A stretch of 64,000 bases of DNA, taken from Deltaproteobacteria bacterium. Lineage in GTDB: Bacteria; UBA10199; JACPAL01. The stretch is from assembly GCA_016180845.1 (NCBI GenBank), contig JACPAK010000001.1:150836-214835 (forward strand). Reading direction: 5' to 3'. This document shows, piece after piece, positions 1 through 64,000 of the stretch (its first letter is position 1; each line of letters begins with the position of its first letter). Below the pieces are notes generated by a model that was given only the letters and a program-made list of their open reading frames with translations, did no database searches and was not told the origin of the DNA. The position numbers and the translations under genes are program-made.

Positions 1-297
1 AAGCGGGATGTTCGATTCTAGTGTCGACAAGGGGAGCTTCTGATCACGTAACTTCTGTTCCATATCCGGCCAAGGGGCATAGACCCGTTCGCACGCGATG
101 TGGGGTTGATCATTCAGGAGATGGTACAAGATCTGGGTCCCGATATGACTCATCCCGATCTCATAGGTGTCGGGATAGCAAAGGGCGATCTTGAGCTCGA
201 CCTGAGACAGGTCTTTCCGAATCGAGTTGATTTCGTTGCCCAGATAGCGGGAGGGACGACGGACCTGCGGGAGAAGCTCTTGAATCTTATTATTCAT
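1..297 (-). CDS. B12-binding radical SAM protein, N-terminal part (TIGR03960-like)
   Basis: This is the start of a minus-strand gene cut off by the left edge of the window; 99 codons are visible, beginning at an ATG whose complement is at 295-297. The translation contains RYLGNEINSIRKD, then ALCYPDTYEIGMSHIGTQIL and, further on, ERVYAPWPDME. These blocks are typical of the N-terminus of the TIGR03960 family, in which a cobalamin-binding domain precedes a radical SAM core. The family has no settled reaction. The diagnostic CxxxCxxC cluster motif would lie beyond the edge, so the assignment rests on N-terminal similarity only. The gene diverges from the EF-hand gene that begins at 359. Confidence 0.72.
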   Translation of the reverse strand, partial: MNNKIQELLPQVRRPSRYLGNEINSIRKDLSQVELKIALCYPDTYEIGMSHIGTQILYHLLNDQPHIACERVYAPWPDMEQKLRDQKLPLSTLESNIPL

Positions 298-358
298 TTA
301 ATTTCAATGGGTTAGATTAGCAACCCGACTACCCTCTCTCGCCGATAATATTAAGGAC

Positions 359-805
359 ATGACTGACAAGCTTTATCCCCTCTATCGCGAGGCCTTCCGG
401 GCTGTTGATACCAATCACGATGGCGTCATTCTTCCGGAAGAATATGACCAAGTCCAGCGGTTTGATGTCGATCAAGACCGGCAGGTGACATTTTGGGAAT
501 ATCTCACCACCCACAACAAGCGTCAGGCAGCTGCCGGGCTCGCTCCACTTTTTAGCACCCAACTGATCGATCGATTAAAGGGATCGTATCAGATCGTCTT
601 TCATGAGGCGAATGAGGTGATCTTCCCCTCGTTACCGAAAGAGGCAGAAGTATTCGATCTCATCGACGTCGCCGCAAAATTACAAGAAATGGGGGCCTCG
701 GAAAAGGAGGCCTCTGGTCTGATAAAAAAGATGTCAGGTATCAGACCCTCGCCAACCTATCGATACCTTCGGAGCGATTCCGTCAGTTGTCCAGGTCTTT
801 TGTGA
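359..805 (+). CDS. EF-hand N-terminal fragment of a frameshifted helical-repeat protein
   Basis: The ATG at 359 follows a good ribosome binding site (TTAAGGAC). The product opens with two consecutive EF-hand calcium loops at about residues 18-29 and 37-48 (DTNHDGVILPEE and DVDQDRQVTFWE), then helical-repeat sequence (for example VFDLIDVAAKLQEMGASEKE). From about position 738 the frame stops making sense. The same helical-repeat style resumes at once in the +1 frame, which is open from 726 and runs into the 915-3134 reading frame, so this is very probably the first part of one gene of about 925 residues broken by a single one-base indel near 735-745. It could be a sequencing or assembly error or a true pseudogene. 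No signal peptide is evident. Confidence 0.6.
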   Translation: MTDKLYPLYREAFRAVDTNHDGVILPEEYDQVQRFDVDQDRQVTFWEYLTTHNKRQAAAGLAPLFSTQLIDRLKGSYQIVFHEANEVIFPSLPKEAEVFDLIDVAAKLQEMGASEKEASGLIKKMSGIRPSPTYRYLRSDSVSCPGLL

Positions 806-914
806 AGAGGGGATACCGATCCACGAGACACTGGCCCTGCTCAGAATCCTCTCCCATAAAGCACGATGGGGAACAGCGGAGCTTTTTATCTATCTTCCCA
901 AGGTTATTGCGGAG

Positions 915-3134
915 TTGGAGGGATTGGGGAAATGGGACGAAAACGGACCGAAACGGATCGCCGAGATTGTTTCCAATACCGAAAATGCCGCCTCCGATGC
1001 GATTCAGCTCTATCCAAAACTGCTTGAGGCCGGTTTTACAGACGCCGAGTTTGATCAGCGTATCAAAGGGGTGATTTCATTCGGGCGAGAAGAGAGCTGG
1101 GACCTATTGAGAAGTATGAAACGTGCCCTCGATCCTCTCAAGAAGGAAGGGTACACGAAGAAAGAGATAGGGGACTTCCTCGACGCGTCCCTTTCTGACT
1201 TCGGTCGTATCGCTTCTGAGATCTATAATAAATTGGGGATCTATCTTGAGGCCGATTTTACCCTCTCGGAGGTCCTTTCATTCCCGTATGAGATTGCCCG
1301 GAACGCAGGTCTTCCCCCGGGATACCTCCACCTCGTGATCCTGACACCGAAGACAGTCCTGAATACCGTCTGTGAGGAATTGCCTTATACGATCCAGACA
1401 CTCAGATCAGTCGGTTTCACAACTCACGAGATTCAGGATCTCCTGAGAGAGGTCACCCGACTTTCCGGCAGGATCGAATGGGGTCCGTATAACCTCCTTC
1501 AAAAAATCGCTTCGGCTGCCTCCCTCCTCAAACAAAACAACATTCCAAATGCTGATGTGATTGAATTTTTAAAAGAGATCGCCAAAAAATCTGGAGAGGC
1601 GACTGTGCTCACCTACGAAGTCCTCACCGACCTGCTCATCCGTCATCAGGATCAAGGCACACAAAAGTTCAAAGAGGAATTCCCCGACTTCCGCACAGGA
1701 TTCGCCATCATGACCAAACAGATCAGTGGAACCGACCTGCTGGGCCTGAAAGATATCCTCAACAGGGGAAATCTCACGCTCAACCCCGCTGGGATCAAAG
1801 ACCGACAAGGCCTTGCCGAACAGATCGCCGCGATCATCAACCAGAGATTCGACCAATTTCCCCTGGAGACTTTCTCAAAAGGAGAAGAGATCGGCTCGCG
1901 AAAGAATGAGGCCCAATGGATGGCGGTCCTGATCAACCATATCCATGACAGGGACCAAAAGGACGACCTGATGCGAAAGACGATCATCCAAAATCTCTCG
2001 ACAAGGGCAGTCTATCTGCTCTCCTCTATCGCAGGACCGGACCTCTACACATCAACTTTTGTCGACCGGATCTACGCGATGAAGATTCAAAACAATCCGG
2101 ATTTCCTTGCAGAAGTAAAAAAAATCGACCCTGAAGGGAATTTCATGGCTGGATTTATTCTGACGCTCGCCGGGTTTAACAAATTGAGGGAGGTCTTCGC
2201 ACGAGACCCTGAATATTTTTCCGAAAGGGTCGTTGAATTGCTGGAGGAGGCCGATCCTGATCTCTTGCCAAGAAACATTTCACTCCTTTCCAAGATTGTC
2301 GGTCAATTCGTTGCTGGTGAAGGGGGTAAAACCATCAAGGAAAAAATCGAAAATGCGCTCCTTGAACAATATGAAATCCAGGATTTTCTCAAAAATGTCT
2401 CTAAACGGGCAGCGGTCGGTTATTTGATCAAGCTTTATCACAACGATTTTTCGGATAAGGAGCGTGCGAAAACGATCGCAAATGAGCTCCCGGAGATTCT
2501 TCCCCCCAAAATTCCATCTGAATGGTTAGCTGATGGTCGCCTGAAAGCGGTATTGAAATTCTATCCTGATGAAAAACATTTTTCACTGATTCAAGAGATG
2601 TATGCCAAGAAGGGGTTTCAAATCCGACGTTCTGCCGCTGGAAAGACCGTCACGATGACGAAACAGTTTCTCCGTCCCGATGGGCGGACGGTCACCTTCG
2701 AGGTCGTTGCCACATTAGAGGAGATCGCTATCGACAAATTAATGTCCGATCGCTCTGTCGACATCATTGGTCACCGAGGTCATTCCTTTCACCTGCATGA
2801 GACTTTGCCCGACACTGATGCTGCAAAAAACAAGAAAAAATTAATCTTTATCGGTTCCTGCGGTGGCTTCCGTGAGGTCCCCTCCCTCATGGGATCCTAC
2901 AGCGGAAATTATTTCATCAGTGATGAGGATACCGGCCATGGGGCAGACAATAACAACATCCTCTATTACCTGATGGAGGCGATCGGAAGTGGTGCCAAAA
3001 ATTGGGATCGGATCCGAAGCTATGTTGACGACCGATATCCTGTTGGGTCTCGTGGCCTTGTCTTCCCGAATGATCCCTCCCTCCTCCTCTTCGACTTCAT
3101 CGAGGCGGTGAAGGCAAAACAAAACCAGCCATAA
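915..3134 (+). CDS. Helical-repeat protein with caspase-like (clan CD) C-terminal domain, rest of the frameshifted gene
   Basis: This frame (first TTG at 915, open from 726) continues the gene that begins at 359. It carries repeated units of about 35-45 residues, each with a helix-turn-helix look, such as LPKVIAELEGLG, IQTLRSVGFTTHEIQDLLRE and ASLLKQNNIPNADVIEFLKE. The last 130 residues differ. A hydrophobic strand ending in IIGHRGHS (His623 counted from 915) is followed 26 residues later by KLIFIGSCGG (Cys649). A strand-His then strand-Cys order is the catalytic dyad pattern of caspase-like clan CD peptidases such as CHAT and gingipain relatives. That is inference from motif and spacing; no family was confidently recognised. 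An EF-hand plus repeat plus peptidase layout would suit a calcium-sensitive protease. Confidence 0.6.
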   Translation: MEGLGKWDENGPKRIAEIVSNTENAASDAIQLYPKLLEAGFTDAEFDQRIKGVISFGREESWDLLRSMKRALDPLKKEGYTKKEIGDFLDASLSDFGRIASEIYNKLGIYLEADFTLSEVLSFPYEIARNAGLPPGYLHLVILTPKTVLNTVCEELPYTIQTLRSVGFTTHEIQDLLREVTRLSGRIEWGPYNLLQKIASAASLLKQNNIPNADVIEFLKEIAKKSGEATVLTYEVLTDLLIRHQDQGTQKFKEEFPDFRTGFAIMTKQISGTDLLGLKDILNRGNLTLNPAGIKDRQGLAEQIAAIINQRFDQFPLETFSKGEEIGSRKNEAQWMAVLINHIHDRDQKDDLMRKTIIQNLSTRAVYLLSSIAGPDLYTSTFVDRIYAMKIQNNPDFLAEVKKIDPEGNFMAGFILTLAGFNKLREVFARDPEYFSERVVELLEEADPDLLPRNISLLSKIVGQFVAGEGGKTIKEKIENALLEQYEIQDFLKNVSKRAAVGYLIKLYHNDFSDKERAKTIANELPEILPPKIPSEWLADGRLKAVLKFYPDEKHFSLIQEMYAKKGFQIRRSAAGKTVTMTKQFLRPDGRTVTFEVVATLEEIAIDKLMSDRSVDIIGHRGHSFHLHETLPDTDAAKNKKKLIFIGSCGGFREVPSLMGSYSGNYFISDEDTGHGADNNNILYYLMEAIGSGAKNWDRIRSYVDDRYPVGSRGLVFPNDPSLLLFDFIEAVKAKQNQP

Positions 3135-3184
3135 AAACTATTTTCGCTTGTCGGTCTCGCCACTTTTAAGGTAGCCAACCCCTT

Positions 3185-3787
3185 ATGAATGAGGCCCTCA
3201 AAATCCTTCAAGAAACCGGCGCCGTCTTGACCAACGACCATTTCATCTATACCTCCGGGAAGCATGGAAGCACCTACATCAACAAAGACGCCGTATACCC
3301 TCACACACAGCTGATCTCCAGGCTTTGTCGAGCGATCGCCGAGCACTTTTCGAAAATTCCTGTCGATGCCGTTGTTGCCCCCGTGATTGGTGGAGTCATC
3401 CTCTCTCAGTGGGTCTCGCATCACCTCAGCGAACTAAAAGGAAAAGAGGTGTTGGGGATTTACGCCGAAAAGTCGGCGGATGGTTTTGTGATCCAACGCG
3501 GATACGATCGATTGATCCCGAAAAAAAATATTCTTGTGGTGGAAGATATCTTGAACACCGGTGGTTCGGTGAAAAAGGTCGTTGAAACGGTCCGATGCTT
3601 GAACGGAAATATTATCGGTGTCGGCGCCCTCGTCAATCGTGGTGGTGTCACTCCGGAAGATTTGGGGAATATCCCGAACCTCTACGCCTTGGTGAATCTC
3701 AATTTAGAGGCCTGGGATCCAAAAGAATGCCCGCTTTGCCTGAAAAAAATTCCGATCAATACCGAGGTTGGGAAGGGGAAGAAATAA
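3185..3787 (+). CDS. pyrE: Orotate phosphoribosyltransferase-like protein
   Basis: The 200-residue product is a type I phosphoribosyltransferase. An N-terminal stretch with HFIYTSGKHGSTYINKDAVY resembles the orotate-binding region of PyrE (hFxLxSGxHs..Y). The PRPP-binding loop is clear at ILVVEDILNTGGSV. PyrE makes OMP from orotate and PRPP in pyrimidine synthesis. The C-terminus carries a small Cys-rich segment (CPLCLKKIPI) often seen in PyrE-like proteins of environmental bacteria. It starts 51 bases after the preceding gene and ends 9 bases before the xylanase gene. Another orotate-like phosphoribosyltransferase with a different base substrate cannot be excluded. Confidence 0.8.
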   Translation: MNEALKILQETGAVLTNDHFIYTSGKHGSTYINKDAVYPHTQLISRLCRAIAEHFSKIPVDAVVAPVIGGVILSQWVSHHLSELKGKEVLGIYAEKSADGFVIQRGYDRLIPKKNILVVEDILNTGGSVKKVVETVRCLNGNIIGVGALVNRGGVTPEDLGNIPNLYALVNLNLEAWDPKECPLCLKKIPINTEVGKGKK

Positions 3788-3796
3788 GCCAACACA

Positions 3797-4846
3797 ATGA
3801 AGATCAAGAATTCCATGATGACGCTCTCGAAATGTCTCGTACTGGTGATGGCTGGAACGATTACTGCCGCCTTGTTTTTCCATGGCTGCGGCAAGAGGAG
3901 TGAAACTGCAGCTACGGCTAGCCTCAAAACGCTTGCCGAGAAGCACGGCATCCGCTTCGGGGCCAATTATCAGTACGATTTTCGAAGCGACACTTATGAT
4001 GAGCTCTTCGAAACGGAGATGAACGCGATGACTGCCGGGACGTTCTGGGGGGATGGTTCCCGCCCGAGCCGCACCGAATTCGACTTCACCGAGATGGATG
4101 CAAAAGTAGACTGGGGACTTGCGCGCAACATGGAATTGTTCGGTCAGACATTGGTCTGGTTCGAGCCGGGAGAGATGCCTGATTGGTTGAAGGCCGCACC
4201 TAATGCCGACATCGAAGCGATCATGAACGAGCACATCGATGCCGTGGTTGGACGCTACGCGGGCCGGATCAAGTTCTGGAACGTCGTCAATGAGGCTGTT
4301 GACAGTGATGGAACGCTCCGTCAGGGCCATAAGTGGGCCGAGGCGATGGGGGACGACTACATCCGGAAGGCATTCGTTCGGGCGCATGCCGTCGATCCGG
4401 ACGCCGTGCTGTATTACAACGAGTATGAGATTGAGAGCAATGAGGCTAAGTTCACAGGCGTCAAGACGTTGCTCGTCAGTCTTAAGAATGAGGGCGTACC
4501 GGTGCATGCCCTCGGTTGGCAAATGCACGTTACTCCGGGAAGTTTCGACTCCGCCACGCTGCTTGCGCGTATGAATGAGATCGCGGACCTCGGGCTCGAC
4601 AATTACATCACCGAACTCGATGTGGAATTGCCGGCCGACGCCAGCGAGACTGATTATGAGCAACAGAAGCAAACCTACAAGTCAGTCGTCGAAACCTTCC
4701 TCGCGGCACGCCGCCACAAGACCATCATCGTCTGGGGTCTGCGCGACCGTGATCCAGGGTGGCTCACGGAGAACCATCCACTCCTCTTCGACGAGAATCT
4801 TAACAAGAAGGCGGCGTATTCCGGCGTCCAGGAAGCCCTCGAATAA
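3797..4846 (+). CDS. Lipoprotein endo-1,4-beta-xylanase, glycoside hydrolase family 10
   Basis: A 349-residue secreted glycosidase. The N-terminus is a lipoprotein signal peptide ending in LFFHGC, so the mature enzyme should be lipid-anchored. GH10 hallmarks are all present: NAMTAGTFWGDGSRPSR (substrate region), GQTLVWFE where family members have HTLVWH, KFWNVVNEAVD with the acid/base Glu, HALGWQMHV, ITELDVE with the nucleophile Glu, and VWGLRDRDPGWL near the C-terminus. GH10 enzymes cut internal beta-1,4-xylan bonds. It is alone: no xylosidase, transporter or other carbohydrate gene is near. Its codon choice looks more GCG/CGC-rich than its neighbours, which hints at acquisition by transfer (inference). 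The LVWFE variant replaces a usually conserved histidine. Confidence 0.9.
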   Translation: MKIKNSMMTLSKCLVLVMAGTITAALFFHGCGKRSETAATASLKTLAEKHGIRFGANYQYDFRSDTYDELFETEMNAMTAGTFWGDGSRPSRTEFDFTEMDAKVDWGLARNMELFGQTLVWFEPGEMPDWLKAAPNADIEAIMNEHIDAVVGRYAGRIKFWNVVNEAVDSDGTLRQGHKWAEAMGDDYIRKAFVRAHAVDPDAVLYYNEYEIESNEAKFTGVKTLLVSLKNEGVPVHALGWQMHVTPGSFDSATLLARMNEIADLGLDNYITELDVELPADASETDYEQQKQTYKSVVETFLAARRHKTIIVWGLRDRDPGWLTENHPLLFDENLNKKAAYSGVQEALE

Positions 4847-4886
4847 TGAGGGCGACCTTTGGACACCGGTATGGGGAAAGGAAAGC

Positions 4887-5861
4887 TTAAGGTTTCCTAG
4901 TGCCGGTTTCAAAGAAGGCGCTCTTCTCCGCCGTCAACGTGTCAATCGGTCTCCAGTTTTTTCCATTTTTTTGGGAGATCTGAATCTTCAGATCGGCAAC
5001 CCCTGAAAATTGAACCTGCCTCATCGATCCACGCGGGTCTTCGTACTGAAGATTGGTCATCACCTCAGAAGGAGAAGAAAAATCACCGATAAACAAGAGA
5101 TCCTTATCCTGTACCTCAAAATGCCACTGATTGGTTCCGTAGGAACTTTTACTCTTCAACCAAGCGACAGGATCGCGGACAAGATACTCGTTCCCATGAT
5201 AAAAAAAGTAGAGAAGGGGCACGATCATCGTTCGCCTCTTCCAGGTGACGGGAAGACAAAGACCTTCAAAAAAGGCCTCCTTATCCTCCCGAAAATGACG
5301 GCAATGACCCCACGTCCAGGAATCATCGATCCCCTTCCCCCAAAGATGTACCTGAGAGGCGATCACCGATGGAAAGGAAAAAACCTTATCCCGAACCTTG
5401 AGCTCCCCATTCAGCTGGAAGCTGAGTTGAGGGGCAATCCACTTCATCGCTGGAATATTCAAGTGGTAAAATGGGGCTGGGAGGTAACGAAAAGAGCGCG
5501 TAGGGGGCAAAAACTTCAATTCCCAGCTCATCGTCTTGTTTTTTAACTCCCCCCGGGCCCCTGACTGAAAAATGGCCGAGGCGCCAGCCGAAAAATAAAA
5601 AATCTCATGCTCAACCTGCATGTTGGTCAAAGGAAAAGTTTCTTTTAAAAAGAGATTTTGTTTTGGATCTCGACGATCAAAAAAATGTCCCCAAACAGTC
5701 GCTTCAGGATCCCTGCCTTGCGGAGAAAGGAGAATATAACGGAGTGATGCCGCCATCTCCTGACCAGGATCGGCCCAATGGACAACATAACTTTCAAAAA
5801 AGCAGTCTTTTGAGAGATTCCAGCGGCTGATATTTTCCCGCTCTCCCGCATCAATTGACAT
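4887..5861 (-). CDS. Hypothetical protein, beta-strand-rich
   Basis: A 324-residue protein I do not recognise. Its ATG lies 3 bases after the rimO stop, so it is probably the last gene of the rimO-hbd transcript. The sequence is rich in aromatic residues and alternating hydrophobic stretches (WGHFFDRRDPKQNLFLKE, WTWGHCRHFRED, MIVPLLYFFYHGNEYLV), with no signal peptide and no membrane helix. The pattern of repeated W-x-F and strand pairs recalls two-lobed lipocalin-like folds such as the CrtC/AttH group, but this is only a resemblance. It faces the xylanase gene in convergent orientation with 40 bases between them. Confidence 0.75.
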   Translation of the reverse strand: MSIDAGERENISRWNLSKDCFFESYVVHWADPGQEMAASLRYILLSPQGRDPEATVWGHFFDRRDPKQNLFLKETFPLTNMQVEHEIFYFSAGASAIFQSGARGELKNKTMSWELKFLPPTRSFRYLPAPFYHLNIPAMKWIAPQLSFQLNGELKVRDKVFSFPSVIASQVHLWGKGIDDSWTWGHCRHFREDKEAFFEGLCLPVTWKRRTMIVPLLYFFYHGNEYLVRDPVAWLKSKSSYGTNQWHFEVQDKDLLFIGDFSSPSEVMTNLQYEDPRGSMRQVQFSGVADLKIQISQKNGKNWRPIDTLTAEKSAFFETGTRKP

Positions 5862-5864
5862 CGA

Positions 5865-7223
5865 TCAGATCTCCGCAAAAAGAGTATAAGGAGTCGCTCC
5901 GGTCACCGTGACTTCGTAAAAATTCCCGGCCGTTATCCCTTTCCCTTTGAGTTCGACGTTTCCATCAATATCCGGCGCATCCCATTCGGTACGACCCACG
6001 GCTCGTCCTGAGCCGAAGGGCCTGTCGGCAAGAACTTTCAGTTTTTTCCCAAGGCGTCCACGATTCTTTTTCAGGCTAATCTCTTGTTGACGCTCCATAA
6101 GAATCCTTCGGCGTTCTTTTTTAACTTTTTCTGAAACCTGATCTGAAAGATCGGCCGCCTCGGTCCCTTCTTCATGAGAATAGGTAAAAACTCCCACGCG
6201 TTCCAGTTCGGCGTCTTCCAAGAAATGGGCAAGCTCCTGAAACTCAGTTTCCGTCTCCCCCGGATAACCGACAATGAATGTAGAGCGAATCCCGACATCA
6301 GGAATTTTTCCCCGTATTCTCTCAACAAACCGTCGGATGTAAGCACCGTTCGAACCTCGATGCATCGATTTCAAGATCCGATCGCTGATATGTTGAAAGG
6401 GGATGTCGACATAACGACAAAAGTTGGGTGATGAGGCGATGATGTCGATCAATTCGTCAGAGAAACGTAAAGGGTAGGCGTACATAAGGCGAAACCAATG
6501 ATCCCCTGAGATCTTGGCCAGCTCCGTGAAAAGTTTTTCGATGTTGGTTCCATCATGCAGGTCATACCCATAATCTGTCGTATCCTGGGCAATCAGATTA
6601 AACTCCTTCACCTCCATTGACTGAAGATTTTTCACCTCAGCAACAATATCAGCGATCGCCCGACTCCTTTGTTTTCCACGAAGTTTTGGAATAATGCAAA
6701 AAGAACAGGTGTGGTTACACCCCTCCGCAATTTTCACATAGGCTATGTGAGATGCCGTGGCGAGAAGTCGGGGCGTGTCTGACGTGTGAACATAGAGTGG
6801 AGGGTGAATATATTCACGACTGGGCGGAACCCGAGACAGGACCCGCCCAATTTCGGCATAATCATTTGTTCCGATAAAGAGATCGACCTCCTGGAGTTCC
6901 TTTGGAAGCTCTCCCTGATATCGTTGCGAGAGACACCCTGTGACAACCAGCTTCTCGCAAGAGCCACTCTTCTTTTCTTTCGAAAGATCCAGAATCGTGT
7001 TGATCGATTCCTTTACCGAAGACTGCAGAAAACCACAGGTGTTGACGATGATCACCTCGGCCTCTTTCTGATTTTGCGTCAACTCAAACCCCTGCGTCGC
7101 AAGCTGCCCCAGCATGATCTCGGAATCGACGAGATTTTTGGGGCAGCCGAGGCTTTGGAGGTATACCTTTTTGGGGGCGTTATGAATTGTAGTCGTAGAC
7201 CCCACGACCGGTTTTTTTGCCAT
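5865..7223 (-). CDS. rimO: Ribosomal protein S12 methylthiotransferase RimO
   Basis: A 452-residue radical SAM methylthiotransferase, the normal length of RimO, which modifies the conserved Asp of ribosomal protein S12. The N-terminal UPF0004 domain has the three cluster cysteines in [20 protein letters not shown] and VVTGCLSQR. The radical SAM motif [11 protein letters not shown] follows, then [12 protein letters not shown] and a C-terminal TRAM-like region ([19 protein letters not shown] type, ending [15 protein letters not shown]). [10 protein letters not shown] and the IAQDTT motif favour RimO over MiaB. The predicted ATG makes it overlap the 3' end of the upstream dehydrogenase gene by 44 bases in another frame; no better start lies before the conserved VYLQSLG. 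Confidence 0.95.
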
Positions 7224-8034
7224 ACCGGCCGGACTCTACATACTTCCGAAGCAGAGGACAAGGGCGGTATTTGTCATCCCCGAGGTCTCTCTGCAGGACC
7301 TCCATCGCGGCGAGCGTCACATCGAGACCGACAAAATCAGCGAGGGCGAGAGGCCCCATCGGATGATTGGCCCCCAGTTTCATCACCTCATCGATCGTCT
7401 TCGCGTCCGCAACCCCTTCATAGAGCAGAAAGAACGCCTCATTGATCATCGGTAGGAGGAGCCGGTTCACGGCAAAGCCGGGAGAATCCTTGACCGCCGC
7501 TGGGGTTTTCCCCATCCCTTTGGCGACATCAAAAACCGCCTGATAGCTCTCATCGGAGGTCTGAAGGCCGCGGATCACCTCAACGAGCGCCATGACGGGG
7601 ACCGGATTGAAAAAATGCATCCCGACAAATTTTTCCGGACGCCCGCTGGAGGCGGCGAGTTGGGTAATCGAGATCGAAGAGGTATTCGAGGCAAAAACCG
7701 CCTCCTTCTGGATAATCCCGTTCAATTCCCGAAAGAGATTTTGCTTCAGATCGCGATTTTCGGTGATCGCCTCGATCACGAGATCGACCGAGGCAAGATC
7801 CTGAAGACTTGTACAGAGATTGAGCCGGGAGGTCGCCTCCTTCTTCTGATCGGCTGTCATCTTTCCCTTCTCGATCAACCGATCCCAATTTTGCTCAATC
7901 TTTCCCCTCCCCTTTTTGGTCCTCTCATCATCCTTATCCCGGAACCAGACCTCAAACCCGGATTGCGCCGCCATCTGGGAAATCCCGTGTCCCATCGTCC
8001 CAACACCAACAACCCCGATTTTTTTGATTTTCAT
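7180..8034 (-). CDS. hbd: 3-hydroxybutyryl-CoA dehydrogenase
   Basis: A 284-residue single-domain 3-hydroxyacyl-CoA dehydrogenase. The N-terminal Rossmann motif is [13 protein letters not shown]; the active-site block is [17 protein letters not shown] with the catalytic His, and the C-terminal dimer domain has [18 protein letters not shown] and [18 protein letters not shown]. It interconverts acetoacetyl-CoA and (S)-3-hydroxybutyryl-CoA with NAD(P)H. Within this block it plausibly supplies the precursor of crotonyl-CoA for the ethylmalonyl-CoA pathway. The alphaproteobacterial pathway instead uses the (R)-specific PhaB, so this would be a different stereochemical entry (inference). The start has a suitable upstream GAGGTT. 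Confidence 0.93.
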
Positions 8035-8090
8035 AAGATAACCTCCTCATTTGCAAGTTACAGTCTTCTTTTAGTGGGTGAGAATGTCAA

Positions 8091-8756
8091 TCAGGTTCTG
8101 TTGAATCCAATCCCACAAAAAATCAGGACTCCGAGAGTCATGGCACTCCGAAAGGCCCAGGCATTAACCCTTTGAGCACGTCCCGGAGATCGAAGGAAAT
8201 CAAGAAACTCAAAACGCGATCGAGGGATGCTTCTCGCGAGGTTTCTCGCCCTTCTCCCGACCGCAAGATCTTCTACCTCGACAACCCCCGCCGCAAGCTC
8301 AGCAGCGTCATACTGAACGATATAACCGACCTGACCTGGTCGAGTAGCACCCGTCTCGAGACAGGAAACAACCGTTTCTGTCGGTGTCTGCCTGAAACCA
8401 AATCGGACCCCCGCAAAGTCTGGTCGGGTCCGATCAAAAACATAGGTCACTACGGGGGTCTCAAAAGGGGCCGGTCTCGCTCGGCGGTCCGCCAAAGCAA
8501 GGGTCACAACCTGCTGGTGCTCATGAAAGACAGTTGTCTGACCAATCAAGGTGAGCCGCGCTGGGAAGGTAAGATTCATAGCAGCCTGTCGGCTACCTTG
8601 CGGTGAATAGTAGACAACGAGGGCCGAGTCACCAGGCGAATGGATCGCCCCATTGAGGGCCGAGTAAAGCTCATCGGCGACTATTTCTCCCTCGCCCGCG
8701 ACCACTCGTGCTCGCTCAGCAGGACCAACGACGTAAACCACGGGTGACAATGTCAT
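8091..8756 (-). CDS. Hypothetical protein with C-terminal membrane segment
   Basis: An unrecognised 221-residue protein between hbd and ccr. It begins with hydrophobic strand-like sequence (LSPVVYVVGPAERARVVAGE) and is rich in Arg, Val and Ala. It includes a possible single membrane helix at the C-terminus (FRSAMTLGVLIFCGIGF). A 144-codon plus-strand frame overlaps it but is Ser/Arg-rich and low in hydrophobic residues, as expected of an antisense shadow, so the minus frame was preferred. Composition differs from the flanking enzymes (more GC-rich codons). Confidence 0.5.
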   Translation of the reverse strand: MTLSPVVYVVGPAERARVVAGEGEIVADELYSALNGAIHSPGDSALVVYYSPQGSRQAAMNLTFPARLTLIGQTTVFHEHQQVVTLALADRRARPAPFETPVVTYVFDRTRPDFAGVRFGFRQTPTETVVSCLETGATRPGQVGYIVQYDAAELAAGVVEVEDLAVGRRARNLARSIPRSRFEFLDFLRSPGRAQRVNAWAFRSAMTLGVLIFCGIGFNRT

Positions 8757-8792
8757 CTTGACCCTTTCATCGCTAACTCTGAAAGGCCGTTG

Positions 8793-10058
8793 CTAACTTT
8801 GTGACTTGACGGTGTCGGCGAGATTCTTCAGCCCTCGTTTTCGGGCGTTCACAAGAATCGCCATATTACCCGAGGGGTGTTTATTCTCACGCATCAGTTG
8901 ATGGGCATTGCCTGTTTCCGAAAATTCGAAGGTCTGAGAAAGACAAGGGTTCACCTTTCCTTCGATGACGAGGTCGTTAATCCCCTTCGCCTGTTCATCA
9001 TTGGCGAAATGAGAACCCTGAAGACGCTTTTGCCTCATCCAATGATAACGTAGATCCAGTGTTGCGTTATACCCACTCGTCCCGGCACAGATAACGACCA
9101 TCCCCCCCGTGTCGCAGACGAACAAAGAGGTCGGTATCGTGTTTTCACCCGGGTGTTCAAAGACGATCCGCGGGTTTTTCTTTTCACCGACCGCCTCCCA
9201 AATCGCCTTCCCAAAGGAGCGGACCCCTTGAAACCATTTTCCGTATTCTTCTTTGTTTTTCCAATCGGGCAGAATACCCCAGTGATCAAAATGACTTCGG
9301 TTAATCACCCCTTTTGCCCCGAGCTGCATGCAGTAAGAAATTTTCTTGTCATCCGAAACGACTGCGATCGGTATCCCGCCCGCCGCCTTCACGATCTGGA
9401 TTGCCATCGAACCGAGACCACCAGAACCACCCCAGATCAAAATGACATCTCCTTTTTGGACCGTATGTTCCTTCCAGCCATGGAGCATTCGATAAGCGGT
9501 CGCGCCGACCAACATAAAACAGCCCGCCTCTTCCCAAGACAGATGTTTTGGTTTCGGGAGGCATTGGTGGTCCTGAACCTTTGTGAACTGGGAAAAACTT
9601 CCATAGTTGGTTTCGTAGCCCCAGATCAACTGAGAGGGGGCGAGCATCGGGTCCTTCCCCGCCTTCACCCACGGGTCATCCGGATCCCACCAACCACAAT
9701 GGACGACCACCTCATCTCCGACCTTGACGTTTTTGACCTCTTTCCCGACCGCCCAAACGACCCCGGAGGCATCACTCCCCCCGATGTGAAAACCAGGCTC
9801 CTCTTCTTTTTTTTGCCGGAGTCGAATGACATCCACCGGAACCCCAAGGGCTGCCCAGACGTTGTTGTAATTGATCCCTGCCGCCATCACATAAATCAGA
9901 ACCTCGTGCGGACCAATCGACGGAACATCCATCTTTTCCATCTGGAAGGCATTCTTGGGTTCTCCAAACCGTTCCTGCCGGATCACCTGCGCATGCATTT
10001 TTTTCGGGATCTCGCCCAAAGGAGGGACTTCGCCGATTTCGTAAAGTTCCTTTGCCAT
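8793..10058 (-). CDS. ccr: Crotonyl-CoA carboxylase/reductase
   Basis: A 421-residue medium-chain dehydrogenase/reductase. Ccr hallmarks are [47 protein letters not shown], the nucleotide-binding [48 protein letters not shown] and the C-terminal [12 protein letters not shown]. The enzyme converts crotonyl-CoA, CO2 and NADPH to (2S)-ethylmalonyl-CoA, the carboxylating step that defines the ethylmalonyl-CoA pathway. In characterised Ccr an Asn and a His help hold CO2; the Asn of GINYN and the His of QGSHF are in the equivalent-looking blocks. Length matches the family. It sits with mutase, dehydrogenase, hydratase, lyase and epimerase genes, which supports the assignment over a plain enoyl reductase. 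Confidence 0.96.
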
Positions 10059-10124
10059 GGTAGATGAAGTGCTTTCCTTACTTAATGAGAGAATCCAACC
10101 CCGTCAAGGGATCTCATAAGGCAA

Positions 10125-10152
10125 ACCCCTTCTGCCCTAGCACAGAAGGGGT
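10125..10152 (-). terminator. Hairpin, likely intrinsic terminator downstream of the lipoprotein gene
   Basis: A perfect 10-bp stem (ACCCCTTCTG at 10125-10134 with CAGAAGGGGT at 10143-10152) and an 8-base loop lie between the lipoprotein gene ending at 10184 and ccr starting at 10058, both on the minus strand. The following tract has only three consecutive T residues, so termination may be weak. Confidence 0.5.
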
Positions 10153-10183
10153 GAGTTAGACGCGGCAGGTGAGGTGTCGGCGT

Positions 10184-11548
10184 CTAGAGCTTTTCCAAAA
10201 GTATGGGTGTTTCCGTTAAATCAATTTTCTTTGTCTTCTTCGTCACTTCAATTTTCTTCTCGTAACTCCCCTCATAATCAACACCGCTTTTGAAATTGAA
10301 ATCCCCATCGAGATCAAGACCGGCGTAGAGATAATAGTCCCCTTCGGGAAGATTGCTGAAGGTCACAACCGCACACTCTTCCACAAAATCAGGGACCTCT
10401 TCCACGAGATGAACCGGCTCGATGCAACTGACTGGGGGCTCATTTGATTTAGGACCTTTTGAATTTTCCCACACACAGGCGAAGAGATGCGAGTCCTCTG
10501 TGATTTCCTCTTCCTCAAACTCCTCTCCGACACAGACCTTCGCCTGAAGCTCCTTTCGACCGTTTGAGGTATACGGAGCGGCATAGCGATCGGGATCGGG
10601 TGCAAACTCCTCAAGATCAATCGGTTTTGAAGTCCAATCCTGATCAGGCTCCTCCTTCGCAACTTCAATCTCAATCGGACTATCAATCCCGCCCAACATC
10701 CCCCAGTAGAGAGGGGGAATCCCACGCAGAGGGGTTCGTCCCCTTAAATCTTTATGGAGTATCGCAAAGGCATAGTAGTGTTTGTTTCGTTCAAGCCCTT
10801 CAATCGTCACGGTTTCCCCAGAAATAGATTCCCCTTCCTCAAAATAAAGGGTCTTCATGATTGTCGGCTCGACCTCATAACGATCGAGTTTGCTCACGAC
10901 ACCCACAAGCAGGATCGCGTCGTATTCCAAAGGATCGGGAGACTCACCAATCGCAAGAGTCACTGAGCCAGGACCGCTACGACGGATTGATTCATGTCTC
11001 CTCGCAGAATGTTTCGAAGAGATGTTAAACGAAATCGAAGCCTCTGTCGTTTCGCCCTCTACGACTTCAACGCGTGGGAGATCGTCACATCCCCCTTCGA
11101 AATTTTCTGGATCAAAATTGGCAAAACCGATCCGATCCCCAGGCCCTGGCCCGGTAGCAAGATTATCACCACTCAAATCGGTGTCCTCAAAGGCACCAAC
11201 AACATAACGACCCGGAGCGACATCGCCTTCATAAACTGCCGAACCATCTTCCTGGGCAGTAGCCTCTACAGCGACCGTTGGTCCACCAGCGAAACAGTCC
11301 TCAAAAAACCCGACATAGACAGAGGCCCCTTCGGTGATCGTACAGCTCCCATCATCACAAATCTTGACCACCACATTCGCCGAACCACCTGTCGTAAAAC
11401 CGCTCTGCTGGGGACCGGTAAAAAGGCTTGAGAGATTGTCACTTGGTCCCGTCTCATCCTTCGAGGAAGACTTCTTAAAATCGTCCAAGCTGAGACACCC
11501 CGTAGAAACGAGAAAGATCAAAAGTAACAATGAATGGATTTTTTTCAT
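10184..11548 (-). CDS. Hypothetical lipoprotein
   Basis: A protein of about 454 residues with a clear lipoprotein signal, MKKIHSLLLLIFLVSTGC, so the mature protein should start at that Cys. The ATG complement at 11546-11548 was chosen because AGGAGG lies 8 bases upstream; a longer frame would add 14 residues before the signal. The body is acidic and contains at least two similar segments describing strand-rich modules: KICDDGSCTITEGASVYVG followed by YEGDVAPGRYVVGAFEDTDL, and KVCVGEEFEEEE followed by FSNLPEGDYYLYAGLDLDGD. These look like carboxypeptidase-regulatory/transthyretin-like repeats with possible calcium-binding DxDxD edges. Upstream (11549-11695) is a strikingly AT-rich spacer that likely holds its promoter. 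Function unknown. Confidence 0.78.
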   Translation of the reverse strand: MKKIHSLLLLIFLVSTGCLSLDDFKKSSSKDETGPSDNLSSLFTGPQQSGFTTGGSANVVVKICDDGSCTITEGASVYVGFFEDCFAGGPTVAVEATAQEDGSAVYEGDVAPGRYVVGAFEDTDLSGDNLATGPGPGDRIGFANFDPENFEGGCDDLPRVEVVEGETTEASISFNISSKHSARRHESIRRSGPGSVTLAIGESPDPLEYDAILLVGVVSKLDRYEVEPTIMKTLYFEEGESISGETVTIEGLERNKHYYAFAILHKDLRGRTPLRGIPPLYWGMLGGIDSPIEIEVAKEEPDQDWTSKPIDLEEFAPDPDRYAAPYTSNGRKELQAKVCVGEEFEEEEITEDSHLFACVWENSKGPKSNEPPVSCIEPVHLVEEVPDFVEECAVVTFSNLPEGDYYLYAGLDLDGDFNFKSGVDYEGSYEKKIEVTKKTKKIDLTETPILLEKL

Positions 11549-11695
11549 GGCATCCTCCTGAAAAACGAGAGAGTGCAATGGAGAGGCCATTTTTTAAATC
11601 ATTGAATTAATTGATTTTATAAGTTTGGTGTAAATTTTATATGTAAATTTTTTGGCTTAAATAATTTGTAAGCGATTAAAAAATAAACAGGTGGA

Positions 11696-13654
11696 CTAGC
11701 GAACGAGATCGATCATTTCCGAGAGAATCCTGTTCAACTCAAAATCCTTTGGGGTGTAGACCCTTTTGACGCCGAGCTTTTTGAGTCTCGGCTTGTCTGA
11801 CTCCGGGATAATCCCCCCAACAATCATCGGAAGCCTTTTGAGTTTTGCCTCCTTCATTTTTCTCGAGATCTCTTTAACAAGCTCGAGGTGAGAACCGGAC
11901 AAAATCGAAAGACCAATAATGTGAACCCCCTCGTCCCGTGCCGCGGTAACAATCTGCTCAGGCGTGAGACGTATCCCCTGATAAATAACCTCGAATCCGG
12001 CATCGCGTGCCCGCACGGCAATCTGCTCGATCCCATTTGAATGCCCATCGAGTCCCGGCTTCCCCAGAAGGAGTCGGATCTTACCCCCGATCTTCCGACT
12101 TTTCTCCTCAACCTTTTTGCGAAGGGCTTGAAAGGAATCATTCGTCATCTCTTGAGACCGCAAACCACCGACGCCGGTCGGGGCGCGATATTCTCCAAAA
12201 ACCTCTCGCAGGGCAAAGGCCCACTCCCCTGTCGTCACCCCGACACGGGCCGCTTCGATAGAGGCGGGCATGATATTGTCCCTCCCCCGAGCTGTGGAGA
12301 AAAGAAGATCGATGGCACGTTTCACCTTTTCTTCATCTCGATTTTTCCGGTGTCGCAGGAGATGAGAGATCTGTTCCCTCTCAGAGGCGGGATTGACCTT
12401 TAAAAAACCTTCCCCCTTTTTGGTCACAAGGGGAGAGGGTTCCGATTCCGTAAAACAGTTCACGCCGACCACTTTTTGTTCCCCCGACTCAATCCTGCGA
12501 ACCCTTTCTCTATTGGAGGCAACAAGCGATTGTTTCATATACTCAATCGTCTCGAGCGTCCCTCCCATCTTGAGGATCTTTTCGAGCTCGGCCCACGCCT
12601 CTTCCTCCATGCGCAAAACCTTTTCGTCGACCACGGCGGAGCCGCGAAAGAGATCCTCATACTCCAGAAGATCGGTCTCGTAGGCCAAGACCTGCTGGAT
12701 CCTCAAGCTCCACTGCTGATCCCATGGTCTTGGAAGTCCCAGCGCCTCATTCCAGGCCGGAAGCTGGACGGCACGGGCCCGCGCCTCTTTGGAAAGAGTG
12801 ACGCCCAGGGTTTCGAGGATGATCCGAACAATATTGTTTTCAGGTTGTCTCTCGGTAAGCCCAAGCGAGTTCACCTGTACCCCATAGCGAAAAAGGCGCT
12901 GCTTCGGATCCTTCACTCCATAACGGGTTTCTGTCAGTCGATCCCAGATCCGGACAAAGGCCCGCATCTTGCAAACCTCTTCAACAAAGCGGATCCCGGC
13001 ATTCACAAAAAAAGAGATCCTCCCAACGACAAGTGGAAAATCTTCAAGGGCCACCTTTCCGGAATCCCGTACCGCATCGAGGACGGTAATCGCATTCGCG
13101 AGAGAAAAGGCGATCTCCTGAATCGGTGTCGCCCCCGCCTCCTGAAGGTGATAACTGCAGATATTGATCGGATTCCATTTCGGGATCTCCCGAACCGTGA
13201 AGGCGATCATGTCGGTCATCAATCGAAGGGAATGCTCCGGCGGAAAAATGTAGGTCCCTCGTGAAAGATATTCCTTAATAATATCGTTTTGCGTGGTCCC
13301 CTGAAGATTCTTGCGATCAGCTCCTTGTGGTTCGGCCGTCGCCACATAAAGGGCGAGGAGCCAGGCGGCCGTTGCATTGATCGTCATCGAGGTATTCATT
13401 TTTTCAAGAGGAATTCCGTCAAAAAGCGCCTTCATATCCCCGATATGCCCAATAGGAACCCCCACCTTCCCAACCTCCCCACGCGCCAACGGGTAATCGG
13501 AATCATAGCCGGTCTGTGTCGGCAGATCGAACGCGACAGAGAGGCCTGTCTGTCCCTTGGCCAGATTTGTCTTGTAAAGTTTGTTTGAGGCCTTGGCAGA
13601 GGTGTGTCCGGAGTAGGTCCTCATTAGCCAAGGATTATCTCTTGGAGCCTTCAC
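11696..13654 (-). CDS. ecm: Ethylmalonyl-CoA mutase, coenzyme B12-dependent
   Basis: A 652-residue single-chain acyl-CoA mutase. It has RTYSGHTSAKASNKLYKTN at the start, GQTGLSVAFDLPTQTGYDSD, MNTSMTINATAAWLLALYV, ICSYHLQEAGATPIQE and NSLGLTERQPENN. The C-terminal cobalamin-binding domain carries the DxHxxG motif in KPGLDGHSNGIEQIA. Length and blocks match ethylmalonyl-CoA mutase more closely than methylmalonyl-CoA mutase (which is usually over 700 residues); the ASNKLYKTNLAKGQTGLS and SLGLTERQPENN segments are characteristic. It turns (2R)-ethylmalonyl-CoA into (2S)-methylsuccinyl-CoA. The start is GTG (complement at 13652-13654). Confidence 0.93.
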   Translation of the reverse strand: MKAPRDNPWLMRTYSGHTSAKASNKLYKTNLAKGQTGLSVAFDLPTQTGYDSDYPLARGEVGKVGVPIGHIGDMKALFDGIPLEKMNTSMTINATAAWLLALYVATAEPQGADRKNLQGTTQNDIIKEYLSRGTYIFPPEHSLRLMTDMIAFTVREIPKWNPINICSYHLQEAGATPIQEIAFSLANAITVLDAVRDSGKVALEDFPLVVGRISFFVNAGIRFVEEVCKMRAFVRIWDRLTETRYGVKDPKQRLFRYGVQVNSLGLTERQPENNIVRIILETLGVTLSKEARARAVQLPAWNEALGLPRPWDQQWSLRIQQVLAYETDLLEYEDLFRGSAVVDEKVLRMEEEAWAELEKILKMGGTLETIEYMKQSLVASNRERVRRIESGEQKVVGVNCFTESEPSPLVTKKGEGFLKVNPASEREQISHLLRHRKNRDEEKVKRAIDLLFSTARGRDNIMPASIEAARVGVTTGEWAFALREVFGEYRAPTGVGGLRSQEMTNDSFQALRKKVEEKSRKIGGKIRLLLGKPGLDGHSNGIEQIAVRARDAGFEVIYQGIRLTPEQIVTAARDEGVHIIGLSILSGSHLELVKEISRKMKEAKLKRLPMIVGGIIPESDKPRLKKLGVKRVYTPKDFELNRILSEMIDLVR

Positions 13655-13703
13655 GATGATTTGAATGTAAGGAGTTTTATCTTAAGGGTCAACAAGTAGA
13701 AAA

Positions 13704-15290
13704 TCAGTTCCCCCCATCAGAGGGGTTCACACCAGCATCCGGAACTCCTCCCGGAAGGGGAGGAACACCGGCATCTGGAGGTTCAGGAATAATGACCTTT
13801 TCTGGCCAGAAGCGATCGAGAATCAATGTGGGATTTGTATGCAAAACACCGTAAAGGAGGATATCGGCAGTCGCCTCCATCGCCCTTTTATTTTGAGGAC
13901 GCTCCTGCCCATCTTGATCCAGCAGAAGGTCGTCTCCCTCTCGATGGAAAGGCTCTAGCCCAAAATAATTAGCGGACACCGATTGAACGCAGGCATCACC
14001 AGAATAATTTCGGCAATGGGCCCCAACCGCATCCGAGACCAAATGAAGCACCGCCTCTCGATGAAGCTGCCCCATGGCAACGATAGGCCCCCTCCCACGT
14101 GCCGTTTGCTCCCACATCTCCTCCGGAAGATAGCGGAGTCCTTCCTTATAGTACGAAACCCCCTCATTGAACGCCTGTTGAGCCAGATGTGAGTTCTCAC
14201 TGTCTAGCAGCAAGACCTCCGCTTGATTAAACAACTCCAAAGCTGTCATGAAATACTCCCCGACACCGATATGCCTCTGAAGGAGATATCCAAGAAGCTT
14301 TTTTCTGGGATAACGACTCTTGCTCGCTTCCACTTTTTCGTCGTCCCACATCTTGAAATTGACATCGCTCATGATCGGATAAACCGCCATCTGACGATTA
14401 TCCTTAAGCCATTGTTCGACCTCATCCAACCGCCCTGCCTGAAGTGCCAACTTGGCCGATTCAATTCCCTTCAGATAGTCTGCGAGAAATTGCCCCTCTT
14501 CAATGAGGGGAGGACGGGTTGCCAGTCCTAAATCCTTCAAGGCACCCTTTAATCGGCCAATCTCAAACAGGTGTTCTTCAACACTCGACCGGATCTGGCG
14601 ACTCGTCTCTTCTGGTGTTTGCAATCGTGGAGGCCCATCGGGTGACTCGAGGACAAAGGCTGCCATCCCATGGTGAATGGTTCCTAAAAGTCGATCGAAA
14701 AGTCTTAAGACATAGTCAGGAATAGTGGCTAAAGGAGAAGGAGGGTGATCTCGATAGGCATTCCCCAAGGCCATTGTGCCCAATGCCGCCGGGTCGCCTT
14801 CATAGAAAAGGATCGACTTGTCAAAACCAGGATACATTTCACGGGCCCGAATAAACCCGCGTCGCAAGATCTCACGATGCGCATCCTGCTCTGCGGAGAC
14901 GTCGGTCTCGAGGACAGCGACCCATTCAAAACGGGGAGCCCAAGCCACGGAGTCAAACTTCATGTCGGGAAAATATTCCATTTTGCTCGTATCGCCTGTT
15001 GAAAAGAAATACGCCTTCCCTGGAGAAATGACCATTGGGCCCTCTTTAAGATCAGCAAGAGGACTTTCCGATTCAACAAATTGACGAAGATTCGGGTTCA
15101 GAAGGTCCAGCGAAATACTTCCATCCTCAGGGAAACACATTTCCAGACCTGCTGACTCTGAAGTGAAGCAAAGACCGGATTTCAGAAGTGGCTCTGTTTC
15201 TAATCGATACCCCTTGCCGTAGATATGAAATTCGGCAGAGTAGGCCAGAGGCGCTAAAGGCAAGAAAAGCTTTGAGATTAGAGGACCCAT
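13704..15290 (-). CDS. Hypothetical exported protein
   Basis: A 528-residue protein I do not recognise, inserted between mesaconyl-CoA hydratase and the mutase genes. The N-terminus looks like a signal peptide (LFLPLAPLAYSAEF). The middle is helical with TPR-like sequence (IESAKLALQAGRLDEVEQWL, SHLAQQAFNEGVSYYKEGLRYLPEEMW). The tail is Pro/Gly/Asp-rich with a repeated PDAGV motif (EPPDAGVPPLPGG, VPDAGVNPSDGG), typical of exported deltaproteobacterial proteins. No catalytic motif is visible, and nothing ties it to the surrounding metabolism apart from its position. Confidence 0.75.
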   Translation of the reverse strand: MGPLISKLFLPLAPLAYSAEFHIYGKGYRLETEPLLKSGLCFTSESAGLEMCFPEDGSISLDLLNPNLRQFVESESPLADLKEGPMVISPGKAYFFSTGDTSKMEYFPDMKFDSVAWAPRFEWVAVLETDVSAEQDAHREILRRGFIRAREMYPGFDKSILFYEGDPAALGTMALGNAYRDHPPSPLATIPDYVLRLFDRLLGTIHHGMAAFVLESPDGPPRLQTPEETSRQIRSSVEEHLFEIGRLKGALKDLGLATRPPLIEEGQFLADYLKGIESAKLALQAGRLDEVEQWLKDNRQMAVYPIMSDVNFKMWDDEKVEASKSRYPRKKLLGYLLQRHIGVGEYFMTALELFNQAEVLLLDSENSHLAQQAFNEGVSYYKEGLRYLPEEMWEQTARGRGPIVAMGQLHREAVLHLVSDAVGAHCRNYSGDACVQSVSANYFGLEPFHREGDDLLLDQDGQERPQNKRAMEATADILLYGVLHTNPTLILDRFWPEKVIIPEPPDAGVPPLPGGVPDAGVNPSDGGN

Positions 15291-15352
15291 CTCGTCTTAG
15301 TAAGTATCGGCTATTTCCTAATAAGGTTGTCCCTGCCCCATATCGCAGGGCG

Positions 15353-16495
15353 TCAACCTACCGCTGATCTCTTCTTAATCAAAAGCCTACGCTCTATTTC
15401 GAACACCTTTTCACTAATCTTTTGTTTTCCCAGATCTTTTTTGTCTTTTTCCTTCAAGAAAAGATCGGCCCCAAACTGCTGTAGGGCGTCAGAGGCCCTG
15501 AGATTCTTGAGACCAATCAACTGAGTCTGAATAACCCCGGCTTTCGGTAAAAAATCCTCCTTCGCCAAGATCCGACTGACCGCCGTCACGGTATCTCCCG
15601 AATAGGCTGGTTGGGTGTGATACCCTTCGGTATACCCAAGGTCCCACAAGGCGTTCTCGCTCGTGTCCCGCGAGGCAAGCCCACAGAGCCAGGCGAAGAC
15701 GAGGCCACCGTAAACAACTGGTTTGCCGGTTCCGGAAAGTTTTGCCCCCTGTGTGTAGAGTTGATCGTAGTGAAGGGGATGCGTATTCATGAGCCGATAG
15801 GTCCATGGGATATGCTCATCGGTAATCGTCCGACCGTTTTTGTGGACAATGATCTCCCCCACCTGAAAATCCTCAAAATAGGTCTTCGTTCCGGTCAGGT
15901 TTCTTGGATATTTTCCCGCCGTTGGTAGGGGCAATTCGCGAATTTCCCCTACAGATTCCTCGGGAAATGGTTGACCCGAAACGGTGGTTGGATCGCTCTT
16001 TTTCCCCGATGGGGCGACCATGATCTTTCGGTTATAGCGACAGACAACCTCCCCCTTCTGGTTCAGTGCAGCTGTCCGAATCGTCACAATCCCCGGCTTG
16101 TCTCCCCGTCCCTGGGACTCAATGACCTTCGTTAATCCCCTTAAGGTATCCCCTGGAAAGACCGCCTTTGGAAATTCCACATTGTAATAACCAAGATTCG
16201 CCATCGCCTTCTCGGAGTCATTCTGAACTCCAAGGGAGATCGCCAAATTCAAGACCATCATCGGAGAGACCAAGAGATCCGAGAAACCATGCTTCTTCGC
16301 GTAATCGGCATTCAGATAGAGGGGATTCGCCTCCATAAAAGTCGTGGCGAATTCGATCGCAAAATTTCGATCGATTGTAATCCCCCGTGGATGACAAAAA
16401 ACCTCACCGGGCTGAAAATCTTCCAAAACACGTCCGTATTCTGGAAAACGAACCTTGTTCAAGTCGACTGGAATTTCTTTTGCGAGTTCCTTCAT
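15353..16495 (-). CDS. meh: Mesaconyl-CoA hydratase-like MaoC protein
   Basis: A 380-residue protein with two MaoC hot-dog domains, the layout of mesaconyl-CoA hydratase. The first half has [39 protein letters not shown] and [14 protein letters not shown]. The second half repeats the pattern with [39 protein letters not shown], and [19 protein letters not shown]. In the ethylmalonyl-CoA pathway this enzyme hydrates mesaconyl-C1-CoA to beta-methylmalyl-CoA. Its ATG overlaps the stop of the acyl-CoA dehydrogenase gene by 4 bases, which indicates translational coupling with the preceding pathway step. Confidence 0.9.
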
Positions 16496-18048
16496 AAATA
16501 CCTTTGCAGCAACCCCGGTGCAATGACCCTCAACGCCAAGACTTCCTCAGCCCCTTCGAAGATCGAAAAAACACGGGCGTCCACAAAATACCGACTGACC
16601 GGATACTCCTCCGCATACCCATACCCCCCATGGATCTGCATCGCCTCACGCGTGACCCACTCCGAAATCTTCGAGGCGTAAAACTTTACCAATGAAGCCT
16701 CAATCTGTCCCTTTCCCTCATCCATGAGCCGCGCCACACGGTAGGTTGCCTGACGGGCCGCCTGGATCAGCATCGCCATCCGGACAATTTTCCATTGAGT
16801 CATTCCATAATCAAAGATCGGTTTTCCAAAAACCTTCCTCTCATTGGCATAACGAAGGGTCGCCTCAAAGGCGGCTTGCATGACACCCAAGGCACGGGCC
16901 GCCGTTTGGAGACGCCCACCGGAAAAACCCTCCATCTGGAGATAAAAACCGTTCCCAAGCCCCTTCTCCCCACCGATCAGGTTTTCCTCCGGGACCCAGT
17001 AATCAACAAACGCAACCTCATACGAATGCATCCCTCGATAACCAATCGTCGGAATCGCCTTGCCTTCAATCGTACCGCCATGGTCGGGTTGCTGGTGTTT
17101 GAATTCATGGCCTTCAAAGCGTGGCTTCTCCACAATAAAAATCGAAAGTCCCTTGTGACGCTTGCCCATATCCGGATCGGTCCTTGCGAGGACCATCAGG
17201 GTATCGGCATATCCGGCGAAGGTACACCAGGTCTTCACCCCATTGATCACCCAACCGCTGTTTTTGCGTGTGGCCGATACCTTCATCGAGGCGACATCAC
17301 TCCCGTAGTCCGGCTCCGTCACCGCGACAGCACACATCCTTTCACCCGAGGCCAAGAGAGGAAGCCATTTCTGTTTCTGTCCCTCGGTGCCGCCTTTCAG
17401 GAGGGCCTTGGCCAGAATTTCGGGTCGGGTAATCAAACTCCCGGCGATCCCCAAGGAGCCACGGGAAAGCTCCTCGGTCACCACCACCATCCCCGTATTG
17501 TCCGGCTTTTGATCGTCCTGAAATCCCCCATAGCGTTGCGGCATCGAGAGGCCAAAACAGCCAAGCTCCCTCAGACCTTGAATAATCTCCTTAGGAATCA
17601 AGAGATCCTGACGATGAACCTTTTCCGCCCAAGGAGTCACCTTCTCCTCAGAAAATTTTCTGAAGGTCTCGCGAAACATCTGATGCTGTTCATCGAGACC
17701 GAAATCCCCCCCATGCCCCTTCTCATGAATGACCCGTGCCAGACGTGAGTAGGGGGCGCTGGTTCGAGAGGTTTTTTTATTTAATAAATCGGTAACCGCC
17801 TCATCCACAAAAAGAGAGGTAAGCCCTTTTTCTAACTCACCTCGGGATTTGGCATAAGCCAGGATACTCTCTGCCGCATAGAGCTTCGAAGAGAGCCATG
17901 CGAAGTCGTACGCCTCGAGCTGGAGTTCATCAATCTTGTCATTGGAAATTTTCCCATCGACAGTCGCCCTTTGGGCAAGGGTTTGTCCGATCTGATCAAG
18001 ATTTTTTTTGGCAGATTCAAGTGTCTGAAACTCATCAGACAGAGACAT
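16492..18048 (-). CDS. mcd: (2S)-Methylsuccinyl-CoA dehydrogenase-like acyl-CoA dehydrogenase
   Basis: A 518-residue flavoprotein of the acyl-CoA dehydrogenase superfamily. An unusual helical N-terminal extension of about 110 residues ([40 protein letters not shown]) precedes the standard fold. The extension is a known feature of methylsuccinyl-CoA dehydrogenases. Signature segments are [38 protein letters not shown] and the C-terminal [19 protein letters not shown]. The expected reaction is oxidation of methylsuccinyl-CoA to mesaconyl-CoA. Coupling with the MaoC hydratase gene and nearby ecm and ccr strongly favour this substrate. A short-chain or isovaleryl-type substrate is less likely. 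Confidence 0.9.
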
Positions 18049-18092
18049 TAGCTGGTCTCTAGCACCTCAATAGAGGTTGGCAACTTTTTCAG

Positions 18093-19589
18093 TTGACGCG
18101 AGGTGTTAGCGAAAGTTTTCACGAGAAACAAAGTTGTCTCTCTATCGATAAACCCCTTGTGATCGAAGGGATCTCCAATAGCGCAGAAGGGATCTTCAAA
18201 ACCGGCCTCCAAATGGGGCTCTCGATGGGGGCAGCGGCGATGGCGCATAATCTCTCGCCAAACCCCAAGACAAAGGCGCTCTGGAGTGGGGTGGCGGGGG
18301 CAAGCTGTAGTCTTTTCAAGAGTGGTTATGATTTCTATACGGCACTTTCGCAAGGAAAAGAGACCGATCAGACGAACGATGAGTTTTTTTTGAACCTCAT
18401 CGAAATCGGTGTTGGAACTCTTTTTTCGATAACGCTGATGACCCCCGCTGGAATGATTCTATCGGCAGCCCTCTCCTCGTTTTGTATTGAGACCTTTCGA
18501 ACAAAGATCCAGGGAAAGACCACTTCTGAATCGATCCAATCAGCGCTCTTCGCCGCCTCCTCTTCCATCCTGATCGGTGGCGGGATGACGATCCTCTCCT
18601 GGAGGATAGCGGCGGGAAGGATCCAACCGGTAGACGAGCTGCCGCGACTCAAGCTCTCTCCCCAGGAATGGGAAAAACTCCCACCGGAGGTCCGCGAACT
18701 GACATCGTCCAACGCCCTGGAAGATTTTATCGATGCGGCGCATCGATCTGAAAGGGGCATCGCCTCTCCAACGGATCAAGTTTTTTTAGGTTTTTATGAA
18801 GACCCCTCGAGAGATCATCCAGCCGCATTGATTGATCTTGCCCGAAGAAAGGTTCGATTGGGGCATTTTGAAAAAGCCGATTCAACGTTTAATTTTAGGG
18901 GAGATTCCCTGGGTCTGTCACTAGACAACGCAACACTCCTCTATCCCAAAAATCTCCAGGCAGGATTCCCCTTAAGTGAGGCGGTTGTTGTGACCCGTTC
19001 AGGAGAGGTGATGCACTGGACCGATTTTTTCAATCAACAAAAATGGAAATCCACGGGCACTTACGCGACCCCTAAATCTCCCCTCCCTCTGGAGACAGGT
19101 GGACTTTTCCTGAGGCAGGGGGAGACTGTTTCCTGGTCGACTCGAGGTCTGAAAAAGGCCTTGTTTGTCTACGCCCCCTCTCCCGGTGTCCATCGGGTCA
19201 GTCGATCTTCTTTCGATTTTGGTTCTCCCTCCGGATGGGATCTGACAGACGAGACACAAGTGACACTGTGGATCCATAGCCATCCGACGCGAACCCTTGG
19301 GTTGACACGATCCCAGACACCTCAAGTCGATCTTTTGAGCGCTACCGATTTGAAATGCTATCTCAATTTGAGACAAGATCTTCGGCAAGACTTCGCCAGC
19401 GCCATCTATACCACCGGTGCCCCCTTCAACGGGAGTGGGCTCTCAATCTTCATCCCGAGGCCAGGCACAGATTTTTCAATGGATCATGATGATTTTGAGC
19501 GTGAATTCCGTCGCTGCTTCAGAACCCTTACAATCGAATTTCTGGAAGAGGGGCATCAGTTAAGGGTTGGAACGATTCAAGAATTTTAA
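18093..19589 (+). CDS. Membrane-anchored JAMM/JAB metalloprotease-like protein, copy 1
   Basis: A 498-residue protein (TTG start at 18093; a GTG at 18159 is an alternative). Residues 35-175 are Gly/Ala-rich and hydrophobic, with likely membrane helices near 103-128 and 150-172. The C-terminal half carries the full JAMM zinc signature: Glu334 in LPLETGGLFL, His395 and His397 in LWIHSHP, and Ser416/Asp419 in LLSATDL. JAMM proteins are zinc isopeptidases or peptidases. The protein ends in a conserved tail (EFRRCFRTLTIEFLEE). The gene is plus-strand within an otherwise minus-strand metabolic cluster and has no E1, E2 or ubiquitin-like partner nearby. The function is unknown; the JAMM assignment is from motif order and spacing. 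Confidence 0.75.
   Translation: MTRGVSESFHEKQSCLSIDKPLVIEGISNSAEGIFKTGLQMGLSMGAAAMAHNLSPNPKTKALWSGVAGASCSLFKSGYDFYTALSQGKETDQTNDEFFLNLIEIGVGTLFSITLMTPAGMILSAALSSFCIETFRTKIQGKTTSESIQSALFAASSSILIGGGMTILSWRIAAGRIQPVDELPRLKLSPQEWEKLPPEVRELTSSNALEDFIDAAHRSERGIASPTDQVFLGFYEDPSRDHPAALIDLARRKVRLGHFEKADSTFNFRGDSLGLSLDNATLLYPKNLQAGFPLSEAVVVTRSGEVMHWTDFFNQQKWKSTGTYATPKSPLPLETGGLFLRQGETVSWSTRGLKKALFVYAPSPGVHRVSRSSFDFGSPSGWDLTDETQVTLWIHSHPTRTLGLTRSQTPQVDLLSATDLKCYLNLRQDLRQDFASAIYTTGAPFNGSGLSIFIPRPGTDFSMDHDDFEREFRRCFRTLTIEFLEEGHQLRVGTIQEF
18114..18245 (+). repeat. Direct repeat, copy 1 (5' end of JAMM gene 1)
   Basis: A 132-base block that recurs at 19604-19735 with only three mismatches by eye. It spans the start region and the first roughly 30 codons of both JAMM genes. 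The sequence after the block is clearly diverged between the two genes. Confidence 0.9.
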
Positions 19590-19603
19590 GCGAGCTTAAG
19601 CGG

Positions 19604-19735
19604 AGTTTTCACGAGAAACAAAGTTGCCCCTCTATCGATAAACCCCTTGTGATCGAAGGGATCTCCAATAGCGCAGAAGGGATCTTCAAAACCGGCCTCC
19701 AGATGGGGCTCTCGATGGGGGCAGCGGCGATGGCG
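19604..19735 (+). repeat. Direct repeat, copy 2 (5' end of JAMM gene 2)
   Basis: The second copy of the 132-base block at 18114-18245, offset by 1490 bases. It encodes the same N-terminal peptide as copy 1 (IEGISNSAEGIFKTGLQMG). Part of the block lies upstream of the GTG at 19649, in a frame that is open there as well. Confidence 0.9.
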
Positions 19736-21061
19736 GTCAACCTTGCTCCAAACCAACAGACAAAAATCATTTGGGGAGGAATTGCCGGTGTGGGATGTAC
19801 GCTTTTTAAAAGTAGTTATGATCTTTACACCAAGAGAGAGGCTACCCTCGAAAATGCCCAAGAATTCGGGCTCAACATCGCTGAACTTTTCTCGACAATC
19901 CTTTTCTCTATTCGATTTCAGAGTCCATTGGCCCTTATTCTCGCTGGTAGTGGGGCATCGCTCCTTTTTGAGACAATGCGTCGTTCGCTGAAGGGCGAGG
20001 AATTCGAAGAGGCAATGAATGCAGCCGCTCTCGCCGCTTACTCCTCCCTCATCCTTGGGGGCTTCATGACCCTTATTTCCTGGAGAATCGCCGCCGCTAG
20101 AATTCAACCGATCAAGGAGCCGCCAAGATTGGTTCTTCCAACAGAGGAATGGGGAAGGTTTCCTGACGAGGTGAAAGGAATCCTCTCACGAGACGTCTTA
20201 GAAGAGGTCATGCATGCCTCGCGGAGGGGAGCGTTAGGAATTGTTCAACATGAGGGATCTGTCGTAGTTTCTCTGATCCCTGCGGAAAGCGGCAGGCAGC
20301 CTCTTACCTTTTTTGATTTGACAAAAAGAACGGTTTTCAGAGGATCCGAGGACCTCGATCAAAAAACCTGGGTTATCCAGGCGGATGCCCCACACTCAAC
20401 AGACCTCGCACGACTGCTTTATCCTCGTCATCTCCGCGGAAGATTTCCATTAGGTAACGCCCTTGTCGCCCTCCAGTCGGGGAAAGTGGTTCACTGGACT
20501 CGTTTTTCAGGAGAAATTTGGGGACGAGGTTTCGTCTTGCCTTTAGAAACAGGTGGGCTTCTTCTTAAAAGAAATGGGCGGTGCTCATATTACAACCCCC
20601 CAAGAAGGATTAGAAATGGAATTTCAATGCGTCCCTCGGGCTGTTATCAGCTCACAACCTGGCACGAGACTCCTTTACTTAGAGATTCCTTCCCGCGAGG
20701 AACCGAAGTTTCTGCGTGCTTCCATAGTCACCCTGGAGACGCTTTGGATCGACACGACCTTCTCTCTCCGATGGATCTCAAGTCCTATCTTGGCAGCATC
20801 ATCGATTCTCATTATTTCGCAAAAATGCCGGCTAACCTCATCTACAGCACAGGGAGTACCCTTCAGGGAGGTTGCTTGTCCGTATTCGTCCCGAGGGAGG
20901 GGAGATTTTTTTCTGGATATCTATTGGGTAGAAGCCTGAAAGACAGTGCCTCGGTAGCCCGGGAATACGAGGAAGAATTCCGCCGCTGTTTCAAAACATT
21001 TACAATCGAGTTTTTAGAAGAGGCGGATCAGTTGAGGGTTGGATCGATTCAAGAAATTTAA
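19649..21061 (+). CDS. Membrane-anchored JAMM/JAB metalloprotease-like protein, copy 2
   Basis: A 470-residue tandem paralogue of the gene at 18093. It has the same order: a Gly/Ala-rich membrane region (residues 10-145), a linker with an RLxLxxxEW-like segment, then a JAMM domain with Glu300 in LPLETGGLLL, His359 and His361 in CFHSHPGDA, and Ser373/Asp376 in LLSPMDL. The tail EFRRCFKTFTIEFLEE matches copy 1. The middle of the two proteins is diverged while the first 30 codons are almost identical DNA. The GTG at 19649 has no evident ribosome binding site, and the reading frame is open upstream through the shared repeat, so the real start may be earlier. It ends in a 4-base convergent overlap with the lyase gene. 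Confidence 0.75.
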   Translation: MIEGISNSAEGIFKTGLQMGLSMGAAAMAVNLAPNQQTKIIWGGIAGVGCTLFKSSYDLYTKREATLENAQEFGLNIAELFSTILFSIRFQSPLALILAGSGASLLFETMRRSLKGEEFEEAMNAAALAAYSSLILGGFMTLISWRIAAARIQPIKEPPRLVLPTEEWGRFPDEVKGILSRDVLEEVMHASRRGALGIVQHEGSVVVSLIPAESGRQPLTFFDLTKRTVFRGSEDLDQKTWVIQADAPHSTDLARLLYPRHLRGRFPLGNALVALQSGKVVHWTRFSGEIWGRGFVLPLETGGLLLKRNGRCSYYNPPRRIRNGISMRPSGCYQLTTWHETPLLRDSFPRGTEVSACFHSHPGDALDRHDLLSPMDLKSYLGSIIDSHYFAKMPANLIYSTGSTLQGGCLSVFVPREGRFFSGYLLGRSLKDSASVAREYEEEFRRCFKTFTIEFLEEADQLRVGSIQEI

Positions 21062-22053
21062 GAAACGAAAAACGCCTGCTCGGCCGCATCAGTAAGCTTC
21101 TGCCCAGAAAGCCTGGCCGCTTGAACCAACTCCCAAAAATACCGATACGTCGCCCGGTCGTGGAGTTCCCCTTCGAACTGGATTGGACCCCAGTTATTTT
21201 CCTGGGCAGCCAGCAATATCTGGCACCCCTTCTCAACACGCGAGTGATCCGGTTGCATCGCCTCGATGATCGCATCGATCTGCGTTGGATAGATCGACCA
21301 CATCCGTAAAAATCCAAAATCATAATGAGCACGTCGTGCATCCGCTAACGTCTGCTCACGATTCTTGAGATCCAGCGTAACATTATGTGCGGGTACAATT
21401 CCATTTGCCAACGCCGCGGCAACAATCGTCGTCTTTGCCCGCGCAATCAAGGCATGGTCAAATTGGCCCGGCGACCGCATGGCGGAATCAGGGATCGCCC
21501 CATGATGGCCGGAGACAAAATCCATGAGACCAAAATCCAAGACCTGCATCCAGGGAAGCGCAGCAATCTCGAAGGCGTCGCGCAAGGCGCCGTGGGTTTC
21601 AATCAAGACATGGATCGGAATTTCGCGTTTTAGGCCCGATTTTTTGGCAACCTGCTGGATATACCCAATCATCTCACGGACCTGACCCGCCGCTGTTGGC
21701 TTTGGGATGGTGATATAGGCCATCAAGCCGCCGGCACCAGGGACAATGATATCGACATCCTGTCTCCAATGGCGGTTCGTGAAGTCATGGATCCGAATCC
21801 CACTCATCTTGTGTTTGTTCAGAGGAGACTTCTGCATCGTCACAATCATCTCCGCATGTTCCTTTTCCTTTCCTTGTGGCGCACCATCCTCAAGGTCCAT
21901 CGTGATATCGAAGAGCCCCCCCTTTTGGTTCTGGAGTTCAAGCGCCTTCGTCATCAATTTTTCAGAACCGGCAAAATGCTCGCAGCACGGGATGATCGGG
22001 AACGGTTTCTCACCGGCGAAGAGGGCTTCGTTGGGATGGATTTTTTGGGTCAT
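21058..22053 (-). CDS. mcl: CitE-like lyase, probable malyl-CoA/beta-methylmalyl-CoA lyase
   Basis: A 331-residue HpcH/HpaI-type lyase of the CitE superfamily. Visible blocks are FDITMDLEDGAPQGKEKEHA (the Mg-binding acidic motif), SGIRIHDFTNRHWRQDVDII, YITIPKPTAAGQVREMI, IPIHVLIETHGALRDAFEIA and MWSIYPTQIDAIIEAM. In the ethylmalonyl-CoA pathway, Mcl1 splits beta-methylmalyl-CoA into propionyl-CoA and glyoxylate and condenses glyoxylate with acetyl-CoA to malyl-CoA. It is translationally coupled to the epimerase gene (4-base overlap). It is not close to the short alphaproteobacterial Mcl1, so citrate- or citramalyl-type activity is possible; genomic context is the main support. Confidence 0.78.
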   Translation of the reverse strand: MTQKIHPNEALFAGEKPFPIIPCCEHFAGSEKLMTKALELQNQKGGLFDITMDLEDGAPQGKEKEHAEMIVTMQKSPLNKHKMSGIRIHDFTNRHWRQDVDIIVPGAGGLMAYITIPKPTAAGQVREMIGYIQQVAKKSGLKREIPIHVLIETHGALRDAFEIAALPWMQVLDFGLMDFVSGHHGAIPDSAMRSPGQFDHALIARAKTTIVAAALANGIVPAHNVTLDLKNREQTLADARRAHYDFGFLRMWSIYPTQIDAIIEAMQPDHSRVEKGCQILLAAQENNWGPIQFEGELHDRATYRYFWELVQAARLSGQKLTDAAEQAFFVS

Positions 22054-22460
22054 TTCATAACCTCCGCTAATTCAATCAAAACGCCCCCTGTTGACTTCGG
22101 ATGCACAAACGCAATTTTTTTGCCGTGCGCCCCAATCCGCGGTTTTTCATCGATCAAAAGAACTCCGGCCCTTTTATATTCTTCTAAAACCTTTTCAATA
22201 TTGTCCACTTGAATACAAATATGATGAATCCCGCCACGTCCCTGTTTCTCGATAAATTTCCCGATCGGTCCGTCAGGGCTTGTTGATTCTAAAAGCTCCA
22301 GATTAGTTTCGCCAACAGAAAAAAAGGCGGTCCGCGCCCTTTGTTCGGCGACCTCTTCATAATGTTCAGGGGATTTTCCCAAGAGTTTACGATAAATCTC
22401 CACCGCCTCTTTGAGATCCGGAACGGCAATGCCGATGTGGTCGAGTTTCAAGAATTTCAT
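22050..22460 (-). CDS. mce: Methylmalonyl-CoA/ethylmalonyl-CoA epimerase
   Basis: A VOC-fold metalloenzyme of about 136 residues. It shows KLDHIGIAVPDLKEAVEIY, RARTAFFSVGETNLELLES, IEKQGRGGIHHICIQVDNIE and the closing VLIELAEV, all standard for the epimerase with its His/Glu metal ligands. It interconverts the R and S epimers of methylmalonyl-CoA and ethylmalonyl-CoA, which the Ccr product needs before the mutase. The ATG at 22460 (MKFLKLDHIG) is preferred to the frame start at 22481, because the extra seven codons lie inside a perfect hairpin. It is the first gene of the minus-strand pathway cluster and diverges from the malic enzyme gene. Confidence 0.92.
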   Translation of the reverse strand: MKFLKLDHIGIAVPDLKEAVEIYRKLLGKSPEHYEEVAEQRARTAFFSVGETNLELLESTSPDGPIGKFIEKQGRGGIHHICIQVDNIEKVLEEYKRAGVLLIDEKPRIGAHGKKIAFVHPKSTGGVLIELAEVMK

Positions 22461-22466
22461 TGTGTA

Positions 22467-22488
22467 GGGGCGTATAGCCATACGCCCC
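22467..22488. repeat. Perfect 9-bp hairpin in the divergent mce/malic enzyme promoter region
   Basis: GGGGCGTAT at 22467-22475 pairs with ATACGCCCC at 22480-22488 around a 4-base loop. It sits between two divergent starts, so it could be a dispersed palindromic repeat or a structured 5' leader. There is no T-tract, so it is not a good terminator. Confidence 0.55.
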
Positions 22489-22542
22489 TCTTCGTCAATG
22501 AAAAGCTTGTGGAATCCCTTATTCGGTATGGTAAGGGAAGAT

Positions 22543-23850
22543 ATGGCCTACAAACGCCGGGTCATCAGAACCCTTCGCGTACGAAATCAACAACAGGTTG
22601 GTGCCTTGTCAAAGGTGATTCAGGCGATCGCCTCGGGAGGGGGAGATATCGGAGATATCAAGACCCTCTCTCTCGGGACTTTCCATACGGTGCGCGATAT
22701 TTCAATGGAATGTAAAGATGAGGAACAGCTCGAAAAAATCCTCCAGGCGGTTCGAGCGATCAAGACCACGGAGCTTGAAGCGGTCGTCGATGACGTCATG
22801 GAGCTTCACAAAGGAGGCAAACTCCTCGTCGTTCCGAAATATCCTGTGAAGAGTGTTGAAGATCTTCGAAAGGTCTATACACCCGGTGTCGCTGCCGTTT
22901 CGATGCATCTCCAGTCCAATCCCGAGGCCGCTAAGGAGTATACCAGTATTGGCAGAACGGTCGCGATCATCACAAACGGAACGCGGGTCTTGGGTCTGGG
23001 GAATATTGGACCGATCGCCGCGATGCCGGTGATGGAGGGGAAGGCGGCGTTATTCTCCCAATTTTCTGGTTACAATATGATCCCGATCCTTTTGAAGACG
23101 GAGGATCCGGATGAATTTATAAAACATGTCATCGCCATTTCATCGGCCTTCAGTGCGATCCAGCTTGAGGATATAAGGACACCCGATTGCTTTCAAATTG
23201 AAGAGCAACTCATCCAAAAACTGGATATTCCTGTGATGCATGATGATCAGCATGGGACCGCTGTCGTGAGTCTCGCAGCAGCGATCAACGCCTGCCGGAT
23301 CGTCAAACGCGACCTGAAGGATTCCCAAGTCGGTCAGATAGGACTAGGGGCTGCGGGGTCAGCGATTGCGCGCCTGATCATGAGCTACACAAAAAAGACG
23401 GTGATTGGGACTGACGTTCAACCCTATGCGATCGAACGGATGAAAAAATTCGGCGGGACTGTCGTCCCATCTGTTGCCGAGGTGATGAAGAAAGCCGATG
23501 TGGTCATCGCCACCACTGGCCAAGCAGGTCTGATCAAGCCGGAAATGGTTCGAAAAGGTCAGGTGATTCTGGCCCTTTCGAATCCGGATCCCGAGATCTC
23601 AATCAAGGAGGCAATCGACGCGGGGGCTGGATTTGCAAGTGATGGGAGGTATGTCAATAATCTCCTCGGTTACCCGGGAATATTGAAGGGGGCGATCGAG
23701 GGCCATGCCAAACGGATGACACCCGAAATGTATCTCGCAGCGGTCGAGGCGATTGTTAAACAAACGATACCAGGAGAACTGGTTCCGGACCCCTTGGATC
23801 CATCCCTTCACCAAAAAGTTGCCGCTGCAGTTTGCAACGCAGTGAAATAA
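22543..23850 (+). CDS. NAD(P)-dependent malic enzyme with N-terminal ACT domain
   Basis: A protein of about 435 residues (ATG at 22543 after AAGGGAAG; the frame is open 15 codons further). The first 90 residues form an ACT-like regulatory domain (TLRVRNQQQVGALSKVIQAI, RDISMECKDEEQLEKILQAV). The malic enzyme domain has YTPGVAAVSM, GTRVLGLGNIGPIAAMPVMEGKA (only short parts quoted), [10 protein letters not shown], the dinucleotide motif QIGLGAAGSAIARL, and ALSNPDPEIS. It decarboxylates malate to pyruvate. An ACT domain suggests allosteric control by an unknown small ligand. It is followed 47 bases later by a second, different malic enzyme. Confidence 0.93.
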   Translation: MAYKRRVIRTLRVRNQQQVGALSKVIQAIASGGGDIGDIKTLSLGTFHTVRDISMECKDEEQLEKILQAVRAIKTTELEAVVDDVMELHKGGKLLVVPKYPVKSVEDLRKVYTPGVAAVSMHLQSNPEAAKEYTSIGRTVAIITNGTRVLGLGNIGPIAAMPVMEGKAALFSQFSGYNMIPILLKTEDPDEFIKHVIAISSAFSAIQLEDIRTPDCFQIEEQLIQKLDIPVMHDDQHGTAVVSLAAAINACRIVKRDLKDSQVGQIGLGAAGSAIARLIMSYTKKTVIGTDVQPYAIERMKKFGGTVVPSVAEVMKKADVVIATTGQAGLIKPEMVRKGQVILALSNPDPEISIKEAIDAGAGFASDGRYVNNLLGYPGILKGAIEGHAKRMTPEMYLAAVEAIVKQTIPGELVPDPLDPSLHQKVAAAVCNAVK

Positions 23851-23897
23851 AGACCCTGTTGACTCATAGTGCCTATTAAGAGAATATCCGTCTCCTC

Positions 23898-25214
23898 ATG
23901 GTGACCAAAGAAGAAGCGCTGAGTTATCACTCCGAGGGACGGCCTGGAAAGATCGAAGTTGTCCCGACAAAACCGACATCGACCCAAAGAGAGCTCTCTC
24001 TCGCCTACACACCTGGTGTCGCTGAACCCTGCCTCGAAATCGAAAAAGATCCAAAAAAGGCATTTGATTATACGGCACGTGGGAATCTGGTTGCAGTTGT
24101 GACCAACGGGACCGCTGTTCTCGGTTTGGGGGACATTGGCCCAGAGGCCTCAAAACCGGTGATGGAAGGGAAGGGGATCCTATTCAAACAGTTTGCGGAC
24201 ATTGACGTCTTTGACCTCGAGATAAATGCGAAAGATCCCGAGGTCTTTATTCAGGTAGTAAAGAGTCTGGAACCAACCTTTGGCGGGATCAATATCGAGG
24301 ATATCAAGGCGCCCGAGTGCTTTGCGATCGAGGAGAGACTGATCCAGGCAATGTCGATCCCGGTGTTTCATGATGATCAGCATGGGACCGCTGTCATTAC
24401 AACGGCGGCTTTAATGAACGCCCTGGAGGTTCAGGGGAAGAAGGCGGAGAACATCCGCGTCGTCTTTTCCGGGGCCGGAGCGGCAGCAATCGCCTGTGCC
24501 AAGATGTTCTTGAACTTGGGTATTACGCGAGATCAGGTGATGATGTGTGATCGGCAAGGGGTTGTCTACGAAGGGCGACCGAATCTTGAATTCTATCGAT
24601 CCCACTTTGCTCAAAAGACCTCCTTAAGGACCCTTGAGGAAGCCCTCGTGGGGGCTGATATTTTTATTGGGGTATCGGGCAGGGGGATAGTCCGGCCAAG
24701 TATGATCCGGGAAATGGCAAAAAATCCGATTATCTTTGCCATGGCAAATCCGGACCCCGAAATTGGATACAATGAGGCCAAAGAGATGCGACCGGATGCT
24801 GTCATTGCCACGGGACGTTCCGACTATCCAAATCAGGTCAACAACGTCTTGGGCTTTCCGTTCATCTTTCGTGGCACGCTGGATGTGGGAGCCAAAAGAA
24901 TTAACGAAGAAATGAAAATGGCAGCGGTAAAAGCGCTTGCTCAGCTAGCGAGAGAAGAGGTCTCCAAAGAGATCTGTCATGCCTATGGAGTCTCCTCCCT
25001 CTCCTTTGGCCCTGAATACATCATTCCAAAACCTCTGGATCCCCGTGTCCTGCTTTGGGAGGCCCCCGCCGTGGCCGAAGCTGCGATCCGATCTGGCGTT
25101 GCAACACGCCCCTACAGCGATCGAAACCAGTATGAGACTTCGCTGAAAAAAATTGTGGACAAGACAACGAAGAAATTTGATAAAATTTCTACCCGTGGCG
25201 CTTCGCACTATTAA
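23898..25214 (+). CDS. maeB: Malic enzyme, MaeB-type catalytic domain without phosphotransacetylase domain
   Basis: A 438-residue malic enzyme. It has [18 protein letters not shown], which is typical of MaeB, then [72 protein letters not shown] and [20 protein letters not shown]. Classical MaeB is about 750 residues with a C-terminal phosphotransacetylase-like domain; that domain is absent here. It decarboxylates malate to pyruvate, usually with NADP. Its end overlaps the start of the E1-alpha gene, so it is probably the head of an operon that carries pyruvate on to acetyl-CoA. Confidence 0.93.
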
Positions 25215-26211
25215 GTTGGCGTCCGATCTTAAGCGTAAAGAAGAGGAGCTCTCTCAACCCAAGCTCCTCGAAATGTATTACTATTTGACTCTCACCCGCC
25301 ATTTGGAAAACAAAATTGCCTATATCTGTTACAGTCAAAATCCTCAAAACCCCCTCATTATTGGGAAAGGATATCTCTCGACCGGTCAGGAGGCTATCTC
25401 CGTAGGCGCCTCTTCAACGCTCGACGAGGGAGATTGGTTGTCCCCTTCTCATCGCGACATGGGGGCCCATCTTGTCCGTGGAATGACGGTCAAAGAGATA
25501 TTTCTCCAATATTTTTGCCGTGCCAACTCTCCGACATGGGGACGGGATTCTAATGTCCATTTCGGGGTCACGTCCAAAAGAATTTTGTCTTTTATCTCTC
25601 ATATGGGGTCAATGACACCTGTCGCCAATGGTGTCGCCGCCGCCATGGTGTATCGAGGAGAAAAAAATGTTGTCCTTTCCTGTTTTGGAGACGGCGCCTC
25701 CTCTCAAGGGATTGTTCATGAAGCACTCAATTATGCAGCAACTTTTAAACTTCCCGTCGTTTTCGTCCTCAATAACAACCAGATTGCTATCTCGACCCCG
25801 CTTCACGAACAGACCGCCGTCGAGCATCTCGCACTGCGCGCCGCCGGTTATGGAATGCCCGGAAAGACAATCGACGGGAATAACGTTATCGAAGTGTATC
25901 TTGCCGTCAAAGAGGCAGTGGACCGGGCAAGAAATGGAGAAGGCCCTTCCCTGATTGAATGCAAAACGATGCGAATGGGTGGCCATGGAACCCATGACCA
26001 GTACCAGTTTCTCTCCAAAAAAGAATTTGAGGAGTGGAAGAAAAAAGATCCGATCCTCTGGTTTAAAAATTACCTCAAGGAGAAAGGGATGCTTGATGAG
26101 ACAGGCGAGAGGGAGATTGAGGAGAGGGTTGAGCGTGAGATTGAAGAGGCGGTGGAGTATGCACGCATGCAGCCGATGCCTAAACCTGAAGATTTGTTGA
26201 AGGAGAGATAA
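25195..26211 (+). CDS. pdhA: 2-oxoacid dehydrogenase E1 component, alpha subunit (pyruvate or branched-chain type)
   Basis: A thiamine-diphosphate E1-alpha subunit of about 338 residues. Clear blocks are [52 protein letters not shown], the TPP-binding [20 protein letters not shown] with [12 protein letters not shown], and [13 protein letters not shown]. The start is uncertain: GTG at 25195 is given, but TTG at 25213 or a longer GTG start at 25153 is possible, and none has a good ribosome binding site. It is in an operon with E1-beta and E2. Position behind two malic enzymes favours pyruvate as the substrate; sequence alone does not separate it from branched-chain 2-oxoacid or acetoin enzymes. 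Confidence 0.9.
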
Positions 26212-27188
26212 TGCCGGTCATGACGTATGGAGAGGCAATCCGAGACGGACTCCGACAGGCGATGAAGGAGGATGAGAGGGTGTACCTCCTCGGTGAAGAT
26301 ATCGCAGAGTATGGGGGTGTCTATGGAATTACGAAGGGCTTGGTAAAGGAATTCGGGAAAAAACGGGTCAAGAATACCCCGCTTTCCGAAGGGGCCATCA
26401 TTGGAGAGGCGATCGGAGCGGCGATTGCGGGACTTCGTCCTGTTGCCGAGATCCAATTCTCTGATTTTATGACCACCGCTTTTTCCACGCTTGTCGATGT
26501 CGCGGCCCCTTATCGATTCCGAATCGGGACCCCAATACCGATGGTTATTCGTGCCCCTTCGGGAGGAGGGCTTCGCATTGGCCCTTACCACTCAAAAAGC
26601 ACAGAGGCGTGGTATTTCCATGTCCCGGGACTTAAACTTGTCGCCCCCTCAACCCCCTCTGATGCGAAGGGACTCTTGGCTGCATCGATTGATGACAATG
26701 ACCCTGTCCTCTTTTTTGAACACAAAAAACTGTACTATGAGATTAAAGAGGAGGTCCCCGACGGAAGTTATCGAATCCCTCTGGGTAAGGCCTTGGTCCG
26801 AAGAGAGGGCTCCCATATCACCCTCATGACGTACGGCGCGATGGTCCATCTCGCCCTAAAGACTGCTGAAAAGCTCTCGAAGGAAGAGGGAATAGAACTG
26901 GAAGTGGTTGATTTGCGCACCCTCGTCCCTTTGGATGAAGAAACACTGCTCAATTCTTTTCGAAAAACAAATCGGGTTATTATTCTCCATGAAGCCCCTC
27001 GTCGTGGGGGAGTGGGGGCTGAGCTGGAATCACTCATTTGTGAAAAGGGATTCGATTCCCTCTCGGCACCGCCCGTACGTATTACAGCCAAGATGACACC
27101 GATCCCGGTCGCTCCGCAGCTGGAGGATTATTACCTCCCTTCAGAACAAGATATTGTTGACGCTGCCAAGAGACTCGTTCAATACTGA
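26211..27188 (+). CDS. pdhB: 2-oxoacid dehydrogenase E1 component, beta subunit
   Basis: A 325-residue transketolase-like E1-beta subunit. It shows MTYGEAIRDGLRQAMKEDER, YLLGEDIAEYGGVYGITKGL, NTPLSEGAIIGEAIGAAIAG, PVAEIQFSDFM and APSGGGLRIGPYHSKSTEAW. The C-terminal domain has ITLMTYGAMVHLALKTAEKL and VVDLRTLVPLDEETL. With the alpha subunit it forms the alpha2beta2 decarboxylase that passes the acyl group to the E2 lipoyl arm. Its ATG shares one base with the TAA stop of the alpha gene, indicating tight translational coupling. Confidence 0.95.
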   Translation: MPVMTYGEAIRDGLRQAMKEDERVYLLGEDIAEYGGVYGITKGLVKEFGKKRVKNTPLSEGAIIGEAIGAAIAGLRPVAEIQFSDFMTTAFSTLVDVAAPYRFRIGTPIPMVIRAPSGGGLRIGPYHSKSTEAWYFHVPGLKLVAPSTPSDAKGLLAASIDDNDPVLFFEHKKLYYEIKEEVPDGSYRIPLGKALVRREGSHITLMTYGAMVHLALKTAEKLSKEEGIELEVVDLRTLVPLDEETLLNSFRKTNRVIILHEAPRRGGVGAELESLICEKGFDSLSAPPVRITAKMTPIPVAPQLEDYYLPSEQDIVDAAKRLVQY

Positions 27189-27193
27189 GCGCT

Positions 27194-28381
27194 GTGAAAA
27201 TAGCACTTACCATGCCCCAATTCGGGGAATCGATTACCGAAGCGCTTATTGTCCGCTGGCTGAAGAAAGAGGGCGACGAACTGAAGGAACAAGAGCCGCT
27301 CATCGAGATGGAGACTGAGAAATCAGTTTTTGCCTATGAGTCTCCTTTTAAAGGGAAACTGATAAAAATCCTTGAGAGTGAAAATAAAAAGGTGTCCGTC
27401 GGGAAAGAAATCGCCCACTTCGAGGTCGCCGACGCCTTGGGGGAAAAATATCTCTCGATGGGGATTGGAAAGTCGTTAGAGGGGCTCGCGTCTCGGGTCC
27501 CCCCCTCAACGCCCGCCTTCGGCGGGCTGGAGGGTGACAAAAAGGCTGCAATATCTCCAATGATCCGGTCGCTCGCAAAAGAAAACAATATCCCCCTCGA
27601 GGAGATTGAAAAACTGGCCGGTACAGGACCCAATGCTCGACTGACGAAAGAGGACTTTTTGAAATATCTCGAGACACGCGGGAAACATCCTGGCCCATCC
27701 GCCGACGTCAAGGTAATTCCTTTAACCCCTATCCGGGCCCGCATCGCCGAGAAAATGTCCCTTTCGAAGAAAGAGATCCCTCATGCGGGAACAGGGGTTG
27801 ATGTCGATGTCACAACCATTGACGAGTGGAGAAAGAAAAATGACTCCAAGTTAAGCCATCTCCCTTTTGTCCTTCTTGCCGTCATACCCGCCTTGAAAAA
27901 ATTCCCGATCTTGAATAGCTCGCTCAAGGGACAGGGGGCTGATCAGAGGATCGAAGAACACCATTCGATTCATCTTGGGATCGCGACGGCAACCGCTCAG
28001 GGTCTCCTCGTCCCTGTCTTACGCAATATTCAAGACTTGAGCTTTTCCAGGATTGTTGAAGAGGTGCCTCACCTTATTAACAAGGCCCGCGAGGGGAGGC
28101 TGGACGTTTCTGAACTGACAGGAGGCACATTTACCGTCAATAATACGGGAGCCCTTGGAGCGATCAGAAGCAATCAGATCATCCCTCCCTCGCAATCAGG
28201 AATCCTGGCGGTGAATCGTGTGACCCGTCGTCCCTGGGTGATCAACGAAAAGATCGAGATACGATCGATCCTGCCTCTGGACCTCTCTTTCGATCATCGG
28301 ATCGTTGATGGCGACGCCGCCTGTGGCTTCTTAGGCGAAGTGAAGAGCCAACTCGAAAATTTCAACTTTTCTGTAATTTAA
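27194..28381 (+). CDS. pdhC: 2-oxoacid dehydrogenase E2 component (dihydrolipoamide acyltransferase)
   Basis: A 395-residue E2 with GTG start 5 bases after the beta stop. Domains in order: one lipoyl domain at residues 1-78 with the lipoylated Lys in METEKSVFAY; a Pro/Gly linker; a peripheral subunit-binding domain around 118-155 (ISPMIRSLAKENNIPLEEIE); and a catalytic acyltransferase domain from about 170 ending with SFDHRIVDGDAACGFL. The HxxxDG motif (DHRIVDG) is intact. It transfers the acyl group from E1 to CoA. No E3 (dihydrolipoamide dehydrogenase) gene is in the operon, so E3 must be encoded elsewhere. It converges on the outer-membrane gene that ends at 28388. Confidence 0.95.
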   Translation: MKIALTMPQFGESITEALIVRWLKKEGDELKEQEPLIEMETEKSVFAYESPFKGKLIKILESENKKVSVGKEIAHFEVADALGEKYLSMGIGKSLEGLASRVPPSTPAFGGLEGDKKAAISPMIRSLAKENNIPLEEIEKLAGTGPNARLTKEDFLKYLETRGKHPGPSADVKVIPLTPIRARIAEKMSLSKKEIPHAGTGVDVDVTTIDEWRKKNDSKLSHLPFVLLAVIPALKKFPILNSSLKGQGADQRIEEHHSIHLGIATATAQGLLVPVLRNIQDLSFSRIVEEVPHLINKAREGRLDVSELTGGTFTVNNTGALGAIRSNQIIPPSQSGILAVNRVTRRPWVINEKIEIRSILPLDLSFDHRIVDGDAACGFLGEVKSQLENFNFSVI

Positions 28382-28387
28382 CTAAAA

Positions 28388-29554
28388 CTAGAACCCGAAG
28401 ACGAGGGCGCCCGCAATACGTCTAGAAGGTTGCTGCCGCGTAAATCGGCCAACTTCCTCGGCATAGGTGGCAAATTCAACCTTCACAAATCGAAGATCGA
28501 GCGAGGTCCCTGCCGCCAGATAGAGCTGTTGGGCCCCGATCCGCACTGAAGGCTGAAAAAATCCAAGGAATCTTGGCCCCATTAACTCATACCCAAAAAA
28601 GAGCTTCTTGGAAAAGGAGACCGGCTGATTCAACTCACGCAGATCAAGGTCAAAATGATTTTGAAATTCGTGTTTTCCTAAATGGAAGGTTGGATGAATC
28701 GCCGCCCCAAGACTGATCGACTGCTCCGTATCAACCACATCGCCTGCAAATCGGGTGTTCCCAATATCCTGCCAGGTGAAACCAACCGTCGGTTTCAAGA
28801 CCTCCAAGGCCTTCAAATCAAAAGTCGGGACCTTGCCCTTTAACCCAAGATCAACACCGACACCGGTCGCCCGTTCAATCGGCATCGCATCTTTAAAGTC
28901 ATCGGTGGCGAAAATATCATCGATCGTCAATACCTGATCAACACTGATCCGGTGGAGAACTTTGACATTCACACCCACCTGAAGCTGTTCCTCAAAGAAG
29001 CCATACGCCCCGCCGATCACCCCACCAGCATCAGAGCGAGATTGAAGCTCAAAATTACTAAATGACCTGTTTCTAAAAGAGACTGTGGTCCGAGAATCGA
29101 CCAGTGTTCCTAGTGAAAGATACTTGTTCAATACCATAAAGACAGGGAGGCGGACATCTAGCGAATGAAACTCACCCGTGTGGGCATTCACAAATGTCTC
29201 AAAGGTGTCAATTTGGGCCGAAACATCCCCCTCTTCATCGTTAATTTCATCGGCAAGATCGACGACATCCTTCACAAGCTGAATGGAGGAGGTCGTGAAA
29301 TCGATGGTGGGGCTCACAAAACGAAAATCAATACCTGGCTCATAGTCATTGATCGCAGCCGGGTTATAAAACATCGCATTCTCATCACTACCCGGCATCG
29401 CAACAAAGGCATTCCCCATCCCCAAAGGTCGAACCCCTTTATAGAGACTCGGATGGGCCGGTGGGATTGTCGATGTCGCCTGACCAAAGGCCGATAAAGG
29501 CAGCATCGCAAGAAGGAAAAGGAAAAAATAAGAAATCAATTTACTCAATTTCAT
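28388..29554 (-). CDS. Outer-membrane beta-barrel protein, PorV/TraF-like
   Basis: A 388-residue protein with a signal peptide (LISYFFLFLLAMLPLSAFG). The first conserved region, PLGMGNAFVAMPGSDENAMF followed by YNPAA, is the hallmark of the FadL/PorV/UPF0164-like barrel superfamily. The rest alternates amphipathic strands with an aromatic C-terminal residue (AGALVFGF), as expected of an outer-membrane barrel. The role is unknown. Its start overlaps the stop of the upstream lipoprotein gene by 4 bases, so the two are probably co-expressed, perhaps forming an envelope complex (inference). Confidence 0.85.
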   Translation of the reverse strand: MKLSKLISYFFLFLLAMLPLSAFGQATSTIPPAHPSLYKGVRPLGMGNAFVAMPGSDENAMFYNPAAINDYEPGIDFRFVSPTIDFTTSSIQLVKDVVDLADEINDEEGDVSAQIDTFETFVNAHTGEFHSLDVRLPVFMVLNKYLSLGTLVDSRTTVSFRNRSFSNFELQSRSDAGGVIGGAYGFFEEQLQVGVNVKVLHRISVDQVLTIDDIFATDDFKDAMPIERATGVGVDLGLKGKVPTFDLKALEVLKPTVGFTWQDIGNTRFAGDVVDTEQSISLGAAIHPTFHLGKHEFQNHFDLDLRELNQPVSFSKKLFFGYELMGPRFLGFFQPSVRIGAQQLYLAAGTSLDLRFVKVEFATYAEEVGRFTRQQPSRRIAGALVFGF

Positions 29555-30432
29555 TTTGTATCCGTCCCGGCACAGGTACTCAACCCATCAGGTGTCAGAA
29601 GTTTAAGGCAATCAACATCATTCGGATCGTCTGGAAGGGTGCCATCATAATCAGCCTCAAGTCCCCCGTTATCGCCCTCATTATCCGCAGCAGCAGGGTT
29701 TAGTTCACACCGCATCAGATCTCGAAGACAGCGAGCGGTAAATCCTCCTGACTGCAAGGAGCACCGACAATAATTCTCCCGAATCGGCTTTAGAATATCT
29801 TCATCATCGATATTGGTATCGGCCAGATAATTATCGGCATTCACAAAATCACTCTTGGTGACATCACCTTCTCCTGAACCGTCACTGAGCCCTGTTGCCA
29901 CATCAGCAGCATCTGTCCCTGCCAGTTTGACAGGGCGGACAAAAGCCTCCAGAGCCATCATCAATCCGAGTTGCCTGAATATATCTTCGTTCCCTTCAGC
30001 CTTAAGATCCAGATCAGCAATAATCTGCGTTAATGTGGTAATCGAGGAGCGAAGATCAACAATATCGACGTCGATGTTGACAATAGCATTTCGAATCTCG
30101 ACAAAGTCTTTTTCACCAGAATCAGCAAGACCAGCAAAAGTCTCTAGAAGAGAAAGGAAGTCCAACCCACTCCTCCCAAAATAGGCCGATGACAAGAGGA
30201 GACGGGCATTTTTGTCTGTCGGTGTTTTGGTAATCAGCTCCTCACCCTTCGTCACCGCGGTATTGCAAAAGGTATCGACCGTTTCCGGTTTGCTGGAGGG
30301 GTTACATTGATCCAAGGCAAACTTAATGTCATCAACCAGGGAATCCTCTGTACTTGGGCATGCTCCTCCGGTCAAAAAGGCTGAAACGGCGAGGACTAAA
30401 ATGAGTTTTGGAACCAAAAACCTCTTGTGCAT
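29551..30432 (-). CDS. Hypothetical lipoprotein
   Basis: A protein of about 293 residues with a lipoprotein signal peptide ending in FLTGGAC; the ATG at 30432 is chosen because it places the signal at the N-terminus. The mature part is helical and acidic. It has TPR-like spacing (TPTDKNARLLLSSAYFGRSG), two pairs of Cys near the C-terminus (CRCSLQSGGF, CLRDLMRCEL) and an Asp-rich tail. It is translationally coupled to the outer-membrane barrel gene downstream. I recognise no family. Confidence 0.78.
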   Translation of the reverse strand: MHKRFLVPKLILVLAVSAFLTGGACPSTEDSLVDDIKFALDQCNPSSKPETVDTFCNTAVTKGEELITKTPTDKNARLLLSSAYFGRSGLDFLSLLETFAGLADSGEKDFVEIRNAIVNIDVDIVDLRSSITTLTQIIADLDLKAEGNEDIFRQLGLMMALEAFVRPVKLAGTDAADVATGLSDGSGEGDVTKSDFVNADNYLADTNIDDEDILKPIRENYCRCSLQSGGFTARCLRDLMRCELNPAAADNEGDNGGLEADYDGTLPDDPNDVDCLKLLTPDGLSTCAGTDTK

Positions 30433-30527
30433 CTTGAAGGCTGTGGTATCCGAGAAACCCTGCCTCGTCAACTTTATTTGTTAATTTTTAGGACGATGAA
30501 TGCATGTTTTTTGAGTAGAGATACACA

Positions 30528-31403
30528 ATGGGCAAAATTCTAAAAATTGGATTGCCAAAGGGAAGTCTTCAGGAATCAACCTTCCGTCTTTTTGGAAAAG
30601 CGGGGTTTAAAATCACAGCGGACCCCAGAAGTTATAGTCCCAATATCAATGATGCTGAGCTTGAAGGCCTTCTGATCCGCGCGCAGGAGATGGCCCACTA
30701 CGTGGAAAACGGGGCATTGGATTGTGGCATCACAGGACGCGATTGGATCCTCGAGGGAGAGACGAAGGTAGAAGAGATTTGTGAGCTCAGGTTTGCAAAG
30801 GCTGGTCTTAAGCCAGTTCGATGGGTCATCGCGGTCCCAAACGACTCAAAGATCAAGACGGTCAGAGATCTGGAAGGGAAGAAGGTCGCCACAGAATTGG
30901 TCCAGTTTACAAAACGGTATCTAAAGGGAAAAGGGATCCGGGCCAGTGTCGAGTTCTCCTGGGGGGCAACAGAGGTGAAACCCCCCTACTTGGCAGATGC
31001 CATCGTCGAGGTTACGGAAACAGGAAGCTCACTTCGCGCGAACAATTTAAGAATTGTGGAAACGATCTTGGAATCGACATCAGTTTTTATTGCAAATCAG
31101 CATTCATGGAAAGAGTCCTGGAAAAGAGAAAAAATGGAAAATCTGGCCCTCCTTCTCCAAGGGGCGATCGCAGCGGAAGAGAAGGTTGGGCTCAAGATGA
31201 ATGTCCCAAAATCCCGTCTCAAGACTGTCATCGAAAAACTGCCTGCCTTGCATACACCGACCATTTCTCAACAGGCTGACGAGTCCTGGGTGGCGATCGA
31301 AGTGATCGTTGATGAGTCAATTGTGCGAGAAATCCTGCCTGCCTTGAAGAGGGCTGGTGCCTCCGGAATTGTCGAGTATCCCCTCAACAAGGTAATTCCC
31401 TAA
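30528..31403 (+). CDS. hisG: ATP phosphoribosyltransferase, long form
   Basis: A 291-residue HisG, the first enzyme of histidine synthesis. The N-terminus [20 protein letters not shown], then [30 protein letters not shown], and [19 protein letters not shown] (PRPP and substrate region) define it. The length and a C-terminal ferredoxin-like regulatory domain ([20 protein letters not shown]) mark the long form, which does not need HisZ and is normally inhibited by histidine. No other his gene is in the window, so it stands alone. Confidence 0.95.
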
Positions 31404-31452
31404 TAATTCAAGAGGGTTAAAAATTGCTTCAGGAACTTTTTCTTATAAGGCG

Positions 31453-31539
31453 TGTGGATGAAAAAAACAGGGGTGAGTTAACTTGCGAAAGTTATGAGGA
31501 AAAGCTGTGGATATTTTTTAATTCACAACTGTGGATAAC
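31453..31539 (-). promoter_or_regulatory. Cluster of three DnaA-box-like sites
   Basis: The 333-base gap between hisG and the gene at 31737 contains TGTGGATGA (31453-31461), TGTGGATAT (31507-31515) and TGTGGATAA (31531-31539), all in the same orientation. The last is the exact complement of the DnaA box TTATCCACA; the other two differ from it by one base each. Short AT-rich tracts lie among them, as does a TTGACA at about 31672. No dnaA, rpmH or gidA gene is near, so this may be a DnaA-responsive site rather than the chromosomal origin. Confidence 0.45.
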
Positions 31540-31736
31540 TTCTTTTGAAAAAAGTTGTTTCTGTTTTTTTCACGCCAGCCGTGCCTCAGCCAATCCAGGA
31601 AAAGTTCGAGTTGAATTTTGAAAATTCCTGTTCTACACCGCTGACTGTCAGTTTGATTCGGTCTTTGACAAGGATTCAACAATCGTTTAGGAGGGCAACC
31701 CGCACTGGGTCCCGACCTCTCCGCTAGGAAGAGTGA

Positions 31737-32153
31737 ATGCTTCACCTGAATCTGCTAAAGAGGCAGGCCCAACGGACAGAAGTTCAAAAAGGGGGTTTCT
31801 GGTTGAAAGATCAGAGACTATCCTCACGAGAGGCTCCCCCAAGATCTATGAATCAGTTACCTCACGGTGGCTCGATTCTAAGGGTGAAGGGGGCATCGAT
31901 CTGGAAGCAGATCCTGTTAAGTGAGGAGAAGACCTTAGAGAACCCCTCGGAAAACCTAGGAGAGGATGGCGGCAAAAAGTTTGGGCATCCACCCAATCAA
32001 AAAGTCGTCACCATCTGGCAGGTAGAAATCTCTGAAGGTGAGGTGAAGGGGGCGGCCGAAACCTCTTCGAGCCAACACCATGAGAGAATGCGGATCCGAA
32101 AGGATTACGATCTGCTAAGATGGTCAGCTCCTCCGGAAGGTCACAGAGCCTAA
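31737..32153 (+). CDS. Hypothetical protein
   Basis: A 138-residue frame with an ATG at 31737 preceded by TAGGAAGAG, a fair ribosome binding site. It is hydrophilic (Lys, Glu, Ser, Arg), with no signal peptide or membrane helix. Its codon pattern resembles that of the recognised genes here. No motif or family is recognised. It overlaps the end of the phosphatase-family gene by 4 bases in convergent orientation. Being short and anonymous, it could still be a chance frame. Confidence 0.45.
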   Translation: MLHLNLLKRQAQRTEVQKGGFWLKDQRLSSREAPPRSMNQLPHGGSILRVKGASIWKQILLSEEKTLENPSENLGEDGGKKFGHPPNQKVVTIWQVEISEGEVKGAAETSSSQHHERMRIRKDYDLLRWSAPPEGHRA

Positions 32154-33346
32154 CCTAGACGATTCTTGAGTCCTTGTGAGCTGGGATAATTCTCGTAGTC
32201 CAGATTCCCGATAACTTTCGCCCCTACTGATTTTCCCTTGCGAGCTGAGCTCCCCTCCCCTTCCTTGAGGATCTTCAGCCCCCTTTGGGTAAACCAATCG
32301 AGTTTGAAAGAACAACGCCCCCCATGCTCCTTAAGAGCCCAATCGACAAACCGAAAGCACCAGTTGGGGAGCCATTCACGAAGGTTCTTGAATTGCTTGA
32401 GATCTCCAACAGAGAAATGACTCGTCCCAACCCCTAACTCATTACATGACTTATAATCAAAACCGTTCGCCTCGAGCCGCTCAAAGAGCCTCCTCTCAAA
32501 AAAACGGTCGGGATGGGGGTAGTGATTTTTGATCATATTCCCGGTCCCGATGAAAACCCGGATCCAAAAACCGAGGATCGAGGAGAAGGCGCTATGCGCA
32601 TCGTAGGTGCTTGTATTCCAATCCCCACCGATTAGTGCCGGGCCACCCCCCATCTCTCGAACCACTTCGGTCACTTTTTCCAGCTGAAGGATCCGATGCT
32701 TCTGGGTCGAACGGACATCCAGATGGACTGCTGAAACAACAATCGACCTCCTGCCTAAATTAATTTGGGCTATCGGGGCACTCTGACTCCCCACCCTCTT
32801 TTCCCGTCCTCTCATCTTGTCGTGGGCATTCGGGAGGGGAACGGCCATTGGATTTGAAATAGGGTAACGGGAAAGAATCGCATTCCCGGCGATCCCCAAT
32901 TTATTTTCCCCTGAAACCTCCTGCTCAATACCGCACCCTTTCGATAAATTAAGATAGGAAGGTGCGAAAAAATAATTCATCTGAAGCTCCTGGGCCAATT
33001 CCTGAGCGACATCCCTGTTGCCCGATCGTGCCATGCCCAAATCAGCCTCCGTGATCAGAAGAATATCCGCCGTCGAAAGAAGCGGGTGGTTTTTCAAATA
33101 ATGAAGAATCGCCTCAAAACGCATCCCCCTTTCGATATTCCATGCCACACAACGATAAAAAGGCTCCGGTGCCGGTTCAGGAACCTGATGAACCAAATCA
33201 TAACTCGAAAGGAGTTTTTGGATCTTCGGGCGAACCTCCTGAAAAAGTGGTGATTTTTCCAAAGATTCTGTTGAATGAAACTCTCTTAGCTTTAATAAGA
33301 TGTGGGGATGCAGATCGTGTGATAAAGAGCTGGGAGCTTCTTGCAT
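32150..33346 (-). CDS. Endonuclease/exonuclease/phosphatase family protein
   Basis: A protein of about 398 residues with the metal-dependent EEP fold. Visible motifs are AWNIERGMRF (Asn), ITEADLGMARSG (metal Glu), VVSAVHLDVRSTQKH, LIGGDWNTSTYDAHS (Asp and Asn) and a late SFKLDWFTQRG. Family members cut phosphodiester bonds in DNA, sphingomyelin or inositol phosphates; the substrate here is unknown. The frame is open to 33670, but those codons lie inside the opposing ABC transporter gene and look like its antisense shadow. The ATG at 33346 is therefore used. There is no signal peptide. Confidence 0.85.
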   Translation of the reverse strand: MQEAPSSLSHDLHPHILLKLREFHSTESLEKSPLFQEVRPKIQKLLSSYDLVHQVPEPAPEPFYRCVAWNIERGMRFEAILHYLKNHPLLSTADILLITEADLGMARSGNRDVAQELAQELQMNYFFAPSYLNLSKGCGIEQEVSGENKLGIAGNAILSRYPISNPMAVPLPNAHDKMRGREKRVGSQSAPIAQINLGRRSIVVSAVHLDVRSTQKHRILQLEKVTEVVREMGGGPALIGGDWNTSTYDAHSAFSSILGFWIRVFIGTGNMIKNHYPHPDRFFERRLFERLEANGFDYKSCNELGVGTSHFSVGDLKQFKNLREWLPNWCFRFVDWALKEHGGRCSFKLDWFTQRGLKILKEGEGSSARKGKSVGAKVIGNLDYENYPSSQGLKNRLG

Positions 33347-33401
33347 AGGGGCGCGACATTTATGAAAAAAATAAGCCGGGGTCAAGGGGTCCTCAAAAAG
33401 A

Positions 33402-34148
33402 ATGATTGAGATTGTCCAATTAAAGAAATTTTTTGGCCCCTTGAAGGCGCTGGGGGGAGTGGATCTTAGCATTAAAGATGGGGAGTTTTTCGGCCTTCTC
33501 GGTCCGAATGGGGCCGGGAAAACGACTTTAATAAAAATGATCGTTGGGCTTGCCCACCCAACCGAAGGGACGGTCACTGTCAATGACATGAATGTTCGGA
33601 CAGAGTCTGTGAAAACCAAAAGCCTGATCGGTTTTTCCCCACAGGAAATCAATTTGGATCGGTATTTCACGGTCCGAAAGATCCTGGAACTTCAGGGGGG
33701 ATTTTACGGTCTCACTCGAGGTGATCGTAAACGACGGGCCGAGGAGTTGATGAGCCGTTTCCAGCTTTCCCCAAAGGCCGATCGAGAAACCTGGAGGCTC
33801 TCGGGAGGGATGAGAAAAAGACTTCTGATCGCGAGGGCCCTGATGTCCCATCCCAAAATCCTGATCCTTGATGAACCAACCGCGGGAGTGGATGTGGGCC
33901 AGAGACATGAACTCTGGTCATTCCTAAAAGGTCTGAACCGCGATGGGACAACCATACTCCTGACCACCCATTATATGGATGAGGCAGAGGAGCTTTGCGA
34001 TCGTCTTGCAATTATCCATGAAGGCCGAATTATCCAGATCGGCTCGCCTCGGGAACTGACCCAAAGGCATGAGGGGAGCCTTGAAGACGTTTTTCTAAAA
34101 CTAACCGGTAAATCACTGGAAGCGGGAGGGAATGAATGCACCCCTTAA
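33402..34148 (+). CDS. ABC transporter ATP-binding protein (DrrA/ABC-2 type)
   Basis: A 248-residue ATPase with Walker A GPNGAGKTT, the signature RLSGGMRKRLLIARAL, Walker B ILILDEPTAGVDV, and the switch His in LLTTHYMDEAEEL. It belongs to the ABC-2 exporter class used for drugs, lipids or polysaccharides. The permease gene begins within its last 13 bases, so the pair forms one exporter. The cargo cannot be told from sequence. Confidence 0.95.
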   Translation: MIEIVQLKKFFGPLKALGGVDLSIKDGEFFGLLGPNGAGKTTLIKMIVGLAHPTEGTVTVNDMNVRTESVKTKSLIGFSPQEINLDRYFTVRKILELQGGFYGLTRGDRKRRAEELMSRFQLSPKADRETWRLSGGMRKRLLIARALMSHPKILILDEPTAGVDVGQRHELWSFLKGLNRDGTTILLTTHYMDEAEELCDRLAIIHEGRIIQIGSPRELTQRHEGSLEDVFLKLTGKSLEAGGNECTP

Positions 34149-34903
34149 GAGGTTTCCTAGCCTTGATCGAGAGGGAGTGTTACCGATTTGGGGGGAGCAC
34201 CTCGATCCAAACGATTGCGACACCTGTTCTCACGACAGCCCTTTTTATCCTGATCTTCGGTTACTCTTTGGGGTCACAAATCAAGACAATTTCCAGTTTC
34301 TCCTACATCCTCTATATACTTCCCGGCCTCACTGGCATGGCAGTTTTGTCAAACTCATATTCCAATAGTTCGACCTCCCTCTTCATGGCACGCATCGATC
34401 AATCGATTGAAAATATCATCACCTCTCCCCTCTCACCCACACGGATCGTGATCGCGTTTGTGATTGGAGGAATGATCCGCGGGGTGATTGTCGGTACGGT
34501 GATCCTCCTTGTTGCTTCCGTGATCACCCCCCTCTCCGTCTCTTCCATTTTCTTGACAGGTCTGAATATCGTCATTGGCTCCCTTCTCTTTTCCTCACTC
34601 GGAATTATTTCAGGCTTGATGTCGGAGGAATGGGATCAACTCGCGCTTGTTTCCAACTTTATCATTACCCCCCTCACCTATTTGGGCGGTGTCTTCTATT
34701 CTGTTCAAATGCTCCCATCTCCATGGCAAGGCCTCTCACATCTGAACCCGATTTTTTATCTGATCGATGGTTTTCGCTATTCCATTCTGGGAATATCTGA
34801 TATCTCACCGGCGATATCTTTTCCTGTGGGAATAGGACTCGCTGTGCTTGTTTTAACTATCGCTATACAGTTGTTTCGTTCTGGATATAAGATCATTACC
34901 TGA
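34136..34903 (+). CDS. ABC-2 type transporter permease
   Basis: A 255-residue membrane protein with six predicted helices, for example TTALFILIFGYSLGS, YILYILPGLTGMAVLS, GVIVGTVILLVASVITPLSV and the last at IGLAVLVLTIAIQLF. The conserved ABC-2 segment FIITPLTYLGGVFYSVQMLP followed by LSHLNPIFYLIDGFRY identifies the family. It overlaps the ATPase gene and precedes an outer-membrane barrel gene by 7 bases, which may share the transcript. Confidence 0.93.
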   Translation: MHPLRGFLALIERECYRFGGSTSIQTIATPVLTTALFILIFGYSLGSQIKTISSFSYILYILPGLTGMAVLSNSYSNSSTSLFMARIDQSIENIITSPLSPTRIVIAFVIGGMIRGVIVGTVILLVASVITPLSVSSIFLTGLNIVIGSLLFSSLGIISGLMSEEWDQLALVSNFIITPLTYLGGVFYSVQMLPSPWQGLSHLNPIFYLIDGFRYSILGISDISPAISFPVGIGLAVLVLTIAIQLFRSGYKIIT

Positions 34904-34910
34904 AGACCCT

Positions 34911-36029
34911 ATGAGTCGTTTCAGCCGATTTCTCGTAGTTTTTCTTATTCTCCTCCCAAATCTTGGATCCGCTCGTTCGACCAGTTTTGACACCCTCCGT
35001 TTGCGTGCTGCACCCGACCAGGGACGTTATCTAACAATTTACGATACCGATATGCTCAAACCTTATGAATGGACTACCGGTGTTTTTCTCGATTATGCAC
35101 GAGCCCCCTTATCGGTCGTCGTCACCTCCGGTGCAACCCAGGCGGTCGTTGAAGACCTCGTTGGCCTCCATCTCTCAGGATCGATCGGTCTGCTCGATTG
35201 GCTTGAAGTCGGTCTGAATCCAAATTTCGCCATATTGGAAAAGTTTTTCGATACCACGACAAATACCTCAAGCACGCGAATCCGGGCAGGCGATACGCGT
35301 CTGAATGCCAAATTGCGGATCCTCGAAAAAGGGAAATATCCTGTGGGAATCGTCTTTGTCCCCTACCTTGATCTCCCGATCGGGTCCGGCGCCAGCCTGG
35401 TTGGGAACAACAGCTTTGCGGGAGGAGGGCTTTTCTCTATTGAAACCCCCCAGATTGAAGAGCGATTAAGCTTTGCGTTCAATCTCGGTTACTGGACTCG
35501 AGACAGTGTCTTGGTTTTTGCGACACAGTTTGATGATTTGATGACCTTCGGGATTGCCGGAAACTTTATTGTGTTGAAAAAATTGGAGCTCTATTCGGAA
35601 TTTTCAGGGGGAACAATGGTCTCTGATTTTTTCAGCAGCTCCGGTACCCCTGTCGAGGGGGGAGGAGGGGCCCGCTATTTCCTGACCAAAGATCGACGAT
35701 GGCAAATGACAGGGGGTGTCTTCCTTGGCGTCGGTTCCGGCCTTGGGAATCCAGTCGTGCGTGGCCTTGTTGGAGTCGCTTTTACCCCCTCACGAGCGGT
35801 GCGGGGGGTTGAGATGCAGGAGGCGGTCACCGAAACCTTCTCTGTGTATGAGCTGAAAGAACCAACATGCCCCTTCGATATTGAGGGGGAAGTGACAGGC
35901 TCTATCCCGGCCACTGATCCCCGATGTCAGTCGATTAAAAATGAACTTTTATCGAAATGCCCCGAAAAGAAGGATTTTAATCCTGAGAGGGATGATATCA
36001 GGTGCTTGAAACTGTATCTGTCGGAGTAG
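34911..36029 (+). CDS. Outer-membrane beta-barrel protein
   Basis: A 372-residue protein with a signal peptide (FLVVFLILLPNLGSARS) followed by amphipathic beta strands. Examples are WTTGVFLDYARAPLSVVV, GSIGLLDWLEVGLNPNFAIL and VGIVFVPYLDLPIGSGASL. The C-terminal 80 residues leave the barrel pattern and contain paired Cys (CPFDIEGEV, DPRCQSIKNELLSKCPEK, DDIRCLK), a small disulfide-rich domain. It resembles the N-terminal barrels of OmpA-like myxobacterial proteins, but with the OmpA domain missing. The role is unknown. Its last 32 bases overlap the convergent cold-shock gene. Confidence 0.82.
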   Translation: MSRFSRFLVVFLILLPNLGSARSTSFDTLRLRAAPDQGRYLTIYDTDMLKPYEWTTGVFLDYARAPLSVVVTSGATQAVVEDLVGLHLSGSIGLLDWLEVGLNPNFAILEKFFDTTTNTSSTRIRAGDTRLNAKLRILEKGKYPVGIVFVPYLDLPIGSGASLVGNNSFAGGGLFSIETPQIEERLSFAFNLGYWTRDSVLVFATQFDDLMTFGIAGNFIVLKKLELYSEFSGGTMVSDFFSSSGTPVEGGGGARYFLTKDRRWQMTGGVFLGVGSGLGNPVVRGLVGVAFTPSRAVRGVEMQEAVTETFSVYELKEPTCPFDIEGEVTGSIPATDPRCQSIKNELLSKCPEKKDFNPERDDIRCLKLYLSE

Positions 36030-36273
36030 TCTCCTCTTTCGAATAAACTTTAAGTCGAGTTACGCGCATCCCTCGTGACGTCAATCCAACATCAAAACCG
36101 ACCTGTGTCCCTTCTTTAAAAAAAGAACGATCTCTGTTGGGTCCCACCAGTCGAACCTCATCCAAGTGAAAATAAACCTCATACCCCTGTTCATCCTTCA
36201 CGAACCCATAGTTCCCCTGGGCAAGGAATTTCAGGATCTTCCCATGACGAAAATTGTCGGGGGGATAGGCCAT
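35998..36273 (-). CDS. Cold-shock domain protein
   Basis: A 91-residue OB-fold protein. HGKILKFLAQGNYGFVKDEQ followed by GYEVYFHLDEV matches the cold-shock domain: the RNP1-like segment retains YGFV, and RNP2 is VYFHL. Proteins of this fold bind single-stranded RNA or DNA. It is more diverged than CspA and has a short Thr/Ser-rich tail. It lies convergent with the barrel gene and its 3' end overlaps that gene. Confidence 0.8.
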   Translation of the reverse strand: MAYPPDNFRHGKILKFLAQGNYGFVKDEQGYEVYFHLDEVRLVGPNRDRSFFKEGTQVGFDVGLTSRGMRVTRLKVYSKEETTPTDTVSST

Positions 36274-36326
36274 AAAAACATTATGAAGTTGAATTCAAAC
36301 ATTGACAAGAATATATATGAAGCCCG

Positions 36327-37553
36327 ATGAAAAAAATCTTCCCCGCCCTTCTTTTTCTGACACTCCTCGGGCTTATCGCCTCCGGCATTATGGTGAAGAT
36401 GCACCTCGATCTGGCACCGGGTGGATTCGAATCCAAAAGTTTTTGCACGATCTCTGAGTTTGTTGATTGTGATACCGCGCTGGCGAGCCGTTATTCAAAG
36501 ATCGCCGGCATCCCGACGGCCCAGATCGGCCTCCTCTATTACCTCTTTTTCTTTTTTGCGACGCTTTATGCCTGGTCCTCAGAAAAAGGTCGCCGCGCCA
36601 CCGCTTCTTTTCTGCTGGCCGGCTCGCTCTTTGCCACCGGTTATAGTCTTGTCATCGCCTATCTCTCGATCTTTCGACTCGAAGTCCTCTGTCTCCTCTG
36701 TCTGACAACCTATCTCTGTAACTTTTTCCATCTGATTCTTCTCCCGCGGATCCTCGGCATCCCGATCTGGCGCATCCCGGCCCATCTCATGGAATATGCC
36801 CGGTCACTCTTGAGACAAGGATCGCTCGTCCCTGGGAAGATCGGTCTCCACCTGATCCTCTTTGGACTCCTGCTCGGGGGCGGATTGATCTTTTTTAAAG
36901 GCCTTCAGGCCAACGATCCAGTCCGAAAGGTCAAGATCCCGGATGAGCTTTACCTGAAACATTTTTATGCAACCCCCTCGCAGCCTCTGGGAATCACCCC
37001 GAAACTTCAGAGGGGAGAAGCAAACGCCCCGGTCACCTTGATCGAATTCTCTGACTTTCAATGTCCATTCTGTCGCCGCGCCGCCTTCAGCCTGAAGCCA
37101 TTTTTGGGTGAATTAAAGAAGAATGTCCGGATTGTTTATCTGAATTACCCCCTCGATAACGCCTGTAACCCCGCTGTGAGCCGAAGCTTCCATATGGCTT
37201 CGTGCCTCTCAGCAAAGGCAGCCTTATGTGCCGAACAAAAGGGAAAATTCTGGGAGTATCATGATCTCGTTTTTGAGAATCAGAAAAAACTTTCCCGAGA
37301 AACCTTGATGAAACTGGCGAAGGAGGTCGGGATCGAAGAGGAGTGGTTTAATCAGTGTCTGGTCTCACCTGAGATTGAAACAGAGCTCTCTGCGGAGATC
37401 CAGGAGGGGCAGAAATTTGGCGTCCAAGGAACTCCTGCCATCTTTATCAATGGCCGTCCCTTCCACGACTGGATCAATCCTGAAAGACTTCGGCTGGTGG
37501 TCCGGTCAGAGATAGAAAAAGTTACCTCTTCCTCCGCCGCAACCAATAAATAA
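36327..37553 (+). CDS. VKOR-DsbA fusion protein for disulfide bond formation
   Basis: A 408-residue fusion. The N-terminal half is a vitamin K epoxide reductase-like membrane domain with helices at about 5-25, 68-85, 95-117 and 121-140, loop cysteines in SFCTISEFVDCDTA and the quinone-side pair in LCLLCLTTY. A further helix (LILFGLLLGGGLIFF) leads to a periplasmic DsbA-like thioredoxin domain with CPFC in SDFQCPFCRRAA and the cis-Pro in GVQGTPAIFING. VKOR re-oxidises the thioredoxin domain through quinone, so one chain can do the work of DsbA and DsbB. This suits a genome with many exported Cys-containing proteins and c-type cytochromes. It starts ATG with an upstream TTGACA at 36301. Confidence 0.92.
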   Translation: MKKIFPALLFLTLLGLIASGIMVKMHLDLAPGGFESKSFCTISEFVDCDTALASRYSKIAGIPTAQIGLLYYLFFFFATLYAWSSEKGRRATASFLLAGSLFATGYSLVIAYLSIFRLEVLCLLCLTTYLCNFFHLILLPRILGIPIWRIPAHLMEYARSLLRQGSLVPGKIGLHLILFGLLLGGGLIFFKGLQANDPVRKVKIPDELYLKHFYATPSQPLGITPKLQRGEANAPVTLIEFSDFQCPFCRRAAFSLKPFLGELKKNVRIVYLNYPLDNACNPAVSRSFHMASCLSAKAALCAEQKGKFWEYHDLVFENQKKLSRETLMKLAKEVGIEEEWFNQCLVSPEIETELSAEIQEGQKFGVQGTPAIFINGRPFHDWINPERLRLVVRSEIEKVTSSSAATNK

Positions 37554-38913
37554 CACCGCTACTCAAGATAAGCAGCGGATAACCAACCTGACTGAAATAG
37601 GCAATAAACCGGGCGCGGCCGGGGGTCATTGTGATTGTTCGAAATTCAGGGGTTTTCGGACGAATCGTCACCTGCTCCTTCTCACCCACAAGCCAGCCAA
37701 CTATATTGAGGAAAAGATCGAGATTCCCGGGTGCCTGAATCAGGGCGTTCGAGGCGAAATCGGAATCACCGACAACAATCACCCTCCCCGCGGCGGGATC
37801 AGTCTCCGATTCTGAAATGACCCCGATCTTCAGGGGACCAGCGATATCGATTCCCTTGTCAAAACGTGGTTCGGTTCCTTCAACGAGTTGGAGCTCTCCC
37901 CACGCAGCCTTTGAGGTTGTGAAGAGGGAGGTGTTCTTTCGCCCCTTCTTTTCGTTCATCTCAAGACTCCTCACCGAGGAAAAAATCGGGTTCAAATCCT
38001 GAAGCCCCTTTGTCACCTCATGCGACTCCATCTGCGGAGAGGGGTAATGGGGACCCAAAAGGAAATGTCGTTCGGGATCGAAGACAAAATCATGATTCCA
38101 GGCAAGGCCCAGGGAACGAAGCGTCTCTGCGAGGAGAGGAGGGAGTTGAGATTCCCCCAGGACAAGCAGGGCCCCTCTCCCTTTTTGGAGGTACCGACCG
38201 ATGAAACGATCTTCGGAGGGTGGGATTTCCTTTTTGGGACCAGAAACAATCAGCAGATGGCAATCATCCGATAATTTGCTCGTCTTGACAAGATTGAGTA
38301 TCTGGATCTCGTAGTTGTTTTTCTTCAGATAATCCTGAGCCCCACTATACCCAGCAGGTGAAGGGTCGTTCAAGCCCCTCTCCCCATGCCCTTCGAGGAA
38401 ACAAACGGTGAAAGATTTTTCCTGAGTGACCTTGAGGATCGCATTCGTAAAAAGACCTTCCCCGACAAATTCAGGAAGAGCCGCCTCTGACAGGCGTGAG
38501 TAGTCAAAAAGCTGGGACTGATAGATCTCTTTTCTGTTTTCCCCTGATTGAAAAACGATCGTGCCATCGGTACTGATTCTGTGCTGGGTCGCAGCCTCCA
38601 CTTCCGTATCGGGATCCACCATCCGATAGCTGACACGGGAAGAATGGGTGGAATATTCTTTCAGGATATCATCCACTTTCCTTCGAATAAAAACAGCATC
38701 GAGATCTTCTCCCCTCCGAAAGAAGGCGAGAATTTTAACGTCTCTATCAAGATTGTTGAGTGTTGAGAGGGTCTGTTCGGAGAGTGTCAACTCGCGGTTC
38801 GCCGTCGTATCAAATCGAATCGATGCGCGATCAACAATTCCGTAAAGAAGGATGCCCGCCGCAATAACGACGACCGTAAAAATAAGAGAGCTGGTCAGTT
38901 TCTTTATCGCCAT
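37522..38913 (-). CDS. GldG-like ABC-associated periplasmic protein
   Basis: A 463-residue protein anchored by one helix at each end (SSLIFTVVVIAAGILLYGIV; VGYPLLILSSGVIYWL). The central region has DTTANRELTLSEQTLSTLNN, VCFLEGHGERGL and GRVIVVGDSDFASN, the pattern of GldG/ABC-type uncharacterised transport system proteins. These partner with an ABC-2 permease (GldF) and ATPase (GldA). Those two genes follow directly upstream with short overlaps, so this is a complete three-gene set. In Bacteroidetes Gld proteins serve gliding, but the same set occurs widely in non-gliding bacteria with unknown cargo. It overlaps the end of the VKOR-DsbA gene by 32 bases. Confidence 0.85.
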   Translation of the reverse strand: MAIKKLTSSLIFTVVVIAAGILLYGIVDRASIRFDTTANRELTLSEQTLSTLNNLDRDVKILAFFRRGEDLDAVFIRRKVDDILKEYSTHSSRVSYRMVDPDTEVEAATQHRISTDGTIVFQSGENRKEIYQSQLFDYSRLSEAALPEFVGEGLFTNAILKVTQEKSFTVCFLEGHGERGLNDPSPAGYSGAQDYLKKNNYEIQILNLVKTSKLSDDCHLLIVSGPKKEIPPSEDRFIGRYLQKGRGALLVLGESQLPPLLAETLRSLGLAWNHDFVFDPERHFLLGPHYPSPQMESHEVTKGLQDLNPIFSSVRSLEMNEKKGRKNTSLFTTSKAAWGELQLVEGTEPRFDKGIDIAGPLKIGVISESETDPAAGRVIVVGDSDFASNALIQAPGNLDLFLNIVGWLVGEKEQVTIRPKTPEFRTITMTPGRARFIAYFSQVGYPLLILSSGVIYWLRRRKR

Positions 38914-39599
38914 TTTTCGGCCCTCAAATACCGAACCGTCAGGAAGAGAAATAGAAATGTGAAGAGAAGATAGTAGGAGATATCCCCCAGATCGAGAACG
39001 CCGATACTAAAGCTCTCGAGATGAGAGGAAACCGAAATCTTCTCTCCCAAAACTCCCCCCACCTCTCCCAAAAACCAGAGCGTCAGGAGGAGGACAAAAC
39101 TGAAAACGGCCGCAATGACCTGGCTCTGGGTCACGACAGAACAAAAAATCCCGGCAGCAAGAAACGCCCCTCCCATTAAAAGGAGACCGAGGTAAGAAAG
39201 AGTCAATGGGCCTGGGTCCGGCTCCCCGGATAAGAGGATGAAAATCGGATACTCAAGCGTGAGAAACAAGAGAGCGGCATAGAGAATCCAGACTGAAAAA
39301 TATTTTCCAAAAACAATCGCCCGGTCAGAGAGCGGAGAGGTCTTCAAGAGTTCAATCGTCCCGATTTTTCTCTCCTCGGCAAATCCCCTCATGGTCAACA
39401 ATGGTGTCAAAAAAACGAAAATGACCGCCATGAAATAGGTCATCCCCCTCATCGAGGCCTCCGGAAGATTCTGCGGAGAGGGCTCCGTCATATGGGCTGT
39501 AAAGGCAAAACCGGTCAGAAAGAGAAAGAGGGCAAAGGTGACCGCCGCAACCGGAGAGGCGATATGGATTTTGAGTTCTTTCTTAAGTAGAGACCACAT
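38904..39599 (-). CDS. ABC-2 type permease (GldF-like)
   Basis: A 231-residue membrane protein with six hydrophobic segments, including VTFALFLFLTGFAFTAHM, YFMAVIFVFLTPLLTMRG and AAVFSFVLLLTLWFLGE. MRGFAEERKIGTIELLKTSP is the coupling-helix region typical of ABC-2 permeases. It lies between the ATPase and GldG-like genes with overlaps of 17 and 10 bases. Confidence 0.9.
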   Translation of the reverse strand: MWSLLKKELKIHIASPVAAVTFALFLFLTGFAFTAHMTEPSPQNLPEASMRGMTYFMAVIFVFLTPLLTMRGFAEERKIGTIELLKTSPLSDRAIVFGKYFSVWILYAALLFLTLEYPIFILLSGEPDPGPLTLSYLGLLLMGGAFLAAGIFCSVVTQSQVIAAVFSFVLLLTLWFLGEVGGVLGEKISVSSHLESFSIGVLDLGDISYYLLFTFLFLFLTVRYLRAEKWR

Positions 39600-40299
39600 C
39601 GGCCGCCTCCTCCTCGGTAAGTTTCAGAAAGAGTGCCTCGAGATCCGTCGCCCCGGAAATCGACTGATCGGCAACAATTTTCCCCCGATGAATAATAATC
39701 ACCCTCTCACAAAGCGCACTCACCTCCTGCAGGATATGAGAAGAAAAAATAACCGCCTGCCGCCCTCCCCCTAACATTTTCAAGAGCCCTCGAACCTCCA
39801 GGATCTGTTTGGGATCAAGCCCAACGGTCGGCTCATCGAGGATCAGGAGATCCGGATCATGAATCAGCGCCTGAGCGATCGCAACGCGTTGCCGATACCC
39901 TTTTGAGATATTGCCAATGAGTCTTTTTCTGACAATCTCCGTCCCTGTCCGTTTCAAAATAGCAATCACTCTGCCGTCAACATCAGAGAGATGACGTATC
40001 CCGGCGACAAACCGAAGATACTCCTCAACAGTGAGCTCAGGATACAAAGGGGCATTTTCAGGCAAATAGCCGATCTTCTCTTTCGCCTTTTCAGGTTTCT
40101 GAGAAATATCGATTCCATCAATCTTCGCCGTCCCGGCAGTCGGAGGGAGATAACCGGTTATAATCCTTAAGGTCGTCGTCTTCCCGGCACCATTGGGACC
40201 GAGAAGTCCGACAATTTCCCCCGATCGGACACGAAAGGTAATATTCTCGATCGCTATTAAAGAACCGTATTTTTTTGTGAGCCCGGAAACTTCTATCAT
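39583..40299 (-). CDS. ABC transporter ATP-binding protein (GldA-like)
   Basis: A 238-residue ATPase with Walker A GPNGAGKTTTLR, the Q-loop region IGYLPENAPLYPELTV, signature ISKGYRQRVAIAQAL, Walker B LLILDEPTVGLDP, and switch His in IFSSHILQEVSAL. It is first in the GldA-F-G set and its start overlaps the cpoB stop by 4 bases, so it may be read from the pal/cpoB side. Confidence 0.94.
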   Translation of the reverse strand: MIEVSGLTKKYGSLIAIENITFRVRSGEIVGLLGPNGAGKTTTLRIITGYLPPTAGTAKIDGIDISQKPEKAKEKIGYLPENAPLYPELTVEEYLRFVAGIRHLSDVDGRVIAILKRTGTEIVRKRLIGNISKGYRQRVAIAQALIHDPDLLILDEPTVGLDPKQILEVRGLLKMLGGGRQAVIFSSHILQEVSALCERVIIIHRGKIVADQSISGATDLEALFLKLTEEEAADVVST

Positions 40300-41054
40300 G
40301 GGGAAGGACGTGGTTGGGAAGGAGAAGCGGCCTGAGCCATCAGCGCATCAATCTTTTTGATCCTCTCTCTCGCCTCTCCCGCCTCATCGGATTTCGGATA
40401 ATTCTGGATGAGTTGATTTAAAAACACCTTCGCATCTTCATATCCCTTCTGTTCGAAGAGACAATAACCCTGTTTTAAGATAGCCCCCGGGGTCTTTTCA
40501 CTCTGAGGAAAATTCTTGACCACCTTTTGAAACTCCAAAAGGGCTGAGGCAAAATCCCGGGAGGCATACAAGGCCTCTCCCTTCCAATACTGGGCGTTGT
40601 CGGCCAGAGATGATTTCGGATACTTCTTCAGAAAGGCCTCGAAAAGCTTCAAGGCCTGGGTATAATTGCCGAGATTAATCTCAGAAAGGGCTGCTCGATA
40701 ATCCGCCTCTTCCTGACTTTCACCTTTTTTCTTGATTAAAATCTCCTCGAGCTGCTTCTGATGCAGAGAAATCCTCTCCTCAAGACCGGTTATCCGAAAA
40801 TCAAAGTCCCTCAAGAGCTTCTGATTCTTATCCGATTCCTGTTGGAAAAAATATTTCGCCTCCTCGAGCAGTCCTTTTAAAGCCTGGACCTCTCGACGGA
40901 GTTCCGTCACGGCAAGATTCGTATCGGCCAAGACCTTGGCATTGGAGTCCTGAACCCTTTTGAGCTCATCAATCTCCCCCTTCGATACCTTGGACGGATC
41001 TGCCCATGCTACCTGGAATGAGACTGTTAAAAAAAGTATAAGGAAAAATCTCAT
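40296..41054 (-). CDS. cpoB: Tol-Pal system protein CpoB (YbgF)
   Basis: A protein of about 252 residues: signal peptide (RFFLILFLTVSFQVAWA), a coiled-coil segment (residues 25-110, with ITGLEERISLHQKQLEEILI), then three C-terminal TPR repeats beginning YRAALSEINLGNYTQALKLF. That is the CpoB architecture, which links peptidoglycan synthesis with outer-membrane constriction. The ATG at 41054 is preferred over a TTG two codons upstream. It lies just downstream of pal with a terminator hairpin between them. Confidence 0.92.
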   Translation of the reverse strand: MRFFLILFLTVSFQVAWADPSKVSKGEIDELKRVQDSNAKVLADTNLAVTELRREVQALKGLLEEAKYFFQQESDKNQKLLRDFDFRITGLEERISLHQKQLEEILIKKKGESQEEADYRAALSEINLGNYTQALKLFEAFLKKYPKSSLADNAQYWKGEALYASRDFASALLEFQKVVKNFPQSEKTPGAILKQGYCLFEQKGYEDAKVFLNQLIQNYPKSDEAGEARERIKKIDALMAQAASPSQPRPSP

Positions 41055-41058
41055 AATC

Positions 41059-41095
41059 AAAAAAAAGCCACGGTGAAAGATAACTCCACCGTGGC
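41059..41095 (-). terminator. Intrinsic terminator after pal
   Basis: GCCACGGTG (41067-41075) and CACCGTGGC (41087-41095) form a perfect 9-bp stem with an 11-base loop. On the minus strand it is followed by eight T residues (complement of 41059-41066). It lies between the pal stop and the cpoB start, so cpoB expression would need read-through or its own promoter. Confidence 0.85.
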
Positions 41096-41117
41096 CTCAA
41101 ATCAAGAACTTGCCTAT

Positions 41118-41549
41118 TTATTTCTTAACAAACTCAGCCCGACGATTCTTCCACCAGCAACTTTCATTGCTGCAGGTCTCCAGTGGCTTCTCCTCGCCAA
41201 AACTCTTTGTCTTGACGCGGCCTTTATCAACTCCGAGTGAAACCAGATAATCCCGAGCGGCATTGGCACGCCGATGACCAAGGGCAATGTTGTACTCCTC
41301 TGTGCCTCTCTCATCGCAATGCCCTTCGACCTGGACACTCGCCTTTTCATTGTCCTTCATATAGCCGGCATTTCCCTTCAGGACCTTTTTATATTCGTCC
41401 TTGACATCCGACTGGTCGAAGTCGAAGTGGATCCGGTTCAACCCTTTCGAGGTCTTCCCTGCCACATCTGGTTTCCCCTGCTTGGAACATCCAAAAGTCA
41501 GAGCTAACCCCACAATCATGAGCATTGCAGCGATCGTCGTCTTCTTCAT
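41118..41549 (-). CDS. pal: Peptidoglycan-associated lipoprotein Pal
   Basis: A 143-residue lipoprotein. The signal peptide ends LALTFGC. The OmpA-like peptidoglycan-binding domain has IHFDFDQSDVKDEY, VQVEGHCDERGTEEYNIALG, RRANAARDYLVSLGV and the closing NRRAEFV. Pal tethers the outer membrane to peptidoglycan and works with Tol proteins; cpoB is next to it, but tolQRAB are not in the window. Confidence 0.95.
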   Translation of the reverse strand: MKKTTIAAMLMIVGLALTFGCSKQGKPDVAGKTSKGLNRIHFDFDQSDVKDEYKKVLKGNAGYMKDNEKASVQVEGHCDERGTEEYNIALGHRRANAARDYLVSLGVDKGRVKTKSFGEEKPLETCSNESCWWKNRRAEFVKK

Positions 41550-41688
41550 ATCTTTCCCCTCCTTGAGGAATTTAAAAAGTTAAGATAATTTCCTTAAAAA
41601 ATTTTAACGAAATTTATGTGAAGAAAAGGGAAAAGTCAAATAAAATACCTCTGGACTCATTGAGAAGTGACGTTATAAATTCGGCATA

Positions 41689-42099
41689 ATGCCTGCCAAG
41701 ATTTTCTACGATGTCCTTGTTGTCGACCACTCTCCACTGGCACAAAATATGTACCAGGTCCTTTTTTCAACGAATGACCGATTCCGGCTCAGATTTTCCG
41801 AGGAGTACGAATCGCTTTTCAAAAGAAGCACCCGTTTTCGACCCGATTTGCTTCTGATTAACAGCAATGCGATTGCCCAAGACCAGGAACTCAAATTCCC
41901 TTCTCCCACTATACTTATCGCTTCCAAAAGCAGGACCGATATCAAGGAATCCGCTGCAGAGGTCTCTGACCTCTATTTGCTGGAAAAGCCTTTCTATCCG
42001 TATGATCTCCTCTCGATTGCGCATAAAATGGTGCGGGATAAACGAGAAAAACCACGCCGAGGCCGACCTCCCGGCAAAGGTGAAAAGAGGAAAAAGTGA
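41689..42099 (+). CDS. Degenerate response-regulator receiver protein
   Basis: A 136-residue single-domain receiver. VLVVDHSPLAQNMYQVLF is the first strand with an acidic residue, and YLLEKPFYPYDLL contains the conserved Lys-Pro. The phosphoacceptor strand reads DLLLINSNAIA, with Asn/Ser where Asp is expected, so it probably cannot be phosphorylated in the usual way. The C-terminus is a basic tail with an AT-hook-like core (PRRGRPPGKGEKRKK), suggesting nucleic-acid binding (inference). It overlaps the start of the PilZ gene by 4 bases, so the two are translated together. Confidence 0.75.
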   Translation: MPAKIFYDVLVVDHSPLAQNMYQVLFSTNDRFRLRFSEEYESLFKRSTRFRPDLLLINSNAIAQDQELKFPSPTILIASKSRTDIKESAAEVSDLYLLEKPFYPYDLLSIAHKMVRDKREKPRRGRPPGKGEKRKK

Positions 42100-42437
42100 A
42101 TTATTCCGGTCAAGAAAAAAGGATTTACCCCCGCAAACAGCTTCGAACCCGTGTCATCTTTGAAGACGAAACGGGGGAAGGCTTCGTCTATTTTTATACC
42201 ACCGATATCAGCATGGGAGGTCTTTTTTTCGAATCCGATGTCCCTCTGAAGTTAGGCACAAAAGTTTTTCTTTCTTTCTCGCTGCACGAAGGTGACCCTC
42301 TGATTCGAGCCACAGGACAGGTGGTGCGTGTGGAAAAGGAATCAGGGGGTGCCTCACAAATCCTCGGGATGGGGATTCAATACCTCGACCTTCCGGAAGC
42401 AGGCCGACAGGCGATCGTACAGTATATTCAGGCCTGA
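42096..42437 (+). CDS. PilZ domain protein
   Basis: A 113-residue single PilZ domain (GTG start at 42096). The c-di-GMP-binding residues are in YPRKQLRTRVIF (RxxxR type) and in TTDISMGGLFFES (D-x-S-x-G-G). The rest of the barrel follows (KVFLSFSLHEGDPLIRATGQ, LGMGIQYLDL). It is coupled to the degenerate receiver gene, so the pair may act together in c-di-GMP-linked control. Its last 10 bases overlap the convergent arsA gene. Confidence 0.9.
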   Translation: MNYSGQEKRIYPRKQLRTRVIFEDETGEGFVYFYTTDISMGGLFFESDVPLKLGTKVFLSFSLHEGDPLIRATGQVVRVEKESGGASQILGMGIQYLDLPEAGRQAIVQYIQA

Positions 42438-43507
42438 AAAAGCGCCTCGGAAACCTTCAAGAGTCCCTCCAGATCATGAACATCCTCCGAGAAAAAAGGA
42501 ATCGTAAAATAATAATTCTTCTTCCCCCCCATTTTTTTCAAGAGGGCGATCGCCTCCCGATCCCGGTCGGCTAATTGCTGATATTGATCCAGAACAGAAA
42601 GAACTCTGGATCTTAATTCCGCTGAAAGAGAGGCAAGACGTTTGGAAGAAGAATCGGAAACCCCTGCCAGAACCCGATTCACAATAAACCCAAGGAAAGG
42701 GAGATCTCGATCACTCATCTGACGATAAAAATAGAGGGCGTCCTGAATCGCCACCGAAGAGGTCGAGGTCACAAGCAAAAAACCAACGATCTCCTGTCGA
42801 AGCAATTCATAGACAGATTCGGCCCGATCATGAAATCCCCCTAAAAGCCCTTCCATGAGGGCCAGCATCTCCGAAAGTTCTTTTAAAAATTCAAAACCGG
42901 CGAGCTTGTCGAAGACGTGAAAAATTTTGGCCCCTTTTTGCAACATCCCAAAGCCGACACGACTCGCAAAAATTCCCGGCTTTAAAAACCACTTCAGGGC
43001 GCTGTGGGAAACCAGTTGAATCATCTTTTGGGGGGCCTCCAAAAAATCGAGGGCATGCCGTGTCGGAGGGGTATCGAGGACAATGAGATCAAATTCCTGA
43101 CGCCGGAAGAGCTCGTAGAGCTGTTCCATTGCCATATACTCCTGCGATCCTGAAATCATGCTGGACAAATGTTGATAAAGCCGGTTTTCGAGAATTGTCT
43201 TCTGGGCGGTCGAAGAGACGGCATACTTTTCAATAAGCCGATCAAACGCCCGCTTCGTATCGAGCATCATCGCATAGAGAGGGGCTCCCCCCGCCGTGCC
43301 ACGAACGATCTGCGGCTCCAGACCCAACGTATCCAGACCGAGGGCGGTGGCGAGCCTCTTCGCAGGATCAATGGTCAGGACAATCGTCTTGCGCCCATTT
43401 TTCGCTGCCCAGAGGGCGATCGAGGCGGCAAGCGTGGTCTTGCCAACCCCCCCACTCCCGCAACAAACGATGATTTTTTTATCCCGCATGGAGGTGGAGA
43501 GATTCAT
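42428..43507 (-). CDS. ArsA/Get3-like ATPase, second gene
   Basis: A 359-residue P-loop ATPase of the anion-transporting ArsA/GET3 family. The deviant Walker A is CGSGGVGKTTLAA, followed by TIDPAKRLATALGLDTLG. The switch Asp is in LIVLDTPPTRHALDFLEAP, a typical ArsA block. It lacks the metal-binding cysteines of arsenite ArsA, and no ars gene is nearby. Its ATG overlaps the stop of the first ArsA gene by 4 bases. The pair in tandem recalls myxobacterial two-gene arrangements of unknown role. Confidence 0.85.
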   Translation of the reverse strand: MNLSTSMRDKKIIVCCGSGGVGKTTLAASIALWAAKNGRKTIVLTIDPAKRLATALGLDTLGLEPQIVRGTAGGAPLYAMMLDTKRAFDRLIEKYAVSSTAQKTILENRLYQHLSSMISGSQEYMAMEQLYELFRRQEFDLIVLDTPPTRHALDFLEAPQKMIQLVSHSALKWFLKPGIFASRVGFGMLQKGAKIFHVFDKLAGFEFLKELSEMLALMEGLLGGFHDRAESVYELLRQEIVGFLLVTSTSSVAIQDALYFYRQMSDRDLPFLGFIVNRVLAGVSDSSSKRLASLSAELRSRVLSVLDQYQQLADRDREAIALLKKMGGKKNYYFTIPFFSEDVHDLEGLLKVSEALFQA

Positions 43508-44388
43508 GAACAGCCCCCCTCGATTTCCTCTGAGATCCTTTCCACCTCAGCCAAACCGAATTGGCGCGAATAAACAAAAGGAATAGAAATTATTTTTTCT
43601 TGAGGAAAGTTTTGCTTCAGCTTGAGTCCATATTCCCGAGAAAGCTGGGCACGGGTCCAATGATGGGTAAAGGTACCGGGAAGGATATTTTTGATTTTCT
43701 CCCACTCGGCTTTGGAAAAAGGAGACTCAACCACCTGATTCAAAAAAACCGGTCCCAGTTTCAGATCCAGCTTTTGCTTGAGCCACTCGGCCGTTTCGAT
43801 CGTCTCAGTCACCGGCATTTCTTCGGGAAGGGCGACACAAGCGATCGCCGTCATTTCATGATCGTGCAAGATCTCATCGATACGATGGGAATGGGTCCAG
43901 AGGGGGCCAAAACGAACCGCACTGGAAACAACCGACGAAATCTGGAGAAGGGCGATACTATGTCCTGACGAAGGGGCATCGACGATAATCTGATCATAAG
44001 AATCGATGAGTGAATAAATCTTGCCGATCGACATCAGATCAGGAAGTCCCGGCGTCCCATCAATGAAATTACTGACCAGACGGTTTTCGAAAATGGCGCG
44101 ATAGAGACTTTTCAATTTAATCTGTTTCAGAACATATTCTTTGAAGGCCTCATGAGGATGGATATTGATCCCCCAAAGTCTTGGGAGGAGTTCGACCTCC
44201 CGATACCCGATCGGTGGGCATTGAAGGAGATGGGCAACCTGCTCTTCAGAATGAATCTCGGCCAGGAGAACCTTGCGTCCCGATTCGGCCGCGAGAAGGG
44301 CCAAGGCGAGACTGACAGTCGTCTTCCCAACACCCCCCTTCCCCGAGACAAAAATCAACTTCTTAGAAAGGAGAGAGGAGGCCTTCAC
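43504..44388 (-). CDS. ArsA/Get3-like ATPase, first gene
   Basis: A 294-residue relative of the next gene. The Walker A motif is VSGKGGVGKTTVSLA and the switch region is QIIVDAPSSGHSIALLQIS. The C-terminal part ends with FGLAEVERISEEIE. It is shorter than classical ArsA and may pair with the second ATPase as a heterodimer (inference). It begins directly after the phaR stop, so it is in the same transcript as phaR and probably tatA. Confidence 0.85.
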   Translation of the reverse strand: MKASSLLSKKLIFVSGKGGVGKTTVSLALALLAAESGRKVLLAEIHSEEQVAHLLQCPPIGYREVELLPRLWGINIHPHEAFKEYVLKQIKLKSLYRAIFENRLVSNFIDGTPGLPDLMSIGKIYSLIDSYDQIIVDAPSSGHSIALLQISSVVSSAVRFGPLWTHSHRIDEILHDHEMTAIACVALPEEMPVTETIETAEWLKQKLDLKLGPVFLNQVVESPFSKAEWEKIKNILPGTFTHHWTRAQLSREYGLKLKQNFPQEKIISIPFVYSRQFGLAEVERISEEIEGGCS

Positions 44389-44835
44389 TTACTTTTCATA
44401 TTTTTTGAGTTGGGTCTCGAGCAGATCAATCTTCTTTCGGAGGGCCCGGATCTCTGATTGCACCGAGGGAAGTGAAGAGACCGATTCAATCGCCGTTTTT
44501 AGCTTTTTCTCCGCCTCTTCGCGCGCATGAGTAATCGAAGAGACTCCCGTTTGGACAAAATCGACAATCTTCTCTCCGCCACTTTGAATAATATTTCTGA
44601 GCGCCGGAAGAGGGAGAAGACTCTTTTTCTGTTTCTCCTGCTCGAAGATAATCTGGGTCAACGTCACACTCGTCAGATCGTCCTGAGTCTTGTTGTCGAT
44701 CACCTGAACATCTTCCCCTTCACGAATCATCTCGGCAATTTCCTCCAACGTCACATAGCGACTCGAAAGGGTATCGTAGAGCTTCCGGTTCGGGTATCGT
44801 TTGACGAGTCTTTTTTTCTTATTAAGCGGCTGCAT
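44389..44835 (-). CDS. phaR: Polyhydroxyalkanoate synthesis regulator PhaR
   Basis: A 148-residue protein with the PHB/PHA accumulation regulator DNA-binding domain at the N-terminus (RLVKRYPNRKLYDTLSSRYV, LEEIAEMIREGEDVQVIDNK, DLTSVTLTQIIFEQE). The C-terminus is a coiled coil (SEIRALRKKIDLLETQLKKY). PhaR binds polyhydroxybutyrate and represses granule protein genes. The storage-polymer link fits the crotonyl/hydroxybutyryl-CoA genes elsewhere in the window. It overlaps the upstream helical gene by 14 bases. Confidence 0.9.
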   Translation of the reverse strand: MQPLNKKKRLVKRYPNRKLYDTLSSRYVTLEEIAEMIREGEDVQVIDNKTQDDLTSVTLTQIIFEQEKQKKSLLPLPALRNIIQSGGEKIVDFVQTGVSSITHAREEAEKKLKTAIESVSSLPSVQSEIRALRKKIDLLETQLKKYEK

Positions 44836-45232
44836 GGTGAATTTTTCCTTTCTTCCCCCCCATCTCTTTCCGAAGCGTTGTCACGATCGTTTCAAGTGCC
44901 TCTCGTTTCAATTGCGTCTTTGGTGATGTGGATCGTGAAAACCTCCCGATCTCAACCTCCAAGACCCCCAGAATTGATTGAAAAATCGCCTGCCGCATCT
45001 CCTCGGCCTTTTTTTCGTCTCCATCTGGCAGCTTATCAAGAACGGCTGTGGTAAGTCCCTTTACCTGAGACAAAACATCTTTCGTCGCCCCCTCTGCATA
45101 CCGATCGGCAAGTTCAAGGAGGCTCTGAAAGAGAAGCAACACCTCACGTCCTGCCTGAAAGAGATGACGCCTCGCTATCCCGAGTTGGCTGAAGAGACCG
45201 GCAAGCGACGAGACCTCGTCCCACTTACCCAT
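44822..45232 (-). CDS. Hypothetical helical protein
   Basis: An unrecognised 136-residue, almost wholly helical protein ([58 protein letters not shown]). It lies between tatA and phaR with short overlaps on both sides. A granule-associated (phasin-like) role is conceivable given the phaR neighbour, but only context supports that. It has no signal peptide or cysteine. Confidence 0.7.
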
Positions 45233-45428
45233 TCTTCGGCTCCTTGTTTTCTTTTTCGTCCTTGCCCTTCAATGAACCCTTGAAATTCTTGATCGCCTGT
45301 CCCAGCGAAGAACCGATCGAAGGAAGCTTGCCCGCCCCAAAGACAATCAGGACGATCAAAAAAACCAGAATCAGCTCCCAAGGCCCGAGGCCACCGATTC
45401 CCATCTGCGTCATAGGAATGTTAAGCAT
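45225..45428 (-). CDS. tatA: Sec-independent protein translocase subunit TatA
   Basis: A 67-residue protein: a short N-terminus, one membrane helix ([20 protein letters not shown]), the conserved FGAGKLP hinge and an amphipathic helix ([19 protein letters not shown]), then a charged tail. This is TatA/E. The start may be Met1 (45428) or an internal Met at 45413 or 45404; none has a strong ribosome binding site. No tatB or tatC is near. Confidence 0.93.
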
Positions 45429-45475
45429 GCGTCATGGATTATCACCCTGCTCAGGGGTTGTCTAGTGCTTCGTCT

Positions 45476-46126
45476 TCAGAGATTTGCGCGTAGCGCAGCG
45501 ATGGTTTTCTTATAATCAGAACTCTTGAATATCGCCGAGCCGGCGACGAAGGCGGTCGCACCGGCTTGGGAGGTAAGGTAAATATTGTCCGGCTTGATCC
45601 CGCCATCCACTTCGATATCAATCTGGAGATTTTTGCTTTGCAAAATCTTTTTCAGCTCCTCAACCTTTGAAACACAAGAAGAGATAAAACCTTGGCCGGG
45701 AAAACCAGGATCAACGGTCATGATCAGGACCATATCCACTTCACTCAAAACAGGGAGAATAGCCGAAACTGATGTCGCCGGATTGATCGCGACCGAGGCC
45801 TTCGCCCCCAGTTTATGAATTAGCGCCAGCGTCCCCTTCAGATCTCGGCAGGCCTCGTAGTGGACCGAGATCGAATCAGCTCCCGCCTTCACAAATTCAG
45901 GAATATATTTTTCGGCGTTTTCAATCATCAGGTGGGCATCGAGGGGAAGCTTCGTCGCCCGCCGCGCCGCCTCGACCAAAATTGGCCCAGCGGTGATATT
46001 CGGGACAAAATGGCCATCCATGATATCGAGATGGATCCAGTCGGCACCCGCCCTTTCAACCGCCTGAATCTCTTCGGCAAGCCGTCCAAAATCTGCAGAT
46101 AATATGGAAGGGGCGATTTTTTTCAC
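45476..46126 (-). CDS. rpe: Ribulose-phosphate 3-epimerase
   Basis: A 216-residue TIM barrel. IAPSILSADFGRLAEEIQAV, WIHLDIMDGHFVPNITAGP, DAHLMIENAEKYI, MTVDPGFPGQGFI and DIEVDGGIKPDNIY carry the metal ligands and catalytic Asp residues. It interconverts ribulose-5-phosphate and xylulose-5-phosphate in the pentose phosphate pathway. The start is GTG (complement at 46124-46126), 6 bases after the end of the coiled-coil fragment upstream. Confidence 0.95.
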   Translation of the reverse strand: MKKIAPSILSADFGRLAEEIQAVERAGADWIHLDIMDGHFVPNITAGPILVEAARRATKLPLDAHLMIENAEKYIPEFVKAGADSISVHYEACRDLKGTLALIHKLGAKASVAINPATSVSAILPVLSEVDMVLIMTVDPGFPGQGFISSCVSKVEELKKILQSKNLQIDIEVDGGIKPDNIYLTSQAGATAFVAGSAIFKSSDYKKTIAALRANL

Positions 46127-46132
46127 AGGCTT

Positions 46133-46359
46133 TCAGGCAATTTTACGCTCGATCTTGTCGACACGACGCTTGAGCTTCTCCTGCTCTTCACCAAAAACCC
46201 GAATATCCTCGGCGAGGGAGGTGTAAACCTTGTGTTTGTAGCCTTTAATTCAACAAATTCTTTGTCATGCCTTTCCAATATCTTCTTCACATCCGTAAAT
46301 TGGTCGTTGTGTGTCTCGAGAACTTTGAGTATTTGATCAATTTTAGAGTCCGTTGGCAT
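46133..46359 (-). pseudogene. Small coiled-coil protein with a frameshift
   Basis: From the ATG at 46359 the frame reads PTDSKIDQILKVLETHNDQF and DVKKILERHDKEFVELK, then turns to Ser/Arg/Pro-rich nonsense. In another frame the sequence continues as KHKVYTSLAEDIRVFGEEQE and KLKRRVDKIERKIA up to a stop at 46133. The two halves make a sensible coiled coil of about 73 residues, so one indel near 46245-46255 separates them. The gene may be a pseudogene or affected by a base-call error. It has no known function and lies directly upstream of rpe on the same strand. Confidence 0.55.
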
Positions 46360-46470
46360 ATGGGGCATATGGTTGGATGTTAGAAGAAAATTTCAAAAAA
46401 ACAAGCAACTTTTAGAAATGGCTGAGGATAAGCTCAGCGTTAATTGTAAGTTATCATTAAGGAGGGGTTT

Positions 46471-46926
46471 ATGGCACTGAACACATTATTAATTGGCTCG
46501 CGATACGGAAGGGATTTAGAAAATGATATCGCTAAGCAAGACGCTCAAACGTTTGGTGTCCTTTCAGGAATCATCGCTTCAGTTACTTTTGCAGTTGCCG
46601 AATATAGATCGAACCCTCTCCTAACAGCGAAGAAATTCGGGAAATTGGGTGCGATTGCAGGTGCCGGTTTTATTGGGACTATCAGTCTTTTTTCAAATAT
46701 TTTTTTTTATGATCGAGGAGAGCGAACTGTTTGGGAGGCAACAGGTTCGACAATTGGATATTCTGTTGGTGGGGGGATAGCGACCGGTTTTGCTGCAGCT
46801 CTTGCCGGCTCCATTGGGAAGAGATGGGACCGCCATTTTGTGCCATTTTCTACCTTATTAGGTTTGGCCATTGCGCTAGGGTCAGGCTATCTTATCGCTC
46901 AAATATTATCTGAGATAACTTCCTAG
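46471..46926 (+). CDS. Hypothetical membrane protein
   Basis: A 151-residue protein with an excellent ribosome binding site (AAGGAGG, 6 bases before the ATG). It has four hydrophobic helices (FGVLSGIIASVTFAVA, IAGAGFIGTISLFSNIFF, GYSVGGGIATGFAAALAG, LLGLAIALGSGYLIAQIL), with Gly-zipper-like spacing in the third. No family is recognised. Its 3' end overlaps the convergent fmt gene by 21 bases. Confidence 0.72.
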   Translation: MALNTLLIGSRYGRDLENDIAKQDAQTFGVLSGIIASVTFAVAEYRSNPLLTAKKFGKLGAIAGAGFIGTISLFSNIFFYDRGERTVWEATGSTIGYSVGGGIATGFAAALAGSIGKRWDRHFVPFSTLLGLAIALGSGYLIAQILSEITS

Positions 46927-47886
46927 TTTTAAGGGATGCCCTTTTAGAAACTCAGCGGCCAACATCCTCTTCTTCCCCTCCAGCTGCAGTTCGTGGATGA
47001 CAAGAGAACCCTTACCGCAACCGATCTCGATCCCTTCGGGAGAAATCGCCAGGACCTCTCCCGGTTTTCCACTTTTATCGGAGACTGAAGCCCGATGAAT
47101 TTTAAGAAGCTTCCCCTGAAGATGCGTGAAGGCACCCGGCCACGGAGTGACCCCCCGAATCTGATTCAGAAGTGTCGTCGCCTTCTTCGAGAAATCGAGC
47201 TGCCCATCCTCTTTCTTGAGGGAGGGGGCAAGCGTCGCCTCTGATTCATTCTGTGGAGTCGGGCGAAGATCCCCCTTTTCTAAAAGCCCGATCGTCTCAA
47301 CGAGAAGCTGGGCGCCGCTATTCGCAAGCCGCTGGCCAAGCGTCTCTGCGGTCTCGTCCGATTCAATAGAAACCTTCTTCTGCATCAGGATCGGACCGGC
47401 ATCCAGTTTTTCCACCATGAACATCGTCGTCACCCCGGTCTCTTCCTCGCCATTGATAAGCGCCCACTGCACCGGCGCCGCCCCGCGATATTTTGGGAGT
47501 AATGAAAAGTGCAGGTTCACACAATGTTTGGGGATTTCCAAAATCTCTTTTGGAAGAATCTTGCCATACGCGACGACAACAATCAGATCCGGCGCGAGTC
47601 CTTTTAATTTTTCAAAAAACGAAACGTCTCGAATTTTTTCTGGTTGAAGAAGAAGGAGATCGTGATCTTTCGCAAATTCAGCCACCGCACACGAGGTGAT
47701 CTTCTGTCCCCGCCCCGCCGGACGATCCGGTTGGGTGATAACCGCTACAATACTTTCACCACTCTCCACCAACGCCTTCAGTGAAGGAACAGCGATTTCG
47801 GGTGAACCCATGAAAAGGAGGCGTGGTTTATCCAATGTACGCCGGTCCTTTGCCGTGTTCGACCTCTTCTTCGACCCTTTCGCCAC
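46906..47886 (-). CDS. fmt: Methionyl-tRNA formyltransferase
   Basis: A 326-residue Fmt. LLFMGSPEIAVPSLKALVES, VITQPDRPAGRGQKI, NLHFSLLPKYRGAAPVQWAL (catalytic Asn and His, folate region), DAGPILMQKKVSI and the C-terminal RGVTPWPGAFT define it. It formylates initiator Met-tRNA. The listed start overlaps def by 59 bases; a TTG close to the def stop (about 47833, just before DKPRLLFMG) is the more likely true start, since family similarity begins there. Confidence 0.95.
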   Translation of the reverse strand: MAKGSKKRSNTAKDRRTLDKPRLLFMGSPEIAVPSLKALVESGESIVAVITQPDRPAGRGQKITSCAVAEFAKDHDLLLLQPEKIRDVSFFEKLKGLAPDLIVVVAYGKILPKEILEIPKHCVNLHFSLLPKYRGAAPVQWALINGEEETGVTTMFMVEKLDAGPILMQKKVSIESDETAETLGQRLANSGAQLLVETIGLLEKGDLRPTPQNESEATLAPSLKKEDGQLDFSKKATTLLNQIRGVTPWPGAFTHLQGKLLKIHRASVSDKSGKPGEVLAISPEGIEIGCGKGSLVIHELQLEGKKRMLAAEFLKGHPLKLGSYLR

Positions 47887-48394
47887 GAGCCAATTTCTCT
47901 AATTTCTTCTTATAGAGGTCCCGTTTGAGACGCGAGAGGCGATCGACAAGCAGAATCCCCTCGAGGTGATCGATCTCATGCTGAAAGGCGACCGCCAGGA
48001 GGTCTTCGCCGAGATGCTTAACCATTTTCCCATGCTGATCGAGCGCCTCGACGATAATTTTCTTTGATCGTTCCACCGGAACAATCAACTGAGGGAGCGA
48101 GAGACACCCCTCTTCCCAGATAATCTTTTCTTCGCGTGTGATGATGGTGGGATTGATCAAAACTTTTGGATCGGGCTTCCGTTTTCCTTCTCCTTCAAGT
48201 CGTCCCCCCACATCGACAATCAAGATCCTCTTCAAAATTCCAATCTGCGGTGCCGCAAGGCCAACGCCTGGCGCGTCATACATCGTCTCAAACATATCCT
48301 CGACGAGCTTCTGGATCTCCCGATCAACCTTCTCAACCGACTCTGATTTCTTTTTCAGGAGAGGGTCGGGGTATTTAAGAATATTGAGAATCAC
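47828..48394 (-). CDS. def: Peptide deformylase
   Basis: A 188-residue deformylase with all three motifs: GVGLAAPQIG, EEGCLSLPQ (metal Cys) and AFQHEIDHLEGIL (two metal His and the catalytic Glu). It removes the formyl group from nascent proteins. The C-terminus has a charged extension (KKLEKLARGERVEEEVEHGK). It is coupled to priA by a 4-base overlap and followed by fmt, the common priA-def-fmt order. Confidence 0.96.
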   Translation of the reverse strand: MILNILKYPDPLLKKKSESVEKVDREIQKLVEDMFETMYDAPGVGLAAPQIGILKRILIVDVGGRLEGEGKRKPDPKVLINPTIITREEKIIWEEGCLSLPQLIVPVERSKKIIVEALDQHGKMVKHLGEDLLAVAFQHEIDHLEGILLVDRLSRLKRDLYKKKLEKLARGERVEEEVEHGKGPAYIG

Positions 48395-50349
48395 ATCATC
48401 TCCACTGGATCGACATTCACTAACATCCGTACCCCCGAAGGTAATTCATTTTGTGAAAACCCGTCAAGGATCGGCTGGAGACGTGAATGAAGTTTTAAAA
48501 ACTCCTGACTTTTAATCAGGAGATGCCAGCGACTCTTTCCCCGAATCTTGGACAACGGACAAGGGGCCGGTCCCAGAATCCTGTGCACCCTTGAAACTTT
48601 TTCCGACAACATCCGGATACTGGACGCCACCTTTTTTTCATCCTGCCCTGAGAGAACGATCCGGATCAGCCGACAATAAGGAGGATAACCGGCTACCTGT
48701 CGCACCGCTAGTTCGGCATCGATAAACAATTTCCCATCATGATCACGAGCTGCCAAAAGTCCCGGGTGATCCGGGAAAAAGGTCTGAACAAAAACCTGTC
48801 CCGGTTTTTCTCCACGACCGGAACGCCCGGACACCTGTGTGATCAGTTGAAACGTCCTCTCTGCCGCACGAAAGTCAGGAAGATTCATCGCGGTATCGGC
48901 ATCGACAACGCCGACAAGGGTTAAATCGGGATAATCGTGCCCTTTCCCGACCGTCTGTGTCCCCACAAGGATATCGATCTCCTTTTTTTTCATTCGTGAG
49001 AGAATTTTCCATAATCCCTCACCAGCAGAGGTGTCGCGATCAAGCCGCTCAATCCGAGCTTTCGGATATTTCTCCTTCAATTCCTCCTCGATCTTCTCTG
49101 TTCCAACCCCTTTCGGAGAAAAGGCAGAGGAGTGACAGCGGGGACAAGAGGCCGGTACCTTCTCGCTTGCATCGCAATAGTGGCAGACAAGTTTTCCCTC
49201 TTTTTTATGATAGGCGAGCGAGATTTCGCACCCCTGACAACGCGGGATCAACCCACACGATCGACAGAGAAAAAACGGGGCGAACCCGCGCCGGTTCAGA
49301 AAGATCAGGCTCTGCTCCCCTCTTCTCAAATTCTCGGCGATCGCCGCCTGGAGATCATTCGAAAGAATACCATTCCCGGAGAGACGTCGATCGATCAACT
49401 TGACTTGAGGAAGAGTCGTCCCCTCCGGCCGGCTTGTCAGTTGAAGAAGGGTCATTTTCCCGATCCGGGTCCGATGGAGAGACTCCAGAGAGGGGGTCGC
49501 TGACCCCAAAAGAATCCTCGCCCCTTCTTCCTTTCCCCGCCAGAGCGCAAGATCACGCGCATTGTAACAAAAACGCTCCTCCTGTTTGTAGGAAGGGTCG
49601 TGTTCTTCATCGACAACAATCAATTTAAGTTGAACAAAAGGGAGAAAAATGGCCGATCGGGTTCCGACGACAATAGATCCCCTCTTTTCGCGAACCGTGA
49701 GCCAACTTGCCAGCCTCTGAGCGGGCGTTAGACGGCTGTGATAAGGAGTGATCGAAATCCCGAGCGCCTTTTGAAACCGACCGATCAGTTGCGGGGTCAG
49801 GGAAATCTCGGGTACCAGGATCAGGACCTGATTCCCCTTTTCAACCTCCTCCCTCGCCAGATCGATGTAGATCTCTGTCTTTCCGCTCCCCGTAACTCCC
49901 TGAAGGAGAAACGGACCGGGGGATTGATCGCGTATCCTTCTGATAATTTCCTTCTGTTCACTGTTCAGATCAACACTCATTGCCGGTTCGAATTCATCGT
50001 GAGTTTGGAATGGCTTCCCCTTTCTCCCAACCTTTTTTTCTTTTCCAAAGAGTCCTGGAGGAAGCAGATGTCGGAGAACCTCCCCGATCGGTGTGAAATA
50101 ATAGCGGGAGGCCCAGGTCAGAAGTTTTAGTTGGTGAATCGTCAAGAGCGGCGTTTCATCCAGGACCTTTTCGATCCTCCGAAGCCCCTTGGGAGTCGGA
50201 CCCTTCGCCTCTCCGAGGAGACAACCGATCACCTTCCGATTTCCTAATGGAACAACGACGCGTAAACCGGGCACCGCTTTTGTTGAAGAATCAAATTCGT
50301 AGGTCAGTGTTCCGGCGAGTCGATAAGGAAGCGCCACGTCAACAAGCAT
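48391..50349 (-). CDS. priA: Primosomal protein N' (replication restart helicase PriA)
   Basis: A 652-residue superfamily 2 helicase. The N-terminal DNA-binding domain starts VDVALPYRLAGTLTYEF. Helicase motifs are LLQGVTGSGKTEIYIDLARE (Walker A), VVDEEHDPSYKQEERFCYNA (DEEH) and ILLGSATPSLESLH. A zinc-binding insert has eight Cys (FLCRSCGLIPRCQGCEIS, VCHYCDA, CPRCHS). The end of the helicase core is TQVSGRSGRGEKPGQV. PriA reloads the replisome at stalled forks. It is somewhat shorter than the E. coli enzyme, and all core motifs are present. Confidence 0.96.
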   Translation of the reverse strand: MLVDVALPYRLAGTLTYEFDSSTKAVPGLRVVVPLGNRKVIGCLLGEAKGPTPKGLRRIEKVLDETPLLTIHQLKLLTWASRYYFTPIGEVLRHLLPPGLFGKEKKVGRKGKPFQTHDEFEPAMSVDLNSEQKEIIRRIRDQSPGPFLLQGVTGSGKTEIYIDLAREEVEKGNQVLILVPEISLTPQLIGRFQKALGISITPYHSRLTPAQRLASWLTVREKRGSIVVGTRSAIFLPFVQLKLIVVDEEHDPSYKQEERFCYNARDLALWRGKEEGARILLGSATPSLESLHRTRIGKMTLLQLTSRPEGTTLPQVKLIDRRLSGNGILSNDLQAAIAENLRRGEQSLIFLNRRGFAPFFLCRSCGLIPRCQGCEISLAYHKKEGKLVCHYCDASEKVPASCPRCHSSAFSPKGVGTEKIEEELKEKYPKARIERLDRDTSAGEGLWKILSRMKKKEIDILVGTQTVGKGHDYPDLTLVGVVDADTAMNLPDFRAAERTFQLITQVSGRSGRGEKPGQVFVQTFFPDHPGLLAARDHDGKLFIDAELAVRQVAGYPPYCRLIRIVLSGQDEKKVASSIRMLSEKVSRVHRILGPAPCPLSKIRGKSRWHLLIKSQEFLKLHSRLQPILDGFSQNELPSGVRMLVNVDPVEMM

Positions 50350-50373
50350 GCAGTGAGCCTAGATGAGATCGCG

Positions 50374-50631
50374 CTAGGCAACAACTTTAAAAACTTTGTC
50401 GTGTTCGCGTACCCGCTGAGAAACCTTGATACCAATGTCGTGACCCCTTTTTGCCTCCTGGATTTTATTATGTTCTTCCTGGATCGAGTTGACCGGTTCC
50501 TGAAAATCGGTCGTATGTCCCTTGAAATGGAGCAGGTCTCCGACCTTGATCGCCCCCTTGGTCACTTTAATACCCGCCACACTGGCATGACCAAACCAGT
50601 GTTCGACAAAGCCTATTTCTTCCTCCGTCAT
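50374..50631 (-). CDS. Translation elongation factor-like protein (EF-Tu domain 2-like)
   Basis: An 85-residue beta-barrel protein. VEHWFGHASVAGIKVTKGAI followed by KVGDLLHFKGHTTDFQEPVN resembles domain 2 of EF-Tu-like GTPases without any GTPase domain. The ATG at 50631 follows AGGGGGG; the frame extends 47 codons further but those look non-coding. Small proteins of this type are widespread and uncharacterised, and are often annotated as elongation-factor-like or found with U32 peptidases. It diverges from the ferritin-like gene. Confidence 0.82.
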   Translation of the reverse strand: MTEEEIGFVEHWFGHASVAGIKVTKGAIKVGDLLHFKGHTTDFQEPVNSIQEEHNKIQEAKRGHDIGIKVSQRVREHDKVFKVVA

Positions 50632-50724
50632 ATTATTTATCCCCCCTTTCCTTCTATAAAATTTACCGCTTGTCTCGATTCTTCGCAAGAGATTCCTTGA
50701 CACCTTTTTTGAGGGGTGGAACGG

Positions 50725-51546
50725 ATGGGCAGGATGTCTGAGCCGGTCGATATTAATCGTTTTCTGGATCATTCAGCAAAAATAGAAACCTCCGATCTCG
50801 ACTGGTCCGAGGCAAAAAAACAGAGCCTGACAGAAGAGGAACGTTTTGTCCTCACCTATTTTTCCGATATCGAGGCCCAAACTATTTTCTACTTGAAGGC
50901 CCTCCTGAATACCCGGATCACTGATGACCCTGAATCGATCGCCTTCCTCTCCCTCTGGAACTACGAGGAATATTTTCATGGCCGGGTTCTTTCCCAACTT
51001 CTTTCTGAGTGTGGTGTCCCGCTTGCATCGCAGCGCTCTTCAGAAGTTCGGAATCGGTCAACTTTCTTAGAGAAAATTCGGGCAACCGGTTCGAAACTAG
51101 TCTCTCGTCTCTTCCCCAAATCGTTCCTCGCCCTCTACATGACCTGGGGAGCAGTCAATGAGCTGACAACACTCAAAGGTTATGAGCAGTTGGAACAGAA
51201 GACAAAAAATCCAATTCTAAGAGAACTCTGCCAAAGGATTGCAAAACAGGAGAGGCGTCACTTCGCCTGGTACTACAATAGCGCCAAGGAACGGCTTTCC
51301 CGATCGCGATGGGCGCAAATTTTTACGCGATCGATCCTCAATCTCTTCTGGTCGCCTGTCGGGGCAGCGGTGAAAGGGAAACAAGAGGCAGCTCGACTTT
51401 TTACAACCCTTTTCCCAAGCAATGCAGGAACTACCCTAGGCAGGGAAGTGGATCAGAAAATTTCAGATCTGCCCGGATTGGGAAAGACAGGTATTATGAG
51501 CCGATTCACGCATGCTTGCCAAAAAATATCTCCTATGGTTGTATAG
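50725..51546 (+). CDS. Ferritin-like di-iron protein, acyl-ACP desaturase-like
   Basis: A helical protein of about 273 residues (ATG at 50725 after GAGGGGTGG; GTG 50716 and ATG 50734 are alternatives). The di-iron ligand pattern is visible: Glu in YFSDIEAQTIFYLKAL, WNYEEYFHGRVLSQLL (EE..H), Glu in WGAVNELTTLKGYEQL, and IAKQERRHFAWYYNSA (E..RH). This matches the ferritin-like superfamily and especially stearoyl-ACP desaturase/AurF-type oxygenases. The substrate is unknown. It lies 7 bases before the Fnr-type regulator gene and is probably in the same transcript, which suggests an oxygen-linked role (inference). Confidence 0.75.
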   Translation: MGRMSEPVDINRFLDHSAKIETSDLDWSEAKKQSLTEEERFVLTYFSDIEAQTIFYLKALLNTRITDDPESIAFLSLWNYEEYFHGRVLSQLLSECGVPLASQRSSEVRNRSTFLEKIRATGSKLVSRLFPKSFLALYMTWGAVNELTTLKGYEQLEQKTKNPILRELCQRIAKQERRHFAWYYNSAKERLSRSRWAQIFTRSILNLFWSPVGAAVKGKQEAARLFTTLFPSNAGTTLGREVDQKISDLPGLGKTGIMSRFTHACQKISPMVV

Positions 51547-51552
51547 AGGGCG

Positions 51553-52263
51553 ATGGAAAAACCGGCGAAGCCACGTTGTGAAGTCTGTCCCTCCCGCCTC
51601 CTCGGCGTCTTTTGTACCTTGGAGGGAGGGGTGCTTGACGAATTCAACAAGCACAAGACAACAAACGAATACAAAAAAGGTCAGGTCATCTTCTACGAGG
51701 GAAATCAGGCCTATGGGCTTTATTGTATCTTCTCTGGAAAGGTGAAACTCTACAAAACCGGGGTTGATGGAAAACAACAGATCGTCCGGATCGTCGGTCC
51801 TGGCGATCTTCTCGGTTACCGCGCTTTTTTTTCTGACGAACCGTATCATGCCACGGGAGAGGTCTTGGAAGACGCGACCATTTGTTGTATTGATAAAAAT
51901 GCCTTTCTTTCAGTCCTCGCAAAGAACTCGCAACTTGCCTTTAATGTGATCAAAAAGATGTCAAAAGACCTCCGTGTTGCCGAAGATCTGGCAACCAGTA
52001 TTGCCCAAAAATCGGTTCGGGAGCGAATGGCGGAACTCCTCCTGATGCTGAAGGAGACCTACGGCAAGCAAACAAAGAAGGGGCATGTCATCGAAATTCA
52101 CCTCTCGCGGGAAGAGTTAGCCGAAATGATCGGGATCACACAGGAAACCGCTATCCGTCTCCTTTCCGAATTCAAAAAAGACGGGATGATTGAAGTCAAG
52201 GACAGAGAGATCACGGTGCTCGATTCCAAGTCGCTTCTTGAAACTGCCGGCATTGAATTCTGA
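51553..52263 (+). CDS. Crp/Fnr family transcriptional regulator with possible Fe-S cysteines
   Basis: A 236-residue regulator. Residues 9-21 contain CEVC and a further Cys (C9, C12, C21), an Fnr-like cluster arrangement with wider spacing than E. coli FNR; other Cys occur at about 58 and 111-112. A cyclic-nucleotide-type sensor barrel follows (KKGQVIFYEGNQAYGLYCIF, GPGDLLGYRAFFSDEPYHAT), then the dimer helix. The HTH is LSREELAEMIGITQETAIRL, whose recognition helix keeps the Glu and Arg that contact TGA in CRP and FNR, but has Ile where FNR has Ser. An oxygen- or redox-sensing role is likely. Four TGAT-N4-ATCA palindromes downstream are its best candidate targets. Confidence 0.88.
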   Translation: MEKPAKPRCEVCPSRLLGVFCTLEGGVLDEFNKHKTTNEYKKGQVIFYEGNQAYGLYCIFSGKVKLYKTGVDGKQQIVRIVGPGDLLGYRAFFSDEPYHATGEVLEDATICCIDKNAFLSVLAKNSQLAFNVIKKMSKDLRVAEDLATSIAQKSVRERMAELLLMLKETYGKQTKKGHVIEIHLSREELAEMIGITQETAIRLLSEFKKDGMIEVKDREITVLDSKSLLETAGIEF

Positions 52264-52269
52264 CACAGC

Positions 52270-52281
52270 TGATCAAGATCA
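52270..52281. promoter_or_regulatory. Fnr/Crp-type operator upstream of the orphan sensor gene
   Basis: TGATCAAGATCA is a perfect palindrome of the TGAT-N4-ATCA type. A TTATAA hexamer at 52305-52310 is a good -10 element, placed so that the palindrome centre would be near -41.5, the position of an Fnr-activated class II promoter. It lies 58 bases before the gene at 52339. Confidence 0.65.
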
Positions 52282-52338
52282 TATCCACAACTGAGTCCTG
52301 TCATTTATAAACAAGCTAGCTCATTTACTCTTAGAATT

Positions 52339-52671
52339 ATGACGAATGAAGAGATTCTTTCCGCCTTAAAGGGACAATGGGGAAACCTCCTGAAGAAAGG
52401 TCAGCCGCTGATCTTTCACAAAGGACAGGTCCTTGTTTACGAAGGGCACGACCCCTACGGTGTTTTTGTCATCCAATCCGGGGATATTCAGTTTACGAAG
52501 GGGAAATCATCCTGTCCTGCAGAGCATTTCTGGCACTCTCCAAAAGGAAATGTTTTAGGAGTCGAGCATTTTTTCGATGGAAGTCCTTTTTGTTGCACCT
52601 GTGTTGCCACTTCGGACTGCCGTGTAGTCTTTATTTCCAAGACTCAATTACTGCCATTCGCCACGAAATGA
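52339..52671 (+). CDS. Orphan cyclic-nucleotide-binding-type sensor domain protein
   Basis: A 110-residue protein that is only the N-terminal barrel of a Crp/Fnr regulator. It has LLKKGQPLIFHKGQVLVYEG, HDPYGVFVIQSGDIQFTKGK and GNVLGVEHFFDGSPFCCTCV, with no dimer helix and no HTH. Cysteines are conspicuous (SSCPAEHF, FCCTCVATSDC), which could bind a cofactor. It lies 75 bases after the Fnr-type regulator gene and carries an Fnr-type operator. It could modulate the full-length regulator by forming mixed dimers or by competing for ligand, but that is inference. Confidence 0.75.
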   Translation: MTNEEILSALKGQWGNLLKKGQPLIFHKGQVLVYEGHDPYGVFVIQSGDIQFTKGKSSCPAEHFWHSPKGNVLGVEHFFDGSPFCCTCVATSDCRVVFISKTQLLPFATK

Positions 52672-52697
52672 ATTTGTCTCTGCTTTTCGAAAACGCA

Positions 52698-52709
52698 TGA
52701 TTAAGATCA
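52698..52709. promoter_or_regulatory. Fnr/Crp-type operator upstream of the cytochrome oxidase operon
   Basis: TGATTAAGATCA has the TGAT-N4-ATCA pattern and, like the site at 52270, continues into TAT. It lies 39 bases before coxB. No strong -10 hexamer stands at the class II distance, so activation or repression cannot be told. Confidence 0.55.
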
Positions 52710-52748
52710 TATATTAAATTTTTCTCGTCACCTAAACCCGTCCCACAA

Positions 52749-53435
52749 ATGACCTCCTGGCTTCCCGAAGACATTTCAACTTATGGTCACGGAATTGATC
52801 ATACAATTCGTGTCATCTACTACATCGTCGGGGCCTGGTTTGTCCTTACGGAGGCGGTCCTTTTCTATTTCATCATCCGCTATCGGAAGCGAAAAACAAC
52901 CACCGCGACCTATCAACCCGGCACCACTTTTAAGGCACTCGCCTGGATTTTATTGCCAGCGGCGCTGATCCTTGTTTTTGATCTTGGAATCGATCTTGTC
53001 CAAGGACCTGTCTGGAATGAAATCAAGATCTATCTTCCCACGGCAGATCAGACGGTCCGGATCAAGGGACGGCAATTCGTCTGGGAGATCACCCATCCGG
53101 GGGCCGACGGGAAATTGGAGACACCGGACGATATTCAAATCTTGAATCAACTCGTCGTGCCGGTTCACAAGAAAATTCAATTCGAACTTCAGTCGGAAGA
53201 TGTCCTGCATAGCCTCTGGATTCCGAACTTAAGGCTCAAGCAGGATGCGGTGCCGGGTCGCACGATCAAGGGTTGGTTTGAAGCGACGAAGGAGGGGATC
53301 TATCCGCTCGCCTGCGCGGAACTGTGCGGCAGTGGCCATGGGACGATGAAGGGACAACTGCAGGTCTTGAACGAAACGGATTACCAGAACTGGTTAAAGG
53401 AGAACAGAAGCCTGGAGGTTGGACGTGTCGAATAA
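52749..53435 (+). CDS. coxB: Cytochrome c oxidase subunit II
   Basis: A 228-residue subunit with two N-terminal membrane helices (YYIVGAWFVLTEAVLFYFII, ALAWILLPAALILVFDLGI) and a periplasmic cupredoxin domain. The CuA site is complete: His in DVLHSLWIPNLRLKQDAVPG and the Cys/Glu/Cys/His/Met set in LACAELCGSGHGTMKG. There is no signal peptide and no extra cytochrome c domain. It accepts electrons from cytochrome c. It is the first gene of the cox operon and overlaps coxA. Confidence 0.95.
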   Translation: MTSWLPEDISTYGHGIDHTIRVIYYIVGAWFVLTEAVLFYFIIRYRKRKTTTATYQPGTTFKALAWILLPAALILVFDLGIDLVQGPVWNEIKIYLPTADQTVRIKGRQFVWEITHPGADGKLETPDDIQILNQLVVPVHKKIQFELQSEDVLHSLWIPNLRLKQDAVPGRTIKGWFEATKEGIYPLACAELCGSGHGTMKGQLQVLNETDYQNWLKENRSLEVGRVE

Positions 53436-55083
53436 TCATTTGAGTTTTTGGCGCCGTTATCTTTTTTCCGTCGACCACAAGGTAATCGGAAAACAATACC
53501 TGATCACCGGCCTTTTGATGGCAATCATCGGGGGTTACCTCGCCTATCTCTTCCGATACCAGCTCGCCTTTCCGAATGAACCGGTCCCGGGATACGGATT
53601 GGTGGGACCCGATCAATACAACTCCTTCGTCACGATGCATGGAACGATCATGGTCTTTTGGGTCGCGATGCCGATCCTGCTCTCCGGATTTGGGAATTTC
53701 CTGCTTCCCCTCATGATCGGCGCCGGAGACATGGCCTTCCCGCGTCTCAACATGACATCTTACTGGGTCTTTTTCTTGAGCACCGTCGTCCTCCTGCTTT
53801 CATTCTTCGTTCCGGGCGGATCCTTCTCAGGAGGGTGGACTATTTATCCCCCCCTCTCCGCATCGCCCGGTTACACCGGCGTCATATGGGGCGGACACCT
53901 CTGGATCCTTGCCGTCGCGCTTGAATTCACCTCGATGCTGATGGGAGGAATAAATTTCCTGACAACGACCGTGGCAATGAGGGCCAAGGGGATGGGTCTC
54001 TTTCGGCTCCCGATCTTTGTCTGGATGATCAATATCGCCTCCATCCTCTTCATGTTTTCTGTCGGGCCCCTCATCGCCGGGGCCTTTATGCTGCTGGCCG
54101 ACCGGCTCTTTGATGTCGGTTTTTATCTCCCCGCCTCCGGTGGAGATCCGCTCCTCTTTCAACATCTCTTTTGGTTCTTTGGTCACCCGGAGGTTTATGT
54201 CCTTTTGCTGCCGGCGCTCGGGATCATTGCCGAAATTTTCCCTGTCTTCTCGCGCAAGCCGCTCTTCGGTTATCGAACGATTATCTATTCAACACTGGTT
54301 GCTGGCCTGCTCAGTTTCATCGTCTGGGCCCATCACCAGTTTATCAGCGGCATCGACCCCCGACTTGCGGCCCCTTTCAGTGTCACAACAATCCTGATTT
54401 CTGTCCCATTCGCTATCACCCTCTTCGCCTTTATTGCGACCCTGTGGCGCGGGTCGATCCGGCTCACGACATCGATGCTCTTCGCCCTCGGAATGCTCGC
54501 AGAATTCCTGGTCGGAGGGGTTACGGGGATCTTCAACGGCTCGACCGCTGCCGATATTTACATCCATGACACGCTTTTCGTCGTCGCCCATTTCCACTAC
54601 ACCTTATTCCCTGTCACCTTCATCGCCACATTCGCCGGCATCTACTACTGGTACCCAAAGATGTTCGGGAGATTCATGAACGAAACATGGGGCAAGGTGC
54701 ATTTCTGGATCACGATCATCGGTTTCAATGCGGTTTTTCTGCCGATGTTTGCGTTCGGTCTGGCAGGACATCAACGCCGGATCTTCGATCCGACCCTCTT
54801 TGATTATCTCCAACCGTATCAGTATCTCCACGTCATCGCGACGGTCGGTCTGATCGTGATGTTGGCGGGGCAAATCCCTTTCATCATCAATTTTTTTGCA
54901 AGCCTTTCCCGAGGGAAGGTGGTCGATCGAAATCCATGGTTGGCCAACACCCTCGAATGGCTCGCTCCTTCACCACCGGGACATGGAAATTTTGATCAGG
55001 AACCGGTCGTTCAGCGAGGACCGTATGAGTACAGTCATCCCTTGTTAAAAGAAAGAGACTGGATCAGCCAGGGGGAGTTATGA
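53425..55083 (+). CDS. coxA: Cytochrome c oxidase subunit I
   Basis: A 12-helix haem-copper oxidase subunit of about 552 residues. GTG at 53425 is chosen because GGAGG lies 6 bases upstream (TTG at 53419 is possible). Haem and copper ligands are all present: SFVTMHGTIMVFWVAM, WFFGHPEVYVLLLP (CuB His and the cross-linked Tyr), IVWAHHQFISGID (two CuB His) and VVAHFHYTLFPV (haem ligands). The D-pathway Asp is in GAGDMAFPRLN. At the K-pathway site, where A-family enzymes have VPTGIK, this protein has VPFAIT, so the Lys looks replaced. It reduces O2 to water while pumping protons. Confidence 0.95.
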   Translation: MSNNHLSFWRRYLFSVDHKVIGKQYLITGLLMAIIGGYLAYLFRYQLAFPNEPVPGYGLVGPDQYNSFVTMHGTIMVFWVAMPILLSGFGNFLLPLMIGAGDMAFPRLNMTSYWVFFLSTVVLLLSFFVPGGSFSGGWTIYPPLSASPGYTGVIWGGHLWILAVALEFTSMLMGGINFLTTTVAMRAKGMGLFRLPIFVWMINIASILFMFSVGPLIAGAFMLLADRLFDVGFYLPASGGDPLLFQHLFWFFGHPEVYVLLLPALGIIAEIFPVFSRKPLFGYRTIIYSTLVAGLLSFIVWAHHQFISGIDPRLAAPFSVTTILISVPFAITLFAFIATLWRGSIRLTTSMLFALGMLAEFLVGGVTGIFNGSTAADIYIHDTLFVVAHFHYTLFPVTFIATFAGIYYWYPKMFGRFMNETWGKVHFWITIIGFNAVFLPMFAFGLAGHQRRIFDPTLFDYLQPYQYLHVIATVGLIVMLAGQIPFIINFFASLSRGKVVDRNPWLANTLEWLAPSPPGHGNFDQEPVVQRGPYEYSHPLLKERDWISQGEL

Positions 55084-55625
55084 AACATCGTCTCGGCATC
55101 TGGTTTTTTTTAGGCTCCGAAATCGCCGTCTTCGGGGGATTGATCGCCTGTTATCTGCTCTATCGCTTTCGCCATCCGGAATGGGGGTTGCAGGCGGTTC
55201 ACACCCTGACCGGAATCGGTGCGATCAACACAGTCGTACTTCTTACCAGCAGCCTCACAATGATCCTCGCGCATTGGTTTGTTGAAGAAGACAATTTCAA
55301 ATCGGCTGCGAATTATCTTGGGATGACAATCCTGCTTGGAATCGTCTTCCTTCTCTTCAAGTCTTATGAATATCACCATGAAATCAATCAGGGGCTCGTA
55401 CCAACAAAGAGCCTCTTTTGGGGCTTTTACTATCTGATGACCGGCCTCCATGCCCTGCATGTTATCGGAGGTCTGGTGGCGAACGGGATCATCTGGACGG
55501 GACTCCGAAAGGGGTTCTCCACACATCGGATCGAATCGGTCGGGATTTATTGGCACTTCGTTGACGTCGTCTGGATCTTCCTCTTCCCCCTCCTTTATAT
55601 AGCCTCTTCTGGAGGTGCCCAGTGA
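55080..55625 (+). CDS. coxC: Cytochrome c oxidase subunit III
   Basis: A 181-residue membrane protein with five helices. FFLGSEIAVFGGLIACYLLY at the start, then FKSYEYHHEINQGLVPTKSL, GFYYLMTGLHALHVIGGL and the closing GIYWHFVDVVWIFLFPLLYI are the conserved subunit III blocks. The last carries the Trp-His-Phe-Val-Asp motif. It lacks the first two helices of long COIII, as is usual for bacterial short forms. Overlaps of 4 bases join it to coxA and coxD. Confidence 0.94.
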   Translation: MKHRLGIWFFLGSEIAVFGGLIACYLLYRFRHPEWGLQAVHTLTGIGAINTVVLLTSSLTMILAHWFVEEDNFKSAANYLGMTILLGIVFLLFKSYEYHHEINQGLVPTKSLFWGFYYLMTGLHALHVIGGLVANGIIWTGLRKGFSTHRIESVGIYWHFVDVVWIFLFPLLYIASSGGAQ

Positions 55626-55891
55626 AACCGCGTCACCTTGTTGGGATCTGGGTACTCCTGCTTGTCCTCTTGGGGGTCAGTCTTCTCTTGGCCAATCTTG
55701 GGAACGTCCTGCTTGCAACGACACTCATATTTGGGGTTGCCGCCCTGAAGGCGACACTCGTCGCGCTGTTTTACATGCGTCTTAAATGGGAACCGGGGTA
55801 TATCTTCGCCATCATCTTTACCGGACTTGCGGTTGTGCTGATCCTCTTTTTCACCCTCGTTCCTGATATCATCTACGTTTATGGAAACTAA
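55622..55891 (+). CDS. coxD: Cytochrome c oxidase subunit IV-like protein
   Basis: An 89-residue protein with three membrane helices (WVLLLVLLGVSLLLANL, TTLIFGVAALKATLVALFYM, IFAIIFTGLAVVLILFFTLV). The K-A-x-L-V-A-x-F-Y-M-x-L block is typical of the prokaryotic COX4 family. GTG start, with a 4-base overlap with coxC and an 11-base overlap with the next gene. Confidence 0.85.
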   Translation: MKPRHLVGIWVLLLVLLGVSLLLANLGNVLLATTLIFGVAALKATLVALFYMRLKWEPGYIFAIIFTGLAVVLILFFTLVPDIIYVYGN

Positions 55892-56432
55892 AAAAGGCCA
55901 GATTGGACTTCTGTTTTTTCTGGCAACCGAGGTGATGTTTTTTGCCGGTCTCTTTTCTGCCTACTGGGTCCTTCGCGCGCAGACAGGGGAATGGCCCCCT
56001 GTCGGCCAACCGCGCCTTCCAGTCCTCGTCACCGGAATCAATACCGTTATCCTGCTCCTGAGCGCCGTCGCCATCTGGCGGGCCGATGCCGCCCAAAAAA
56101 AAGGGTGTCATCTTTGTCTTGTCGGTTGGTTAGGACTGACAGGCGTCGGTGGTCTTCTGTTTCTTGGAATCCAAGGGTATGAATGGATGCGATTGATCCA
56201 GTTCGGTCTCACAACAGCCCGAAATATCTACGGCGGCATCTTTTATATGATTGTCGGCGCGCATGGGGTCCATGTCATTGCGGCACTCATCGTTCTCTTG
56301 GTCGTCTTTCTAAAAGCGGTCCGCTATCGGTATGCAGAAACCAACAAAACGGGTCTCGTCCTCTTTCAGATCTATTGGACCTTTGTTGTCTTGCTCTGGC
56401 CGGTGATCTATGTGGCCATCTATCTACTTTAA
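55881..56432 (+). CDS. Second cytochrome c oxidase subunit III-like protein
   Basis: A 183-residue paralogue of coxC. LLFFLATEVMFFAGLFSAYW, IQGYEWMRLIQFGLTTARNI, FYMIVGAHGVHVIAALIVLL and FQIYWTFVVLLWPVIYVAIY match subunit III blocks, but the final WHFVD motif is degraded to YWTFVV. Two subunit III genes around one subunit IV gene occur in several deltaproteobacterial oxidase operons. It may be a structural partner of the first subunit III or serve a different assembly. Confidence 0.88.
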   Translation: METKKGQIGLLFFLATEVMFFAGLFSAYWVLRAQTGEWPPVGQPRLPVLVTGINTVILLLSAVAIWRADAAQKKGCHLCLVGWLGLTGVGGLLFLGIQGYEWMRLIQFGLTTARNIYGGIFYMIVGAHGVHVIAALIVLLVVFLKAVRYRYAETNKTGLVLFQIYWTFVVLLWPVIYVAIYLL

Positions 56433-56440
56433 GTGGAAAA

Positions 56441-56490
56441 TAAATCCCCCCTTAATCCCCCCTTTGTCAAAGGGGAGTTGGGGGGGATTT
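56441..56490. repeat. C-rich/G-rich imperfect inverted repeat
   Basis: Two AATCCCCCC-type blocks joined by TTAA are followed by a 7-base centre and a complementary G-rich arm ending GGGGGGGATTT. Arrays of this kind are dispersed in many bacterial genomes and often sit behind genes. It starts just after the stop of the second subunit III gene and is followed by TTTTT, so it may also act as a terminator. Confidence 0.7.
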
Positions 56491-56682
56491 TTCTGGATTC
56501 TTCTATCAAGCGAAGAGCTTTGGGCTTGTCCCCTTTGTGTGACTAACTTGGGCCGCTCCACTGTTTACCGCTGGCCAACCCTCCTGCTGATCCTCATCCC
56601 TTTGATAATGCTTGGCATTCTGGGATGGTGGCTGCATCGCCTCATCAAAAAAGAATTGGAAAAGGATCATCCGACCAGCTGA
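56463..56682 (+). CDS. Small membrane protein of the oxidase operon, start inside a repeat
   Basis: A protein of up to 72 residues with WACPLCVTNLG followed by a membrane helix (WPTLLLILIPLIMLGILGWW) and a basic tail (LHRLIKKELEKDHP). The CPLC pair and single helix suggest a small oxidase-associated or exported protein. The frame is open back to 56410, but that includes the C/G-rich repeat, so the natural start is unclear; the TTG at 56463 is a placeholder. The repeat may have replaced the original signal sequence. Confidence 0.4.
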
Positions 56683-56724
56683 TCTCCGTCATGTCGATTT
56701 TTGTGAGGTAGGGGGACAGTGTAA

Positions 56725-56905
56725 CCAATGGTCTCATGCCAAAATTTTTCGCCGGCTAGTGCCTTCGCGGTCACCCTCATGGCACTGGCGTGCAATGAAC
56801 CTTCGCGCAGTGCTGCCGCGCGTTTTCATTGCCCGCCAATGCTCATGGGGTTCCCGACCGCTCTCGGCAAACCCGACTCAAAATTTTACGCATGAGACCA
56901 TTGGA
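56725..56905. mobile_element. MITE-like palindromic element
   Basis: A 181-base element bounded by inverted repeats: CCAATGGTCTCATGC at 56725-56739 and its complement at 56891-56905, each extended inward by AAAATTTT with a one-base offset. A second, nested inverted repeat (56782-56799 and 56825-56842) matches at 16 of 18 positions. No coding capacity is evident and no clear target duplication could be seen. The whole could fold into one long hairpin. It ends 5 bases before the feoB start. Confidence 0.65.
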
Positions 56906-56910
56906 AACTC

Positions 56911-58887
56911 ATGATGCAAAGTACACCAATAAAAATGGCTGTTTCCTCTACTGAGCCCGCGAAACATCAACGAATCGCCCTGATTGGTAATCCTAACGTC
57001 GGCAAGAGCGTGCTGTTCGGTCTTTTGGGGGGACACTATGCCTCCGTTTCCAATTACCCCGGGACCACTGTCGAGGTCTCCTCCGTCGAGACAACCCTTC
57101 ATCGAGAAAAAACTACCTTTTGGGATACCCCCGGTGTCAACCTCCTCGTCCCGATGTCAGAGGCGGAAAAGGTCACGCGGGATATCCTCCTGACCGAACC
57201 GATCGATGCCGTGATTCAGGTTGCCGACGCGAAAAACCTGCGCCGTTCGCTCCTCCTCTCCCTTCAACTCGCCGAGATGGGGATCCCGTTCCTCTTAAAT
57301 CTCAATATGGAAGATGAATCATCCAAACGTGGAATCTTAATCGACAAGGAACAACTCGCCTCCTTGCTCGGAATTCCTGTCGTTGGAACCATCGCGATCA
57401 AAAAAAAGGGGATCGAGGAATTAAAACAAAAAATCGCCTCTGTGCGAACCTCAACATTTGCTTTTCATTATTCAAAAGAGATTGAAGAGGCGATCCATAA
57501 AATAGAGATCCGTCTTCCTAATTCACGCATCTCAAAAAGATCGATTGCCGTGATGATCCTGGCCGGTGACAAAAGCCTCAATGACTGGCTCTCCATCGGA
57601 GTCCCTCCTCCCGTGATGAAGGAGATCGAGCATATCCAAAACGAGACGGCAGAAAAATTTGCCGAACCGCTGCTTTATCTGATGAACCGGGAACGTTTAA
57701 AACAGGTCGACCTGATTCTAAAAACAGTTTTTCTCAAAAAATCCGGACAAAAGAAGGAGTGGCTCGAACTTTTCGGCAAGCTCTCGATGCACCCTGTGGG
57801 TGGTTTTGTAGTCCTGACAGGGGTTTTATTCGCCCTCTATGAATTTGTCGGCAAATTCGGAGCGCAAACCGGCGTCAACTGGCTCGAAAAAGTTCTGTTC
57901 GGTCAATACTTGAACCCCTGGGCCAAAGCTTTTTTTTCAACACTCTTTTCCTCGTCCCCATTCCTCAGTGATCTCTTCGTCGGTCCCTATGGGCTGATCA
58001 CGATGGGACTCACCTACGCCTTTGGGATCATCTTCCCGATTGTGCTAACCTTCTTTATCTTCTTCGGTCTCATGGAGGACTCGGGCTATCTGCCAAGACT
58101 CGCGGTCATGATGAACAGGCTTTTCCGGATCATGGGACTCAATGGAAGGGCGGTCGTCCCGATGGTCTTGGGGTTGGGTTGCGATACGATGGCGACTGTT
58201 TCCTCCCGAATCATGGATACCAAGAAAGAGCGGGTCATTTTGACCTTCCTGCTCGCACTCGGTGTCCCCTGTTCGGCCCAGCTCGGGATCATCCTCGGGA
58301 TGTTTGGATCCCTCCCGCGATGGGCCCCGTTCCTCTGGGGCGGCGTGGTCGGTGGGGTCATGATCTTTATGGGTTTCCTCGCCTCCAGGGTTCTTCGAGG
58401 AGAGACCTCTGACTTCATCGCCGAGATCCCCCCGATCCGAAGGCCTCTCCTGAAAAATATCATGACGAAGACGATCGCCCGACTTGAGTGGTATCTGAAA
58501 GAGGTCACACCCCTCTTCCTCATCGCGACATTTTTTCTTTTCTTGCTCGACCGGCTTCACCTGATCGCAGCGATCCAGAACGCCGCCTCCCCGTTGATTG
58601 TGAAGGGACTCAGCCTCCCCCCCGAGGCGACTGAGGTTTTTCTGGCAGGATTTTTGAGACGAGATTATGCCGCGACCTATTTTTTCGATCTCTTTAATAA
58701 AGGAATGCTGGACACGACGCAGGCAATTGTCTGCCTTATCGTCATCACCCTCTTCGTCCCCTGTCTCGCGAATCTCCTGATGATCGTCAAGGAGCGAGGC
58801 GCACGGACCGCGACGGTGATGGTTGGGCTGGTTTATCTGATCGCGTTTGCCGTTGGTGGAATTGTTAATTTTATCTTGAGAATTTGA
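56911..58887 (+). CDS. feoB: Ferrous iron transporter FeoB
   Basis: A 658-residue FeoB. The N-terminal G domain has G1 GNPNVGKSVLFGLL, YPGTTVEVSS, G3 FWDTPGVN and a helical adaptor. The membrane part has two Gate-type halves: FFGLMEDSGYLPRLAVMMNR, GLNGRAVVPMVLGLGCDTMA (conserved Cys of the pore) and LGVPCSAQLGIILGMF; then FLAGFLRRDYAATYFFDLF and LVIVKERG-like sequence near the end. It imports Fe(II). The ATG used is directly at the border of the MITE-like element and no ribosome binding site is evident; an ATG at 56935 is an alternative. The FeoA gene follows. Confidence 0.95.
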   Translation: MMQSTPIKMAVSSTEPAKHQRIALIGNPNVGKSVLFGLLGGHYASVSNYPGTTVEVSSVETTLHREKTTFWDTPGVNLLVPMSEAEKVTRDILLTEPIDAVIQVADAKNLRRSLLLSLQLAEMGIPFLLNLNMEDESSKRGILIDKEQLASLLGIPVVGTIAIKKKGIEELKQKIASVRTSTFAFHYSKEIEEAIHKIEIRLPNSRISKRSIAVMILAGDKSLNDWLSIGVPPPVMKEIEHIQNETAEKFAEPLLYLMNRERLKQVDLILKTVFLKKSGQKKEWLELFGKLSMHPVGGFVVLTGVLFALYEFVGKFGAQTGVNWLEKVLFGQYLNPWAKAFFSTLFSSSPFLSDLFVGPYGLITMGLTYAFGIIFPIVLTFFIFFGLMEDSGYLPRLAVMMNRLFRIMGLNGRAVVPMVLGLGCDTMATVSSRIMDTKKERVILTFLLALGVPCSAQLGIILGMFGSLPRWAPFLWGGVVGGVMIFMGFLASRVLRGETSDFIAEIPPIRRPLLKNIMTKTIARLEWYLKEVTPLFLIATFFLFLLDRLHLIAAIQNAASPLIVKGLSLPPEATEVFLAGFLRRDYAATYFFDLFNKGMLDTTQAIVCLIVITLFVPCLANLLMIVKERGARTATVMVGLVYLIAFAVGGIVNFILRI

Positions 58888-58898
58888 GGGAGTGTAAA

Positions 58899-59333
58899 AT
58901 GACCAAGTGTCCTCTTTGCCAACGTGAATTTGATGAGCAAAACGCCTGCCGGGGGTGTGGTCTCCGGAAGGGGTGTCAACTCTGGAGATGCCCGTATTGC
59001 CATTACGAGTTTGTTGAAAAGTCCTCCCTGATCGATTTCCTGAAACGAATCGGAAGTCGTTTCAAAAAGGAAAAAACCCTCCCTGTCGTCAGCGAAGACC
59101 CCCTCGTCATCTCGCTGACTGAAGGGATCGAGGGAGAAAACTATCAGGTTGTCTTTGTCCGTCCACGGCATGAGATGCGTCTGAACCATCTCGCCAGTTT
59201 TGGCGTGGTCCCCGGCAGTGAAATCTCACTCCATCAAAAAAGACCGGCCTTTGTAATCCAAGCGGGCGAAACCGAGATCGCACTCGAAGAGACGGTTGTC
59301 AAAGAGATCTTTGTCAAAAAAACAGCGCCCTGA
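58899..59333 (+). CDS. FeoA domain protein with N-terminal zinc ribbon
   Basis: A protein of about 144 residues (ATG at 58899 after GGGAGTGT). The first 50 residues hold seven cysteines in CPLCQREFDEQNACRGCGL and GCQLWRCPYCHYEF, a zinc ribbon. Residues 70-144 form the FeoA SH3-like fold (RLNHLASFGVVPGSEISLHQ, AGETEIALEETVVKEIFVKK). Plain FeoA is about 80 residues, so the ribbon is an addition. FeoA helps FeoB; the ribbon might sense metal or redox state (inference). The gene is 11 bases behind feoB. Confidence 0.85.
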   Translation: MTKCPLCQREFDEQNACRGCGLRKGCQLWRCPYCHYEFVEKSSLIDFLKRIGSRFKKEKTLPVVSEDPLVISLTEGIEGENYQVVFVRPRHEMRLNHLASFGVVPGSEISLHQKRPAFVIQAGETEIALEETVVKEIFVKKTAP

Positions 59334-59342
59334 TGAGAATCA
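59331..59342. promoter_or_regulatory. Fnr/Crp-type operator upstream of the cytochrome-porin gene
   Basis: TGATGAGAATCA fits TGAT-N4-ATCA and again continues into TAT. A TTATAT hexamer at 59365-59370 lies at the class II spacing found for the site at 52270. The site begins at the stop codon of the FeoA gene, 87 bases before the ATG at 59429. Confidence 0.6.
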
Positions 59343-59428
59343 TATAGCCACATGCTTTGAATCATTATATGCGTCTGAAATCGATAGTAAAAAAAAATTA
59401 ACAAACTTCTTTCAAGAAAGGGGGCTTC

Positions 59429-60682
59429 ATGAAAAACAAACTGATCCGATGGTGGCTAGAGGGTGTAGCGATTCTCTTCTTTACCTTCCTCCTCCTGCCA
59501 CAACAGGCCAACGCCACTGCACAATGGGCCCGGAAGTACCAGATGAACTGTCAAACCTGTCACACCTCGTTCCCGAGACTCACCTACTTCGGGGAAAAAT
59601 TCGCGCGGAACGGCTACCAGTTGCCGGACACCCAAGATGGGGATGAAACGAAAGAGGCGGTCGGCGACCATCTCTTTATCGACAAGATCGGAAATCTCCT
59701 CGGAATGCGAATCAGTGTCTCACCCGTCGAAGCCACAACAAATACACTCAACATCGATGGGAGCCGGAAGGATTTTGAGTTTAATTTCGGTGATACCAAG
59801 TGGCTCCAGTTCTTTACAGCAGGAAGTATTTTCAAGAATGCCTCCATTTTCATAGAGACCGAGATTGAACCGACGGCGGTTCATCTCAACTGGTTTACAC
59901 TCGGCTATCACAATCTCTTTGATTCAAGCCTCCTCAATGTTCGGGCTGGCCGCATCTCAATGATGAACTGGCATGCCCAATCAGGACGCCTGAGGATGAT
60001 TCCAAACGTCAACGTCGCTTCACACAGGTTTCGTCCCAGCCAAGGGGCAAACCGAGCGGTCGCAGAAGAGCCGATCCGAATCAGCTCACCGGTCCCTGGA
60101 ATCGAGCTTTATGGATACCGTGAATTCTTCCTCTACTCCGTCGGTGTCTCCAACGGTGAAGATATGGACGACCCGAACCAGTACAAGAACTTCTTCGGGA
60201 CACTCCGTTTCGATTTGCCCGAAGGGGAACTGGCAGGAAGTAACATCAGTGGCTGGGGGATGTGGGGACGAGATACAGTAAATTCAGGAGCTGAATCAAC
60301 CCCCATAGCGCAGACACGCAACACCTTCTATCGTCTCTCTCCAGCGGTTAATGTGCGGTGGAAGGGATATGATCTCATCGGGGCTTATGTGTATGGGAAG
60401 GAAGATAATTACAATCTGGTTGACCCCGAAGTAACCAACAAGAGTCACGGTGCGACAGGTCAGCTCGGCTACCTGATCCATCCACAGTGGTTCGCAGCGC
60501 TCCAGTATGACTTCGTGAAGGATGATCAAAACAGCCGGGACGAATTCCACAAGATCTCGGAGAGCGTCTCCTTCATGCCACGAGAGAACATGAGGATCGG
60601 GCTGACCTTACGTGAAGACATGAAGAAACCAACGACCGGTCGGCAGCATGAATTGCTGCTAAATGTTCGTTCCATGTTTTAA
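59429..60682 (+). CDS. Outer-membrane monohaem cytochrome c-porin fusion (Cyc2-like architecture)
   Basis: A 417-residue exported protein. After a signal peptide (EGVAILFFTFLLLPQQANA), residues 31-70 are a short cytochrome segment: QWARKYQMNCQTCHTSFPRL then FGEKFARNGYQLP, with one CxxCH haem site. The remaining roughly 340 residues alternate strands and loops, as in a porin barrel, and end in Phe (ELLLNVRSMF). A monohaem cytochrome fused to a porin is the layout of Cyc2, the outer-membrane Fe(II) oxidase, though broader families with the same start are uncharacterised. It follows feoB-feoA, has its own Fnr-type site and precedes ccm genes. The ribosome binding site is GAAAGGGGG. Confidence 0.78.
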   Translation: MKNKLIRWWLEGVAILFFTFLLLPQQANATAQWARKYQMNCQTCHTSFPRLTYFGEKFARNGYQLPDTQDGDETKEAVGDHLFIDKIGNLLGMRISVSPVEATTNTLNIDGSRKDFEFNFGDTKWLQFFTAGSIFKNASIFIETEIEPTAVHLNWFTLGYHNLFDSSLLNVRAGRISMMNWHAQSGRLRMIPNVNVASHRFRPSQGANRAVAEEPIRISSPVPGIELYGYREFFLYSVGVSNGEDMDDPNQYKNFFGTLRFDLPEGELAGSNISGWGMWGRDTVNSGAESTPIAQTRNTFYRLSPAVNVRWKGYDLIGAYVYGKEDNYNLVDPEVTNKSHGATGQLGYLIHPQWFAALQYDFVKDDQNSRDEFHKISESVSFMPRENMRIGLTLREDMKKPTTGRQHELLLNVRSMF

Positions 60683-60714
60683 AGTCACTCATACCCCAAG
60701 GTGACTCAACAAGC

Positions 60715-60739
60715 GGGGCAGGCCTTACAGGCCTGCCCC
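60715..60739 (+). terminator. Strong hairpin after the cytochrome-porin gene
   Basis: GGGGCAGGCCT and AGGCCTGCCCC form a perfect 11-bp stem with a 3-base loop, 32 bases after the stop codon. The tract that follows is pyrimidine-rich (GTCTTCTTCTC) rather than a pure T run. It likely separates the cytochrome-porin gene from the ccm operon. Confidence 0.75.
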
Positions 60740-60756
60740 GTCTTCTTCTCAATTTC

Positions 60757-60768
60757 TGATCCTCATCA
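60757..60768. promoter_or_regulatory. Fnr/Crp-type operator upstream of the ccm operon
   Basis: TGATCCTCATCA matches TGAT-N4-ATCA and continues into TAT as the three other sites do. It lies 58 bases before ccmA. No good -10 hexamer is seen at the class II position. Confidence 0.5.
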
Positions 60769-60826
60769 TATCCGGAGGTGATAAGAACCCTGGACGCTCT
60801 AGTTTGAGTCTTGATAGGGTTTTTTA

Positions 60827-61510
60827 ATGGATCGACCTGTCATCGAACTCAAAAATCTGGGGAAGCGCTTTGGAACCCATTGGGTCCTCTCTCAGATCAA
60901 CCTTTCTGTCGGGGCCGGGGAATCGATCGCCCTTTTCGGAGGAAACGGCTCCGGCAAATCAACGCTGCTCAAGATCCTTGCGACCCTTCTCTCCCCCTCT
61001 CGAGGATCGGTTTTGATCTGTGGTGCCGATGCAACCCACGAAAAAAGGGAAATTCGCGAACTCTTAAGATATCTCGCCCATGAAAAACAGCTCTACGGAC
61101 CTCTCACCGTCTCCGAAACGCTCCAGCTTGTAGCGGGACTTAGGCAGGTCACCCCTCCGCTAGCAAAAAAGGTTAAAGATGAAATCCTTGAACGTCTTCA
61201 ACTCGATCGTTTTTCAGGAAAAAAGGTCAGCCAGCTCTCGGAGGGACTCAAAAAAAGGCTCGTCCTCGCCCGACTCCTCTTTGGGATCGAAGAGGCCCAA
61301 TTGATTCTCCTGGACGAACCGCATCCGACCCTCGACAAGGAGGGGAGAAGGATCCTCGATGAATTGATCTCGGAATGGAAAAAACAGGGCAAAACGATCC
61401 TGATCGCGAGTCACGACCATGCTGAGGCGCTCGCACATGCCGATCGTCTTCTGGTCCTTGATGGTGGACAACTCATCTATGACGGCCAGCCAAAAGGATT
61501 CTCGCTATGA
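60827..61510 (+). CDS. ccmA: Cytochrome c maturation ABC ATPase CcmA
   Basis: A 227-residue ABC ATPase with Walker A GGNGSGKSTLLK, signature QLSEGLKKRLVLARLL, Walker B LILLDEPHPTLD and switch His in ASHDHAEALA. On sequence alone it is a general ABC ATPase; the overlap with ccmB and the following ccmC-F identify it as CcmA, which with CcmB drives release of haem-loaded CcmE. The signature has SEG rather than SGG. Confidence 0.92.
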   Translation: MDRPVIELKNLGKRFGTHWVLSQINLSVGAGESIALFGGNGSGKSTLLKILATLLSPSRGSVLICGADATHEKREIRELLRYLAHEKQLYGPLTVSETLQLVAGLRQVTPPLAKKVKDEILERLQLDRFSGKKVSQLSEGLKKRLVLARLLFGIEEAQLILLDEPHPTLDKEGRRILDELISEWKKQGKTILIASHDHAEALAHADRLLVLDGGQLIYDGQPKGFSL

Positions 61511-62193
61511 TATCTTTTTTGTCCCAGACTTATTGGATTCTAACAAAAGACCTGAAGATCGAGTTTCGTGAGCTCTATCATTTGATCTCTGTTTTTCTCT
61601 TCGGATTCCTTCTGCTGATTCTCTTGAGTTTTTCACTGGGCAGTCATCCGGATCTGATGAAAAAAATAGCACCGGGTCTCTTCTGGATTGCCATTTTTTT
61701 CTCTTCCATCTTGATGCTCAACAGCTCCTTCCGCCGGGAAATGGAGGATGGTCAATGGGAAGGACTGCTTCTTTTAAGTATCGATCCTAAGGCGCTTTAC
61801 CTGGGAAAACTTCTAGGAAATTTCCTCTTCCTCCTGGTTCTCGAAATCGGGCTCCTTCCTTTTCTCGTCATCTTTTTCGACCTCTCTCTCAATCCATCGC
61901 TCCTCTCGATCCTCATTTTAGGGAGTGCCGGAATCGCCACGGTCGGAACCTTTTACGCCGGGCTGATCACCTCTTTCCGCGAGGGGCAGATCCTGCTCCC
62001 GCTGCTGCTGTTCCCGATGCTTGTGCCCGTACTCCTCGCCTCTGTCCAGGCAACCCAATACCTGATGACAGACGATCCCTTCGGCCAGCAAATTATCTGG
62101 GTCCGCCTCCTGATCGTCTTTGATTTTATTTTTTTGTTAGGGTCTATTTTGTTAGCGGATTTAATGTTTGAAGAACCGCAGGGAGGGAAATGA
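61507..62193 (+). CDS. ccmB: Haem exporter protein CcmB
   Basis: A 228-residue membrane protein with six helices (YHLISVFLFGFLLLILLSFS, FWIAIFFSSILMLNSSF, and later LLPLLLFPMLVPVLLASVQA). The DLKIEFRELYHLISVFLFG start and FRREMEDGQWEGLLLLSID loop are CcmB features. It forms the CcmABCD complex with its neighbours. Overlaps of 4 bases link it to ccmA and ccmC. Confidence 0.93.
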   Translation: MISFLSQTYWILTKDLKIEFRELYHLISVFLFGFLLLILLSFSLGSHPDLMKKIAPGLFWIAIFFSSILMLNSSFRREMEDGQWEGLLLLSIDPKALYLGKLLGNFLFLLVLEIGLLPFLVIFFDLSLNPSLLSILILGSAGIATVGTFYAGLITSFREGQILLPLLLFPMLVPVLLASVQATQYLMTDDPFGQQIIWVRLLIVFDFIFLLGSILLADLMFEEPQGGK

Positions 62194-62843
62194 TGAAAAC
62201 CAAATTGTTCGGCATTTTAGCTTTTGCCTTTCTCGGATTTGCTCACTACTGGGGACTTCGGGTTGCCCCGCCAGACGCCCTGATGGGGGATGTCTACCGG
62301 ATCCTTTTTGTGCATGTCCCAGCCGCCTGGATGGCGATGCTTTTTTTCTTTCTCTCCTTCATCGGATCAATCGGTTATCTCATTAAAAGAAAAAACTCAT
62401 GGGACCAATGGGCCGAATCGACTGCCGAGATTGGCCTCGTCCTGACCGGTTTGACGTTAGTTCTCGGGTCTATTTGGGGCAAACCGACATGGGGGGTTTG
62501 GTGGACTTGGGATCCTCGTCTGACCACGACAGCGCTTCTTTTAATTATGTACTCCGGGTATCTCATGATTCGAAAATTGATCTCCGACCCTGAAAGAAGA
62601 CCAAAAATTTCTGCCGCGATCGGACTTCTGACCTTTTTAAACGTCCCGATTGTCTATATGTCGGTCAAATGGTGGCGGAGCCTTCACCAGGTCCAGTCAT
62701 CCCCTCAAACGATGGACCCGGTCATGGTCTTGCCGCTTCGACTCGGCGCCCTCGCCCTATTGGCCGTTTGTCTCTTTTTCCTTATAGTGAGGTTAAAAAT
62801 TGCGAAGGAACGCGCCGTCCGTGAGGAAGGAGGTTCATCATGA
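62190..62843 (+). CDS. ccmC: Haem lyase/export protein CcmC
   Basis: A 217-residue six-helix protein. The tryptophan-rich haem-handling signature is WGKPTWGVWWTWDPRLTTTA, and VHVPAAWMAMLFFFLSFIG and VYMSVKWWRSLHQ hold the two haem-ligating His regions. CcmC attaches haem to CcmE in the periplasm. Coupled by overlaps to ccmB and ccmD. Confidence 0.95.
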   Translation: MMKTKLFGILAFAFLGFAHYWGLRVAPPDALMGDVYRILFVHVPAAWMAMLFFFLSFIGSIGYLIKRKNSWDQWAESTAEIGLVLTGLTLVLGSIWGKPTWGVWWTWDPRLTTTALLLIMYSGYLMIRKLISDPERRPKISAAIGLLTFLNVPIVYMSVKWWRSLHQVQSSPQTMDPVMVLPLRLGALALLAVCLFFLIVRLKIAKERAVREEGGSS

Positions 62844-62965
62844 TTCAAGGTGGATGGGGGTATATCATCGCGAGCTATACGATCACATGGGTCGTCTTGG
62901 GGCTTTATTTCGTTTCCCTTTTTGTCCGCGCAAATAAGACCAACCAGGAAAGGGACCGAACGTGA
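62840..62965 (+). CDS. ccmD: Small haem exporter subunit CcmD
   Basis: A 41-residue protein with one membrane helix (GYIIASYTITWVVLGLYFVS) and a charged tail. Size, single helix, and position between ccmC and ccmE with 4-base overlaps on both sides identify it as CcmD, which helps release haem-CcmE from the CcmABC complex. Sequence alone would not be enough. Confidence 0.82.
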   Translation: MIQGGWGYIIASYTITWVVLGLYFVSLFVRANKTNQERDRT

Positions 62966-63402
62966 AAAATCGTCGCCGATTGTTATTTGTTTTTTTAATT
63001 TTGGGGATCTTGAGTGGCCTCGGCTATCTCCTTTGGGGAGGGCTCGAGGAAAATCTGGTCTACTTCGTGACGCCAACAGAATTGATCGCGAAAGGAGACA
63101 AGGCGATCAACAATACCGTCCGGCTCGGCGGCGTCGTCGAGGCAGGCACGGTCCACTTCGAGTCAAACATCCTGAGCTTTGAAATCTCCGATGATCAACA
63201 AAAAGTTCCTGTCGTCACGACAGCGGCCCCGCCACAGATGTTTCACGAGGGGATGGGGGTGATCGTCGAAGGGAAGCTGGGTCCTGACAAACGATTCGTC
63301 GCCGATCGACTGATGGTCAAGCATGGCAATGAATACCGTCCCCCCAAAGAAGGTGAGATGCCACAGGAAATCTACAAGGAACTCAGTCAGGGGATGAAAT
63401 GA
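62962..63402 (+). CDS. ccmE: Cytochrome c-type biogenesis haem chaperone CcmE
   Basis: A 146-residue protein (GTG start): N-terminal membrane anchor (RLLFVFLILGILSGLGYLLW), an OB-fold periplasmic domain (RLGGVVEAGTVHFESNI, GVIVEGKLGPDKRFVADRLM), and the haem-attaching His with the HxxxY motif in MVKHGNEYRPP. CcmE carries haem from CcmC to the CcmF lyase. The His-type motif is retained, not the Cys variant. Confidence 0.95.
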   Translation: MKNRRRLLFVFLILGILSGLGYLLWGGLEENLVYFVTPTELIAKGDKAINNTVRLGGVVEAGTVHFESNILSFEISDDQQKVPVVTTAAPPQMFHEGMGVIVEGKLGPDKRFVADRLMVKHGNEYRPPKEGEMPQEIYKELSQGMK

Positions 63403-64000
63403 GCCCCATTGTCACGATTGGCAATCTCTGCATCGGTCTTTCGATCGGTCTTTGTCTGTTTGGTATTCTTTCCTTTATCGGGGCGAGAAAGAGCGGCTCC
63501 GAAACGGCTGCCTCACTTGGTCGTGGATCTCTCTACGGAAATTTTATCCTGATGACGGTTGCGAATCTCGCGATGATTTATGCCCTCCTCTCAAACGATT
63601 TTGGTGTCAGTTACGTCTCTCACGTCGGAAGCCTCGAGACACCACGCTGGATCAGCGCGATCTCCCTCTGGAGTTCGCTCGAGGGATCGATCCTTTTTTG
63701 GGGCTGGATCCTTGCCACCTACACCGCCTCCTGTCTCTACCTTTATAAGGATAGAAAAGAGGGGTTGCTCCTTTGGGCCGGTCTTGTTTTTCTGGTGATT
63801 GAACTCTTCTTCTTCATCTTGCTCGCGTTGCCAGCGAACCCCTTTCTCCCGGTTCAACCGACACCAGCGAATGGCCCAGGCCCAAACCCTCTCCTCCAAA
63901 ATCACTGGTTGATGGCGATTCATCCTCCATGTCTCTACCTTGGTTATATCGGATTTACGGTCCCGTTTGCGTTTGCTGTAGCAACGTTGTTGGAAGGGCC
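63399..64000 (+). CDS. ccmF: Cytochrome c haem lyase subunit CcmF, N-terminal part
   Basis: The first 200 codons of a large membrane protein that continues past the window end. Conserved blocks are ARKSGSETAASLGRGSLYG, SLWSSLEGSILFWGWILATY and PNPLLQNHWLMAIHPPCLYL followed by GYIGFTVPFAFA, typical of CcmF/NrfE. It joins haem from CcmE to apocytochromes. The WWxxDP motif would lie beyond the edge. The ATG overlaps the ccmE stop by 4 bases. Confidence 0.94.
   Translation, partial: MSPIVTIGNLCIGLSIGLCLFGILSFIGARKSGSETAASLGRGSLYGNFILMTVANLAMIYALLSNDFGVSYVSHVGSLETPRWISAISLWSSLEGSILFWGWILATYTASCLYLYKDRKEGLLLWAGLVFLVIELFFFILLALPANPFLPVQPTPANGPGPNPLLQNHWLMAIHPPCLYLGYIGFTVPFAFAVATLLEG

Follow-up and report, generated by a model that had tools for sequence, protein, structure and literature searches.

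We begin with the genes at the locus, which occupies part of a window (the whole stretch of DNA analysed, 64,000 nucleotides long) in a genome of 2.13 Mb. The gene at 51553..52263 (+ strand) encodes a Crp/Fnr regulator of the FNR type, here called REG, whose CNB and HTH_Crp domains score above cut-off (PF00027, PF13545). It is followed by the gene of a CNB-only protein, an orphan sensor (52339..52671, +; PF00027), which has neither a DNA-binding domain nor a long dimerisation helix. The cox operon comes next, with cox2 as its first gene (52749..53435, +; PF00116) and cox1 and cox3-type genes behind it (53419..56432, +; ORFs 53419, 55080, 55622 and 55881; PF00115 and PF00510), a region in which TIGR02891 falls just under its cut-off. 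Between the cox operon and feoB, a MITE-like element of about 200 bp (56715-56915) carries the terminal inverted repeats CCAATGGTCTCATG...CATGAGACCATTGG; its other genomic copies are 70-82% identical. At 58884-59333, a FeoA domain stands behind a CxxC zinc-ribbon-like N-terminus. The cytochrome-porin that follows (59429..60682, +) has a CQTCH haem motif near its N-terminus and a porin-sized remainder, and gives no match in Pfam or NCBIfam; with its single haem motif and its place beside feoAB, it is reminiscent of the Cyc2-type iron-oxidising porins. An intrinsic terminator-like hairpin (60713..60741, +) marks the boundary with the ccm genes (ccmA, ccmB, ccmC and ccmE; 60827..63402, +), of which ccmA matches PF00005 and the other three are named from order and content.

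The motif TGATNNNNATCATAT is found at 52270, 52698, 59331 and 60757, each time on the + strand and upstream of a + strand gene. The next starts are those of the CNB-only ORF (52339), cox2 (52749), the cytochrome-porin (59429) and ccmA (60827), respectively, and the TGA stop of the FeoA-like ORF provides the first bases of the 59331 site. The initial annotation had described TGAT-N4-ATCA followed by TAT at these four places, all upstream of genes, and we confirm the positions, the strands and the downstream genes.

Rarity and conservation of the sites

How unusual the sites are depends on how much of the motif is counted. The window contains nine copies of the 8-base core (besides the four, at 406, 463, 6440, 52127 and 53516), against a mean of 2.0 and a maximum of 6 in 100 dinucleotide shuffles; the earlier figures of about one expected and four found are thus both too low, while the clustering of the extended motif stands. 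The cores at 52127 and 53516 lie within coding sequence and are rejected as operators; the one at 52127 falls in the helix-turn-helix codons of REG itself (M-I-G-I-T), where the constraint is on the protein and is met with again in relatives. Over the whole genome the core is found 91 times, where about 67 are expected from the shuffle rate (about 1.4-fold); this density is close to random, so the core is not usable alone. A segment of 57 kb (C1:202900-260000) does hold 14 of the 91 cores against 2.4 expected (Poisson p 3e-7), for an interval that was picked post hoc. Of the 15-base motif, the 2.13 Mb contain only five copies, of which four are the sites at 52270, 52698, 59331 and 60757, and in 200,000 trials with five sites placed at random, none has four inside 8.5 kb. 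The palindrome has A or C at its outer position, G very rarely, and T in 0/52 sites; on this ground we reject TTGAT-N4-ATCAA as the reading of the motif, whose TGAT-N4-ATCA core is present.

The sites are also conserved. In a genome of another genus in the same family (G001), the motif stands at three unlinked loci, upstream of the CNB-only gene (C2:61801), the cytochrome-porin (C5:41592) and cox2 (C12:22430). The sites thereby withstand a refutation named in the initial annotation, lack of conservation in relatives. The four sites look like operators kept by evolution before respiration genes across a class of uncultured bacteria, to judge from the sequences, and the comparison with relatives supports the earlier reading, in which they are operators of the Fnr type that serve a respiratory regulon and lie next to its likely regulator.

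Paired palindromes and promoter geometry

When the regions downstream of REG are compared side by side, a second, weaker palindrome appears exactly 22 bp on. In the window, this tandem is present at 52270/52292, before the CNB-only gene (box 1, TGATCAAGATCA(TAT), 52270..52281, +; box 2, TGAGTCCTGTCA(TT), 52292..52303, +), and at 59331/59353, before the cytochrome-porin (box 1, TGATGAGAATCA(TAT), 59331..59342, +; box 2, TGCTTTGAATCA(TT), 59353..59364, +). The cox operon and the ccm genes have single operators (TGATTAAGATCA(TAT), 52698..52709, +, and TGATCCTCATCA(TAT), 60757..60768, +), and we count their lack of a clear second box against an FNR-type reading. The palindromes of the initial annotation hold as palindromes; as the unit of the operator they are incomplete, two of the four having the second box of a 22-bp tandem.

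To survey the spacing, we use the pattern TGATN4ATCA, a gap of 0-30, and TGAN6TCA on 46 genomes of the class and 53 genomes of other lineages. Among the places listed, the spacing is 22 bp in 39/135 for the class versus 2/118 for the other lineages (Fisher 5e-10), and in 11 Bacteroidota genomes with REG homologues it accounts for 21 of the 88 spacings. Orthologues of the cytochrome-porin have the tandem boxes upstream in five genomes (G001, G003, G005, G014, G025) and orthologues of ccmA in two (G007, G018); none are seen upstream of ccmA in G001. A few operators carry three boxes, with successive palindromes 22 bp apart (L164:1939-1994 in G006; L077, L079 and L098 near 13200). A small search of the open-access literature gives no match for a 22-bp FNR tandem, for Bacteroidota Fnr motifs or for the lineage, and because the search is small, the 22-bp design can be called new only provisionally.

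We then scan the 2.13 Mb with a composite model (R1) built from 25 sites of relatives only, zero of them from this genome. The 52270 tandem is ranked first (E 8.9e-6) and the 59331 tandem second (1.2e-4); next come C1:249943, which precedes a 97-aa ORF and moeA, and C1:242611, which precedes a gene for a DMSO-reductase-type-II-like Mo-enzyme. With Mo-enzyme and MoCo genes behind these last two sites, the regulon is respiratory, as the initial annotation had it, but not solely local. The cox site gives a weak partial match (E 0.19), and the ccm site is not among the matches listed for the composite model over the whole genome; with a PWM score of only 9.8, it is the weakest of the four. That the four sites are chance matches is extremely improbable. 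The near-random density of the core would allow it, while the uniqueness of the extended motif, its retention at orthologous promoters that are unlinked, and the ranking by an independent model contradict it for 52270, 52698 and 59331; at 60757 chance may still account for the match.

We turn to the position of the boxes in the promoter. When 58 tandem sites are taken together, the score for a hexamer of the -10 kind is highest at offset 30 from the centre of box 2 (mean -1.7, background about -4.3), and TAnnnT occurs there in 9 of the 58 and at offset 29 in 5 more. In Chitinophaga, wherever an operator is found to have a TAnnTTTG element, the first base of the element is at offset 30 from the promoter-proximal box. 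With this peak at 29-30, it is box 2 that takes the class II position, at about -41.5, and box 1 comes to about -63.5, the starts being set by proxy through the -10 and -7 elements. For the CNB-only gene, the class-wide peak points to TACTCT (52326..52331, +; at 29 bp from the centre of box 2) as the candidate -10, with box 1 near -63.5 and box 2 near -41.5. The start codon of CNB-only genes is often 36-37 bp after box 2, so their message would be nearly leaderless. The single cox site appears to fit the class II position as well, as judged by reading the distance to the -10: a TA-containing hexamer is seen at offset 29-30 in both this genome (G000) and G001, here TAAACC (52733-52738), 30 bp from the centre of the cox operator.

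The initial annotation had taken TTATAA and TTATAT for -10 elements at the spacing of a class II promoter. The strings are present, but at tandem promoters the role is probably wrong: it is box 2, and not box 1, to which the -10 element keeps its distance, and TTATAA is rejected as the -10 there. The corresponding geometry would put box 1 at -41.5 and let box 2 overlap the core promoter and repress at a high level of the regulator. TTATAA does lie at the right distance in the window, and autorepression is a plausible feedback loop. The offset that this arrangement demands nonetheless scores -4.5 over the 58 tandems, which is background, as opposed to -1.7 at the peak, and the Bacteroidota -7 element agrees with the placement of box 2 at -41.5; we consider the arrangement very doubtful.

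The regulator, its probable partner and the candidate targets

REG has the cysteines C9-X2-C12-X8-C21 plus C111. In 61 homologues, C9, C12 and C111 are found in 61/61 and C21 in 55/61, and in the recognition helix E198 and R202 are in 61/61 and I201 in 58/61. The recognition helix of E. coli FNR has E, S and R, its serine S212 being at the position that matches I201, and the outer A or C of the operators is consistent with I201 in place of the FNR serine. The nearest solved proteins are 2gau, the mycobacterial CRP and the Aliivibrio fischeri FNR. The NCBIfam models of Fnr and FnrL give 102 bits against a cut-off of 228 and 108 against 300, which we count against the FNR-type reading; REG, being below these cut-offs, is called FNR-type and not Fnr or FnrL itself. 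Of the 45 genomes of the class that were searched, about 30 have a close homologue. In the tree of REG, the greater part of the class groups together at moderate support, and the Bacteroidota branch elsewhere.

Only two HTH_Crp_2 proteins are found in the genome, REG and a Crp/Fnr paralogue on contig C8, which is without the cysteines and retains the E-x3-R of the recognition helix. This paralogue, as the sole other candidate, might bind the boxes, alone or sharing each tandem with REG. A weaker tandem (G000:C8:88538-88572, E 0.026) lies just downstream of its gene, followed by a 78-aa ORF and an Hsp20-like ORF, and tandems exist in some genomes without a close REG (3/24 versus 36/111 in those with it, among the places listed; p 0.08, a trend only, which we count against REG). 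The palindromes, on the other hand, adjoin REG in genome after genome, 4-53 bp past its stop in most close relatives and just before its start in several other families, and the same arrangement is seen beside the REG homologues of Bacteroidota. A role of the paralogue is accordingly quite unlikely, and we keep REG as the protein that would bind the boxes.

The CNB-only protein has a confident CNB fold (AlphaFold pLDDT 91); a fold search for its function returns the generic CNB fold, from which no function is gained. Its homologues occur in about 18 other genomes among the loci fetched, nearly all of them beside REG or behind the same tandem, and the protein is probably a feedback or co-sensing partner of REG. 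In the nearer relatives an EGHxPYG stretch is conserved, as is a cluster of cysteines (FCCTC...DC).

The targets in the class agree with those of an FNR regulon, in that they are genes of anaerobic or microaerobic respiration. Tandem sites stand before NarG operons, the NarG being above the TIGR01580 cut-off, and before genes for other molybdopterin oxidoreductases, MoaA, multihaem and monohaem cytochromes and an NfnA-like protein; cox, ccm, cytochrome-porin, universal stress protein, Hsp20 and histidine kinase genes are also among them. In the Bacteroidota, the cluster adjoining REG encodes a FixI-kind cation ATPase, a fused CcoNO and FixG. Members of the Crp/Fnr superfamily with an iron-sulphur cluster can respond not only to O2 but also to NO, so the signal may be nitric oxide or the general redox state in place of oxygen, or the regulator may repress aerobic genes; an A-type cox operon would be an unusual target of an anaerobic activator. 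The predominance of anaerobic or microaerobic respiration functions and the box to -10 spacing, which is that of activation, argue against these readings; we hold them to be unlikely.

The model and known systems

Combining these observations, the likely explanation is a low-oxygen regulon of the FNR type, in which REG would act on respiratory genes, often as paired dimers. REG would be a [4Fe-4S] regulator that, at low oxygen, binds the [A/C]TGAT-N4-ATCA palindromes and activates the respiratory genes. Many promoters would take up a pair of adjacent dimers at a distance of 22 bp, with the promoter-proximal box at about -41.5, 30 bp before the -10, and the distal box at about -63.5; the cox promoter would use a lone box in the class II position. 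Switching on of the gene adjacent to REG would then yield the CNB-only protein. In this scheme, the sites and how they are conserved, the rule of 22 bp, the distance to the -10, and the conserved cysteines and recognition helix are read directly from the genomes. That REG binds a cluster, responds to oxygen, activates and binds cooperatively we infer from family knowledge together with the geometry, and the role given to the CNB-only protein is likewise our inference.

The FNR of E. coli and A. fischeri resembles REG in its CNB and HTH_Crp domains, in four conserved cysteines, one of them in the CNB domain, and in the E and R of the recognition helix, and the two systems share the TGAT-N4-ATCA core and anaerobic-respiration targets. 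The cysteine spacing of E. coli FNR differs from the CX2CX8C of REG. REG further departs from E. coli FNR in I201 against S212, in falling below the NCBIfam cut-offs, and in operators with 22-bp tandems and an outer A or C instead of T, the non-T outer base being counted against the FNR-type reading. FixK2 and DNR are cluster-free Crp/Fnr regulators with respiratory targets and a related palindrome; REG, unlike them, has the conserved cysteines, and their structures (3dkw for DNR, 4i2o for FixK2) are more distant matches than FNR.

The Crp/Fnr regulators of Bacteroidota that head fixI-ccoNO-fixG clusters in Chitinophaga and Sediminibacterium are about 42-48% identical to REG. Chitinophaga has, like the class, the 22-bp tandem and 30 bp to the promoter element, and the cluster beside the regulator in a Sediminibacterium relative is that of a cbb3 oxidase. 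Their box 2 consensus is TTGA-N6-TCATTG and in the tree the regulator does not join the main group of the class; the CNB-only partner gene is not found at the Bacteroidota regulator loci. We tentatively propose, as an idea with somewhat less than even prospects, an FNR subfamily of two phyla in which side-by-side dimers at 22 bp are the normal activating complex on [A/C]TGAT and not TTGAT half-sites, paired in one lineage with an autoregulated CNB-only protein that tunes the response by sensing or by interference.

Binding of FNR at tandem sites has been described in E. coli, with a site at -41.5 and one upstream (Barnard, Green and Busby 2003; yfiD); as PMC11264516 describes it, the natural upstream site is far off, at -93.5 in yfiD, and sites at -85 to -95 repress. 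The second dimer proposed here, by contrast, would adjoin the first, at a fixed 22 bp and lineage-wide. This fixed pairing, which Chitinophaga shares, poses the question whether FNR can act as adjacent cooperating dimers, one of them touching the RNA polymerase at the class II position while its neighbour, immediately upstream, does the same. For a class of bacteria that as a whole is uncultured, the model would give an oxygen or redox regulon together with the geometry of its promoters, making many respiratory genes of the class predictable from sequence, and the conserved CNB-only neighbour would be a candidate for a new kind of feedback partner.

One further arrangement is seen in G024, where a REG-like protein (L166:774-1829) is apparently fused behind a response-regulator receiver domain, as judged from its N-terminal sequence. 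A 22-bp tandem directly follows this fusion, and the gene of a universal stress protein is next.
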